From: Naganishia liquefaciens | Lineage: Eukaryota > Basidiomycota > Tremellomycetes > Filobasidiales > Filobasidiaceae | Length of the DNA stretch: 64,000 bases | Assembly (NCBI GenBank): GCA_013423385.1 | Contig: BLZA01000009.1 | Coordinates: forward strand, 124,001-188,000 | Reading direction: 5' to 3' | Shown here: piece after piece, positions 1 through 64,000 of the stretch | Position numbering within the stretch: the first letter of the stretch is position 1 | Layout: each line of letters starts with the position of its first letter | The notes under the pieces: generated by a model | Database searches by the model: none | Seen by the model: the letters and a program-made list of their open reading frames with translations, nothing else | Told to the model about the DNA's origin: nothing | Program-made: the position numbers and the translations under genes

Positions 1-1915
1 ATGGTCTTGATGGCCTAAAGTCCAGATTTCGACCCGTCGACGTTGAAGCCTTCCGTCTCAGCGCGTGATCATTGTGAGTAGTATCATTCTCAGGGCCACG
101 CGGAAGGCGCAAAGAGTTCTCGCTCTCCAGACTTGCTGCCGCCGATGAAGACCGTCCACCGGCATCGACGGTCGAAGGCGGCGTCGAAGATGATAATTTC
201 CTGCAAGTTTCCGGTGCTGATGGCGCCGATCTCGTTTCCAAATTCGAGGAGCAAGCTGAAATAGAAGAAGCAGAACTCCGGGCCCTACACAATCTCTCCT
301 TGGGAGCACTGTTGATAGCGGGACTGTTTAGAGGATAACATTTGGGCGGACATAGCGGCGTCGACACTGTAAAACCCCAGGACTCGAGGAGAGCATCTTC
401 CGTGGACCGAGGTGTCGAAGCAGTCAGGCTTGCTTGTTTTCCCATAGGAGAGACTCCTGAGAAGCTTTGCCTTTCGAAACATGGCGCCGAGCGTCTATTC
501 CGTACCTGAAGCGTGTCTTGTTTGCCAGGGACGAGTACCGGCGGCAGTTGGCTCTTTGGCGAGATCGAATCATCTATGGCGCTTGAGAGCGGCTGCTGAA
601 GTTTTGCTGGACCAGTTGGAATAGGGCTGGTACTTTCTGTCGAGGCCGAGTCGTCGCAACGCGCATCCTTGCCCAGCCGGCTTTGATCAAGGCACAAGGA
701 ATTCGCAAGCGCCACAACTCTCGACATGCCGAACGGCGTGTCGCCGTGCTTCTTGCTGCATGGCCAAGACTCCGTTGAGGCGGTCGAACTCTGCCCTGAA
801 GAGTCTGATATGTCAGATTTAGTCTCCTCGCGAGGCCTTGATTGTAAATTCGCATTCGGATGCGCTGTCGGTTCTGACCGAGACTGAAAAGCCGGTATTT
901 TTTGATCTTGCAGATTCTCGGAAGTTTTGGTCACATCAAGCGATTTCGTGGGCTGCCCCTGATCATCCAGTACTCCCGTACGCTGTAACTCCTCCATATC
1001 AGGAAAGTATGAAGTAATAGATGAAGCACATTCTTCCCTGTTTATTGGACTCTCGTGCGTCCGCTGGCCTATCGATTCGATGGGTATATCAATGGTTGAA
1101 GAGCTTGTGCGCGAACCGAGCCAGGGACGGGTTGAGAAGGACACTCTGCGGCCGGACTCCGAAGCATCAGGGGACGACGCAGAAGGCATTCGATCATCTT
1201 GGTGATCGCGGGAATTCCAATGCGATGAGGCTTCTTCCAAGGTTGTAGAATTCGCTTTCTGCGCCGAAGGTGACGCCCTGCTGAGTGTTTCCTCCGATCG
1301 TGCTTGACTTTCGTTTCCCGCTGCATCTTCACCGCGGCCATGATCCTCTTCACCTTCACCGCCAAGTGACACCTGCGTTCCCTGCATAGTTCCTCTATGA
1401 TCGGAAGCAAGCCTTGCACTTGGCTTGCTCTCGGTGACTGGACCTGTTGTGCGTAGAGCCGTTTCGAGACTCAGAATGCTTGCGGAGGGCAAAATGTTGT
1501 TCTCGCCTGAGTGCGATGGTTTAACGGTCTTCTGCCTCGTCAGAGCATGGCGCGAAGAAGGTAGAATTGACGTGGTGGTTGATGTCAACACCGCGTGATG
1601 AGGCGGTTGTTCGCTCCGCGGAGTCGCATCGTGATCGGATGTAGAAGTTGGAGACGAGATTGCTATAAACTTACATGTAAACCTTCCCGCCTCAACGATG
1701 TTTCCAACTTCGAGCTCACCTGGAAGAGACGCGCTGCTTTGCGTTGACGACCTTTCGTGCTTGTTCTCTCCGCGGTATTGTAACCGGCAACCGTGCTGGG
1801 CATTCGTGGACGATTTTCCGCCGGCGCCACCCATTGCTTGAACTGGATGCGACGCCGACGCCAAATGGTGATGCATTGCGTTTTCAAAGGCTAAGTCGAG
1901 ATTGCGTGGAGCCAT
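1..1915 (-). CDS. Partial hypothetical protein, Ser/Thr-rich, runs off left edge
   Basis: The minus strand is open in one frame from an ATG at 1915 to the window edge: 638 codons with no stop and no needed intron. The 3' end lies outside. The start context is MAPRNLDLAFENAMHHH; a short ordered-looking patch (ELEVGNIVEAGRFTCKFIA, roughly residues 71-89) is followed by several hundred residues rich in Ser, Thr, Pro, Glu and Arg, typical of disordered regulatory or scaffold proteins. I recognise no domain. It is odd here for lacking introns, since neighbours carry one every 100-300 nt. The uninterrupted frame and biased composition support real coding. An upstream in-frame exon or non-coding leader cannot be excluded. 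Function unknown. Confidence 0.75.
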   Translation of the reverse strand, partial: MAPRNLDLAFENAMHHHLASASHPVQAMGGAGGKSSTNAQHGCRLQYRGENKHERSSTQSSASLPGELEVGNIVEAGRFTCKFIAISSPTSTSDHDATPRSEQPPHHAVLTSTTTSILPSSRHALTRQKTVKPSHSGENNILPSASILSLETALRTTGPVTESKPSARLASDHRGTMQGTQVSLGGEGEEDHGRGEDAAGNESQARSEETLSRASPSAQKANSTTLEEASSHWNSRDHQDDRMPSASSPDASESGRRVSFSTRPWLGSRTSSSTIDIPIESIGQRTHESPINREECASSITSYFPDMEELQRTGVLDDQGQPTKSLDVTKTSENLQDQKIPAFQSRSEPTAHPNANLQSRPREETKSDISDSSGQSSTASTESWPCSKKHGDTPFGMSRVVALANSLCLDQSRLGKDARCDDSASTESTSPIPTGPAKLQQPLSSAIDDSISPKSQLPPVLVPGKQDTLQVRNRRSAPCFERQSFSGVSPMGKQASLTASTPRSTEDALLESWGFTVSTPLCPPKCYPLNSPAINSAPKERLCRARSSASSISACSSNLETRSAPSAPETCRKLSSSTPPSTVDAGGRSSSAAASLESENSLRLPRGPENDTTHNDHALRRKASTSTGRNLDFRPSRP

Positions 1916-3122
1916 GCGATGTCGCTATAGCAACCTCCAAAGCTAACAAAGAAGGGACATGAGAGTTTGAGAACGGGAAAGGGGAGCTCCTTTCGAATCG
2001 AACACTCACAGGGGACATGTCCATTCGTCGAGATTGTGAGCTTGATGTGCTTGTCGAAACAAGCAGTGCGATCTGTTCAGAGTGATGATAGGAGGTGCCG
2101 TAGGCAATGGAATTGTTGTTATGTCCGCGTTGGAGCCGGCTTAACGATCCCCCGATAACCAGAGCGTCTGCAGCTTGCCTCTTGCTTTCGCCTTGAGACG
2201 TTGTAAAGGACCACGTTGATGAGCGTCGTGGTTATGAGTCCTTCACCAACTCGATGCTATTACCAAGCGAATCTTTTCACAGCATGGATGTGGATCTCGT
2301 GTGTCGGATTGCGCCACTAGCTGCACCACGCAAGCGAAGTACACAGCGGATGTTGGGAGATGGAAGGACACCAAAGTGCGATCGAAAGCTGCATGATTCA
2401 TCATCGCCACGCGATGGCAAACAGCAAAGAGCTAATTAGCCGCTGCATACGTAAGTCAACTCTGGCCGTTTTTAAGTCGCCGTTTCCCTCAATTCCCTTC
2501 CGAGCTCTTTGCAATCCCCTTCTTTCTCCACTCTGTAAACCAGCCTGACTGGGGCAAGCCACCTCGACAGACCTAACATGTGTTAAGCAGAAATGTACTA
2601 GGGGCCCGGATCACGCAAGCCGATCAATGCAGACTTCTCTATTTATCGAGAGCTATCCTGAAACGCGTTAAAGCGAAATTGTATCTCTATCAGGAGTACA
2701 GAGATAGTCGGTCTTCCAGGTTACAACAGATGATGTCTTCGCTGCACGAGCTGCTGCACGTCACATTGAAGAATTATTTTACGCCGCACCTTGTATGTCT
2801 CACAATGGTGGTCCTATCGAAATCTTGAGTAAAGCTCCTTCAGTGCTCAGAAGAATTTCTAGTGGAGGTAGCCCATGTGGCGGAAAACAGACACGACCGA
2901 GTTCCCACATTATCCCATGCATTCTCTCGAGGACTCATGTCTGGCTTCTCCGCCATGGGATGTCACGCAGGCTCATCTCAGGTCATGTGTAAGGTCCCGT
3001 GTTTCTCGTTTCTCTCTGACGTCCCAGGAATGATGCGAAGTGCGAAGACATGCGGAAAGCCAGAGATTTCATAATATATTTTTTCTGTCAGGAAGTCTTC
3101 TGTCAAAAAGTCTACCATAGAA
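1916..3122. other. Intergenic, no gene recognised
   Basis: About 1.2 kb between the start of the left-edge gene and the serine tRNA. Only short ORFs under about 85 codons, without family motifs. It presumably contains the promoter of the minus-strand gene starting at 1915. Confidence 0.6.
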
Positions 3123-3204
3123 GTCGGCATGACTGAGTGGTTATAGTGATTGATTAGAAATCAATTGGGCTCTGCCCGCCCAGGTTCGAGTCCTGGTGTC
3201 GACT
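3123..3204 (+). tRNA. tRNA-Ser (anticodon AGA)
   Basis: An 82-nt type II tRNA fold. Acceptor arm GTCGGCA (3123-3129) pairs with TGTCGAC (3197-3203) with one G-T. D stem is ACT/AGT. Anticodon stem ATTGA/TCAAT flanks a seven-base loop with AGA at 3156-3158. A GGGC-TCT-GCCC variable arm is the long class II arm expected for serine. The T arm contains a perfect B box, GGTTCGAGTCC. A T run at 3206-3210 is a Pol III terminator. No intron. Odd points: the discriminator is T rather than the G73 normally used by eukaryotic seryl-tRNA synthetase, and position 10 is A (paired with T25), weakening the A box. Confidence 0.88.
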
Positions 3205-3580
3205 CATTTTTGTTCTTCTCGAGACCCATCAGACATTCTCCCAGCTTTTTGGCGGAAGTGAGCTCCCAATTCGCGCCATGTCTTCGTCACTCTGGCGGGC
3301 CGGTCGGTATCGCCTTCGAGAAGGTCGTGTGAATCTGTCGCCATGTCTCTGTTAGCCCATGGTAGCTGAACATCATGATTTGCGAACATTTTGGCCATTC
3401 AAGCGCGTCATCTCGTCTTCCAGATATTCGTTTACTGCTCTTTTACTGAACTCAATGGAACAGATTCAAACAAGTCTGCAATCGATATCGGTCAACCTCA
3501 ACTTTTCGAAAGATTTCAGTATAGATCAAGTCGACGGCGACTCCATCCCATTCGAGACACCAGTGCCCAATTTGCATAGC
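3205..3580. other. Intergenic between tRNA and a doubtful minus-strand gene
   Basis: Apart from the T-run terminator of the tRNA, I see no feature here. Confidence 0.5.
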
Positions 3581-4358
3581 CTACTCTTTCTTGCTCCGGG
3601 GCAGCCGGACTGAGTGATACAGCCGATCTCCCGCCCAGCAAGTCAGAGAGCCCACAACCGCATATGTCAAAATTTCAGACACGCCGGATCCCTTTGTCGT
3701 CATCTCCTTCTTTCTTCGATGAGATGTCAGTCTCGCGAAAAAGACTGCGGCTGTAACTAAAACACGAAGGCCGAAGTATCCTCGCAAACTCAGTCGCAGA
3801 GCATATATGCGTGTCGCTCAAAAAGATTCTTGCCGAATCTAAAATCCGAGAGTTATCCCATGAGATGGAGAAAATCGATCTGACTTTCCTTCTGACGAGA
3901 TTGATGGAGGAGTCGATCGTGCCCGGAGTTTCACAGGCTAGCGACCTCAAAGGTTAACCTGCATAGAAGTCGCCTGTGGAAACTCTGAAGCGAGATCTTT
4001 TCGAATGGAAGTGTCACTGGAAGGACGTCTAGAGGCGATCAATGAAGCAGAGACGCTTCGCACGAGGGAATCTCGAAGACACTCAGGAATGATGGCGCCA
4101 GCGGCAGTGTTGTGTATATGGACATAGCGAAGTCTATCCCATACATGGTCTATATTGTTCTGCAGAGAAACCCGCATTACTCTTCTATAAGCGTAAGGTT
4201 TTCCGATCCTCATCCAGCTGTCCTCCTCCCAACGCCCGGGCACTATCAATCCGATTCAGCAGACTACGCGCCCCTTCGAACGCGGGCGCGACACGGTACA
4301 CGCAACATTGCAGCAAGAAGCGTATCGGCGAGACCCGAAAAAGTCTCAACCGCGACAT
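3581..4358 (-). CDS. Possible spliced gene, mitochondrial or membrane-like ends (model unresolved)
   Basis: The segment just downstream of TTI2 shows coding-like pieces in different minus-strand frames that I could not join confidently. At 4358 an ATG opens a basic, arginine-rich N-terminus (MSRLRLFRVSPIRFLLQ) resembling a mitochondrial presequence. A second piece (about 4230-3950) carries NNIDHVWDRLRYVHIHNTAA. The last piece ends at a TAG at 3581 and contains two hydrophobic stretches around RVLVTAAVFFARL and ILTYAVVGSLTCWAG, followed by a basic tail. Together this would suggest a small organellar membrane protein, but no splice path gave a clean model and no family is recognised. It may not be a gene. 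Confidence 0.25.
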
Positions 4359-4503
4359 CACATTCAACGGTCGGCTTCACGGCCCATTCAGCTGTGGTAG
4401 GATGCGCTTCACCACCCCTGTCCCGATACCCTACGCAAGCTGTCGCACGGATGTAACGGGAAGCCTTCAGCAGTACTGTCGCCACTGAGGCTTAAGCCGG
4501 CAT

Positions 4504-6439
4504 TCAGACCTGATATCTCCGCAAGAAGCCGAACGCATTTGGATCGAGAGCCAATAATGCTGGTATTTCAGTCTGTGGTGATGCCAATTTCAGCGCCGCC
4601 GAAGACCAGCATTGGAGTATGTTACGCACCTCTGTCATGCTCGGGGCGACGCGTATCAAATCGGCGAAAACGCGACCACACAGTTCCGAAAGTGACAATA
4701 ACTCGGCTGGTTTGGTAGCGGGATATCAATAACGGTCAATCTTTCGGACGAGGCTTCTCCAGGCTCACCCTGACGTTCGTCTGCACTGTCAATTTTCGAA
4801 ACAAATCGAAAGTCATGATCTCTCGCCGCTGCCTCCCTTTGGTCCCCCTGGCTCGGCCTTTCCACATCAGTTAGAGGCACGACATGTCCCCGCTCATGCA
4901 AAACCACAACCATTCTCCCGACTCCATCAAGAATCTCCCCTCGCCACCTTGCTGCTCTGCCGGTCTTTTCGATTGTGACCAGCAAAGTATGCAGCGCTTG
5001 CAGGTTTGCGAGTTGTACAGGGATGATGTATGGTATTGGCGGCATCATAAGAGGGGACAGAAGAGACGGGATGAATGTCTACGATGCAGGACGGTATGCC
5101 GACTTTAGATCGTTGTGCTTTCACGACATTCAGTAGAAGAAGACATACCCTCATCCACCTGATCACGCCGAGATCAACCTCCCGGCAAACCATCTCCACT
5201 GCCCTCGCAACGCTGACCAACGCCTCGACACCTTCTTGCCCCGACTTGGCATAAGCCCACCCGTTGATCACGCCCTTCTCCACCGCTTCCTCGATTTGCT
5301 TAGCTGCCTCGGCTTCTTTGCCTTGCCCTGCTGGATACAGCACGTGCAGCAAATCTATCAGCCGTTGTAGCGAAGCCTCCAGCAGAGGGGGTTCTGGCGG
5401 TGCCGGATGTAGGCTGATTGAATGCTGGATCGAGCGGAGTAGCAGTTGGGCGATGCCGGTACGATGCAGGACATGAGGCGGGATGCGCAGGAACGCAGGG
5501 AGGATCTGAAGCCCGCGTATGCGATACGATGATTTGTAGTCGTCCAAGAGGATCAATAATGGCGGGAGTATCATTGGTATTTGGTCAATCAGATCTTGCG
5601 TCTACAGAGCAAGATCGTTAAGCTGCCTTGTGAAACGAAGCCGAATGGTACAGGAAGATCACGCACAGACATGACCTCGACACACCAACGCAATGTATTC
5701 CACGTGCCCCACTGCTCCTTCCAGACCTGATCATCGAAAAGATCGCTCCTACCAGCTTCCCCTCCAACGGGCCGCATCAGCCGCCGACCCGAGTCGACCG
5801 AGATGTCCGGATGTGGTTTGCTTGCGAATACGGTTTTGAGGTCCAGTAATAGGGCCTGAGATGTTTTTGTTGAGTCAGGACAGGCCTGAAGTATTTCTGC
5901 GGAGAATCAGAATCGTAGCGTAATGAGCTGAAGAGGGGATACCTACCATCGACGACTTTCAGGATTTCCGGTGTTATGAGGGTACCGTCGGGACCTTCGT
6001 TGATTCCGCGCAGTCTCGTGACAGCGATGTAGACTTTGACATCGATATCGGGTATTGGGTTGCCCAGAGTGTTTCCTGCGTTCCCTTCTCGTGTTTCTCG
6101 CGGCCATATTGTCGACAACTGGCTGAGAGCTGACTGGATTCTTCGCTGACAGGATTCGATGTGCGATGGAGCTGACAGGTCCTATAAGTCAGTGATCTCC
6201 CTCCACGAGCTCTTTTGTAGGATGTACTCACTCGACTGCGATGTGTGAAGCGTATCATTGAACGCCTCGGGAACATAGAGCTGATCGATGAGTTCCGATG
6301 CTGAAGACCCCTTTGTGGCATGGCTGTTCGATTCATGCTGCTCCACCGGGTGTACCGCTAGCGGTTTTTGAGCCAGGACCTCCGCTTCCGTAGTATCTTC
6401 ATCATCCGAGTCTGGGACATAGTCCTCGACTATCGCCAT
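4504..6439 (-). CDS. TTI2: TTI2-like TELO2-interacting protein 2
   Basis: Six exons (6232-6439, 5947-6171, 5667-5896, 5149-5601, 4769-5078, 4504-4706) encode about 542 aa; all phases agree. The core around LLILLDDYKSSYRIRGLQIL, the following helical-repeat region and the end segment NAFGFLRRYQV match my recollection of the Tti2 family. In the family, Tti2 joins Tel2 and Tti1 in the TTT co-chaperone that, with Hsp90, matures PIKK kinases such as TOR and ATM/ATR orthologues. The N-terminus is acidic (DYVPDSDDED) and probably disordered. Intron 1 ends at a CAG after an in-frame TAG, which fixes that acceptor. It is divergent from PEX6, with about 0.2-0.3 kb of shared promoter. Human TTI2 is about 508 aa, so the length fits. 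Confidence 0.85.
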
Positions 6440-6651
6440 CTTGCTGGAATGTACCAGCCTGCCCTCCGTGATCGCACCACCAGGCAAAGAAGATGATTCA
6501 ACACCCGCATGACATGTCTCAAACGCTCGATCACCTCGCCCAGCCAATTCGATTCGTGAGCGGCCGCCGAGCCAATTTGAATCCGCGCTCGCTATAGCCG
6601 CCGCGAAGCCCGGTAGCCGGCCGGTCGAGCTCAGCCAGGACGGAGGTCTAT

Positions 6652-11545
<4,894 letters not shown>

Positions 11546-12585
11546 TCAAGGTCGACAGTGCTGCATCGCATGCCTGTCTCCGTAGATGAGATATCTTGTA
11601 TCACCACGAGCGAGCTGTTCGAAGACCTTTGGTGGTCAACGTCCGTCCCATTTACTCGCAGCCAGAGCATACTGATGCGTGGTGTTCAATCCAGGTGCCA
11701 CCAGCTTAAGACTTAGCCAGCCATCAATTCTTTCTGCAGCTGTAGAGGGGTTTCGGCTGTGCGAGACCATATCGACCACGTCACACCATTGCTGACCATT
11801 TGTCAGCCCGAACGGATAGTCGCCAGTAAAATAGCAGTCGCTCTAGACTTTCCCGCGCCTGGGGTCTAACCGGAAGGTATCGTGCTCTTGACGGCTCTCA
11901 GTCATCACCTTTACGGGCTGCTGACTACGGTATTGGAGCTAGCTATATAGGTTGCGCCTTCATACTGTAGTCGGCACAAGGAACAGTTGCGGGAAACGAG
12001 AAAGCAGATTTCTCCTATCCGTTCCGAGCTAAAGCCGGAAAGCTGTTCCGATATGGGTGGGCTTGTGCAAATAGGTATATTTTTAGAGACCTAGCTAGAG
12101 TACCATGTAGAAACGCCTTTCCACCAGCATCCGAGACATGGGTCTTGGCTAGATCAGGTGCTAGATCATCAGATGAGATTTCAATATGCCTGACTCCATT
12201 GCTGACGACGAGAACGACGAGGCGGTGAAGTGCTGACATTTCGGCGAGCTTTTCGTATCATCAGCTGTCAAGTTCACGTTTCGGCCCTACGAACTGTCCC
12301 GTGTCGTCCCTCTGTCCCCGAAGTTTGAGGCTTCTGTCGACCGCAATCATGGCCCGGGCCAACTGATCGACGGCGCCACCTCCAGGACAGGTCCGGGAGG
12401 CGTCCGAGCGAGCGGCATTGCCGACGTGATTGCTGACGATTGCTGACGATTCTGACGGTGGTATTTCCACAGCATTGTAGCATGAATGACTATATAGTGT
12501 CGAAGATCATCGCCGGATAGGTTATCCCGTTGCATTCCTCCATTCCTCAAAGCATCACTCGCCCCATCCGCTAGATTCGATCCAT
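11546..12585. other. Intergenic, upstream region of lectin-like gene
   Basis: About 1 kb with no recognised gene. Near its right end, 12430-12455 carries a short imperfect tandem repeat (unit TGCTGACGAT, twice, then a partial copy) containing TGACG cores. A TATA-like ACTATATAG lies about 90 nt before the next ATG. These may be promoter elements of the secreted protein gene at 12586. Confidence 0.45.
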
Positions 12586-14011
12586 ATGCAAATGCTGTCA
12601 CACCTTGCGCTTACCGGCGCCTTGGCCACTCTGCTGTCTTCAACATCGGCGGCCCCTCTCAACAGCCTTGCCCGTCGTCAAGCAGCGTCTAATGGCGGTC
12701 AGACCATTCAATGGCTATCCGAATCTGGAGAGCAGATCTGTTTGCAGGTCAACAACGGAGTCCTCGAGAACGGACAGAGCGTGGGAGCGTGAGTCCGATT
12801 TTTGGCCATGAACACGGATTCGAGCGGCGCGTAATCTGTACTGATGCGTTTCGCTGCAATTTTCCCAGTGGACCATGCTCGGATGAAGTCTCGGTCTTCC
12901 AGTCTTGGATCTACACTCCCGGAAGCACCACAATCCAAGTCGCGCCCAACAACTTGACGGAAACTCCCTTCTGTATCGACTTTGGCACCAATCTTGGGTC
13001 CAATGGACAGTCAGTGTCCCTTCTTTCGGCCATCTCATCCTCTTGCTGACTTTCTAGCTTGCAGATACGCGAAGATCTGGCAATGCTACGAAGGATTAGC
13101 GGCTCAAAGTCTTTACATCACCGACGACAACCATATTGCAGTGGAAAATGGTCCTGGTCAGTGCCTGGACGTCCAAGCTGAATCCTCGTCCGATACGAGC
13201 GGACCATACCCCATTACTAAGCGACTTCAAACCTGGGACTGTACCTTTGGCAACACCAACCAGGTAAGAGGCGAAGGAATATCTCCGGACTGGACTCCAG
13301 ACTAACGGTCGTCCTTCGCAACGATTCCAGATCTTTGGTTTCAACGAGACACCTGGACCTATTCCTGGACCTACTCCTCCGCCTACTGGACCAGCGCGAC
13401 AGATCCGATGGCTGAAGACAACGCCTGAAGAGCCTGGTCAAGCAGGTCCTGGTGAAAAGTGTCTGCAAGTAAATTCGCCAGGATTCTCCACTAGGACCAT
13501 CGGCATGTGAGTGAACATGATGGCATACAGTGATCTCGTCATTGACGTTTGTGTCTGAATCCAGTGGCGGCTGTTTCAATGTGGGTCCAGGTGAAACCAA
13601 TGGCTCAGGCGGTCCCGGGGACGCCCAACTGTTCTACTACAACCTTGGCGCTACCAAAATCCAGATGTTCGATACTGCCAGCGATGAGGTATTCTGCGTC
13701 GACTTCGGAAGCAACCCTGCCAATGGTGGACGCATCTCCATCGCCGCCTGTGACGACAACGCTCCGGGACAAAGGCTCTACATCACCGACGACCATCATA
13801 TTGCCGTCGAGAACGGACCGGGACAATGTATGGATGTTCAGGCCGAATCCGGCATACAAAACGTTCGACCTTACGGCATTTTGAAGTCGATCCAAAGCTG
13901 GCAATGTTCATTCGGCAACGAGAACCAGGCAGGTCGATGAGATTCTATTTCGTGTGTTGATCCTGCTGACATCCTTCCCTCCAACAGATCTTCATCTTCC
14001 CTGATGCTTGA
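12586..14011 (+). CDS. Secreted beta-trefoil (ricin-B/QxW type) lectin-like protein, two modules
   Basis: Six exons (12586-12788, 12869-13009, 13065-13263, 13331-13506, 13565-13928, 13988-14011) encode about 368 aa. The start is a signal peptide (hydrophobic to about residue 22, then a Kex2-like Arg-Arg); the ATG at 12592 matches the paralogue's start and is an alternative. Two modules of about 130 aa follow, each with W..CLQV, YCIDFG/CVDFG, LYITDDHHIAVENGPGQC, DVQAES and SWQC-type QxW motifs typical of beta-trefoil carbohydrate-binding domains. They are joined by a Pro/Gly linker. The first module's core is split by an extra intron at 13010-13064. The final intron has a GC donor; this is chosen because it gives the IFIFPDA end that parallels the paralogues. 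Likely extracellular glycan binding; ligand unknown. Confidence 0.82.
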
Positions 14012-15847
14012 TCTTTCGGTTTGCTGAAATTGTAGGCGGAAATCCGTGGGGAACTCAACCCTCCTTGCGCTTCAACTCAGTAACGTCAGCTTCTTCCTTC
14101 CAAGATTCACGAAATGCAAACGGACCATCATCTTGAGCATAAACCGCCAATTCGGCGGAGATCATACTATATTCGATACAAGCTTTAATCTCTCATATTA
14201 TATCATACTATTGCATCAGCCAATGATGATCATGCTAATATGGATTTACAGCCACTGCCCCATGTTGGCGCGAAGGTATTGACTGCCAATCAGATATGTG
14301 ACGGAGATTCTGTAGTCTAGATTCGCGACATCAGTCGGCTTAGGACCCATTCGACGATAAGGAAAGGTACTTTGAGTGGGGTCCTGGTCCTAGCTATGGA
14401 GTCGAACCGCAGAAAAGCGACGAAGATTTGCCTTCCATGTGCCAAGCACACCGTTACACGGCTGATCGCACAACAGTCTAGAATCAACCACCCATTGAAA
14501 GAGTCGTCAGCCGTCGCTGACAGTCGTCTTTGACGGGTACGACTGAGGTCTTAGTACAGGAATCAAGCTGTCGAAGAGGTCCCGAAGAACAGCCTTTTTT
14601 TGCGGTCTGTCGAGCTCAAGCAATCATTCTTCTCTTCGCTCTCAATTCATATCCATCTACGGTTGGCACTCGGATCCAGTCGAGCGCCGAAGGCTCAACG
14701 GCTATCCAGAGATGACCTACTTTACTGACCGGCCGTTTCATAGATTGATCAACCATATGAGGAGGAGAAGTTATTTGACGGGATTGGAATGTTGCACTCG
14801 TTGGACGGAAATCGCATCTAGGAATCTGACGGGCTGTATATATCAGGAGGTTACCGCTGCAAAATGAACCCAAGACCAGGGAATCTTTCCCCTTCGTTAG
14901 CAAATGTTGCTGCTACTCCCCTTTTCGCAGCTGTAGATTCCTCGACCGTCAGAAATGCTGTCAGGCCGATTGCTATGAGTACTTGCAGATCCCAGTCAGT
15001 CAGCCGGCCGTACAGGTAAGGATCACATGTGATCGCTCAGTTGACGTGGTGGGTCCCGGATGGATCATCCGAGACGAAACGGCTTGTGGAACACAGGGAC
15101 TGAAACGTCGATGCGCGCGTCCATGCAAGCTTGAACACGAGTGATAACGCTGTGTTTCAAGAACGGGCAGAAAAAGACGCCGAAGAGTTGAAGCTTCGCC
15201 TTTCCCGGCATACGGGCAGAAAGACAACCAGTTGATTCCGGCACAAATCCAATATGGTCTGGGTCGACCTAAAGAGGAATGCATATACGCTAGCGGATAT
15301 TTCACCTTCAGTCTTGGGGCGAGGGATTATTGCTCACATCATGTCCGCTGTAGAGTTCTCGCTGAACTGCCTCATCGCCTGTTCATAGTTTTTTTTTTTT
15401 CTAGATCTCCCGACTGAAGGAGCCAGCAGCTGCGAGCGATCAACTCAGGACGTTGTCAGTGAAGACTGGGAGCTCTCGACTGATAACCGCGTCGAATGCA
15501 ATCTGCCGAACGGGTACAAGGACAAAGCGCTAAGTATCGCTTATAAGCGGCTATACTTTTGCTATCCTCCTTCGTCGTCCTTGCGTCTTTGTCCTTTCGC
15601 AGCCGTGCTGTGATATCATCACGGATTGGCCTGCTTGAGATGGTTTGCGATACGTCTATCCATTTTTGGCTTCGCTAGGGTGACTTGCCGACTCCTCTGC
15701 GGCTCAATGTATATTCTTCATATTTCGCAGCCTTCTACGAGAATTGCAAGAAATAAACCACTGATTGGAAGGATGACCCTGCGATGATGCCCTTTAGACA
15801 AGTGCGCCACTATAAGAGGGCGTTGGTAGCATGCATTGCGACATGCA
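14012..15847. other. Intergenic, no gene recognised
   Basis: About 1.8 kb between the lectin-like gene and the end of TSC13 on the opposite strand. Only short scattered ORFs. A poly-T run of about 13 lies near 15390-15400. No repeat family or RNA gene seen. Confidence 0.55.
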
Positions 15848-17224
15848 TTACCAAATGAACGGAATCATTCTCTTCCTGCTTTTGGGATACTTGTCTCCGT
15901 GCTCCTTCTTGTAGACTCGGTGCTTCTTGGCCGCCCATTCAGCCATCTGGCCAGCCGATACTGCGGTGAAGAGGATCACTGGACAAGCACAAGGAAGCAG
16001 ATGAGCTTTCAGAGAGGCGGAATGGACTTCAAAGAGACCTACTAGCAGGGTCGCAAGTCATGACACTGATCGCAATCCAGGCACAAGATTCGAACAAGTA
16101 GTTGGCACAGGTGACCAAGTCGAATCCGTAGCCCTTGGGGAACTTTCGCGGTTGACCCGGAGGGGTTCGGATGTTACGAAGATTGAGATGGGTAAGCAAG
16201 TTTGAGCATTCCGCCCACTATAGACAGGAAAGCTCTTTCAGCACCTTGTCTTTCGGGTTCTTGCGTGCGGACTACTCACGACCCAGGCAGCAGTCCACAT
16301 GCCGATCCAGTTAAAGTCATTGAAAATTGTGCCTTTCAGAGCGGTGGCAGAGTAGGCAGGTCGATACAGAGCGACTGCGGTGGATACACCGCAGAGCAGC
16401 CAGTAGTGCGAGCAGCTGAGCGCATCACGAAGCGAGATCAGCGCAGAATTCGACCGAGTGACGGAAGGGGGACACACTTCTTGAAGATGTTTCGGAAGGG
16501 CATCGTAGCGTGGGAGAACTTGTGTACAAATATCGTCTCCATTTCCCGTTTGAGATAGTGCAACATCTGCAGCGTCAGGACGGTTCTGCGGGAGCATAGA
16601 GATCTCAGTCACGAAAAGATTCCGGCTAGGGAATGGGCTTACTTTTGCAGTGCTGAAGGCGTAAAAGGGGCAGCCTTGCCGAGAGAGTCGATGCCGACGG
16701 CGTTCAAAAGGCTGACGATACTGTAGCCATGCTTGTACGACATGTAGTAGATGAGCGGCTGAATAAACAGAGGTCCAAACTAGTACATTGCGAAAAAACG
16801 GATCATCAGGAAACAGGTCGCGCAGAGTTGCGACTAGTCTACTTGCGTATTCAAGCAAAAAGACTGTGCGCCAAGAGATCTGAGGCCCCAAGTCCTTCAC
16901 CTTGAGCTCCGCTCCAGAATCCGGCACACCATAGGTAGCGAGCGTGCTGACATCGACGTCCAAAACGGTCGGCTTTGCCTTGGGGTCCTTGGCGGCCGAT
17001 TCCGAGGGGATCGTGATTCGCTGTCTCACAGGAGTAAGCTATGAAAAGGCCCTGGGTTGTCAGTATCGTGGTGATAGGAGTGGCTAGATGGGACGGCGCA
17101 CCTTGGGGAATTTGGCGTGAATGGCCTTTTTCAATTCACCAACGGTGACTTGAGCTGGATGCTTTGCCGGAAAATCGACCGAGACCGTGGGCCTGGAGGC
17201 GTACTTGATAGTCACGGAAACCAT
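15848..17224 (-). CDS. TSC13: TSC13/TECR very-long-chain enoyl-CoA reductase
   Basis: Seven exons (17102-17224, 16835-17038, 16643-16779, 16478-16585, 16280-16415, 16043-16217, 15848-15978) give about 337 aa. The N-terminal 60 residues form a ubiquitin-like segment (VGELKKAIHAKFPK). The rest is the multi-pass steroid-reductase-type domain: GPLFIQPLIYYMSYKHG, METIFVHKFSHATMPFRNIF, HYWLLCG, NLRNIRTPPGQPRKFPKGYG and a C-terminus ending MIPFIW. This is the ER enzyme performing the last reduction of the fatty-acid elongation cycle, feeding sphingolipid synthesis. The exon 2/3 junction uses a weak donor (GTCGCA, inserting SRL before FGPLF) because the better GTAGAC breaks the frame; this junction is the least certain part. 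It starts divergently from the OTU gene. Confidence 0.9.
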
Positions 17225-18115
17225 GTTGATAGATGTGGCTGCCGCGTCTTTGACTTGATGCGGAGACGACGACCTGGGACGAGGCAAGAGAACGAAAAGG
17301 AAGGGCCGACGTTACCGGGAGAGCGCTGTGACCCGGATGGCCGAGCTACGCGAAGCTGATCGATGATGGCCGGAGCGCGTGTTTCTCAATTCTGCTGCAA
17401 ACTCTGGATATTATTCAGGGGTTTTCCAAAAGATTATAGGCTCAACTTTATGCTCCTCCCGCTCCCCCGGGCACTTCCGGCCCTTTCGGTCCTCGGCCCC
17501 GGTGTGCAGTGTCCAGAGTCGCTTCCCCCCCGTGCTTGGCCGTCTGTGCGCGTCAGAGCGGATTTCTTCCCCTTCGCTTCGCTTCGCTGACGAGTGATCG
17601 GCAAAAAGCTCAACTCGACAATCATCCATTCGACTTTCGCAGACTAGACGCCGCTGCCTGTGCTTCTTTTCTTGCCATCTCGCTTCATCCGTCCATCTCT
17701 GCGCTCAGGGAGACACACCGGCTGGTCAGACGGCCAACGCTGGCTGATAACTAGAGACGAAAGCAATGGTCGTTGCTCGCTAAGGCGGATATCCGGCACC
17801 GGCACCGTCACGCGAGCGACACCCCTTGGCACCGTTCTGCAAGAGTCCATCGATATTCCACCCTTGTCTGCAGATTCGAGATCTCAGCATAGTCAGTGTC
17901 TTGCATCGCGGCTAGCATCACAAGCAAGCAGTCCACGGCTTTCGCAATCACACCGCCAATGAGCCAGAGCTGAGCAAATCCCTTTTACCTGCATCCGCCG
18001 CCCACGCCTCTCCATCCGATACGCTCGTTGGACTTCGCTACGACACAGCTTTGGCTCGAAATCAGGTTCAACGAGTCTGGAGTGCGCATTCAGTGGCTCA
18101 ACGCCTCTCGCTGCC
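17225..18115. promoter_or_regulatory. Shared upstream region of TSC13 (-) and OTU gene (+)
   Basis: About 0.9 kb between two divergent start codons, including a pyrimidine-rich stretch (17560-17590, CCTTCGCTTCGCTTCGC) of the kind found in fungal housekeeping promoters and leaders. No discrete operator can be assigned. Confidence 0.4.
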
Positions 18116-19712
18116 ATGTCTCGTCCTACCAAGCCCACGCGACCACGCTCGCGAAAGGTAGAGCTCGTGTTGACGCAGGATGCACCAGCACGGAGGACAC
18201 GATCTAAAACCACGACAAACGTAGATCATAGAGGTATCGACGGCGCTACGTCAGAGCGCTCGTCAGCTCCAAAGCTGGACGCCAGGGAACCAGGAAGACT
18301 TGCTTCACTTCATCCGGCTCGCGCACTGTCATTGTCGCTTCCATCAAGTACGTCGCCCTCTCTCGCCCTCTATACTCTACCAGCCATGCCTCGTACTCCA
18401 CCACCCGCGCCCTCGAAAGACTCGATTCGAAACTTTGTCGGGTACTTTGCAAACTTGTCGACCCCTCGCCGGAATCATGGTACAGGCGAAACCGGGCGTT
18501 CATCGAAATTGAATCAAAGCGCAGTTTCGGCAAGCTCTACGAGTACGGAAACGACCCATAGCATTGACACGGCGTCTCCTTCGGTCGCCGCACCACGCCG
18601 CCGGACGCGCCCTCGCCGTCATTCCTCGGCAGACTCGGACACATCCGCCACACTGTCTGTATCGACAACGACGCAAACCACCACTACCGCAGAGGAGGAA
18701 TCCCGCGTCGAGCGGGAGTTGACGGTGTTGCCGCATCTACAGCCTTCCAGACCTCATCTTCGAGTTCGCCTCACCCTTCGACGGGCCGATAGCGAGACAG
18801 ACATCGATGCCGAGAACACGTCGCAGAGTAGTCCAGAGAAGCGGGAAACGCAAGATGACGAAGATGATGATGAGGACTATATCGAGCCAAGGAAGACGCG
18901 CGCTCGACAGGCCAAGAAGAGGAGGACAACGAGCAGAAACACTGAAACGACAGAGGAGAATTCAGAGCCTACGGTGGGCAGGAGGAAGGGGAGGCGTAGG
19001 CTGGCGTCGACTGTGCCTGACAGTCGAGAATCCACTGCGAGTATCGGAAGTGTTGTACCTCGCAGTAAGTCGGAATGGTTCGTGCTGTGCAGCAAGGCTC
19101 TGACGCTGCTCTTTCTCCTGTATCAGGTTCCCACGGAAGAAATACTCGTTCTAGTACTCTAGTGGCGGAGCCAGTGCAGACCCTGGAGAGTGTTGAAGCT
19201 GCAAACAAGGCTCTTGACGATCGGCTACGACAAATTGGTCTCCGCGTTGTCAATGTCGCCAGTGATGGTAGGTGCCACGAAACGCAGTATCGAGCACCTT
19301 GCTTAGACTCTTTGCCGCAGGAAACTGCCTTTTCCGCGTCTTCGCACACCAGCTATTTAATGATCCCAGCCGTCACTCGGAACTACGTGCCTCCATCTGC
19401 GACTACTTGAAGACTCACGCCGACACGCTCAGCTGCTACAACTGGAACGAATACGGCGAGAATTACGAGCAATACGTCGCACGCATGCGCAAATCCCGTG
19501 TATGGGGCGGCTACCTGGAGCTGTATGCGTTCACCCAGCTCTACGCCTGTCGCCTCATCATTTACGAGGCCGATCGAGAGCAAGTTTTCGGTGACGGAAA
19601 TGATGTGCCGGCCGATGCGCGAGTTGTGAGACTCAGCTATCATGGTGGCGTTCATTACAACAGCGTGGTACCGGCCACGCCAGAATTCGAAGGGACATCA
19701 CCTCCCGCCTAG
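18116..19712 (+). CDS. OTU-family cysteine protease (deubiquitinase), OTUD3-like
   Basis: Three exons (18116-19064, 19127-19267, 19321-19712) encode about 493 aa. The first about 330 residues are low-complexity, rich in Ser/Thr/Arg and acidic runs, with nuclear-localisation-like basic clusters. The C-terminal about 130 residues are an OTU domain: VASDGNCLFRVFAHQLF supplies Asp363 and catalytic Cys366, ENYEQYVARMR and WGGYLELYAF follow, and HGGVHYNSV supplies catalytic His475. OTU proteases cleave ubiquitin chains; the family match is clear, while chain preference and substrate are not. The DGNC motif is assembled across an intron, supporting the splice. The length of the disordered N-terminus depends on the start; another ATG lies at 18388. 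Confidence 0.88.
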
Positions 19713-20977
19713 ATTCACCATTCAAGTACCATAGCAGCAAGAAGGAGAGGCATCAGCAGAGAGCTGCCTGACAGACAACAGCAAGACATCCAGCGATTAT
19801 ACTGTCGACACTGTATAGATCACAAGCAACGGACGACGGGTTCACGAATCGGCTGCTTCATGGCAACGGCGATGATGACCAACGACAGCACCTTTGAAAT
19901 GTGCTCCGACGAATGACAGCAAGCGCATCAACTTATAATAATAATTTCAGCGTGGATCACCTGCTTGCGCTCATCATGACGGCAAAGGCAAAATGGACGA
20001 TTTGCACTTCATCAACAAAATACCTGTAGACTTGACGACATACAGCATCGAGACGCGTTGTGTAGCATGTTGACGTGGCTTAGCATTATTCTTGTATCAA
20101 TAGAGTATCTTGCGCAGAGCGAGATGACTGGACGAGAGGCGTGTTGTGAGATAAGTGAACAAGCGCAGCATTGTATGATAACCATTCAACCCATCAGATC
20201 TCGAGAACATGCTCCATTATTGCGCATGACCGAGGTGACACCTTATCAGAGCCGGGGTTCCAATTCTATCGTGCACTAGATCCGAGGAGAGTCGTTGCGA
20301 AACCGAAGCTAGAACAGCTAACAGCTATATCGTCCGCGAGACAGATGCAGGTACATAAATAGTATATATCCCAACAATGATCGCGGCGGCTATCGCCAGA
20401 CTCCTCCTTCAGAATTCTGGTCGACAAATGACAGTTGAAAGCCATTTCAGACAACGAGTTCTGCCGTCCTCCGCGTATTTAGTCCGCCGGTTCCGCTCGA
20501 AAGACTGGATCAGACCTAGAAAAGTTAAATCCGGAATGGTCGACCTCCGATTTTGGTTATCAAGTTGTGATCATCACCGTCTTCGAGCGCGAACGTCGAG
20601 ATGAATTCGTCCAAAGAGTGATCATCGCCCGTGGCGAGGGGCACCCGGTCTTGGTCGGCTGTTGGTGTGGACTGTGGGAATAACTGATCACCTGGGGGCA
20701 TCCCAGATCCAAGATCAGGCCCGTTATTGCCAGCTGAACAAACTGCCCCATTGGCGCCTAGCGTTGCCCTATCATCCAAAGTGAGACACGCCAAACAGCT
20801 TCCTCGACGCGTCCGGTTAGCATACTTGCAGGTGTCCATCCCCGCCTGACAGCGCACCATATTATTATGCGGATGCCGCAGCTCTTATTATAAGAGGGGT
20901 GGTACTTGGTACGACACCGTAGAGTCCTACGCCTTCCTTCTTCCCTTCGAGCGCACGCATACCCTCCCTTGGCAATC
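19713..20977. other. Intergenic, upstream region of CAS1-like gene
   Basis: About 1.26 kb. A 111-codon ATG ORF on the minus strand (20525-20860) has several Cys residues near its start and begins about 120 bp from the CAS1-like ATG. It matches nothing I know and could be chance. Confidence 0.45.
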
Positions 20978-23900
20978 ATGTCTGCCGCCGCAAGGTCACA
21001 AGCCAAGTCGGCGCAGCTCAATCCCAACTGGCCTCATTATGCATCGGCGGCGCTGACGGTAGCGGTCCTGATTGGAAGCTTTCTCAGATGGGGCTTGCTA
21101 GGTATGTTGGTCTAGATGGGGATGCACGGTCGCAGCTGACCCAGAGCCTGTATTTTTCCAGACTGGACGGATCCGTATCGATGCCAGTCATACTTGATCA
21201 CGGGACAGTGGAACGATCCGGGAAAGTACACGAACTGGCAACCTGACGGCAAGTTTGCTCATGGCTCATCAGCTGGTCAGCAAACGCTAATTATGCGCTC
21301 GCAGGATGTATGCACATGGCACCAAACAACAAGCTTCTCGAACAGTGCTTTACGCCATCACCGGAACAGACAAATCCCTTCAATGCTCACACCGCTACAG
21401 AATCCGCCAGAACCGTTCGGTTCATTGGAGATTCGACCGTTCGTTCACTCTACTTTGCCGCCGCAAAGCTCGCCAACCCCAAGCTCCCGGCTTCCGCGGA
21501 AGAAGCTGGCGGTGAAAAGCACTCGGACAGGGATGTGCAAGTAGATGTCGGAGGAGGTGCCGGACGAGAGCTCAAGTTTGAGTTCTGGTGGGATCCGTTC
21601 CTGAACACGACGCGAACCAAAAACTACCTCTCGCGCTCGAGCGACGATCCTACCGGCCTCCTCGTTATGGGTACCGGTCTTTGGTATCTGCGACATCCAT
21701 CATCCGGCGGCATTCAAGCGTGGACCAAGGCGATTGACCAGACATTCGAGAACTTGGTCGATAGCCAGCCAATCCCTTCGTTTGCGCAGCCCCCGCCTTA
21801 CGTTGCTCCTGTGGGTGCCAAAGGGGGTGCATTGCCTTCCCGCGGTATCGCCCAAGCGATCATGTTCGTCCCCGTTCCAACCGCCAATGACGACATGCTC
21901 AACTCGGAGAGAGCGCAAACGATCAATCACGTCGACATTGACGCCATGAACTCTGATCTCGTCGCCCGTCTTTCGCATATCGTATCCCCGGAAAGGCCAC
22001 CTGTCGTTGTTCCAAGCGTATTCAACGAGTTGCTCGTGCCCGAGCTCACGCCTGATGGGATTCACTATGCCGACCACCTGATCAAAAAGCAAGCAGAGAT
22101 CATGTTCGGGTGGCGATGCAACGACGTTGCGAGTACCGTCAACGGCGCTTGCTGTCGCAAGTACAAGCCAATTCGACCCGTCCAGGCTCTTGTTCTTCTA
22201 TTTGTGTGCGGATGGGCCCCTCTCAGTCTCTTGCTCCGAAGCAAGGCTCCTAGTGAGATCTCCGCCGAGAGAATTCCCGAAGACGTACTGATCTTTTCTC
22301 AACTGAAGCTTTCGCCGCCAAGTACTCCTCGCTTCTCTCTCCGCCTTCTGCATCCATGGCCCTTGCCTCTTTCGGATTCGCCATTGCCTACATGTTTGTT
22401 GCGGACCGGACCACGGTGTTCCTCAAGGAACAGAAAGCGTACAATCCCTGGGTCTTTGGTATCTTGATGATTGGGTGGCTTGTCGCGGGATGCTTGACAA
22501 CCGTCAAGAGGGACAAGGATATGGGTTTCCTCAATCGTGAACAGACTGACGAATGGAAGGGGTGGATGCAAAGTGAGCCGGATTTTTAAGCTTTCAGCGA
22601 AAATAAAAGCTCATCCAGCTCGTCTCTTCAAGTCGCTATTCTGGTCTACCACATCCTTGGAGCATCCAAGATTTCCGGTATCTACAATGCTATGCGGACC
22701 TTGGTCGCCTCTTACTTGTTCATGACTGGATGTAAGTGATGCCTCTGCCCGTTGTCACCTGGATGATAGCTGACTCCTGCACCAGACGGCCACTTTACCT
22801 ACTACTACAAGAAGAAGGATTTCGGAATCCAGAGAATTGCAATGGTCATGGTCCGACTGAACTTGCTTTCCGTCGTCTTGCCCTACACCATGAACACCGA
22901 CTACGTCTTCTACTACTTTGCACCGCTTGTTTCGTTCTGGTGAGTGATTCGTACCTGCGGCAGGTCAATTGGATTCTAAGACACTCGATTCTTCCAGGTA
23001 CTTCATCATATACTTCACCATGATCGTCGGTCACCAGTACAACGACAAACCCGCATTCATGCTCATCAAGCTCGCGATCTCGGCCGGCTTGAACAGCCTT
23101 CTCTTGTCGCATGGCATCCTAAACGAGAAACTGTTTGTGGTCTTGCACGACGTCTTTGGTATCGTCTGGTCCGCCAGAGAATGGAACTTCCGAGTCACCC
23201 TCGACATCTACATCGTCTACGGGGGAATGCTCGCATCCTATGCGTACATCAAGGCGACAGAATACCGGCTCACCGACAAGCCTTGGTTCCCAAGCGTACA
23301 GAAAGGCGCGATCGCTGCATCCATTGCTGCTTTCATGTGGTACTTTTGGTTCGAACTCAGCTTGGAGAGCAAGTTTGTCTACAACAAGTACCACTACATC
23401 GCCTGCTTCCCGCTCATCTTTGGGTTCATTACTCTGCGAAACTCGTCGGCCTTGCTTCGATCTTGCAGTTCCCGGCTGTTCATGTTTATCGGTCAAATTT
23501 CCCTCGAGACCTTTATTCTCCAGTTCCACGCATGGATGGCATCCGACACCCACGGCGTGCTATTGGTTATTCCCGGCACCAGCTGGAGGCCTCTCAATCT
23601 CGTCCTGTCAACGGTCGTGTACATTTGGCTCTCTCACAAGGTGTCTTCTGCTACCGGGGAAATCACCGAGTGGTTCGTCGGAAAACCAAAGAAAGCAAAG
23701 ACAACCCTGCCCACACCTGCGACCGCCAACGGCGCTGATCCGGCATCATCCGTCGCGACGCTGGTCGAGCCTTCAAAAGCTGAAGGAGTACCAGAGTCTA
23801 TTCCCCTGATGAACAGGGATGACGAATCTGGAGACTTCGAGAAGATAGGGCTCTATGGTCCTGGTTCTTCTGGTTCCGCCGCTGGAACGTCACGAACCGC

Positions 23901-24012
23901 CGCTCAGCTTGGAAAACACTGGAGTTGGCTTATGACCAAAGCGAATGAGAACCCTGCCATCAAGCTCGGCATGGTATTGGTTGTTCTTTGGGTTCTGAAC
24001 TTGCTCTATTAG
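20978..24012 (+). CDS. CAS1: CAS1-like glycan O-acetyltransferase (10-TM acyltransferase)
   Basis: Seven exons (20978-21101, 21162-21248, 21305-22252, 22309-22572, 22633-22731, 22786-22939, 22998-24012) encode about 896 aa. One N-terminal membrane segment (residues about 25-42) precedes a lumenal SGNH-like domain with [17 protein letters not shown] (Ser114) and PDGIHYAD (Asp321, His324). The second half is a multi-pass Cas1p domain ([57 protein letters not shown]) and a final C-terminal membrane helix. In Cryptococcus, Cas1p is needed for O-acetylation of capsular glucuronoxylomannan; CASD1 acetylates sialic acid. Here it is probably a Golgi enzyme acetylating secreted polysaccharide. Intron 2 is GC-AG; introns 3 and 4 use AAG acceptors, each required for frame and family motifs. 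Confidence 0.9.
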
Positions 24013-24275
24013 ACATGCTGAATTCATTTCAGCTTGCCGCGTGAGTCAGGTCACATTTGGGAGCGGGAACGATAGAATTTCTCGGCATTGGGTTTCACGT
24101 TTCAGCAATAATTATATGGGTATAAGAGCATCATTTGTATTTCTGCCAGACATGCATGAACATGGACTATGGTCCCCTCGACTACGAGCATTCCACGTAC
24201 AAATTTTCATCGACTACCGTTGAATAATGCTCGGGTGCGATATAGCGCGAAATTGAGCGATGCAATCCTAGCCCA

Positions 24276-26226
24276 TCATGCAGCCTCATAGACTTTGGCC
24301 TCCTTCTTCAACCTGCCTTCCTGAGCTCTGGCAGCTTCGGCGGCTCGCCGGGCTTGTGCTTCCTCATATACGGCTTCCCAGGCCTTGTCCGCTCCAGGCG
24401 TCTGCTCTTCCTGAAGGATGGTGCTCTTCGCCCTTTCCGATGCTTCCGATGGCGACGGCGATTCCGAGGTGGGCTTCAGAGCTGCCATCCGCTGTGACAA
24501 TTCGCTTTCTTGATCTTGCGCCTCTTTGGCTCGAACATTCTCCTTGAAATCCTCCTCTTCCTCTTTGATCAGACCTTCCAATTCCCTGGCGAGCTCATCT
24601 TCGTCCGCTTCGAATCCAGAGGCCGAAACAGCGAGTTGCCCTCCACTCTGGATGGCATCGTCGATTTCCTGTTGATCCGCCATGGTCTCCGCAAGCGCAT
24701 CCATAGTTGTATCGATATGGTCCCTCTGCAGAGATGGATGAGAGAGAACGTCTTTCAATGTCGCGGTTGACGTTTCATACGCCCTCATAATCTGTAGAAT
24801 AGCATGTCAACTACCGTTGAAGGGATAACGACGATGAACTGACCTCCACGTTGCCGTGTGCATTCTCGATACCTCGGAGCACCGACCGTAGTTGCTCAGC
24901 TGCGCCAACTCGTTTGTCGAGGACGGTCTCGAGCTGCTTCTTTGAGCGCAGGTATGACAGTGCCACATTCTTCTGCTTGAGATTGAGGTGATGCGCCGCT
25001 TTAGTTTGCGCTCTGTGGGGTATCACGACGTAAGTCTCAAAAGCTTCAGGTGATTCCCGGCCCAATTCTCCAAGCCAACTTACGCCGTGATCTCCTTGGA
25101 AACTTCCTCTATCTGCCTATCTAGTTTGTCCAACGTTGATAGTATCGCCACCGTGCCCTTGTCCGCTTCCGTGATGCTGGCGGATGCGTATTCTGCTGTA
25201 TCGAGCACGATTTTGCAAACCTGTGAATCTAATCTCAGAAGCGATACAGAGGTGAAAGCATTAAGGGATCATACCTCGCCGGATGTATCTCCTACAAGAA
25301 GATGCTTGTCACGTTGCAGGTACTTGAGCAGCACGCGCGCATCTCGAAGCGACAAGTCCACACCTTTCCCCTTGTTCCGTTTCAGCTTGGACGGTAAGAG
25401 GACATCCCCATAGCGCTGAATGAGCAAATTTGGGGTCAAGAGTGTCGCCGAATGCGTTACGGGTGGATTGGCACGGATGTGAGAGGAAAAGTTGGAAGAT
25501 GCTTCCTGGGTAAACATGCGTGCGATAGCCATGTGAGCAACATGACGATATCCCATCAAACAGCTTGATTTTCAAGCTTACCTCTACCAAGTCCAGATGC
25601 ACCCACTCCGTCTTTGCTATGCGTTTCCAGCTCCTTTCTTCTGTCTCAACATCCTCTTCCCCGCTGCCGCCAAAAGGATTCACCTTGCTGACAGCCCACC
25701 AGAGAGGTCGAGCTACGAAACGGGAAGCCAGTGATGGTGGCTGTTTGACAGGATGTAAAGCCGAGAGAAATGTTGGTAGCGAATATAGCACTGGCGGCTG
25801 AATTCGAGTTTCTGATGCCTGGAAGAGAGTAATAGATGATCGACGATCAGCGGGCTGCCACAAGGCGATGCTGGCCGTGCATACCAGTACACCTCCTAGA
25901 CCCTTTGGCCGTAACTTCGCCCCAGTCTTGCCGTCCAGCCATTCTAACCTGTATACCAAATACTGTTCCTCCCCGTCGAGAATCAACCTGTCCAGTCCAT
26001 CCTCGGCACCCAATAGCCCCTCTCGTAACGCCTCCTCTATCGTGTCCACCCACCATCTGTAATTCTTGTCATACCCCGCTGGATTCGATAATTTCTGTTT
26101 CGAAGTGAATGCGTACAGTGCACGAATACGTTCTGCGGATGGTGTTGTCAGAACGGTCGATTCGGCGAGAAGCAATTCGAGTGTTGAGGGACGATATGAA
26201 GTTGATGGGGTATCTGACATTGTCAT
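24276..26226 (-). CDS. CHM7: CHM7/CHMP7-like SNF7-family ESCRT protein
   Basis: Five exons (25582-26226, 25275-25505, 25084-25220, 24844-25012, 24276-24791) give about 565 aa. The N-terminal half has winged-helix-like Chm7/CHMP7 features (YDKNYRWWVDTIEEALREGLL, RWLEWLDG-like region). The C-terminal half is a charged coiled-coil SNF7 domain (LKQKNVALSYLRSKKQLE, TTMDALAETMADQQEIDDAI). Family role: recruits ESCRT-III to the nuclear envelope for sealing and pore-complex surveillance. A second ATG at 26220 is a possible start. It lies downstream of the Mtf2-like gene on the same strand, separated by about 0.36 kb. Confidence 0.85.
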
Positions 26227-26589
26227 ATCTGCGGCGATGATGCGAGATGTACCGTCGTAATTCGTGGGAATAAGGTCAAGGTGGGAGCCAACGGATCAGA
26301 GGTTCAGTATGAAGAGTGCAGTGCGGCTCGGACAAGCATCACGCTTTGCTGGAAGTAGTATTGCTATCCCAATCTTCATTACGACGGCACGAAACTGTTT
26401 CAGACAAAGCGACGAGTCGACTTTGTTTACTTTGTGGGTTGTCGGCTAGGCAGCGCCGCCTTAGCTAGACAGACGTGTGCCACGGCGTGCTCGGTGCAGA
26501 CATCCGCCAAATTCTCGCCCATCGATATAATCCCGTCATTGACCACACTTTACAGCAGTACAACTTTGGGGAGAAACCCTTGCAAACAC
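26227..26589. other. Short intergenic gap
   Basis: 363 nt between two minus-strand genes; nothing recognised beyond the presumed CHM7 promoter and the 3' end of the Mtf2-like transcript. Confidence 0.5.
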
Positions 26590-28250
26590 CTAGTATGTGG
26601 CGGAATGGCCATTGAAACCTCGGCCTTGTCCATCCTGCTGCCCCGATTGCCCGCCCCACATGCCGCCCTCTGCCTGCTCGCGAACTTCATCCGCACGACG
26701 CCTCATTTTCCGCCTCTCACGCAGCTCGGTAAATTCAACCTGATTTTCTACCATTTCCTCAAGACGAACTAGGCGCTGGAAGACGTCTGGGCCATGTGCC
26801 CAGACCAGTCTCTGATCATTCGAGATAGCCGTTGGCGGAGTCGAGGCTTGTTCCCGCTCCAGAGATGCAAGTCTTGCCTCGACAAGCTGTTCTACGAGCG
26901 TCGTCGCGAATCGCATCGTCTCCTTGTCCCATCCGACACCCCGGTTCTGCATTTCTTGGAGACCCTCCTCCACGCCCTTGAGATCCTGGAGCCCTTCCCA
27001 ACGCGCGCGGAGCATCTCGTTATAAACCGCGGTCGTGCACCCTACCAAGTACGATTCCAGAGAGAACGAGCGGGCGACTTCGAAGACGGCCAGAGCGGCA
27101 TGAGGGTTGCGGAAGCGCAGGTGGAGGACGGATATGGTGTAAGCTAGTACCAGCGGATACGAGGCGGTAAACGTCGAGCTCAGCGGTGCATCGTTATCGC
27201 TTGCATCGGCACTGATGGAAGCTGCAGCGTTGACGCCGAAATATGTCCGATTGAGCCATTCGAGGATATCGAGATCCGTGCGTAGTGAAGCGACCAATTC
27301 TCGTTTCTGCATATAGTCCTCCATTTCCGCATCCGTGACAGTCCGCAGGCCGCCGACGCGCTTGGCGGTAGGCGTAATCCAAGGGGTGCTTTTCTGATCG
27401 TAGGGCTGGGCGCCGTGCTCGCGCCGCTCGGTGTATCGGCGTCCCGCCATGGCATCGCTCAGGTACGCATCACGACCGCCGGTGAATCTATTCATTGCAA
27501 AGCCCGAGTTATCGCGCTGAGAGTCGTTGGGCGTCTGCGCTGTTCTGCTCATGCGACCCGATTCAGCCGCCTGTGCTTCAGAAGCTTCAAACATGCTTTC
27601 CAGCAATTCGTGGAACGCCTGCAACTCTTTGGGCGCAGCTCTAGTACGATTCTTCGCTCCGAGCTTCGTTATGTTGGACCGCATTGCACTTTCCTCGACA
27701 TCTGGGCTTTCCTGCTGGAAGATGGACGATAATTGGGATTTGATCGCGGCTGGCGAAGGGCGGGAAGGTTGCCGGGTATGTCTGATCATGGCATTCGGGT
27801 CCCGCATGCTTGCATCCAGAGACTTTTCCCAGTCTTTCCTGGAACCACTCGAGCTGGAGCTTAGCGAAATCACCTCAGTATTCATGCAGTATTGCGAACA
27901 TGACGGACTGACTGTGCCATGAGCGGTTTGCGGTCACCAAAAAGATCCGGGAAAATATCCTTCAGACTATGAGGCTTCGGTGGCTTCCCTTCTTCAGATT
28001 TGCCGGCCGACACGGCGACGTTCACCTCATCGACTTCCCGAGACGGTTCTTGAACAGAGACATCCTGATTCGATCTCAAAATTCGCGAACCCTGATTGCT
28101 CTCCTCGTGCTTGATAGGGGAGACCGAAAGATTCCTGTGACGCAGAGTACTTCGAACGTTGCTGATACACGGAGGTCGCTGTGATGCAGCGGTCTGCAGT
28201 CTTATGCCTGTGGATACCCATGCTTGGCGAGGAGTGAAAGCAGATGCCAT
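26590..28250 (-). CDS. Mtf2-like mitochondrial RNA/translation factor
   Basis: Two exons (27913-28250, 26590-27853) encode about 533 aa. The start MASAFTPRQAWVSTGIRLQ is a plausible mitochondrial presequence. The C-terminal half matches the fungal Mtf2-like C-terminal domain as I recall it: YPLVLAYTISVLHLRF, ALAVFEVARSFSLESYLVGC, VYNEMLRARWEGLQDLKGV and EMQNRGVGWDKETMRFATTLV, an alpha-helical repeat pattern reminiscent of PPR proteins. Yeast Mtf2/Nam1 supports mitochondrial transcript processing and translation. The middle is disordered. The intron acceptor could be the CAG used here or an AAG six bases earlier; both are in frame. An internal ATG at 27885 would give a protein without a presequence. 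Confidence 0.72.
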
Positions 28251-28849
28251 CTTGGCAAACGGAATATGCCTCGGAGGGAAACTTCGAGGATGAGATCTTG
28301 AGCCGATGCAAAGCGCGATCTGAGAAAAAGGTGAAGGGCGACGTCCGATACGATTAGCGCAGCGAGCTGGCTTGCGAACTGGTACTGTTTTGAATAGGCA
28401 TCATTCCATGCAGCTCTGTAGCGATCAACCGAGTCGTCTAAAGTCGCCCAGACTGCAGCCCTCGATCGCTGCTGGCCTCCGAAATTTCTGGCGCGGGGCA
28501 TCATGAGTCATCTCGCAGAAGCGCGCGTTGACGTCTGCAATTTGCATGATGTTCGGATACTCAGTCTTGCAGCTATCTTCGGCTTCCACTACATCGGGCG
28601 AACAGGTGGAAGTCAGAGCTTGGTCTCGATTGAGCTTCCACTGCGCAATCAAAGGCCGAGTTGATACGCCATTGTCATCTTACAGAAAACAGGTAAAATA
28701 CAATAGTGCGTGTGCATCGTACATGTCATGCTTTGCTTTGCTTTACAACATTGTCGTGAACTATTGAAGTACTTGATTATGAAGTGGAAATTGTTGAAGA
28801 TTCATTGATGTTGGCGCCAATTGATTACCGCTCGACTAGTCGTAAAGAT
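28251..28849. other. Intergenic, no gene recognised
   Basis: About 0.6 kb between the Mtf2-like start and the stop of the upstream membrane-protein gene on the same strand. Only short ORFs. Confidence 0.5.
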
Positions 28850-31473
28850 CTAAGGCCCATAAGCTGGATACGCCGGATTCGCGGGCGGTCCTCCCGCGGG
28901 AGGGAAGTAGCCGTTATTAGCCTGGTAATTGCTTTGCCCGTAGAAAGAGTTCTGGTGTTGCAGTGCTTGATCGGGACTGAGGAGCATCGGTGTAAGTTGC
29001 TTAATCTCCGGTGACAAGGCAGCCGTTGTCGATGTGGGTGTGTATGGCAATGGTGCGCCGTACGATCGTCCCCTTTTCGGACCAGGAGCAACGTCGGGCG
29101 CCTCCATCGTCAATGCAAGATGACCGGCATCCACCTCTCCCAGTCGCAGCGGACTTGTGATACAGTCGTTGATATGGTCGATAGATGCTCCGGCGAGTCG
29201 GTTGACAGCATGGAATAGCGAACTGTCCTTCGGGACCGCAACGCCAGCGACGGCCATGCATCCGGGATCGAGAGGCGACCAGTACGCTTTGGCAGCTGAG
29301 CGGAATCCGTACATCATCCACCCTAAGAAGAAGAAGGCGCACAATATGGCTGGAGGAATCACCCAAAGGTATCCATATTTTGTGCGACTGCCGAGGACGG
29401 TTCGAGGCGTTTGCAGAGCGCTCGTTTGTCTTACGGTGATGCCATCGGTCGGTAGCCTTGCATACATTTCCTGTTATAGGCGATGTGTAGTGAGAAAAAT
29501 TGACTCAACGATGATTCTTAATCATAAACTCACAGTAGCGCCTATCTCGAGCATTCTCTCCAGCGCTGGTGCTAGCATTTCGCCTCTTGTTCTACCTTCT
29601 GTGGCGTTGATCAATCTCAAGATCTCGAGACGGCCATCTTGACCTGTCAGACAGAGCCCTGGATCAATTCTCCATCCATCGTGATATGGCGCTGACTCAC
29701 CTTGCATCTTCTGCATGACTGAGGTACAGCAGAGATAGACGTCAGTATGGCAGAAAGCTGCTCAACTTTGTCGATCGCACTCACCCATCTGAGCCATGTA
29801 TGTGACGTTGGTTAGGAATTCGGCTGCAGAAATGGATTTGCTGCTCAGTCCCATCATAAGGTCCCGAGTTGCTATCGAATCTTACCTGTGTCTGGTGCGG
29901 GATTGACGCTATGCGAGCAGTGTCGATGGTTCAGTATTCTTTCGTGAGCGTGTATTCTCAGCGATCATGCTTACGACGGGCATTTAAAGTCATTCGCTTG
30001 CTCGGCGTTGAATCCACGCATCCGAATCGGCACAAAAGACTCTTGAGCTCCCACATCGCAGTAAAGCTGAGGCGACCCCATGATTGTAGCGTAGGTGCCA
30101 GTAGCGACAAGAAGCAATTTCTGAAGTGACAAAACAGGTCAGGGACCAGAGAAGGCAAGTCAAAGTCGGCGACATACTGTGCTTCCTTGTTCAGGCCTAT
30201 TTTCCGCGAACTGTTCGCCATCATCCACGAGATGTCAGCCAAACCTATCGGTTTCGCTGCGAGATCAGGACGACTTACAACAAAGACTGTGCCGTCATTG
30301 TAGTCGTTCCTATAGTCCGTCTCGCAATCTCCAGCTGAATTGCAAAACTGCATTTGCTGTGTTTTGAACCAGAAGGTGTTTGTAGTCCCCTGGTCCGTGT
30401 AGGACAGCCCGGAGCCATCCAAACTCGTCTGGCAATTGACCGTGACTTTGGTCCTGGGCAGACAGCTGACCGCAATGGTCTCACTGCTAGGCACAATCGC
30501 TTGTTCGCCTGCGATTCCGGCAATGATGTCCGCAGACATGGTCGAGACTCTGCCAGACAGTCCAGCGAGGCTCGATGGATAGGACACACCACGGCGTGTA
30601 TAGTTGAGAGGCCTAGACAAAGCCTTGCTCAACCAAAGTCGCTAAGACTCGCCTCGTACTCTCTACCTACACTTCATTTGCTAGTACCGCAACTCCGGCA
30701 TCGAACATTATGCCATCTGAGGAGATGAGGCCGCGAGTTCAACCACTTCTCGGTTTGTCTTCCGGATGACTTACATTTATCGTTCATCGGACACTGTGAT
30801 CCATAACCGAAGCTGTGAGGTTATATAAGTTGGAAAGGAAAATACAGAGGCGTTCTAGGTGGCCTACCCCTCTTGGACGGGCCGGTAGGCGTCAAGGCCT
30901 GTACAATACTCTGGATAAAAAAGAGATGCTGTCAGTATGTACATCTTTCAGATCGCGAGATCGTACACACGGTACTCGTCAAGTTGAGAGAAATCGCGAT
31001 TATGAGACCGATAACGAGCAAAGGACTGAGCGCCAGAGGGACACCCGCACTCGCTGCGAAACCGACAATGTCACTTCTCCCTCCACGGACAGGGATAACA
31101 AAGACTTACCCAACTGACTCAAGTGGCTGATTCTCTTCAAGCTCAATCCTTTGTTGAACCCCTTATGTTTGGCATATGTTGCGACAAGCATTGCAATTCC
31201 TCCACCAGCGATGTAGGCGTTGATATTTCCGATGATGTTTCCAATGGCCGGCAGAAGCGACTTCCAGTAGTATGGCGATTGCGCGCCGTTCATGGTATAG
31301 ACCGGTCTGTCGGTGATGTAGAGTTTCTTCTGTTGAACGAGGATACAAAGTGCTATGACGCCGAGGTTGAGAACGAAGCAAAGCAGGACCAAGATGTGAA
31401 GCCGGAATCCCAGCTTTCGGGAGAGCCAGGGGTAGCCCTCCGGAGATGAACGGTACAGGATAGGCGACTGCAT
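28850..31473 (-). CDS. Multi-exon integral membrane protein of unknown function
   Basis: Thirteen exons (31110-31473, 30976-31053, 30868-30910, 30775-30812, 30671-30716, 30279-30612, 30178-30210, 29975-30120, 29886-29908, 29785-29823, 29701-29718, 29534-29643, 28850-29470) join in frame to about 630 aa. Predicted membrane segments lie at roughly residues 21-47, 76-104 and 125-147, then a Cys-containing soluble region of about 300 residues, then one at about 457-480. The tail is Tyr/Asn/Pro/Gly-rich (YFPPAGGPPANPAYPAYGP). This suggests a plasma-membrane or endomembrane protein with an exposed middle domain. I recognise no family. Seven exons are under 50 nt, the shortest 18 nt. Phases agree at every junction, but the exon 2 donor (GTACCG) is weak. 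Confidence 0.7.
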
Positions 31474-33303
31474 TGTGGATGTCTGTCTTGCCGACTACCG
31501 TTCACGGGTCAATCAGTTGTGTGCTGCTTGCGGGAGGAGGGTTTAGTGAGTCGAGTAGAACAATGTGTCGCTGCCAAACACATTCTTGTCGAGCTTATCT
31601 GAATGTGCGGGGAATTATATATGAGCTTGCCTGTCAAGTGATGCGCTTGGAAGTTCCTGAACGCATCGGTCTTGCCACACGCTTCAGCGATTCTGCTCGT
31701 GGTGCGGGAGAACCGCTGTAAGGGTTCATCCTGATTGCGGCAGACTCTCCTGGTTCTTCTCAGCAGCCAGAAGTCTCAGCGTCGACACATCAGCCGATGA
31801 GGGCTGGAGATCTTGTTCTGTCTGAGGATCCGACCCGAGGCTTACAGAAGACGTCGATCCAATCATCGCATAGCCTCCGACCTGCCCTTCTGTCTGCGGC
31901 TGCAAAGATATCGATATTGATAGGACTGCAGCCAGGTAGCATAGCTGGCTGCCATACATTGAGTATTCCTCACCGCTTTGTACAGCTTCAGCCATGTGAG
32001 CTTGGTTACGGGACTTTGACCATGGGATAAGAGAGCATAGCTGAGAGCTTTCCAATGGCACATTGCAGAGAAAAAGTCTGGCTTACTTACGCTGAATCTG
32101 ATCACAACGAGCTGCATACCGTAGAGGTAACACCCAGGTGACATTTGCAGATGAGAGCGTTACACCCTACCCGAGCCCAGGCCTCGGAAGAGCTCCTAGA
32201 AATTGAGCAAGATAAGATGTCAGACAGGAATGTATAGAAATGGAATATGCATCCGTGCTTTCCGGATTACAATCAGCGGATCCAGGCTGCCCAGGTCATC
32301 TGAAACGGCTGGAAGATCTGGGGAGAAGCAGTGAAAGGGGCTTACGTTCAGGGAGGCCTTACTTGTGTCTGCTCGTACAGCCCATTAACTGACACAGGCT
32401 TGGCTCTTACAACCACTGCTCGACGATGTAAGAGCTGATGAGAAGGCGAAGTTACAATAGAGGCTTTGCGAGGATACTAGAAGCAGATGACGGCTGGAAG
32501 TGGATAGTAGATCGAGGGAGGGGAACAACTTGGGAACAGCTTCGAGTCCGGTTACATTCTCATCACTCGCGTGCCAGAATGTACATCAGCATACCAGCTT
32601 GGGGGAGTAAGTACTGCCGCCATTTGCCGCCCAGCGAGAGGGAAGCGATGCGAGGCAAGCCGCAGGGTAACATATTGAATAGAATACAGGACCAACTGGC
32701 TTGAATTTGTTACCAGGGGGTATACCCACAGAAAGCTGAATGAGCATGCAGATGCGTAGAAGATCGTCGAGCCTTTCGAAAGCTCTGTAGAGGATTTCGG
32801 CTCGTCCTCAACTTGCATCCACCACTTCCATTTCTAAGAAGATTCCATGCCAAGTCAGCGATATCTGCCTCCGCTGTAGTAGAGTTGTTCCGAACGCGAC
32901 TGAGACATGTAAGCGTTATCAGCTGTCCGAAGTGAATATCCATCAAGATCAGGCGCAGGCTCTCAGCAGACTACTTGAATCCGACGCGATGCCTGGAGAG
33001 CGCGCCTTTCGCTGGCAGCGAGAGGAATGCCAGCTGATGAGATGTGGATGTCGAGAGACAAAGCCTTGCTCAGACCGTTCATGGCAGTACTAGAGGCGAA
33101 TGACGTGTGATTGTAGCAAGAGTCGGCAACAACCCAAACAAGCTGTGCGCGGAAGCAGATGAGCAATCAACGGCGGCGAGCGAGAGATGCTGCCATCATC
33201 CTCACCTTGAGTGCAGGCATTCAGGCACAGCCACGGTCACGGGGCGGCCTGGTGTATCCAACGCAAGTCTTTCTGTCAGGCTTGGAAGGTACCACCATAG
33301 AGA
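31474..33303. other. Intergenic or unassembled minus-strand gene
   Basis: About 1.8 kb upstream of ATG7. On the minus strand there are coding-like fragments flanked by plausible splice sites: an ATG at 33220 with the short start MPALK and a good donor, followed by LVWVVADSCYNHTSF and AGIPLAASERRALQASRR after a CAG acceptor (about 33140-32970); a hydrophobic stretch near 32770-32650; and a 3' piece ending at a TGA at 31726. I could not build one consistent model or name a family. The whole may be non-coding. Confidence 0.3.
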
Positions 33304-35980
33304 ATGCCAATCCTCCAATTCACGCCCTTGCGGTCCTTTCCGTCACCGTCTTTCTGGCAGCAACTCACATCACTCAAACTCGATACTCTCAAACTTGATG
33401 ACTCGGCAATCGACATACGCGGTTGGATGGAGGAGGGCAGGAGTGTATACGACAAGGAGCAGAACGTGGACTTATGGATGAGTGGCAGTGTTGCCGTAGA
33501 TGCGGACAGCTTGCGCGATGTCGTAGAAGAAAGGTGAGCTCCTACGTAGGGCCCCTGCCGATGGGTCCAGGATCTCGCCTTCCGCTTATAATCAGAAATT
33601 TTAGGCTGCACCCAAGTACCATTCCGCTTCAAGGACGGCTGAAAAACTTCAACACCATCGAGGAGTTTCGCTCACCGGAACTGAAGAAGGAGTCGTTCAA
33701 CGACGTGACCAAACAGCTTATTACATCCTTCTCCTCGACGGATCCGATAACGACATTCAACCCCTTTCTGCTCGTTTCATATGCGGATCTCAAGAAGTAC
33801 ACTTATCACTATTGGTTCGCGTTTCCAGCTCTGATCCAGAAACCCGCTTGGGAGCTTGTAATTGATGAAGAACAACAGGGAGACGGGGAGAACATAAGCT
33901 TGAGAGATTGGAACGGCGACGTAAGTAGGATGCAATATCCATGACCGAGCATCACGATACTTTTGATTACTGATATCAATTCAGGTCGAGGCACTTCGCA
34001 GGATGAAAAGCGATGCGCAGATCTCGACCGAAGCATTCCTCTATCGCTCGATTGTGAATCATGAACAAGTGTCTTTGGAATCTGTCGCTCCGGTGGAGGC
34101 ATGGTGGACATTCTTTCAGGATGTGCCAGAAGATGAGGTAAGTAAGACCCGTGTTGGCGCCGAAATGCGACTCTGAGAGATAGTTTTAGCGCACGTTGGT
34201 TTTCCACGACCCAACATCTGCACCAAACTTGCCTGGATGGCTGTTGAGGAATGTGCTTTACTATCTTGCGCATCATCTACCGATTCCGAAAGGATCTGCC
34301 GGAAAGAAAGTCACATCGTTGAGGGTCATCGCCTTGCGTTCCGGCTCAAGCGGCACGAGAGCATCAACTAGCAAAATCTTTAGAATTCGACTTCCAGAGG
34401 TTGCGGGAACCTCAGACGTTGCCACGACTGCCGTCGGTGAAACCGTGCCAGCTGCTGTTGGGTGGGAGCGAAATTCGCAAGGGAAATTGGCGAGCCGAAT
34501 AGCTGATCTGAGCTCAACGATGGATCCAAAGCGGTAAGTGTGCCGCTTCGGGACGAACATACCGGATGAAATCAGAATCGTCGCTCACTGTTCCTCGATC
34601 GATTAGACTTGCAGAACAGGCTGTTGATCTGAATCTCAAGCTGATGCGATGGAGAATAATGCCCGCTCTTGACCTGGAGAAGATAGCGGGAATTAGATGT
34701 CTTCTGCTCGGAGCAGGAACTCTGGGTTGCTATGTCGCACGAGGCTTGCTTGTATGTGAATCGCCTGCTGCCGCAATTCAAGGCAAATACTCACGTCGTC
34801 GATTCGTTGATAGGGATGGGGTGTCAGAAACATCACATTTGTTGACTCTGCAAGAGTATCCTTTTCGAATCCTGCGAGACAGCCGCTTTTCGAGTTTGAG
34901 GACTCCTTAAATGGTGGGAAGCCCAAAGCTGCCGCCGCTGCAGAAGCACTCAGGAGGATATTTCCCAGCGTCGTAGGTCTCCGCGCCTGTGATATCCCCT
35001 GAAAAAAATCTCATATCAATACTTTCTCAAGAACGCGGCAGGAATCGACATGTCCATTCCCATGCCGGGCCATCCGGTGTCGCCTCAAGCAGAGTCCGAA
35101 ACGAGAGATACAGTCGATCGACTTGAGCGAATGATACGAGAACACGATGCGGTGTTTCTTCTGATGGATTCTCGTGAAAGTCGTTGGCTGCCAACTTTGA
35201 TTGGCGCAAAGGAGAACAAGATCGTGATCAACGCGGCTTTGGGGTTCGATAGTTGGCTAGTCATGCGACATGGCTCGGTAGAAGGTGTTAGCGCGGCATT
35301 CGTTGGGGAGAAGAAGAGGCTAGGGTGTTATTTCTGCAATGATATTGTCGCGCCAACTGACGTAAGTGTGTGCATCGCGTTCTGTGTACCCACTAACTCC
35401 GGTACTCAGTCGTTGACAGACCGCACCCTAGACCAAATGTGCACAGTGACACGGCCGGGCATTGCTCCAATCGCCGCGGGTTCGGCTTGCGAACTTCTCG
35501 TTTCCTTAATTCAACATCCCGATGGGTAAGTCTCGATGCTGCGTCAGACACAACTCGGAACCCTGATCTATTTGTGTTATTTCGCAGTATCAATGCGCCT
35601 GGGGAGAATCTTGACTCAATGCAAAGCGATATTTCGAATGACAAGCGCTCTCCTCTTGGCCTTGTACCTCATCAGCTAAGAGGCTTCCTGGGTCAATTTC
35701 GCACGATGCTCATTGAGGGCGCAGCTTACGACCGATGTACGGGGTGCAGCACAAAGGTCAGCATTACCCTTGGTGCAATGCGCGTGTTCTGTAATGAACC
35801 CTCTCCCGGTTGCAGATCATCGACGAATATAAGCAAAATGGATTCTCTATGTTGCTGCGAGCGTTCAATGAGTCCGATTATCTCCAAAAAGTGACGGGCC
35901 TTGATCAGCTCTATGAAGAGGGAGAAGCAGCTTTGGAAGCTGTCGATTGGGACGAGAGTAGCAATGAAGGAAGCTTATAG
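33304..35980 (+). CDS. ATG7: ATG7, E1-like autophagy enzyme
   Basis: Ten exons (33304-33533, 33605-33920, 33985-34137, 34190-34533, 34607-34751, 34814-34972, 35032-35361, 35410-35525, 35588-35756, 35816-35980) give about 708 aa, normal for Atg7. Motifs: [13 protein letters not shown] in the N-terminal domain, the nucleotide-binding [44 protein letters not shown], catalytic Cys570 in [17 protein letters not shown], and two CxxC zinc pairs (Cys548/551 and Cys648/651). It activates Atg8 and Atg12 and passes them to Atg3 and Atg10. Intron 6 ends in AAG, needed to read [16 protein letters not shown]. The acidic C-terminus ([11 protein letters not shown]) is usual. The start is divergent from a doubtful minus-strand ORF. 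Confidence 0.95.
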
Positions 35981-36092
35981 TGGGCTTGCATCGTGGTTGC
36001 AGAAGACAGTTTTACAGCACGTTGTATGAATATGGTATCCATGGGAAATAGCATTACAAGTTGTCCAGTAGTTGATTTGCGTCGGGAATGAT

Positions 36093-36371
36093 CTACTGGT
36101 ACATAATCAGAGAGCCGAGATTTAAATGGAAGAGAATTCCGACGACGATCATCCCCAGTTCCAGCCACAACACCTTCTGATGGTCTCCTGTAATTTCAGA
36201 ATAGTAGACCAGTCTTCGACCAGATTTCTGCCGACAAGCCCTATTCTTTTCAGCAGACAGGGCTGAGGCTTCGGCAGCGGTCAATCCACGTTCCATAAAT
36301 TGCTGAATCTTGATATCTCTCTTGATAGGACCAAAGACAGTTGAGGATAATGGATGAATTACGATGACCAT
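36093..36371 (-). CDS. Small putative single-pass membrane protein
   Basis: A 92-codon ORF from an ATG at 36371, converging on the 3' end of ATG7. The sequence is charged and helical in its first two thirds (FMERGLTAAEASALSAEKNR), then RRLVYYSEITGDHQKV, then one hydrophobic C-terminal helix (WLELGMIVVGILFHLNLGSLI) with only MYQ after it, so it looks tail-anchored. The reading frame stays open upstream to about 36386, so an extra 5' exon is possible. No family recognised; codon pattern and the amphipathic/TM layout favour a real gene over chance. Confidence 0.4.
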   Translation of the reverse strand: MVIVIHPLSSTVFGPIKRDIKIQQFMERGLTAAEASALSAEKNRACRQKSGRRLVYYSEITGDHQKVLWLELGMIVVGILFHLNLGSLIMYQ

Positions 36372-36776
36372 GATGGGTCCACACACCGGGCTTTGGGTCG
36401 AGCGTCAAGAAAGTAGACAGACGAGAACAAGCAATGGCAAGATGACGCTTGGACAATGTATGGAGATAGAGTGCGGTAAATTGGTCATTTTTCAGATAGG
36501 GGTACGATCTGCATGACTATAGGATGTCATAACGCATGCAACATTCCAGCGCTTGATTATTAGTACTCGTATATTCGAAGTTCATGCCGTTCAGTTTCGC
36601 AAAAACGACCTCGAAGACTGCCTTCCATGTATAGGAAACGTCCTTGCGTTCCAGCGGCACATAACCTTCTCTGATTGAGGCTATCTAGCTATTCAGAATG
36701 CGTACTATGACAGCCAGGGCCGTGTTGGTTGAATTGCCATCAGACGCATTCGAATCCCACAACTTACAGCAGGGAG
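36372..36776. other. Intergenic gap
   Basis: About 0.4 kb between a small ORF and the 3' end of the triple-module lectin-like gene. Nothing recognised. Confidence 0.5.
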
Positions 36777-38811
36777 CTAAAACGAGCTGCCAACAAAGTC
36801 GAAAATCTGCGAAGCAGTTCAGACCGCGTGGCCGTGAGACGAAGACTGCTGGCCTTTACTTACCTGGTTCTCATTGCCAAAGTCGCAAGTCCAGCTTTGA
36901 AGCGATTTGACCGCTCCATACGGCTTGATGGGCTGAAGACCCGACTCGGCTCGAACATCCAAGCATTGACCAGGTCCGTTCTCGACAGCGATGTGAAGAT
37001 CGTCAGTGATGTAAAGTTTCTGGCCAGGCGCGTTGTCAGAACAAGCGTTGATTCGGATGCTACCTCCATTGGTAGGGTTATCGCCGAAGTCGACACATCG
37101 AACCTCACTGGTGTCGGGATTGAATACCTTGATCTGAGTGGCACCGAGGTTGTAGTAGAAAAGCTGAAGATCACCTGGACCGCCCGAGGTGTTCTCACCA
37201 GGACCAACGTTGAAGCAGCCTCCACTGCATGAGAGGTGGAAAGTCAAATCAGCCCAGAATTTTGATCATCGGCAGCACCTACATGTCAATGGTACCGGTA
37301 GAGAACCCTGGCGGGCTGACCTGAAGGCAGTATACACCGGGAGCTGCCTGGCCGGGAGATTCCGGTGTAGTCTTGATCCATCGAATTTGCTTGGCTTCCC
37401 CGACTGGGGTCGGAGGGGGAGTCGGCCCGGAAGCATTGGGGAAGATGAAGATCTACAAGCAAGTCGGATGAAGATCAGCCAGATCCGCTGGCATGAAGGT
37501 CTTGCAACTCACCTGGTTCTGGTTGCCAAAGTCACAAGTCCAGCTCTGAACCGATTTGACCGCTCCATACGGCTTGATGGGCTGAAGACCCGACTCGGCT
37601 TTCACATCCAGGCATTGACCAGGTCCATTTTCCACAGCGATGTGAAGATCGTCAGTGATGAAAAGTCTCTGGCCAGGGGCATTGTCAGAACAAGCGTTGA
37701 TTCGGATGGTACCTCCGTTGGTGGAATCATCGCCGAAGTCGACACATTTAACCTCACTGGTTTCGGGATTGAATACCTTGATTTGGGTCGAACCCAAGTT
37801 GTAGTAGAAGAATTGAGTGTCACCGATGTTACCCGAGTTGTCCCTTTGGCCAGGCGCCAGGTCGCGACAGTATCCGCTGAATGGGGGAAGGTCAATTAAG
37901 CCAGCCAGCTACGTTGTTTGAAGAATTTACCCACACGTCAATGGTGCCGGAGTAGAATCCTGGCGGGCTGACCTGAAGGCAGTACTCGCCCGGTGCCGCT
38001 TGGCCAGATGATTCTGGCGTCGTCTTCAGCCATCGGATCTGTCGCGCTTCGCCCTCGGGAGTAGGCGACGGGGTTGATTCGTCGGAGAAGATGAAGATCT
38101 ATCAAAGGATCATAGTAAAGGTATTCAGCGAGTTTCGAACGAGCCATCCGAGGACTGTGCCGTACTTGGTTATCGTTACCGGATGAGCAGCTCCAGCTTT
38201 GAACCGACTTTACAACGCCATACGGCCGAATTGGTTGTAGACCCGACTCGGCCTGCACATCCAAGCATTGACCCGGTCCGTTCTCCACAGCGATATGAAG
38301 GTCATCAGTGATGTACAGGTTTTGTCCAGGGGCATTGTCGACGCATTGGGCGAGCCGAATAGAACTGCCATCTGAAGGATTGTCACCAAAGTCGACACAT
38401 TGCACTTCGCTGGTATCGGGGTTGAATACTCGGATCTTTGTTGCGCCGAGGTTATAGTAGAAAAGCTGAAGATCACCTGGACCACCTGAGGTGCTTTCAC
38501 CAGGACTCGCATTGAAGCAGCCTCCACTGTATCCGAGAACAGAATGAATGAGTGATATTGCCAACTTCTTCCGAGCAGACGACCTACATGTTAACAATTC
38601 CAGTGGAGAATCCTGGCGGGCCGACCTGCAGGCAGTACTCGCCTGGTGCGGCTTGGCCAGGTGATTCCGGTGTCGTCTTCAACCAGCGGATCTGTCGCGG
38701 AACTCCGTCGGGAACGGCGTCTGCACGCGTGTCAAGTCCGTTGATGGGCGCGGCTGCTGTCGAGGTCAGCAGGGAAGCGAGGGTCCCCGCGACGGCGAGG
38801 TAAGACAGCAT
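36777..38811 (-). CDS. Secreted lectin-like protein with three tandem beta-trefoil-type modules
   Basis: Seven exons (38588-38811, 38166-38526, 37935-38098, 37513-37876, 37283-37452, 36864-37224, 36777-36806) encode about 557 aa. Signal peptide MLSYLAVAGTLASLLTS is followed by three near-identical modules. Each has a linker half (RQIRWLKTTPESPGQAAPG, YCLQV, PPGFSTGTI) and a core half (CFNVGPGE, LFYYNLGATKI, CVDFGDNP, LYITDDLHIAVENGPGQC, DVQAESG, SWTCDFGNENQ). Modules 1 and 3 keep GGCFN; module 2 has GYCRDLAPGQ instead. Ricin-B/QxW-type folds of this kind bind carbohydrate. Exon boundaries follow module halves exactly, so tandem duplication of a phase-0 exon pair explains the gene. The last exon encodes only IFDFVGSSF, the beginning of a linker. 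Confidence 0.85.
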
Positions 38812-40873
38812 TTCGAGCGTGGGCGAATTCGATGTAGTCGTGTCCGTCCGAAGAATGGGATAAAGGACGAGATCAGATACCGCTCAAACCAGCTCTTTGT
38901 GTTACATCTTATATAAACAAGAAGACAGAGGGATATGAAGGCAGTCTATCTGGCGGAACGGTCGTCAGCAAGCTGCTTCTAACCTGGGTGGCGCTTACCA
39001 GTATATACCTTCAGGATTACTCAACTTCAGAATGCTACGGCTAGGAGCCAAGCATATAGGAAGCAACGCCTGTTAGGCTTTGCATATACCGGGCATGCTG
39101 ATTCTTTCCCGATATTGATTCTCGTTCGGAAATACTCGATCTCAAATGCAGAAGTGTCGTGATCCAGCTAGTCGCAGATGTCGGAAGGACTCGCTCGGAA
39201 CTTGAGGAAGTTTTGTGCCTAGATCGCGCAAACTGATATCGTATCGCTGACATAAATCCCAACAATGAATCTTGATGGGGCAGGAGCGGTGCTCAATGAC
39301 GCTGTCAGCTTTCCGAGGCGATGCTCTTTGCCGGTCATGATTCGGCGTCGAAGCGGTCGCTGTATGCTTTAGGGCTGACGTATCAGGTGTATAAAGCCGC
39401 ATTCCGCGATGGCGGGCGCCGGCTATGTTGTCCTGCCCGGGCTCTCTGAAATGGCTTGCGGACCCCGAAAGTCGAAGGGTCCCAAGGCCTGCATTCAGAT
39501 GACATCTTCTGCATATTTCCAAGGCACGTTGTCATACTCCACAGACTTGATGTAGAATTCGAGCTCGCAAGAGAAGGCGCCTGCCGACGTTTCGGCCCCA
39601 GAGATGCAGGAGAACCACTTTTGATCTGTCTCGGATCTACCTCCAGGAGACCGGTAAGCTCACTGTGATTACGTGAGCTCGTTACTGGACGTCAAGCCCG
39701 CTAACTATCGCAGGGAAATGGCATATCACAAGGAAAGCCAATAGCCAGTTGAACATATCCACGGACGATAATCTGGCGATCCTCAATTCTACAGTAGTTG
39801 AGGGGAAGAGCAGCAGCAGCAGTATTCGCTTGACCATGAAACCAAGGTGACAAGTTAACAGGCTTGTTTCTGGTGCCCAATATCCAGCAATCACGAATTC
39901 CCATATACCCCGTCACCTGCTTTGGCGCGAGCTTGTCCCATTGTCGGTGTCGGCTTCGATGTATGATATTGGATGTCAGTGTGAAGATGTCTGCCTTTTC
40001 TCTTTTCTGATTGATGGGACCCCTCATGGTCTTGGACTGAAACGTCTCGTGACAATTCGAACAGTTCTTTGGTAGCTCGACTCCTATACCAGAACCTCGG
40101 TAGGCTCTCCTCAGAACGTCCGTCAGCATTGCAGCAGTTGCTCATGACCTCCATTATGCACTGCACATTATCGACTGTGGATCGGGCGACATACCGTGGC
40201 GAAATATGCTTGATGTGTGTTAGAGTGACAAGCAGATACTGTGCCGATGCGTTTTATACTTTACCATGGGTATGTGATAAATACTTGTGTGTTATGCTAG
40301 AGATGAGTATCCTGCAGCGTTTCCTGAGCCCTCTGGATCAGTATCGAGCACACTGCGTTGAGACGTCAATGTAAATGGGTCGTGTATAGCGATGAGCCAT
40401 TTTCAAACTAATTGTCTGCACCTAGTTCTGTATACAGGTCTGCACCCCTTCAAACAGCCTCTGAAACGACTTTTGCGTCTTGTATAAAGTTCAAGGCAAA
40501 GAAGCGCAGTCGAAGAAGATACCAGCCAGGCGGATTAAGCTTGACGACACAGCGCGTTCTTGCGTGGCGCACAGATGATGCCAAGTATCAACGACCTCCA
40601 GGCTCGAAGTCTACAGTCACGATCATAGTGGAGAGCGCTTGCAACCTTCTCCATGCTGGGGCATCGGCTGGCTTTATGAGGCGGGGACAAGGAGCAAACA
40701 AACATTAACTTTGTTCATTGTCCATGGCTAAGTAGGTTACACCGGAATATTCAGATCCCCAATGCATGCCCAGAGAGTCTTCCAATCCAGCAGCTGCTCC
40801 TCGAAGCCTTTATCTCTTGATTGTCCTTATCATAAATTGGAAGCCCATGTCGCAAACATCGTGGTTCCTGGGA
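38812..40873. other. Intergenic between two lectin-like genes
   Basis: About 2 kb. A 142-codon ATG ORF on the minus strand (39701-40129) contains NCSNCHETF but no recognised domain; I treat it as doubtful. A lectin promoter is expected just right of 38811. Confidence 0.45.
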
Positions 40874-42133
40874 TCAGGCGGTTGCGAACTGGAAGATCTG
40901 CCAAACCCGCAGCAGTAGACTTTTAGTCGGCTAGGCATAGGCGATGTGAAGATAATCTCCGGCTCACCTGATTGGGGTTTCCACCTGAACATTGCCATGT
41001 CTGAACACGCTTTCGGAGTCCATACGGCCTGCTCGGCTCTGCGGTGGATTCTGCCTGAACATCAACACATTGTCCCGGTCCATTCTCCACCGCAATGTGA
41101 TTGTCATCGGTGATGTACAGTCGCTGAGCAGGAATGTCGTACGATTGCCATATCTTGAGGGGTTGGCCGTTAGATCCAAGGTTTGAGCCAAAGTCGATGC
41201 AGTATTCGATATCGGTGAAGCTGTTGGGCGCGATGCAGATCTTGGTGCTTCCCTTGTTGTAGACCCATTGCTGGAAGGGATAGAATGACAGTTCCTCAGA
41301 GAAGCAAACGTTGCTGAAGAACGCAACATGCGAGTCAGTCAGACCCGGCTTTTCTATGTTGCTCTTTCCGGCAACAACTCACACGCCAACGCTCTGTCCG
41401 TTACCAAACGCCCCATTGTTCACTTGCAAACATCGCTCGACGCCGTCTTCGACCCATTTAATCTGTCGTCCTCCAGTGGGAGGGGGTGGTGGTGGAGGCG
41501 GAGGGGTACTGCCCTCGACGATGTTCCAAGTCTGCAGAGAGGGGTTTCCGCCTGTCGCGTCGGAATCGAAGCATGCTTGGGTGAAGATACCGTTGCGTCC
41601 TTGAGATAGACATGCGTTGCCTCCGACTACAGCCAAGTGCTTGTCGTCTAGTACGGGATCGATATCAGCACCTGAGTAAGGGGCATAATAGGAGACATAC
41701 CGGTGTAGAACCACCTTGAGTCTAATCGTCAGTCATGCTCACTTTCCGCGGTGACAGCTACTTACCTCTGTTGCGGAACGCCCGGATAGCATTGCCAGAT
41801 CTTGAGTCCGATAATGGTACCACTGGTGAAATCCAACCCAGCATCCAGACACCAGTCACCGCTTCCAGCCGGCAGCCCACTAAGCTTGACTACTTGATTA
41901 TCTCCCGGCGAGACGTCCCATTTGTTGTAAAAGCCAGCTTGGTCACATGGTCCCGAGAAGAGGAAGGCACCGTTCGCTAGAGATGAGACACCGATGCAGG
42001 TCTGAGGTTGGTTGGTTGGACGGAGTGTTGCCCCGATGGCCCGTTTATCGATGGGATGGACCAAGGGAACGGCATTCGTCACGCTGAGAAATGAGGTGAG
42101 GGCGAGAGCCAATACGATGTTGAAGGTGAACAT
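40874..42133 (-). CDS. Secreted lectin-like protein, one A-type and one B-type module
   Basis: Five exons (41766-42133, 41701-41714, 41383-41647, 40968-41313, 40874-40897) encode about 338 aa. The start is a clear signal peptide (MFTFNIVLALALTSFLSV) and a Kex2-like Lys-Arg. Module A (about residues 35-175) has TCIGVSSLANGAFLFSG, DWCLDAG, KIWQCYPG, FYTDDKHLAVVGG and LQTWNI. A nine-proline linker leads to module B (RQIKWVEDGVERCLQV, YCIDFGSN, RLYITDDNHIAVENGPGQC, QTWQC). The chain ends IFQFATA. Exon 2 is only 14 nt and encodes WFYT, entered through an AAG acceptor; it is needed to keep frame and to match the paralogue at 56-57 kb. Probably an extracellular glycan-binding protein. Confidence 0.82.
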
Positions 42134-45100
42134 CTTGCTGAACGGTGTGTCAAGTGCGTAGCGGGTGAACAAGGAAGATTTTGAACACGCGTCTGTTATA
42201 AGTCTCTCGACGGGATGCAGCGTTCCGCACGAGGCGATGAGGGGTCCCTCCTGTCAGGTGGTAACTTGAGAGTATCGGAAGGTGCCGGGGAAAAATCCTG
42301 CACCTCCTGTGCCTGTGAGTATCTTGTTGAGTGCACTCATCAGTTGACCTGAAGCGCGCGGGGGACTGTCCGGGCATGTCGGGTTGATCAGCCGTCAGCT
42401 GAGCGGGGTACGCTTACATCCGCCTACGAGTTGTTGGTACGCATAGCTGTATGCATGTATCCGGAACCGAGTCTAGAACAACCTGCTGTGCTGTAATTCC
42501 GTGTCCAGAAAGCCATGATGTATCAGCCAGAGCCCACGACCGGCTGTCGCTGCTACATCTTACACGACAGACCGGCAACAAGCGATACACACTTCTACGC
42601 CTCTGCCAAGTGCTAACGACCTCCTTGACGTAAGCTCTATACCCTCTCGCATGTCGGCCCGACATGTTTCAGAGTAATCATGAAGCACATTGAGGCAGTG
42701 CTAGTCAGAAGCCTCATGGTCATGAAGGCGTGATTGCGCGGCGATTCTGCGATTCACCCTCTTTGTCGTGAGCTCAGGAGTCTCCCCACAGACGCATCGT
42801 CTACAGTGCCGAAATGCACGTATCGGCTGCACCATCACGAGCGTGAAGCCTGCACTGCATCTTAAACTTCGGCAGAAGAGCAACGCCAACAAAGCGATAG
42901 AAGGATTCGTGACTCAAGCTACGACACCGCCTTGAAGCATTTGAAGCATTCGTTTGCAGAGTCACCAGATCAGCAGGACGGAAGAAGCAGGGAGCTCGCT
43001 TCGTGCGTCCCACCTCGCTATCGCGTGATGGGTAAAGGGTGAGCAGAGGGGATCAGCAAGAAATGAGTTTCCTTTCCGGAAAGCAGGTAAGTCTGGCATG
43101 CGATTGTGAATCCTGCGTCTTGTGAACCTCCATTTTTAGCTCTTAACGAGCTTCGAAGGGGTTGAAGCGAGTTCGCCACTTGTCAAGTTTTCTGATGGTT
43201 CCTTCTATCTGCAACTCGATCTCTAGAGGAAAGTGGACGGCGGACGAACTCAATTCGGTACACTTCCCTTGATTGCCAGGAATCCTATAGCAAGCTGACA
43301 TGCAGCATACGACGACACATCATCCTCGATCTCATCCCTGGTTCATCCAGAAAGGGGCAACATATTCCTATCGTAGGCGGTCAAGTTTGTCGTAATTGCA
43401 AGACCTTTGAGAAGAGTATAGGCAACCGCCAACAAGATCCCCGTACATCAATTCGCATTGCGCCGTTCTCAAAACCTCCCTTTCGCTAAGTTGGAGAAGA
43501 TTAGAGACGTCAATGCCGTTCAGGATCTTCAAGTCAGCCCGCGTGCTGTTGATCATTGCGTATGTCATAGGTGAGCAGCATCTGATGCTTTTCCCTGAAA
43601 AGCGCTTCTCTTCCCTACACAGGGCAAATGTTCCCTGCGAAAGGTTTCTTTTTCCCAGTCTCATTATTCTCAATCATCGACGGTGACGGCATGTTATTAT
43701 CAGAAAGCTGCTGACTTGTATGGCGGCATCAGGCTCAGAACGCAGATACATCCATCGCCGCATTGGATTTGCCGCAACGGATTTCCAAGCCGCAAAACAC
43801 CAGTACATTGCAGGCATGTGATGCGCGAAGGAGGTATAAGATCATGACCGCCTGTGAGTTCAATGGATGGTCAGATGCAGGGCACGCGCAAGTCCCTTGA
43901 GAACGCTCCTGAGCGTTGCGCCTGCGAGCCGCATCTCTATTTGGAGCGGATCATCCTTTCCCGCGCATTCGTCGTTGTGCTGGGCCTCTTTGCAGGTGTA
44001 TCGTCGAGCATCATATCTGTCGCGAGGACAATCTCGTAGACGAATTGGCTAATCAGACGGCGTATCTCTTCCTTAAACGATGGTAGAAGCTGCATCATGG
44101 TGGTGGTATCCGTTGCTCAATCTGGGATGGCAAAGGACAGACGCGTTCGAGACGAGTAGCCTTACGTGCATCGGTGCTGGCCATCGCGTTTACCAGGCGC
44201 CGTGGGACGCGGGAAGGTGACCAGCTCCCAGCACTCTCGTCTGTTCGCCTCTTGCTTATCGTGTCACAGTACGTACTCTTCTGCATTTCCAGATAGTACC
44301 GCGGCAAAAGGTGTAGCCAGTACTTCAGACCGTCGAAGTTCGAAACGGGAAACCGCTCTCGGTGTATGTATATTTGGAAATCAACCATCTCGCAGTTTTA
44401 CGTGACACTGCCGCAAGTGGCCATCAGACAACAAGCTATAGTCGTCACGATCTCTAAGGAGCTCAGCAGCTAGCTCAGCTGTGGGAGCTGCTGAGGGCTT
44501 CTGAAATAAGAGGGAGGTCGAGCAGCTGGTCGAGCAGACGAAATATGAGCAGACAAGCATCTAGACAAGCCAACGACTCATATCCGCCAAGTGAGACCTT
44601 CCGGCGTTTGATGTTTTCCCGACTCGCACAGACCGAATGGTGATGACGACGTCAATTCTTCTTTATCGCAATTCAGAAGGCGCGCCCCGATTCCCATACC
44701 AGCGGGTCAGGCCTCGGATCTTCGAGAGACAAGGGTCAGCTAATGGTTAGCTAGCTGGTTAGCTCCTCAAGCGACACCTTTGAGCTTTATCGCGCAACTG
44801 CGAACTCTGGATTTTCATATATCCCTAGCGCCCGTCCTCCACTGTTTTCCAGCTTTATATCCTTACGACTCCGCGCAGAGACTTTTGCCTAATTGATAAT
44901 GGGTGACTACCCGGTCGATCTTCTCGATCGGGTTACTATCCTCGCAGCATCGAGCTTTCTGAACCCACATTTTCAGTTGCTCTTTCCGCGCACACGGCCT
45001 TCAGTCATTTTGTGCGCCTCGCACAAACAAGGTATCGCAAGAACAGGTGCGCCGGAGCTCCGGTAACAGACCTCAATTTCTCCCGCTTCATCCGCCACCC

Positions 45101-46021
45101 GTTTGCAATCACTGTGGAAACTCATACCAGGCTTGCTTCCATCTCAATGGGTCGTGGCCATTCGAGGACGTCATTACGATCCTCATTCCCCGTTGCGTGG
45201 AGAGACCTTCTGTGTCGTTGACACTGGCGTACAATTACATGTACTTGTTCAAGTCCAAGCTCCAGTTCTTGCACATTTACCAGAATCCAGTTCCCGCCAG
45301 TGCCATAAGCGAGTTTTTCTGGGCGGGAGATAATCGCGAAAAAAGGATATTCGCGCGTCTCGGTCTTCGGTCACCGCTCTGTTCGCCAGTGGAGCTGACT
45401 GGGCAGCTCAGCCCCAGCTAAGCCAGCTTTAGACGGTGCTGCGTTTCCCGCCATGCAGTCACTCCACTGAAGTTGAGTTGGGAGGCAAAAGGCAAGCGGA
45501 AAGTTCGACCGGCTTGTGCCAAACAGCTTCCCAGTCTTTGCTTCTTTCAACGACGGCGGCAATACCATCTTCTGTTCGGTCTTTCCACTGAGGCAAAGTG
45601 GACCCGCGCAATTAGCCACACACGGTCCTGTTGAATTCAAAGGTCGTTCCCAACTCTCTTGTCGACCAACGTTATGGTCCAGTAACTCGTCGCAACTCCC
45701 CTAACGGCATACCTCGCGATAACATCACCCACAGTCTTGGTTTGACACGCAACCGCCATACCTAACGGGTGCCACCGTCTACACCATCAAGTTACGTGAC
45801 AATTTCACCGACTGCAACGTCAAGCATTTTTGACTGGACTCAGTAATCGACATTTCCTATCATCGGCATCCTTGTTATGCTACCTCGATACTGAACGCCT
45901 CAAATAGCTCTACGGTCAATCTCAAAGCCTGTCAACTTGAATTACAAAGGAAAGCCCGTCGCATCTGCCTTGTCGAAATCAACTCAGCCTTTCGGCCTAC
46001 ATCACTCATCTATTACGAGAT
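42134..46021. other. Long intergenic region upstream of white collar 1
   Basis: Nearly 3.9 kb without a supported gene, the longest gap in the window. Contains a perfect 10-bp inverted repeat (44462-44471 with 44486-44495) and a 10-bp hairpin with one G-U pair (44909-44918 with 44924-44933). Short ORFs (for example minus 44095-44388, 97 codons from an ATG) match nothing. The right part presumably holds the promoter and leader of the photoreceptor gene. Confidence 0.5.
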
Positions 46022-49000
46022 ATGAGCAATAGCACCAACAACGCAGGGACCGACATTGCATCACAGAAGCAAGCCAACAATCAAGAGCCTGGTTCGAGCC
46101 GTCCACATTCTGGTACTCATTCCCCCGCTGTTGGCCAGTTTGGCAGTCAGAACCCTGTATCAGGCGACTCGCCATTCGACCTGTCTACCTATCTGGCCTT
46201 CCCAACAGCCAATTCGAATCTCGGCCAAAGTCCCAATCCAGTAGGGGAGGACGTGTACAAGGCGTTCGCCTTGGGAATCAAGGAAACTCAGGCAGATCCC
46301 AGTTACAAGGCTCCGCAATTACAGACAACTGCCCTTTCGGCGCAGAAACGCCCATTCAAAACAGAGACCGTCAAGGACGGGCAGTCCCCGCAAGCGGGTA
46401 CAGAGCAAAGCAACACCATGAACAAACAAGTCATGATGGATGCACGTGGCAACGGCAATTCCTCGCAAACGGGAAAAGCATCTCTTAACACGGCATCCAA
46501 ATCTCAGAATACCAGTTCCGTATTCGCGAATCTACATGATGGATCTTCGGGCCTCTCACCATATGGCCTGGATCCATCCGCATTCCAGGCAGAAGTGCGA
46601 TTTCAGCTACCAGCATTCTTGAATCCTACGGGCACAACAGCAACGCACCCGAACGGTGCAGAAGTATGGTCTGGCTATGGAATGAACTCCGCAGCCATGG
46701 AAGGCTTCAACAATGTGCCTCGACAACATTTCGGTGTCAGCGAATTCGGGGAGAATGGCGGGAACACTGGGTTTGGGATGGGCTCCAGATACTTCGGCGC
46801 CACAGGAGATAATGCAAACGGAATGAACTTTGGCACCGCCATGGACACTTCAGGACACGACGGAAAGTGGCTATCGAATATGCAATTGATATCAAACCAG
46901 CAGAGCCAAAATGGAATGCGTCCACCTACCGCAGGTCAGAACATGCAGAATGATACGGGATTCGCGCACGCCGACGGAGGAGGTCTTGCGCAATGGGATA
47001 ACTGGAGCTTCAACGCAGACGCCATCAAGTCCTCAAACTCTCCGAGCGTTTTCCAATACAGCGCAGACGGGACGTCCAACGGCTTCCAAACGCAGCAGAC
47101 AGCTTCTGCGTCAAAGAACGCGAAAGGCGAGACCAACGGCAACTCAGCGGACACTCCCAGGATTCAGCTCACGACGGGCACAAATCTAACCATGCCGACT
47201 TCGGCTCTGTTCCCAAACAAGAGTCCGGTGTCCGCGTCGTTCCCTTCCTCTTCGGCCATGGCAATGTCAGCATCTCACGCGAGTGTTCCAGTGAACGTCG
47301 CGGATGGCGGTGCAGGCGGCATCGCTCATACCGCTGACAATACGTTCGCCTCATCCTCAACGAGTGCCAGCGCTGTGGCGGCGCAGGCGCTCGCTAATGG
47401 GCCTTTGGGAGGTCTTGTACAGCCGGGAACATTCGCGACACAAACACCTGGGGGTGTCAATATGCCGGGACTGTACTCGACGACAGGGTTCGATATGGTC
47501 AGCGTATTGGCAAAGGTGGCATCCAGGCGCGATCCCAAATCCGTTCTAGGACCGGTCGATTGCAGTTGTAGTTTTGTCGTGGTGGTACGTCCGCTCTCTT
47601 GAGGGCCAGTGGCCACGTCTAATTTACTTGACACCTTCACAGGATATTCGAAAGTACGACCATCCCATTGTGTACTCTTCGCCAACATTTTCGACGTTGA
47701 CCGGTTACGACAATCGCGAGATCGTTGGCAGGAACTGCCGCTTCTTGCAGAGTGAGTCATATTGACGTGATGTACGGATCTGTCTGACCAGTTGGCACAG
47801 GTCCCGACGCCCAAATCATCAAGGGGTCTCGCAGAAAGTACACCGACAACGAAGCGGTGGCTCACATGAAGCGAATGCTAGGAGCAGGAAAAGAATGTCA
47901 GGCGAGCTTGATCAATTACCGCAAGGGCGGCACACCCTTCATCAATCTCGTGACCATCGTGCCCATCCCATGGGACACCGACGAAATAGTCTACCACGTT
48001 GGATTCCAGGTTGATCTGGTCGAACAGCCCAATGCAATCTTGCGTAACATGCGGGACGGATCCTACCAAGTCAATTACACCGTTGTTAACAACCCACAGC
48101 CTCCTCTCAAAGCGTCACCGGCAAAGGCCATTAACGAGCCACCATCGGTCAAAACAATCGGCCTGAAGCAAGAGATGCTGGATTTAATCGGTCCGACACG
48201 AGCAAATGCAGCTGCCGCTATTGGTGGCGAAGAAGCGGGCAAGGCGGAGTGGCTGAAATTTGTGCTCGAGGAGACAGATGGTGAGCTTCGAAACCTTTCG
48301 AAATGATACGCATGCTGATCGCTTGTTTAGACTTTGTGCATGTATTATCCCTGAAAGGACAGTTCCATTATGTGTCTCCGAGCGTCAGGCGGGTGCTGGA
48401 GTATGAGCCGGAAGACCTAGTCAACAAGCACATCTCCGACATCTGCCATCCTTCAGACATCGTTCCAGTCATGCGGGAACTCAAGGACTCCAGCCAAACA
48501 CCATCCGACGGTCAACCGCCAAAGCCGTTCAATCTGCTATTCCGAATTCGTCGCAAATATAGCGGGTATATTTGGCTCGAGAGTTCCGGTCGTTTACACG
48601 TCGAAGCCGGGAAAAGCAGGAAGGCCGTCATCCTCACAGGTCGAGAGCGCAACGTGCCGTCCCTCAGATGGAAGACGATTGACGAGCACGGTGGACTGGG
48701 CGAGCGGGAGTTCTGGGCAAACTTATCCTTTGACGGTTTACTGCTATGGGCATCGGGGACGGTCGACCAAGTGATGGGAGCCAAGGCCGAGGAGGTCGTC
48801 GGCAGGAGCTTCTATGCTTTCCTCGCCGGTGGTGATGACGGGCCACCGCAACCAGAAGGACACTCGTCTTCGCTAGCCGTTCAAAAGGCCATAGCTCAGG
48901 CTGCTCGAGGTCTACCGAAGAGAGGCGGTATATCAGTTCGACATCAATTGCTCGCTGTGAGCGGACAGACACACGAAGTGACCTCAACCTTCTACGCTAC

Positions 49001-49541
49001 GATACGAGATCCTCGAGGATCAGCATCAGGCTCGCCAACGGTCCTGACGCCCGACAGCTCCGACTCGGAAACATCAGGCGGCGCAGCCGCCAGGATGAGG
49101 CTTGGCTCAACTGTCGAGCCGAGCCACATCATGGTGCAAGTCAAGATGTCAGGACCACAATGGCCTAGAAATAAGTATCCGCTTGTCAGCTCGCCGAACG
49201 ATAATGTTTTCGAAGAGATGGACACAACGAGGGGGACATCATGGCAATACGAGATACACCAGCTTCGAATTGCCAACCGAAAGCTAAATGACGAGGTCAT
49301 GGCGGCTCGAATTTCTATAACGGAACAAGTCGGTGGTGCTTATGATGAGGACGGCAAGAAGAAGGGGAAGAAGAGGAAAATGCAACAGGCCGAGGCTGAT
49401 CGCGCGCGTGGCAATCAACTGGGATTCCCCGCGAACCGTCCGCAGTTCCCCCCAGCGCCATCTGTCGATCATCCAGCACCACTTCATCAGCAAACAGCAG
49501 GTTTCGGATTAGCTCCGGGCCAATTATTCCAGACCTGGTGA
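46022..49541 (+). CDS. WC1: White collar 1-type LOV/PAS photoreceptor without zinc finger
   Basis: Four exons (46022-47584, 47643-47751, 47801-48280, 48331-49541) encode about 1120 aa. The first about 510 residues are Ser/Asn/Gly/Gln-rich and probably disordered. A LOV domain begins at about residue 522 with [17 protein letters not shown] and GRNCRFLQ, where Cys553 is the flavin-adduct cysteine. It is followed by a PAS domain ([29 protein letters not shown]) and a third PAS-like region ([23 protein letters not shown]). A basic KKKGKKRK cluster near the C-terminus is a likely nuclear signal. No GATA finger follows, as is usual for basidiomycete WC-1, where the finger is on WC-2. Role: blue-light sensing and transcription with WC-2. 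Confidence 0.93.
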
Positions 49542-50647
49542 ACAAAAGAGACAGCACTTGAAAGAAAGGTTCACAGAGTATCGCCAATAAGAAAGGAAAG
49601 ACCGCAACCAATTTGTGACAGGGTTTCTAATCCGATAAAAAGTGCGGGCGGGCACTACAATGGTCATAGCAAAGATTCTCAGACAGAAGTCACTAAACTT
49701 TGTACTCGGGATCAAGATGGACGTTGGGAAGGTTACAAAAGCGACATACGTGTAATAGTAGTCTAAGTATCGTTGGGAACGATCTCCTGTGTAACAGATG
49801 AAAAAGTATAATACATCATTGGAAGCTAGGATATAGCTACCTATTCGTGTATCCTGCAAGAGCAGTGGGAATAACTCGACCGTCTCTCTTCGGGATGTCG
49901 GCATATTGCATTGCTTGGACACCGCTGATATGGTAAAGATGGCTATCGCGCGCTGCGCGATCATTGACACGTGAAGAGGCCCAGACAGTCGATGAAGCGT
50001 GAGATAACGTTCGACCCCGGCCCAGCGAGTTCTCCTCTGTGGGGCGCGAGTCGCCACACGACCCATATCCCTTTACCTGAAGTAGCCCTCTTGAGCCAGC
50101 TGATGAGCTGCCAGCTGATCGCTGAGCCGGGAGCCTTGAATCCTTCATGTGACCCGGGCTGGAGGCCGCTGAGTCAGGAGATTGCAGAAAGTACCGGTCG
50201 CGACGGGGGCGCACCATCGCCTTACGTGACGACTGCCGCGTCAGGAGCCCTGCGACGCCTGCCGAGCAGAGTGCGCGATCCGCTGCAAAGAATTGTTGTC
50301 AAGCTAAACGTGAAGCTTGACTGAGGCACTAGTGCCAGCAAGTCGGTGTTCCACCATCGCGTTGGCCATATACTCTATTCACCGCTGAGTATCGGGGTCT
50401 CCGTCCCCATCGCTTTCTGTCAATCCTCGTTGCGTTCGCTCTTCGTAGGTAAACCGCGAGCAGGAAGTCGTGTTGCGGTCATCTTCGCGCGGCACACGGC
50501 GAGATCGCCAGAGACGCGGTAGGATCGATCTTTGCGCGACGACATCCTGTGAACGCTCGATATCTAGGCTTCGAACGGTCACTCGGCAACAATACCCCAA
50601 AGTATCTTCTCTGGGCAGCTGCATTCAGATATCTCTACAACATCAAA
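49542..50647. other. Intergenic between white collar 1 and P4-ATPase
   Basis: About 1.1 kb holding the 3' region of white collar 1 and the promoter/leader of the flippase. The frame of the flippase is open upstream from about 50549 to its ATG, with a CAG at about 50630 that could end a leader intron. An antisense 180-codon ORF (49524-50066) is treated as doubtful. Confidence 0.45.
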
Positions 50648-53600
50648 ATGAAGTCTGGAGTCATCGATCAAGGCCTTACTCCGGATGGACTTCCGGCAAA
50701 GAAGGTCTATGTCCCTCGACATAAAGCGGAGCCTTCCAAATTGGAGCAGTTTCAAAAGAAGCTCGCTCGTTTCCATCCCGCCTCGCTATTTAGGCGAAAG
50801 CGAGGACCGAACATCGCTCGTCAAGTATTCGTCAACACGCCAATTCCCACGGGTCCAGAATGGAGAGACAAGAATGGTCGTATCGTGAAGGACAAGGTAT
50901 ATCCGACAAATCAGAACATCACCAGCAAGTACACCATCATCACTTTCCTGCCGCGAAACCTGTTCGAACAGTTCAGGAGAATTGCCAACATTTTCTTCTT
51001 GGCTATCGCCATCCTCCAATTCTTCCCCGAATTCGCTACGGTATCACCTGGTCTGGTCATCTTGCCATTGCTCGTCGTTCTCGGCATTACTGCTTTGAAG
51101 GATGGATACGAAGACGTCAAGCGTCACCAGGCAGATCATCGCGTCAACCACACCATCACCTATGTTCTAGGAGGTGGTCCCGGAGCGGAGCATTCTCTTA
51201 TTCCCGGCAAGAAGCACCACACGCATGAAACTGAACCCGTCAATGGATATAAGAACTACAATGTCATGGCTTCAAAGGAAAAGACTTTCATGCCGGCCAT
51301 TCCATTGCCCAAGCGAAAGGGTAAAAAGGCGAAACAAGCCGAAAATGAGGCGAGTGACGAGGAGCGGGAAGCCGCCGCAACGACAGACGCTCTGCAGGAA
51401 GGCTATGTGGCAGGCGCCGAAAACGAGTGGGCAGGTGCGAGCCCGCACGGCAAACGGATCTCGGATCAGACGGCGTCGACTGTGGGCGAGGGGCCGTTTG
51501 GCGATCGCCACAACGTCAACTATTCGTACCCCATAACGGAAGAGTATACTCAGATCCAGGAACCGGTCCAAGAGGCCAAGAATGCACGACGTATCAACAA
51601 TCCTGATGACGACCCTGATGCATCGGACGATATGACGCAATTGGGTTGGAAACGTACGATTTGGGAGGATATCAAGGTCGGAGATGTTGTCAAGGTCTAC
51701 GAGGATGAACCCCTGCCTGCCGGTATGTCTCACTCATAGCTTGTATATCCTTGATACTAATCGGTCGTTCAAGACATCGTGATCTGTGCTACCTCCGAGG
51801 AGGAAGACGTGTGTTACGTAGAAACCAAGAACCTGGACGGAGAGACCAACTTGAAATCTCGACGGGCCGTCACGGAGCTTGCGCGATATCGGGATGCTCA
51901 ATCCTACGAAAATTTGCGATTCCGAATTGACGCCGAGCCAGCAGACGTCAACATGTATAGGCTAAACGGAGCTGTCGTGTTGCAAGGCGAAGAACATGCT
52001 GGACCGGACGGGCAGCCTGTGGTCCACCCCGTCAACTTGGAGACTGTTATTCTGCGAGGTTGCGTTTTGCGAAACACGGCATGGGTGATCGGTGTCGTCG
52101 TCTTCACTGGAGCCGATACCAAGATTATTCTCAACTCGGGTGAAACGCCTTCCAAGCGAAGCAAGGTCGAACGTCAGATGAATCCTCAGGTCTTGGCCAA
52201 CTTGGTCCTGCTTGCTGCTGTTTCGGTCGTATGTGCCATTGTTGACTACTTCAACGAATCACGATGGAAAGACCAAGGCGCATATTGGCAGTTGTTTTCG
52301 GATACTTCGGGCAACAATCCTAGCATCAACGCCTTGAAGACTTTTGCCAACTCATTCATTACGTTTCAAAACATCGTCCCGATTTCGCTCTATATCTCGA
52401 TCGAATTTGTGCGGCTGGCTCAATCACTATGGATCTATTGGGATCACGCCATCAAGTACACGAAGAATGGCAAGGTGACCAGGACAACCGCCAGAAGTTG
52501 GAACTTGTCGGACGATCTGGGACAGATCAGGTATATCTTCTCTGACAAGACCGGTACTTTGACACAGAACTCCATGGTCTTCAGACAGTGCTCAATTGGC
52601 GGAAAGGTACGTACCTGACGCAGAGAGTCAGCAATACGCTGATACCTCGCGCGGCTGCAGGTCTATACCGGCGACGGCCAAATGCCCGAAAATACGCTTC
52701 CCAACGATTCGAAGCCAAGCATGGAGAAGAGCGAGGTACCTTCTTCCACATCTTCCGATACGCCCCTTTCCAAAAAGCCAAGCGACAACGCGGTCCTCGA
52801 GGATCCTAGTAAGCCAAAAGTGCAGCTACCTGCGGAGGTCTTGGCTCCATTCCACGATGAAAACCTGTTGAACGACTTGCACGACACCGAGTCCGAGCAG
52901 TCTCGACGTCTACATGGATTCTTTGCGGTCCTTGGTCTCTGTCACACAGCTTTGGCAGCCGAGGTCTCGCCGGGCGTCATTGAATATAAGGCTCAGTCCC
53001 CGGATGAGGCCGCTTTGGTGCAAGCCGCAGCAGATGTCGGATTCGTTTTCCTCGGATTGGACAAGAACATCATGCGCCTTCGAACTCCCTTCTCCGATGA
53101 CCCGGAAGAGTATGAACTTCTCAACGTGTTGGAATTCAACTCAACGCGAAAGCGTATGTCTGTCATTTTGCGCAAGTTGGATGAGGACGGTCGAATCTTC
53201 CTCCTCTGCAAGGGCGCGGATAACATCATATTCGAGCGACTCCGATCCGGCAACGAGGAAGTCAAGCAAAAGACGGACAGTGATCTGCAGTATTTTGCTA
53301 GCGAAGGTCTCCGAACTCTCTGCTTGGCCTACAAAATCGTTGAAGAGGACGAATACGCCAAATGGGCCAAATCCTACCATGAAGCCAGTGTGGCACTAGA
53401 GAACCGTGAAGACAAAGTAGAAGAAGTCAGCGAATCCATTGAGAAGAACCTCAATCTGCTCGGTTCCACTGCTATCGAAGACAGACTGCAGGATGGTGTG
53501 CCCGAGGCCATAGCCGATCTCAAACGAGCCGGAATCAAGGTCTGGGTCGCCACTGGTGACAAGCTCGAGACGGCTGTCGCAATCGGTTACACCACCAACC

Positions 53601-55641
53601 TGTTAACCCGAGATACCAACTTGATCATCATTCGTGAAGGTGCGAAGACCGTTTACGAACAGCTCAAGAACGCTTTAGAAGGCTTTTTCAACGAAGTCGT
53701 TATGACCGAGCAAGAAGCTCGCGCATCACACGACATTGAAGCGATCCCGGACGCCCCAGCAAAGATGGAGCAACTCAGGAGAATGAACACTGGAGTGACT
53801 TCGCTTGTGGGTAAGGACAATGGTATGCGAAGCGGCGGCTTCTCGCTCGTCATCGAAGGTTCCGCGCTGCGACAGGTAAGTGCGAGCCGCAGTCTGTGGG
53901 GAAGGACCCGCTCACACCGCATTTTTGACAGGCTTTTTCGGAAGAAGCCACGGAAGAGCTGTTGTTACATCTCTCCACACAATGCGCCACTGTCATTTGC
54001 TGTCGAGTTTCTCCATTACAGAAAGCTCAGATTGTTCGTTTGATCAAAGACAATCTCGGTGTCATGACCCTTGCCATTGGTGACGGCGCCAACGACGTCA
54101 GTATGATCCAGGCTGCCGACGTTGGAGTGGGTATCTCGGGTGAAGAAGGTCTTCAGGCTGTGAATTCGTCCGATTACGCCATCGCTCAATTCCGATTCCT
54201 TACCCGACTTCTCTTTGTGCACGGTCACTGGTCTTACCTTCGAAACTCGAACATGATTCTCAATTTCTTCTACAAGAACGTCATTGGTGTCGGGGTGCTC
54301 TTCTGGTTCCAGATTTACTGTGGCTGGAGCACGACATACGTTTTCGAATACACGTATCTACTTTTCTGGAACGTCTTCTGGACCTTGCTTCCGGTCATCG
54401 CCATGGGTCTTTTCGACCGAGATGTTGATGCCGAAGCTTTGATGGCCTTGCCGGAGTTATACAGGGTTGGCCGTGAAGGAAAATTATTCGGTCTGAAGCG
54501 ATTCGGCTTCTATATCTTCGAGGGAACCTACCAATCCGCAATCATCTTCTTCTTCGTCAACTACGCGTATTTCACCACTACTGCGCGAACCGATGGATTC
54601 GATGTCGGACAATACGAAATGTCCATCGCTTTAATTTTCGGTGCCGTACACGTGGCCACCGCCTTCACTGGTCTCAACACCGAGGCGTGGACAGTTTGGG
54701 TGTTTGTCGGTCTGGCAGTAGGACCCATCCTGATATGGGCCTATACTGCGATTTACTCGCTCATTCCCCCCTCGACCTTCACCACAGGATCGTACGGCAA
54801 CGACTATCTTGTCTTCCGCTCGGCCTTGTTCTGGTTCGGATTTCCATTCGTGTTCGTTTTGGCTCTCTTGCCCCGCTATCTCTATCGCACTTTCAAGCAT
54901 TCATACTTCCCTTCTGATATTGATATCGTTGCTTGGATACGGTGAGTACAGTGCACATGCCGAGATGAACTTGCTAAACTGATCGTCTCTCAGACGCAAT
55001 CGACCGCAAATCGACGTTGTCAATGATCCTATGTTGGGAGGCCGTGCAAAGGACTTTCATCAATCGCAAGCACCGCCCCAAGGTCAACCGCCGATGGGTG
55101 AACGCTTCAGTGCCGACGGCGTGCATCACGGCTTTGGTGGCAACGGGGCAGACCAGGCTATTGAAATGATTCCGCGACCATCATTTCATGACAACAGACG
55201 AGATCCACTGGGTCGCTTGCAACCTGCTTCAAAGCGCGGATCTGCTGTGGATAGTGAGTTGATTTCGGACGAGATCCGATCGACATTGCCCTGACTCGTC
55301 TCTTTCTAGTGGCAACTGGTCTGACGCGTCAGCAGAGCCGCGGTTTCGGTTTCGACATCGAGGAAGGCGGTGTTGCCATTCACCGCATGCAGTCTCGTCT
55401 TTCACAAATCACGTCGCGTAATCAGAACTTCCAAAACAGAATGGACAAGATGGACGAAAAGAGTCCAATGAAGTCCAAATTCCGCTCGCCAAGCGTATCC
55501 CTCGGACTCAACGGTCTCCGACAGCGAGCAGGAAGTGTACTCAAGCCGAAGAAGAAGGGTCTCCTGGAAGGAACAGCACAGATGGAGGGGGAGGGGGGTC
55601 CTGGACCCGATGAGCCTCCTCAAAATATATATCAGCCGTAA
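50648..55641 (+). CDS. P4-type ATPase, Dnf1/Dnf2 class phospholipid flippase
   Basis: Six exons (50648-51722, 51774-52606, 52661-53875, 53932-54941, 54994-55253, 55310-55641) encode about 1574 aa. Actuator loop DGET starts at Asp380; phosphorylation site DKTGT has Asp616; nucleotide-binding KGADNIIFERL and the hinge GDGAND (Asp1092, Asp1096) are intact. The membrane motif PISLYISIEFVRLAQS is the Dnf1/Dnf2 type, unlike Drs2 or Neo1. Ten membrane helices are expected. Such pumps move phospholipids to the cytosolic leaflet at the plasma membrane or trans-Golgi with a Cdc50/Lem3 subunit. An insert of about 150 residues rich in charged residues lies between the first helices and the actuator domain. 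Long cytosolic tails are basic. Intron 1 uses an AAG acceptor. Confidence 0.94.
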
Positions 55642-56088
55642 GATAGAGTCGTTTAACTCCAACTTGTTGTGGGCCCGATGCGTGTAGACAATGTATAGAT
55701 GGTTATTCTTGGTTTTCTCCGGTGTCTTACTCATTCCTGCAACCCGGCTCGATTGTGCCTTCTTGCTCCAGAACATGGTGTATATCAAATCCTGATGGTT
55801 CCGCGCTGACGCATCCACATGAGTGCTCACTGCTGCTGTCGGGAAGCTGTTACGCTAGCAGTGTGGGACAGGTCCAGCGCAAACCTTACAAGAATCAAAA
55901 GAAGGAATTGCATAAAAGAGAACATATCGCCATAGCGCGAACATGTGGAATATAAAGTCTTGCTACTTTCTGGGTGATATTATTGTCAAGTGTCCATTAT
56001 TCAGCCATTCCATTGTCCAATGTTGATCAAGATAGTGTTGCGGAGGATCCGTATCGACAAGACGCTTGTGAAGCCAGGTGTCAAACGT
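55642..56088. other. Convergent 3' gap
   Basis: About 0.45 kb between the stops of the flippase (+) and the fourth lectin-like gene (-). Nothing recognised. Confidence 0.5.
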
Positions 56089-57452
56089 TCAGAACCTGAA
56101 GATCTGTGTGTGGTGATAACATATTTGAGCGATCACTCTCAACTAAGTCCGCGGACCGACTCGACTTACCTGGTTCGTGTTGCCACCGACACACTGCCAG
56201 CTTTGAAGGTCGCGGATGGTGTTGTAAAATGGTCCTTGCGAAGGCTGGCTGTCATCCTTGACGTCGAGGCACTGGTTATCTCCCTCAACAGCAATATGGT
56301 TGTCTCCAGTGATCCACAATGCCTGATACGAGAGACTTGCATTAGACACCAGATCTGGATCAGCAGAGAACGCCACGTACTTGAGCGGGAAGTCCGTCAT
56401 AGCAGGTCCAAACTTTGCCTGGCGCAGCGTTGACGCCTCGGTCTGATCCAAAGTCGATGCAGTAATCGGTCTGATAGATCTTGTTTGGTGCGACTCGGAT
56501 CTTGGTTCGACCTTGGTTGTAAACAAACTGCTGCAAGTAGTAGAAGGGGGAGGTTGTGGGGAAGCAATCGGCACTTCATGTGGGTAGCCAGAGAATCAGT
56601 TGTCTGCCATGAATCGAAATCGCATGTGGGAAAAACCCACATTTTGAGAGCCGCGCCATCTGCCAGAACACCGCCAGCAACGGTCAAGCACTTGTCTTGT
56701 CCGTTCAAGTTCCACTTGATGGGAGCTCCTTGAGTAGCGGGAGGAGTGGTGGGCGGGGTTGTCTGGGTTGGAGGTGCCGAGGTGACGCCAGTGGGATCGG
56801 CAATGACCAGATCAGATACGTCCCAGGCCTGAGTACCCGATCCACTGTTGGAAGAACATGTATTGTAGATAGTTCCGTATCGACCTGACTCCAGGCATGC
56901 AGTTCCACCAGTGACAGCAATATGCTCTACGTGATGGATGTTGAGCGAGTCGAGACCCTAGAAGCAGATACGGCGAGCTTACTGTCATCGGTATAGTAGA
57001 ATCTAAGATGCAGTTCAGTCTGTCTCAGTAGATGCAGAATCGCTCATTCATCAAGGATAGCCTCACTGTTGATTCGGGTTGCCTGAGAAGCAGGACCAGA
57101 TCTTGACAGCATCGTTGGAGAAGTCGCCGTTCAGGTCCCCGGAATCGAGGCAGAAGTCGTTACTTCCAGCGGGAAGACCGACTAACTTGACTCCGTCATT
57201 GTTTCCGGCAGCGATCTCCCAACGGTTGTAGAAAGGAGGGTTGCTGCCCGCGTTGAAGTCATTGCAGTCCTTGGTGGCGACTCGAGCGCCATCGGCAAGA
57301 GATTCGACACCCAAGCAAAGCCCGTTGAAACCGATGGTAGAACCAGGAGCACGCTTCGTCAGAGTGGGTTGAGATCCGAGAGGCAGTGCAGCCGCCGAGT
57401 TGACGAGTGCGACGAGGACCGAGGTCAACGCTGTCACTGAAAGGGTGAGCAT
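56089..57452 (-). CDS. Secreted lectin-like protein, A-type plus B-type module
   Basis: Six exons (57067-57452, 56983-57002, 56641-56926, 56381-56573, 56170-56322, 56089-56103) encode about 350 aa. Signal peptide MLTLSVTALTSVLVALVN is followed by a Kex2-like Lys-Arg. Module A: CLGVESLADGARVATKDC, DFCLDSGD, KIWSCFSGNPNQ, FYYTDD, HIAVTGGTACLESG, TQAWDV. A Thr/Pro linker leads to module B (IKWNLNGQDKCLTV, YCIDFGSD, LWITGDNHIAVEG, QSWQC), ending IFRF. Exon 2 is a 20-nt micro-exon equivalent to the 14-nt exon of the 41-kb paralogue. Module B's core is split by an intron at 56323-56380 that the paralogues lack, yet its total length (346 nt) equals theirs. Exon 4 is entered by an AAG acceptor. Confidence 0.8.
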
Positions 57453-58879
57453 GGCGACGTTGGTTTGGCTTTGATGGTACTGGATAGCGATGGTGAGTTG
57501 CGAATGGACTGGAAAAAGATCAAGCCAGGAGGGTCGGTTTTCCGCCTTGTTATATATCTATTTTCGTACACGGTGTTTCACGCACATCTGGTGGTAGTCT
57601 GCGGACCGTTCCCCGCTAGAAGCTCCGTTAGGCCTCTGGGCGCTGCCTTTCAGAAAGGGTGCGTCGATGAGAAAAGGAAAGCCAATGATTACAGAAATTA
57701 CAAACAACAAAAACGATAACAACATCACATGATCCCTCGAAGGCAAAGCCGAGCTGCAGAGGGAGCTAGATGAGGACGGTTCGCTTGATATCCTGAGGCT
57801 GCTATACATGACAGAGGATGAACCGGAGCATCGCAACAAACATACAGCCGCGGCCCTGAAGTGGTTGCCCACAATCACTCCACCAACATTCTTGCAAAGC
57901 AGCAACGCATTCGGCAGGTACATGAAAGTCTGAAGTTCTAGTTGCGGAAAGCTGTGCCCTTGTCTGAGCTATACTTTTCTGCGGAACAACTTTGAGATCA
58001 CGTTGCTGTGTATGGAAGCACACATCGGCGCCCCGCACTGGATGGACTGGACCGAAAGGAGGAAGGGGATGACGACGCCAGGAACGGAGGAGACCGCGAG
58101 CGGCAAGGATTGTCGCGTCGCGCATAGAAGGTTCACGGAGATTGAGCGCTGAGGGTCTCTTGGTGGAACAAGGCGGCGAGCATCGAGAACTAACATCCCT
58201 TTGCAGCATGACCCTAAACAGGACCGACAGCGAATGCAAATGAATAGCAGAATAGATACTGCATGTGATGGTGGTTGTTCTCGCTCCCAATGAAAGTATA
58301 CCCTCCTGTTGGGGCTTCAAAGGTCTCGGGCCGGAACATAGCGCCCGGAGCGGAAAGAACCTTGAAAACAAGCCTTCCCGAACGGCAAGTCAAAGCTGCT
58401 GTCCAAGCCAACGCAGCTGTCGAAACCATCCTTGACATCTGCTCAGTCCCACTATTGGTACTTTGAACCATGTTTCAGACAAGCTCTTCGTCAGACAGCC
58501 AGAGATTTTGGGACAAAGGTTCGTTAAGGCACTACAAAGATCGTGACTGTACCACGACCTTCGTCTAGTCTGCTTTGCTGTTCACTTGGTCGAGATCTTG
58601 GAATGAGAAACTCAACATGCATGCATACGCTGAATTCGCTATCACCTCGTGCGGATATGCTTCATAAGATTTGCGGATATGCTTCTTGGAATTGATGAAA
58701 AGAGTACCTGGAGAGGAGGCTCCGAAAGAAACAGCCAGATTCGCGCTCGCTTGCACCCAGTATGCATTGACAACCACTATAGAGAAACGACAAGTCCATA
58801 TTTACAATCGTGCCACAGAAAGAAGACATCCCGCATGAGAAGGGCTCTTCTCTCTTCTCCTGTAACAGGACGTTCCCGC
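57453..58879. other. Intergenic, no supported gene
   Basis: About 1.4 kb between the fourth lectin-like gene and the CFEM gene. A long minus-strand frame (57802-58371) is open but begins without ATG and lacks a family signature. Confidence 0.45.
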
Positions 58880-60131
58880 TTAAGCGATAACCATCATACC
58901 AGCCATGACAGCGGCACCGACCAGACCGGCGATCTTCAATCCGGAAATGTCGAACGATCCCAAGGCACCGCTGGCGGGAGTCGAAGTGGCCGATGCAGCC
59001 GCACTGGAAGCCCGGGAAGCGACGGACGATTGGGCGCTAGCTACGGCACTATTTCGGGAGAAGGAAGTGGAGCAATGATGAGCTTTCGATTCGACACGCT
59101 TGAGGGTTGACACATACCTGGATGCGGATGCGATGGCCGAGCTGGCAGCACTAAGTAAGATATGTCAAGCCCGGAGATGAGAGCCAGGCATTATCCGAAA
59201 ACGTGAATGACTTACGTCGAAGCCGAAGCTCGGGCGGAAGAAACGGCGCTGCTCACACTTGCTTGACTATTGAAAGAAAGCAGTTCAACTTTCGAGTCCA
59301 CTCTTGCATCTGGATCGACACTTACGCCGAAGAAGCGGATGCGACGGCGGAGGAGATAGCAGCAGAGCTCTCAGTGGCCTGAAGGATGGAGTAATCAGAC
59401 CATGCTTTCGGCTTGAAAGGCGAGTCGAGAACTTACGAGGGCACTGGTGAGGGACGCGATATCAGTGGACGATTCCGAAGCGGCGGAGGCGATGCTCGAG
59501 GCAATAGCGGAGGTGACACCGCTGGTGGCAGCGCCTACAAAAGAGGATCTGGGGATCAGCAAGGCAGAAATGGAGAATAGGGGATCCCGATTCGCGGCAG
59601 ACTTACTGGAACCACAGAGGGCGGCCTGGAGGCTCAAGGCGGCCTGTTGATCAGACGCAGTGCAGCTAGATGCGAGACAGGATTGCTGAAGGGAATTAAT
59701 CAGTATTTTGCTTTCGATGCAATGTAGCAGTAGACTTACAGCGGCTGAAGAAGTGAAGAAAGACCAGAGGTCGAGAATGAGTTTTACTGTTCCCCTTTCC
59801 CTGTCCTGAGAGTTAATGGAACGTACCAGCTGGAAAGATGAGGAGCATCAGTTCCAGGATCACTCCACCAAAAGCCGAAACTTACAGAGGAAAGCAGCGT
59901 TGGTGCAAACACAATTGACGTCTGAATCGCACAAACGCCAACGCTTCAGTCTTTTGTCGTTACCACAAAATTGGCTATTCAAGACTGACCGGTGATACCA
60001 CTGCAACCAGCGCTGGAAGCAGCCTGAGTGGTGCAGGTCAAGACACAAGCCGGGATGTCGGAGAGACTCTGGGCCGAGGTCATGCCAGCGAAAGAAGCGG
60101 CCAAAGCAGCGAGAACGACGGTAGTCTTCAT
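58880..60131 (-). CDS. CFEM-domain GPI-anchored cell-surface protein
   Basis: Ten exons (59990-60131, 59886-59921, 59827-59829, 59740-59744, 59607-59685, 59437-59534, 59326-59378, 59216-59266, 59118-59150, 58880-59048) give 222 aa. Signal peptide MKTTVVLAALAASFAGMTSA is followed by a CFEM domain with all eight cysteines: IPACVLTC, AGC, NCVC, SC, SSC and LC. An Asp two residues before the fourth Cys (TDVNC) could be the heme-iron ligand known in Candida CFEM proteins. A Ser/Ala-rich stalk and a hydrophobic C-terminus (AGLVGAAVMAGMMVIA) indicate a GPI anchor. The family handles heme acquisition or wall interactions. Two micro-exons of 3 and 5 nt are proposed; they give normal introns and normal CFEM spacing. 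Confidence 0.85.
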
Positions 60132-61865
60132 TTTTGCGATGAATGCGAAGTGTTGTGTTCAGGTGGTAAAGGCAAAGGGTGGAAAACGCGAGCGGGAACG
60201 AGGTGTGTGGCAGAGAGGCGACTATGGCTGCGAATGGGCGTCTGGCTCTTAAATACCAAGTGCTCCTCTCACTCGGAACCAAAGCGATCCAATCACGCCG
60301 CACGACAGCAAAGCACAATAGCGGACTCCTCTCTCTCCAAGTACATGTTTCCCAATCCAGCAATCACTAATAGCCGGCGGTCCTCCACAGCTACCGTCAC
60401 TGTACAAGCTTCCCCAGATTCGCCCAAACGCTAGAACGCCAGTGTGCCTGGGGAAGATATGCCGATCACCGGACCTTGTTCGCGTGTTGCCTAAACGTGT
60501 CAACTTGAAGCTATCAGAAGGCAGATGAGGAGAGGAAAGAGTTGAGCTGGATGGAGCTGTGGAAGTTTGAGCTGAAGCACCTGCTGAAGCTCGTCAGCAA
60601 GGTGCTCATGGCGCTTCACCAGCTGCCTCATTGTTGGCCGGTATCTTTGGTCCCGCATGGGGGTACTTGATTGATTCTTATCAGCTTTTCTATCTACCTC
60701 GCTTCCGTTGCTCGCTCCAAGTTCTTTACGCTCAGACAGAGCTAGTTGCTCGAACAGTTTGATTCTTCGCCGACAGCACGCTTGCCGCTTGCTGTCAACT
60801 TTGCTGTCCGACTCTCGACCAAGCTCCCACACTTAGACAGGCGACCGGAGACACAACGCAGCGAACGCATGATACCCAGTCTGTTACTGCTTGCTAAACA
60901 GCCGTGACCGTTCCGCGCAGACCGACGTGCAGCATGGAAATATCAACTCATGGTACCACACATCACTCGACTGGGGTCGCTCGAGTAGCTATGAATGGTT
61001 GCTGCGGAAATGAAGACAACTGGAACAAAGAAATAGCTAAAGAAATCACCCCCAATCTGCCAACCAGCACAACCAGCAGCTTTCAGACGTGCTTTGCGCT
61101 TTCCGCTCGTCGAAAGCCTACTCAGTTGCCCAATTGTTACCGGCCTCGTCGCCACTGAGCAGTAGTCAGCTGATGATTCCTCGTACCCGCTTTTTCAAAG
61201 AATGTACACAGCCATGTACACTACAGGTACACTAGCTGGTACAAGTACACTCGAGGGATTCACTTTCGCGTCCTATTTTGGTATTCCGACAATTAAATAA
61301 ATTACGTTGATCCCGGTCAACCTTTGCTCGTGCTGTAGCAGCTGCTGCAGATTCTGCTTCATGGCGCATGCTTGACCGGCTATGTCGGAAGAGAGGGACT
61401 GCCGCTGCGCTTCGGGTCGAGCATATTGTCAAAGGGTCATGTCGTTGAGGGGGGAATGAGCGATGTAGCGATGTCTTTGTCATGACCCTGCCCCGTCGAT
61501 GCCAAATTCCCGCGCAAATGAATCAGGGTCGAGTGATTGGATGAGGGGAGTGAAGCCGAGTCGTGCTGAGACGGAGTATGATCGCTGGGGTGACGTGCTT
61601 GTTGGTGCGCAGCCATAGTGAATGGCCTTCGGCAAATAGGCTCGACCATGAAGTCGCGCGCCGCAAGCCAAGCTTCGAAATGAAGGTATTGCCCGTGACC
61701 TTGTTTGGCTTAATTGGCTTCCCCCTCTCGATACGAGAATCATGACAGTTTGCATAGGTGCCTTCTATTATTGCTCCCTTCAGACCATCACTCTATGTAG
61801 TCTATCCGGAAATTATGGCTTTGTTCATGCGGGATGGCATCTCCCGAGGCTACTTCGATTAAGTC
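60132..61865. other. Intergenic, upstream region of CFEM gene and 3' region of phosphatase
   Basis: About 1.7 kb without a supported gene. It contains five GTACA motifs at near-helical spacing (61204-61249). An 87-codon ATG ORF on the minus strand (61480-61743) with presequence-like basic residues sits just downstream of the phosphatase; I could not recognise it. Confidence 0.45.
61204..61249. repeat. Cluster of five GTACA motifs
   Basis: GTACA occurs at 61204, 61216, 61227, 61239 and 61245, the first four at 12, 11 and 12 bp spacing, close to one DNA turn. Two are palindromic TGTACA. This could be a protein-binding array; no factor can be named. Confidence 0.5.
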
Positions 61866-62886
61866 TCAAGCAGCAAGATCTTTGCTCACCACCGTATGTG
61901 CGCCTTCCGCCAAATGAGCATGATCGTTGAATTTCTCGACAACCCCGCGCCCATCCGACTCCACTTTGACGACCGAGACCGAGGTGTTGGCGGAATGCCG
62001 GAAAGGATGTTCGCTAAGAGCTTGATCGACCATAGAATAGCCCAGGCCACCATGTTGCGCATCGGCGACAAGTTGGCGGAAGAGTGTCTATCGATGACGC
62101 GTGGTTGGTCACGAGTCGAATAGCGATTTCCAGAGAGCACGTACCAATATATACGCCCCATGGCTTGTCACCAATATCGTCCGATCCACTGGATCACTCG
62201 CCAGCGGTAATATTGTGTCGTTCCACCATGCAAGGCACCGTTTCACAAAACTGACAACGGATTTCTTCAGCTTTTGTGCGATAGTTTCTCGCGACATTGA
62301 CTCACTGTGGCGATGATTCGACACTCGGGGGAAGAGGTCGGGGAAAGGGACCAGTCTTGCCTGACAGCTCGCCCATATCCTGACATCGCAAAGCAATGTC
62401 AGCCTTCAAGTTTTCTCAAACACAGCTTCTGACAATGCTAACCCTTTCGCGCAGTTCCTCCTGTTGCTGCATTACGACCTCATTTCCTTGCCGTACCAAG
62501 ATGGCGAGAGCTGTCTTCAAGGCCGTTAGCTTCCTGCTCGCAATACATGGACCCGCTCGGCCTTGGGAGAAGCGAGGACACTCACATCGCTGGCACGATC
62601 GCTATCCGAGCTGTAAGCCGCGTCGAAGCGAATCCCTTCTTCGTCTATCAGCCGCTGTGCCACAGTCTGGGCTTGTGCGAGACCGGTTGCGTTTAGTGGT
62701 GTATTCAGATGGCCCTGATTGCAAAAGATTTGTCATTAGTGGCATTTGAAACCGGCAGGAGATAGCCTACCTGAACAACGCCGTACAGATTACTGGTGCA
62801 GGAGAACCTTAGTGAGGTGAACTCTATATCAGAAGCCTGACTCACTGATCTGTCTGTCCATGACGCACAACATAAACTGTCAACAT
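61866..62886 (-). CDS. Histidine phosphatase (phosphoglycerate mutase-like)
   Basis: Seven exons (62846-62886, 62771-62792, 62586-62714, 62443-62514, 62306-62379, 62145-62250, 61866-62087) encode about 221 aa. The N-terminus MLTVYVVRHGQTDH carries the RHG catalytic motif, followed by VVQGHLNTPLNATGLAQA, SSDSDRASDTALAIL, LRERDMGELSGK and WWNDTI. The second catalytic His is in TILVTSHGAY. The C-terminus has NTSVSVVKVESDGRG. This is the branch-1 histidine phosphatase fold; the sequence resembles fungal phosphatases of the PGM family (Gpm/Det1/fructose-bisphosphatase-like) rather than glycolytic mutase. Substrate unknown. Exon 2 is only 22 nt; intron 3 ends in AAG, required to read SDTALAIL. Confidence 0.85.
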
Positions 62887-64000
62887 TTTATACGCCCGAT
62901 CTACGCCAACGGGTTTCCCTATGACTCGATTTTTGTAGAGTCTCGCGTTGCTTCTGTCGAAAGAGGGCTCCGAAGATCTTCCTTGTAGAATAAAAAAGGT
63001 ACTAAGCTGCGGAAGAGGTGGCCGAGAACGTCTTGGGTTTCAACGCACGATCTCCAGTTGAAGCAGCCTCAACATTTCTGGCGATCAGGCCGATTGAGTG
63101 CGATCGCTTCGGGCGTGACGTCAGCACTCACGCGACCGCGCAGCGAAGTGGATAGGGGGAACAGCTGGGGGAACTGAAAAGATGACTGAAGCCACTTTCG
63201 AGCCATCTCTATCTCACAGCCACGGTTGGCCTACTTGGCATAGAAGCAACTAAGATGGAAAACAGGCAGGAAATAGTCACGATCTTCAGTACTTGGCCGG
63301 TGTGTAGCCGGTCGCGCCTACAATATCAGATGATACACTGCCGAAGATCGAATTCTCGTTTCAGCGAGCAAGGGAAATATGTCCGTCCGAAATCTACCCA
63401 AACAGCCTTCTTTCCACGAGGCTTCCACTTGAGTTCACGCTTTCGAATTTCCCTTCCATCGCAATGCAAAGGATTCGCTCCTCGCTTCAGATGACCGTGA
63501 TCGATACACCTCTCAAGCGTTCCATTCCCCCTTGGCGGGATCGCCGACAGCAAGTATGTGCAGTTCAAGAGCGGCAAATCAGAAAATGCGTTTCAAATTC
63601 ACCTAGAGCAGGCCCGCTCAAGCGGCTTTCCCGAATGATACACTGTCAGCTTGCTTATCGATGTGAAGTTTTGTCGCTACCAAATGGTCAAGTCGGCCAT
63701 GTCGTGTGATGTAAACAGCCAACATCTCCGTCGATGTTCCAGTACACGTGAAGCGCTGTTCTGTGGCAGAAAGCGGTCGGAAGCTGGACTGAAGTTTCTG
63801 GCATTCTGTTACGGACCACGAGGAACTGAACATTTCGATAGGGCGGCAATACTGAGATACTACAACGAAAGCGAGCGAAAAGTGAGGTACATGGAGCCGC
63901 AAGATCTAGACAGCGCAGTTGATAGCGCAACTACGGGAGGTTTCAGGAGCTCAGTAAGGTAGCTCGTGATTCAGAACACGTCAGATCCATCACGTGACCT
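62887..64000. other. Right-edge region, no gene recognised
   Basis: About 1.1 kb upstream of the phosphatase to the window end. No supported ORF. A palindromic E-box, TCACGTGA, lies at 63990-63997, the site type bound by fungal bHLH factors such as Cbf1 or Pho4. Confidence 0.4.

Follow-up and report, generated by a model that had tools for sequence, protein, structure and literature searches.

Exons of a few nucleotides in other organisms

Micro-exons, defined here as internal exons of 30 nt or less, are often overlooked in annotation (PMC8831610). Tiny ones set a physical limit to the recognition of adjacent splice sites by the spliceosome. Examples have been described in plants, animals and fungi. 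In Cryptococcus neoformans, which belongs to the same class (Tremellomycetes) as Naganishia liquefaciens, exons "as small as 1 bp" were reported to be hard to find automatically (PMC3990503). The CFEM gene of N. liquefaciens considered here resembles the intron-rich genes with small exons of that species, but the annotation there is RNA-seq-based, whereas the exon here comes from sequence and homology. The available part of the C. neoformans account contains no tandem of 3 and 5 nt like the one proposed below (PMC3990503).

A 1-nt exon, tested in vivo, is known from APC11 of Arabidopsis; the smallest alternatively spliced exon named before it was one of 3 nt (PMC4674806). As in Naganishia, the tiny exon of APC11 is flanked by two introns, and a combination of intron definition and sequential removal was proposed for it, but it measures 1 nt, belongs to a plant and is single, not tandem (PMC4674806). 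The 3-bp micro-exon of Drosophila homothorax has the same size as the Naganishia CTG exon and likewise forms one codon. In contrast to the latter, it belongs to an animal and is reported to be alternatively spliced (PMC7392893). Also described in plants are 1-nt exons and the adjacent 5- and 12-nt micro-exons of the rice gene Os08t0562700, the 5-nt one being absent from the annotation (PMC8831610). This rice gene shares the neighbouring position of two micro-exons with the candidate pair in Naganishia, which differs in measuring 3 and 5 nt and in being known from sequence.

Among fungi, the P450 genes of Phanerochaete, also a basidiomycete, frequently have introns of 45-55 bp and exons down to 6 bp, the latter being the shortest reported there and thus longer than both exons of the Naganishia pair (PMC1184071). 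Fungal micro-exons are little characterised according to the paper on Xlr2 of Trichoderma, itself a fungal gene with a micro-exon. Unlike the exons in Naganishia, the switch micro-exon of this ascomycete gene is 20 nt long and is included only in low glucose (PMC11121469). The available part of a paper on BRCA2 of N. liquefaciens contains nothing on introns or exons (PMC10684384).

Since exons of 1-3 nt have been reported in plants, animals and Cryptococcus, tiny exons are of a known kind. The claim of the first-pass annotation that a 3-nt exon would be among the smallest known is therefore fair, but an exon of this size is not new in itself. What is unusual is the tandem of 3 and 5 nt, together with two candidate 3-nt exons in one yeast genome. 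A 3-nt exon in Naganishia, a tandem 3- and 5-nt pair and two 3-nt candidates in one yeast genome were all missing among the literature matches listed, in which subscription literature is thinly covered. Judging by its sequence, the CFEM gene very probably holds two of the smallest exons known, which would place three introns inside 8 coding bases.

The CFEM gene and its splice paths

The window, that is, the whole analysed stretch of 64,000 nt, carries the CFEM gene on its minus strand. In the gene model, ten exons of 142, 36, 3, 5, 79, 98, 53, 51, 33 and 169 nt lead from the ATG at 60131 to the stop at 58880 and encode 222 aa. Exon 1 (59990..60131) comprises the ATG, a signal-peptide-like start and the beginning of the CFEM domain. 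It is followed by intron 1 (59922..59989; 68 nt, GTCAGT...TTCAG) and exon 2 (59886..59921), which encodes ...VNCVCTNAAFL and ends at 59886. Next come intron A (59830..59885; 56 nt, GTAAGT...TTTCCAG), the putative 3-nt exon CTG (59827..59829), intron B (59745..59826; 82 nt, GTACGT...CTTCTTCAG, with the acceptor end TTCAG), the 5-nt exon CCGCT (59740..59744) and intron C (59686..59739; 54 nt, GTAAGT...CCCTTCAG, ending in TTCAG). Introns A and C contain a branch-like CTGAT 18 and 14 nt before their 3' ends, respectively. The CFEM domain ends in exon 5 (59607..59685; QSCLASSC...LCGS), after which follow the Ser/Ala-rich exon 6 (59437..59534), exons 7 (59326..59378), 8 (59216..59266) and 9 (59118..59150), and exon 10 (58880..59048), whose 169 nt include the stop and encode a hydrophobic tail that looks, by eye, like a GPI signal.

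The match to the CFEM domain (PF05730) begins at residue 23 of the protein, and eight cysteines (C29, C33, C43, C51, C53, C65, C70 and C86) have the spacing of the CFEM family. The product is a CFEM protein, predicted to be secreted and GPI-anchored from a hydrophobic stretch at the N-terminus and a hydrophobic C-terminal tail, both judged by eye.

Inspection of the letters agrees with the first-pass annotation, which had placed CTG at 59829-59827 and CCGCT at 59744-59740 between consensus splice sites, separated by introns of 56, 82 and 54 nt. Translation also confirmed the peptide it gave, ...CVCTNAAFLSAAQSCLASSC..., in which five residues separate FL from the sixth cysteine, and its observation that skipping CTG creates a 141-nt intron (59885-59745), keeps the frame and removes one residue (...FLSAQSC). 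The spliced template reads ...TTCCTCTCTGCCGCTCAATCC... with both micro-exons and ...TTCCTCTCCGCTCAATCC... without CTG.

Every splice path of up to three introns, each of 40-220 nt, was enumerated over the disputed interval. Restricted to consensus donors, there are 84 paths, of which 16 are open; with any GT as donor, the number rises to 2,616, including 410 open ones. CCGCT is retained in all 16 open consensus-donor models, in six of them as a separate exon, and omitting it alone, with or without CTG, leads to a stop within the CFEM domain. On a protein profile built from 41 homologues with the query row removed, the model with CTG and CCGCT is the best of the 16 (123.9), followed by the one that skips CTG (117.0). 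Both of them have CCGCT as an exon of its own, and the next model scores 105.9. An any-GT path with two poor donors (-7.8 and -5.8) ties on the profile alone (124.0 vs 123.9). When profile and splice-site scores are summed, the model with both micro-exons comes first (164.2 vs 143.3), in a sum that favours more introns because additional ones are not penalised.

The sequence, the open frame, the quality of the splice sites and the fit to the family are direct observations on this locus. The reading of both micro-exons as exons, put forward in the first-pass annotation, is supported by the open models for CCGCT and by profiles, homologues, cysteine spacing, intron length and splice-site scores for CTG. 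It is very likely, as a joint reading that includes intron definition and sequential removal, that CCGCT would be an obligatory exon and that CTG would be present in most or all of the mRNA.

Other features of the window are a tRNA gene at 3123-3204 (+) (Rfam RF00005, 54.8 bits), long ORFs at 50549-54945 (+) and 46022-49541 (+), which by eye resemble a P4-type ATPase (flippase) and a PAS-domain, white-collar-like regulator, and short ORFs at 56143-57452 (-) with what appears by eye to be a secreted ricin-type lectin domain, one of them having a signal-peptide-like start.

Family fit and rival readings of the putative 3-nt exon

The Pfam CFEM model scores the protein at 51.3 bits with CTG and at 44.0 bits without it, both above the gathering score of 22 bits. 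About 7 bits are lost here, as on the homologue profile. In comparisons with single sequences, the form with CTG gains 0.4-6.9 bits over the skipped one for 40 of the 41 CFEM homologues, the exception being P0023 (-0.1); the count covers CFEM homologues only, 88 of the 129 rows having been excluded as proteins of another family. A local phmmer search with residues 1-94 as query found P0001 at 74.5 bits. Most of the 41 are named only hypothetical or domain-containing proteins and are, for this reason, probably predictions themselves. Among them, no deposited model of the CFEM gene itself was recognised, the 7,991 candidates sharing the most words having been scored within a length limit.

The number of residues between the CxC motif and the next cysteine is 11 in 18 homologues, 12 in 15, 13 in four, 10 in three and 16 in one. 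All 14 homologues with a basidiomycete name (P0001-P0010, P0030, P0031, P0035 and P0037), whose genera we take to be basidiomycete, have the x11 spacing, the same as the model with CTG. In P0020 and P0022, two of the three x10 homologues, an adjacent cysteine pair is aligned, and counting to its second member gives 11. Three Kwoniella proteins read CVCTNAAFQNAAGAC where the CFEM protein described here reads CVCTNAAFLSAAQSC. The x11 spacing also occurs in both CFEM paralogues on C18 (CLCADNGWAMSFQQC and CFCAQQQLIDALTSC), which have no intron at this place in their inferred models. The consensus spacing before the sixth cysteine of CFEM domains is x9-14, so that the skipped form would also fit. 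The solved CFEM protein Csa2 (PDB 4y7s) reads CLCVIPNFTGAVGNC, again x11, and aligns there without a gap.

Splice sites were compared with a small, hand-picked reference set: 18 introns of 52-73 nt from the CFEM gene and others in the genome, all deduced from homology and by reading the sequence. The donors of introns A, B and C score 7.5, 9.7 and 8.7 bits (leave-one-out reference range 2.6-10.7) and their acceptors 4.2, 5.8 and 4.4 bits (0.9-6.9). CTG is thus flanked by an acceptor of 4.2 and a donor of 9.7 bits, and CCGCT by sites of 5.8 and 8.7 bits, all of normal quality; the donor of the 3-nt exon even outscores that of exon 2. Introns A, B and C have branch-like motifs at 18, 33 and 14 nt from their ends, and a similar one is present in 16 of the 18 reference introns. 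The first AG past the branch-like CTGAT of intron A is the acceptor of CTG. Intron B, with 82 nt, exceeds all 18 reference introns, and the 141-nt intron that results from skipping CTG would be about twice as long as the longest of them.

The pattern YYYYAG-N3-GTRNGT occurs once on the two strands of the window, at the CTG exon, which is unremarkable because 0.73 sites are expected. YYYYAG-N5-GTRNGT occurs twice (0.68 expected), once at CCGCT; the other site is TTTCAG-AAAGG-GTGCGT at 57648-57664 (+). In 20,000 shuffles of the 141-nt stretch that preserved dinucleotides and end hexamers, a 3-nt exon with an intron of at least 40 nt on each side arose six times, and any exon of 1-30 nt 111 times. 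It is unlikely that the N3 site came to lie within this stretch by chance.

These figures bear on the reading in which only CCGCT is real and the AG/GT pair around CTG arose by chance within a single 141-nt intron, the protein then running ...FLSAQSC. As the frame stays open and the CFEM domain remains well over the Pfam cut-off, a minor or even a major CTG-skipped form is conceivable. The skipped model is also second on the profile among the consensus-donor paths, 0.73 sites of this type are expected somewhere in the window by chance, and three of the 41 homologues have the x10 spacing. However, the bits lost on both the Pfam and the homologue profile, the preference of nearly all homologues for inclusion, an intron far beyond the reference lengths, the rarity of such an exon in the shuffles and the position of the acceptor as the first AG past the branch-like motif make it improbable that CTG is fortuitous. 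The chance that CTG is a regulated cassette exon, with both forms made and differing by one residue of the CFEM domain, is somewhat greater but still small. Such use would keep the frame in both forms and has a counterpart in the 3-bp exon of Drosophila hth, which is reported to be alternatively spliced (PMC7392893), but the scores of the splice sites of introns A and B are inside the reference range, and nothing at this locus points to alternative use. If inclusion prevails, this reading overlaps with that of a constitutive CTG exon.

Two further possibilities are very improbable. The first-pass annotation had offered recursive splicing as an alternative. Strictly understood, the AG/GT pair would then act as a ratchet point and the 141-nt intron would be removed in two steps, leaving no trace in the mRNA. 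An acceptor does adjoin a donor here, but in its strict, zero-nucleotide form the mechanism needs an AG directly followed by GT, and this form does not agree with AG-CTG-GT, in which three bases intervene and would remain in the mRNA. After the first step, the junction would read T|CTGGTACGT (T|CTGGT), without a GT at the exon end; since the only strong donor sits behind CTG, the codon would stay in the mRNA. Just as doubtful is an end of intron B at the nearer acceptor AACAG (ending 59787), which would place extra residues ahead of AAQSC (SVKLILDLWSFFTSSAAQSC). This path is open and in frame, but it has a profile score of 105.3 against 123.9, an intron of 40 nt and an acceptor score of 0.1. 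Inclusion of CTG as a 3-nt exon is, on the strength of sequence and homology, strongly favoured, although not proven.

Further candidates for tiny exons and the proposed order of splicing

The genome paper of N. liquefaciens strain N6 reports 19.44 Mb in 59 scaffolds, with 6,883 genes, 38,748 introns, a mean transcript of 1,999 and a mean CDS of 1,621, as well as public RNA-seq sets with 300-base reads (DRR237068-DRR237071; PMC7679087). From these means, about 67 nt per intron can be derived if UTRs are ignored. A scan of the genome (19,446,910 bases in 28 contigs) found no enrichment of YYYCAG-N3-GTAHGT over its reversed control (38 vs 36 sites), nor of its N4 (32 vs 64), N5 (35 vs 63) and N6 (37 vs 47) versions. 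Most N3 sites are probably due to chance, because their number is barely above the reversed control. The 37 other N3 sites were screened for open-frame flanks, using strict flanks only, and one of the five inspected looked real.

This site, CTC (Leu) at C23:121385-121383 (-; locus L042), belongs to a gene for an amino-acid transporter (PF01490) and is a candidate for a second 3-nt exon in the genome. Its letters are ...CTTTCG|GTATGT (55 nt) CTCAG|CTC|GTAAGT (74 nt) GCCAG|AGTATCGCC..., and a partial hand-made model scores 91.4 bits with CTC and 88.4 without it on PF01490. Two paralogues (C16:286660-286923 and C5:27503-27796) pass this place in one open frame, uninterrupted. With CTC, the alignment to them is gap-free over 88 and 99 residues, respectively, whereas without it a gap of one residue appears and the score falls by about 6 bits per paralogue (138 to 132 and 106 to 100). 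A third paralogue, L049, with an intron of its own nearby, is uninformative (skipped form 65.9 vs 63.9 on one side, 48.1 vs 48.9 on the other).

Short exons are also predicted in the CFEM paralogues on C18. One has a 6-nt exon, AAAGGC (Lys-Gly), at L006:6638-6643, with which the Pfam CFEM score is 53.8 bits (49.3 without it). The other, about 4 kb away, has a 15-nt exon at L006:2383-2397 that the scores do not discriminate (31.4 vs 31.0). A spliced gene beside these two paralogues is 100% identical over its full 355 aa to NliqN6_5193 of N. liquefaciens.

The general view of fungal introns as short as those of the CFEM gene is that each is recognised as a unit. By intron definition, each of its 56-, 82- and 54-nt introns would be such a unit. 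The donor GTAAGT would pair with the first AG past its own branch-like CTGAT and join T to CTG; the position of the CTG acceptor as the next AG after this motif is consistent with a 3' splice site found by scanning. CTG|GTACGT would then act as the donor for the following intron. A 3-nt exon can hardly hold the 3' and 5' splice-site factors together, so sequential removal of introns A and B is likely, and either order would yield the same mRNA. Both introns must be absent from the final mRNA, since removal of A alone gives an immediate stop (LSGTFH*). The consecutive micro-exons CTG and CCGCT would together supply the S-A-A between CxC and the sixth cysteine. The use of the exons in mRNA, the degree of their inclusion and the order of splicing are what we infer from these features.

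Taken with the transporter candidate, a constitutive tandem of 3- and 5-nt exons, with three introns in eight coding bases, would mean that the inclusion of exons too small to hold both splice-site complexes simultaneously is routine for the Naganishia spliceosome, which would therefore work by intron definition with one-by-one removal. This reading as a whole is likely. In the CFEM protein, a single codon decides whether the cysteine spacing agrees with that of the basidiomycete relatives. In a genome with public reads, a 3- and 5-nt tandem allows ordered, intron-defined splicing to be tested on a small scale, and similar gene models in Naganishia and related fungi may have to be re-examined.
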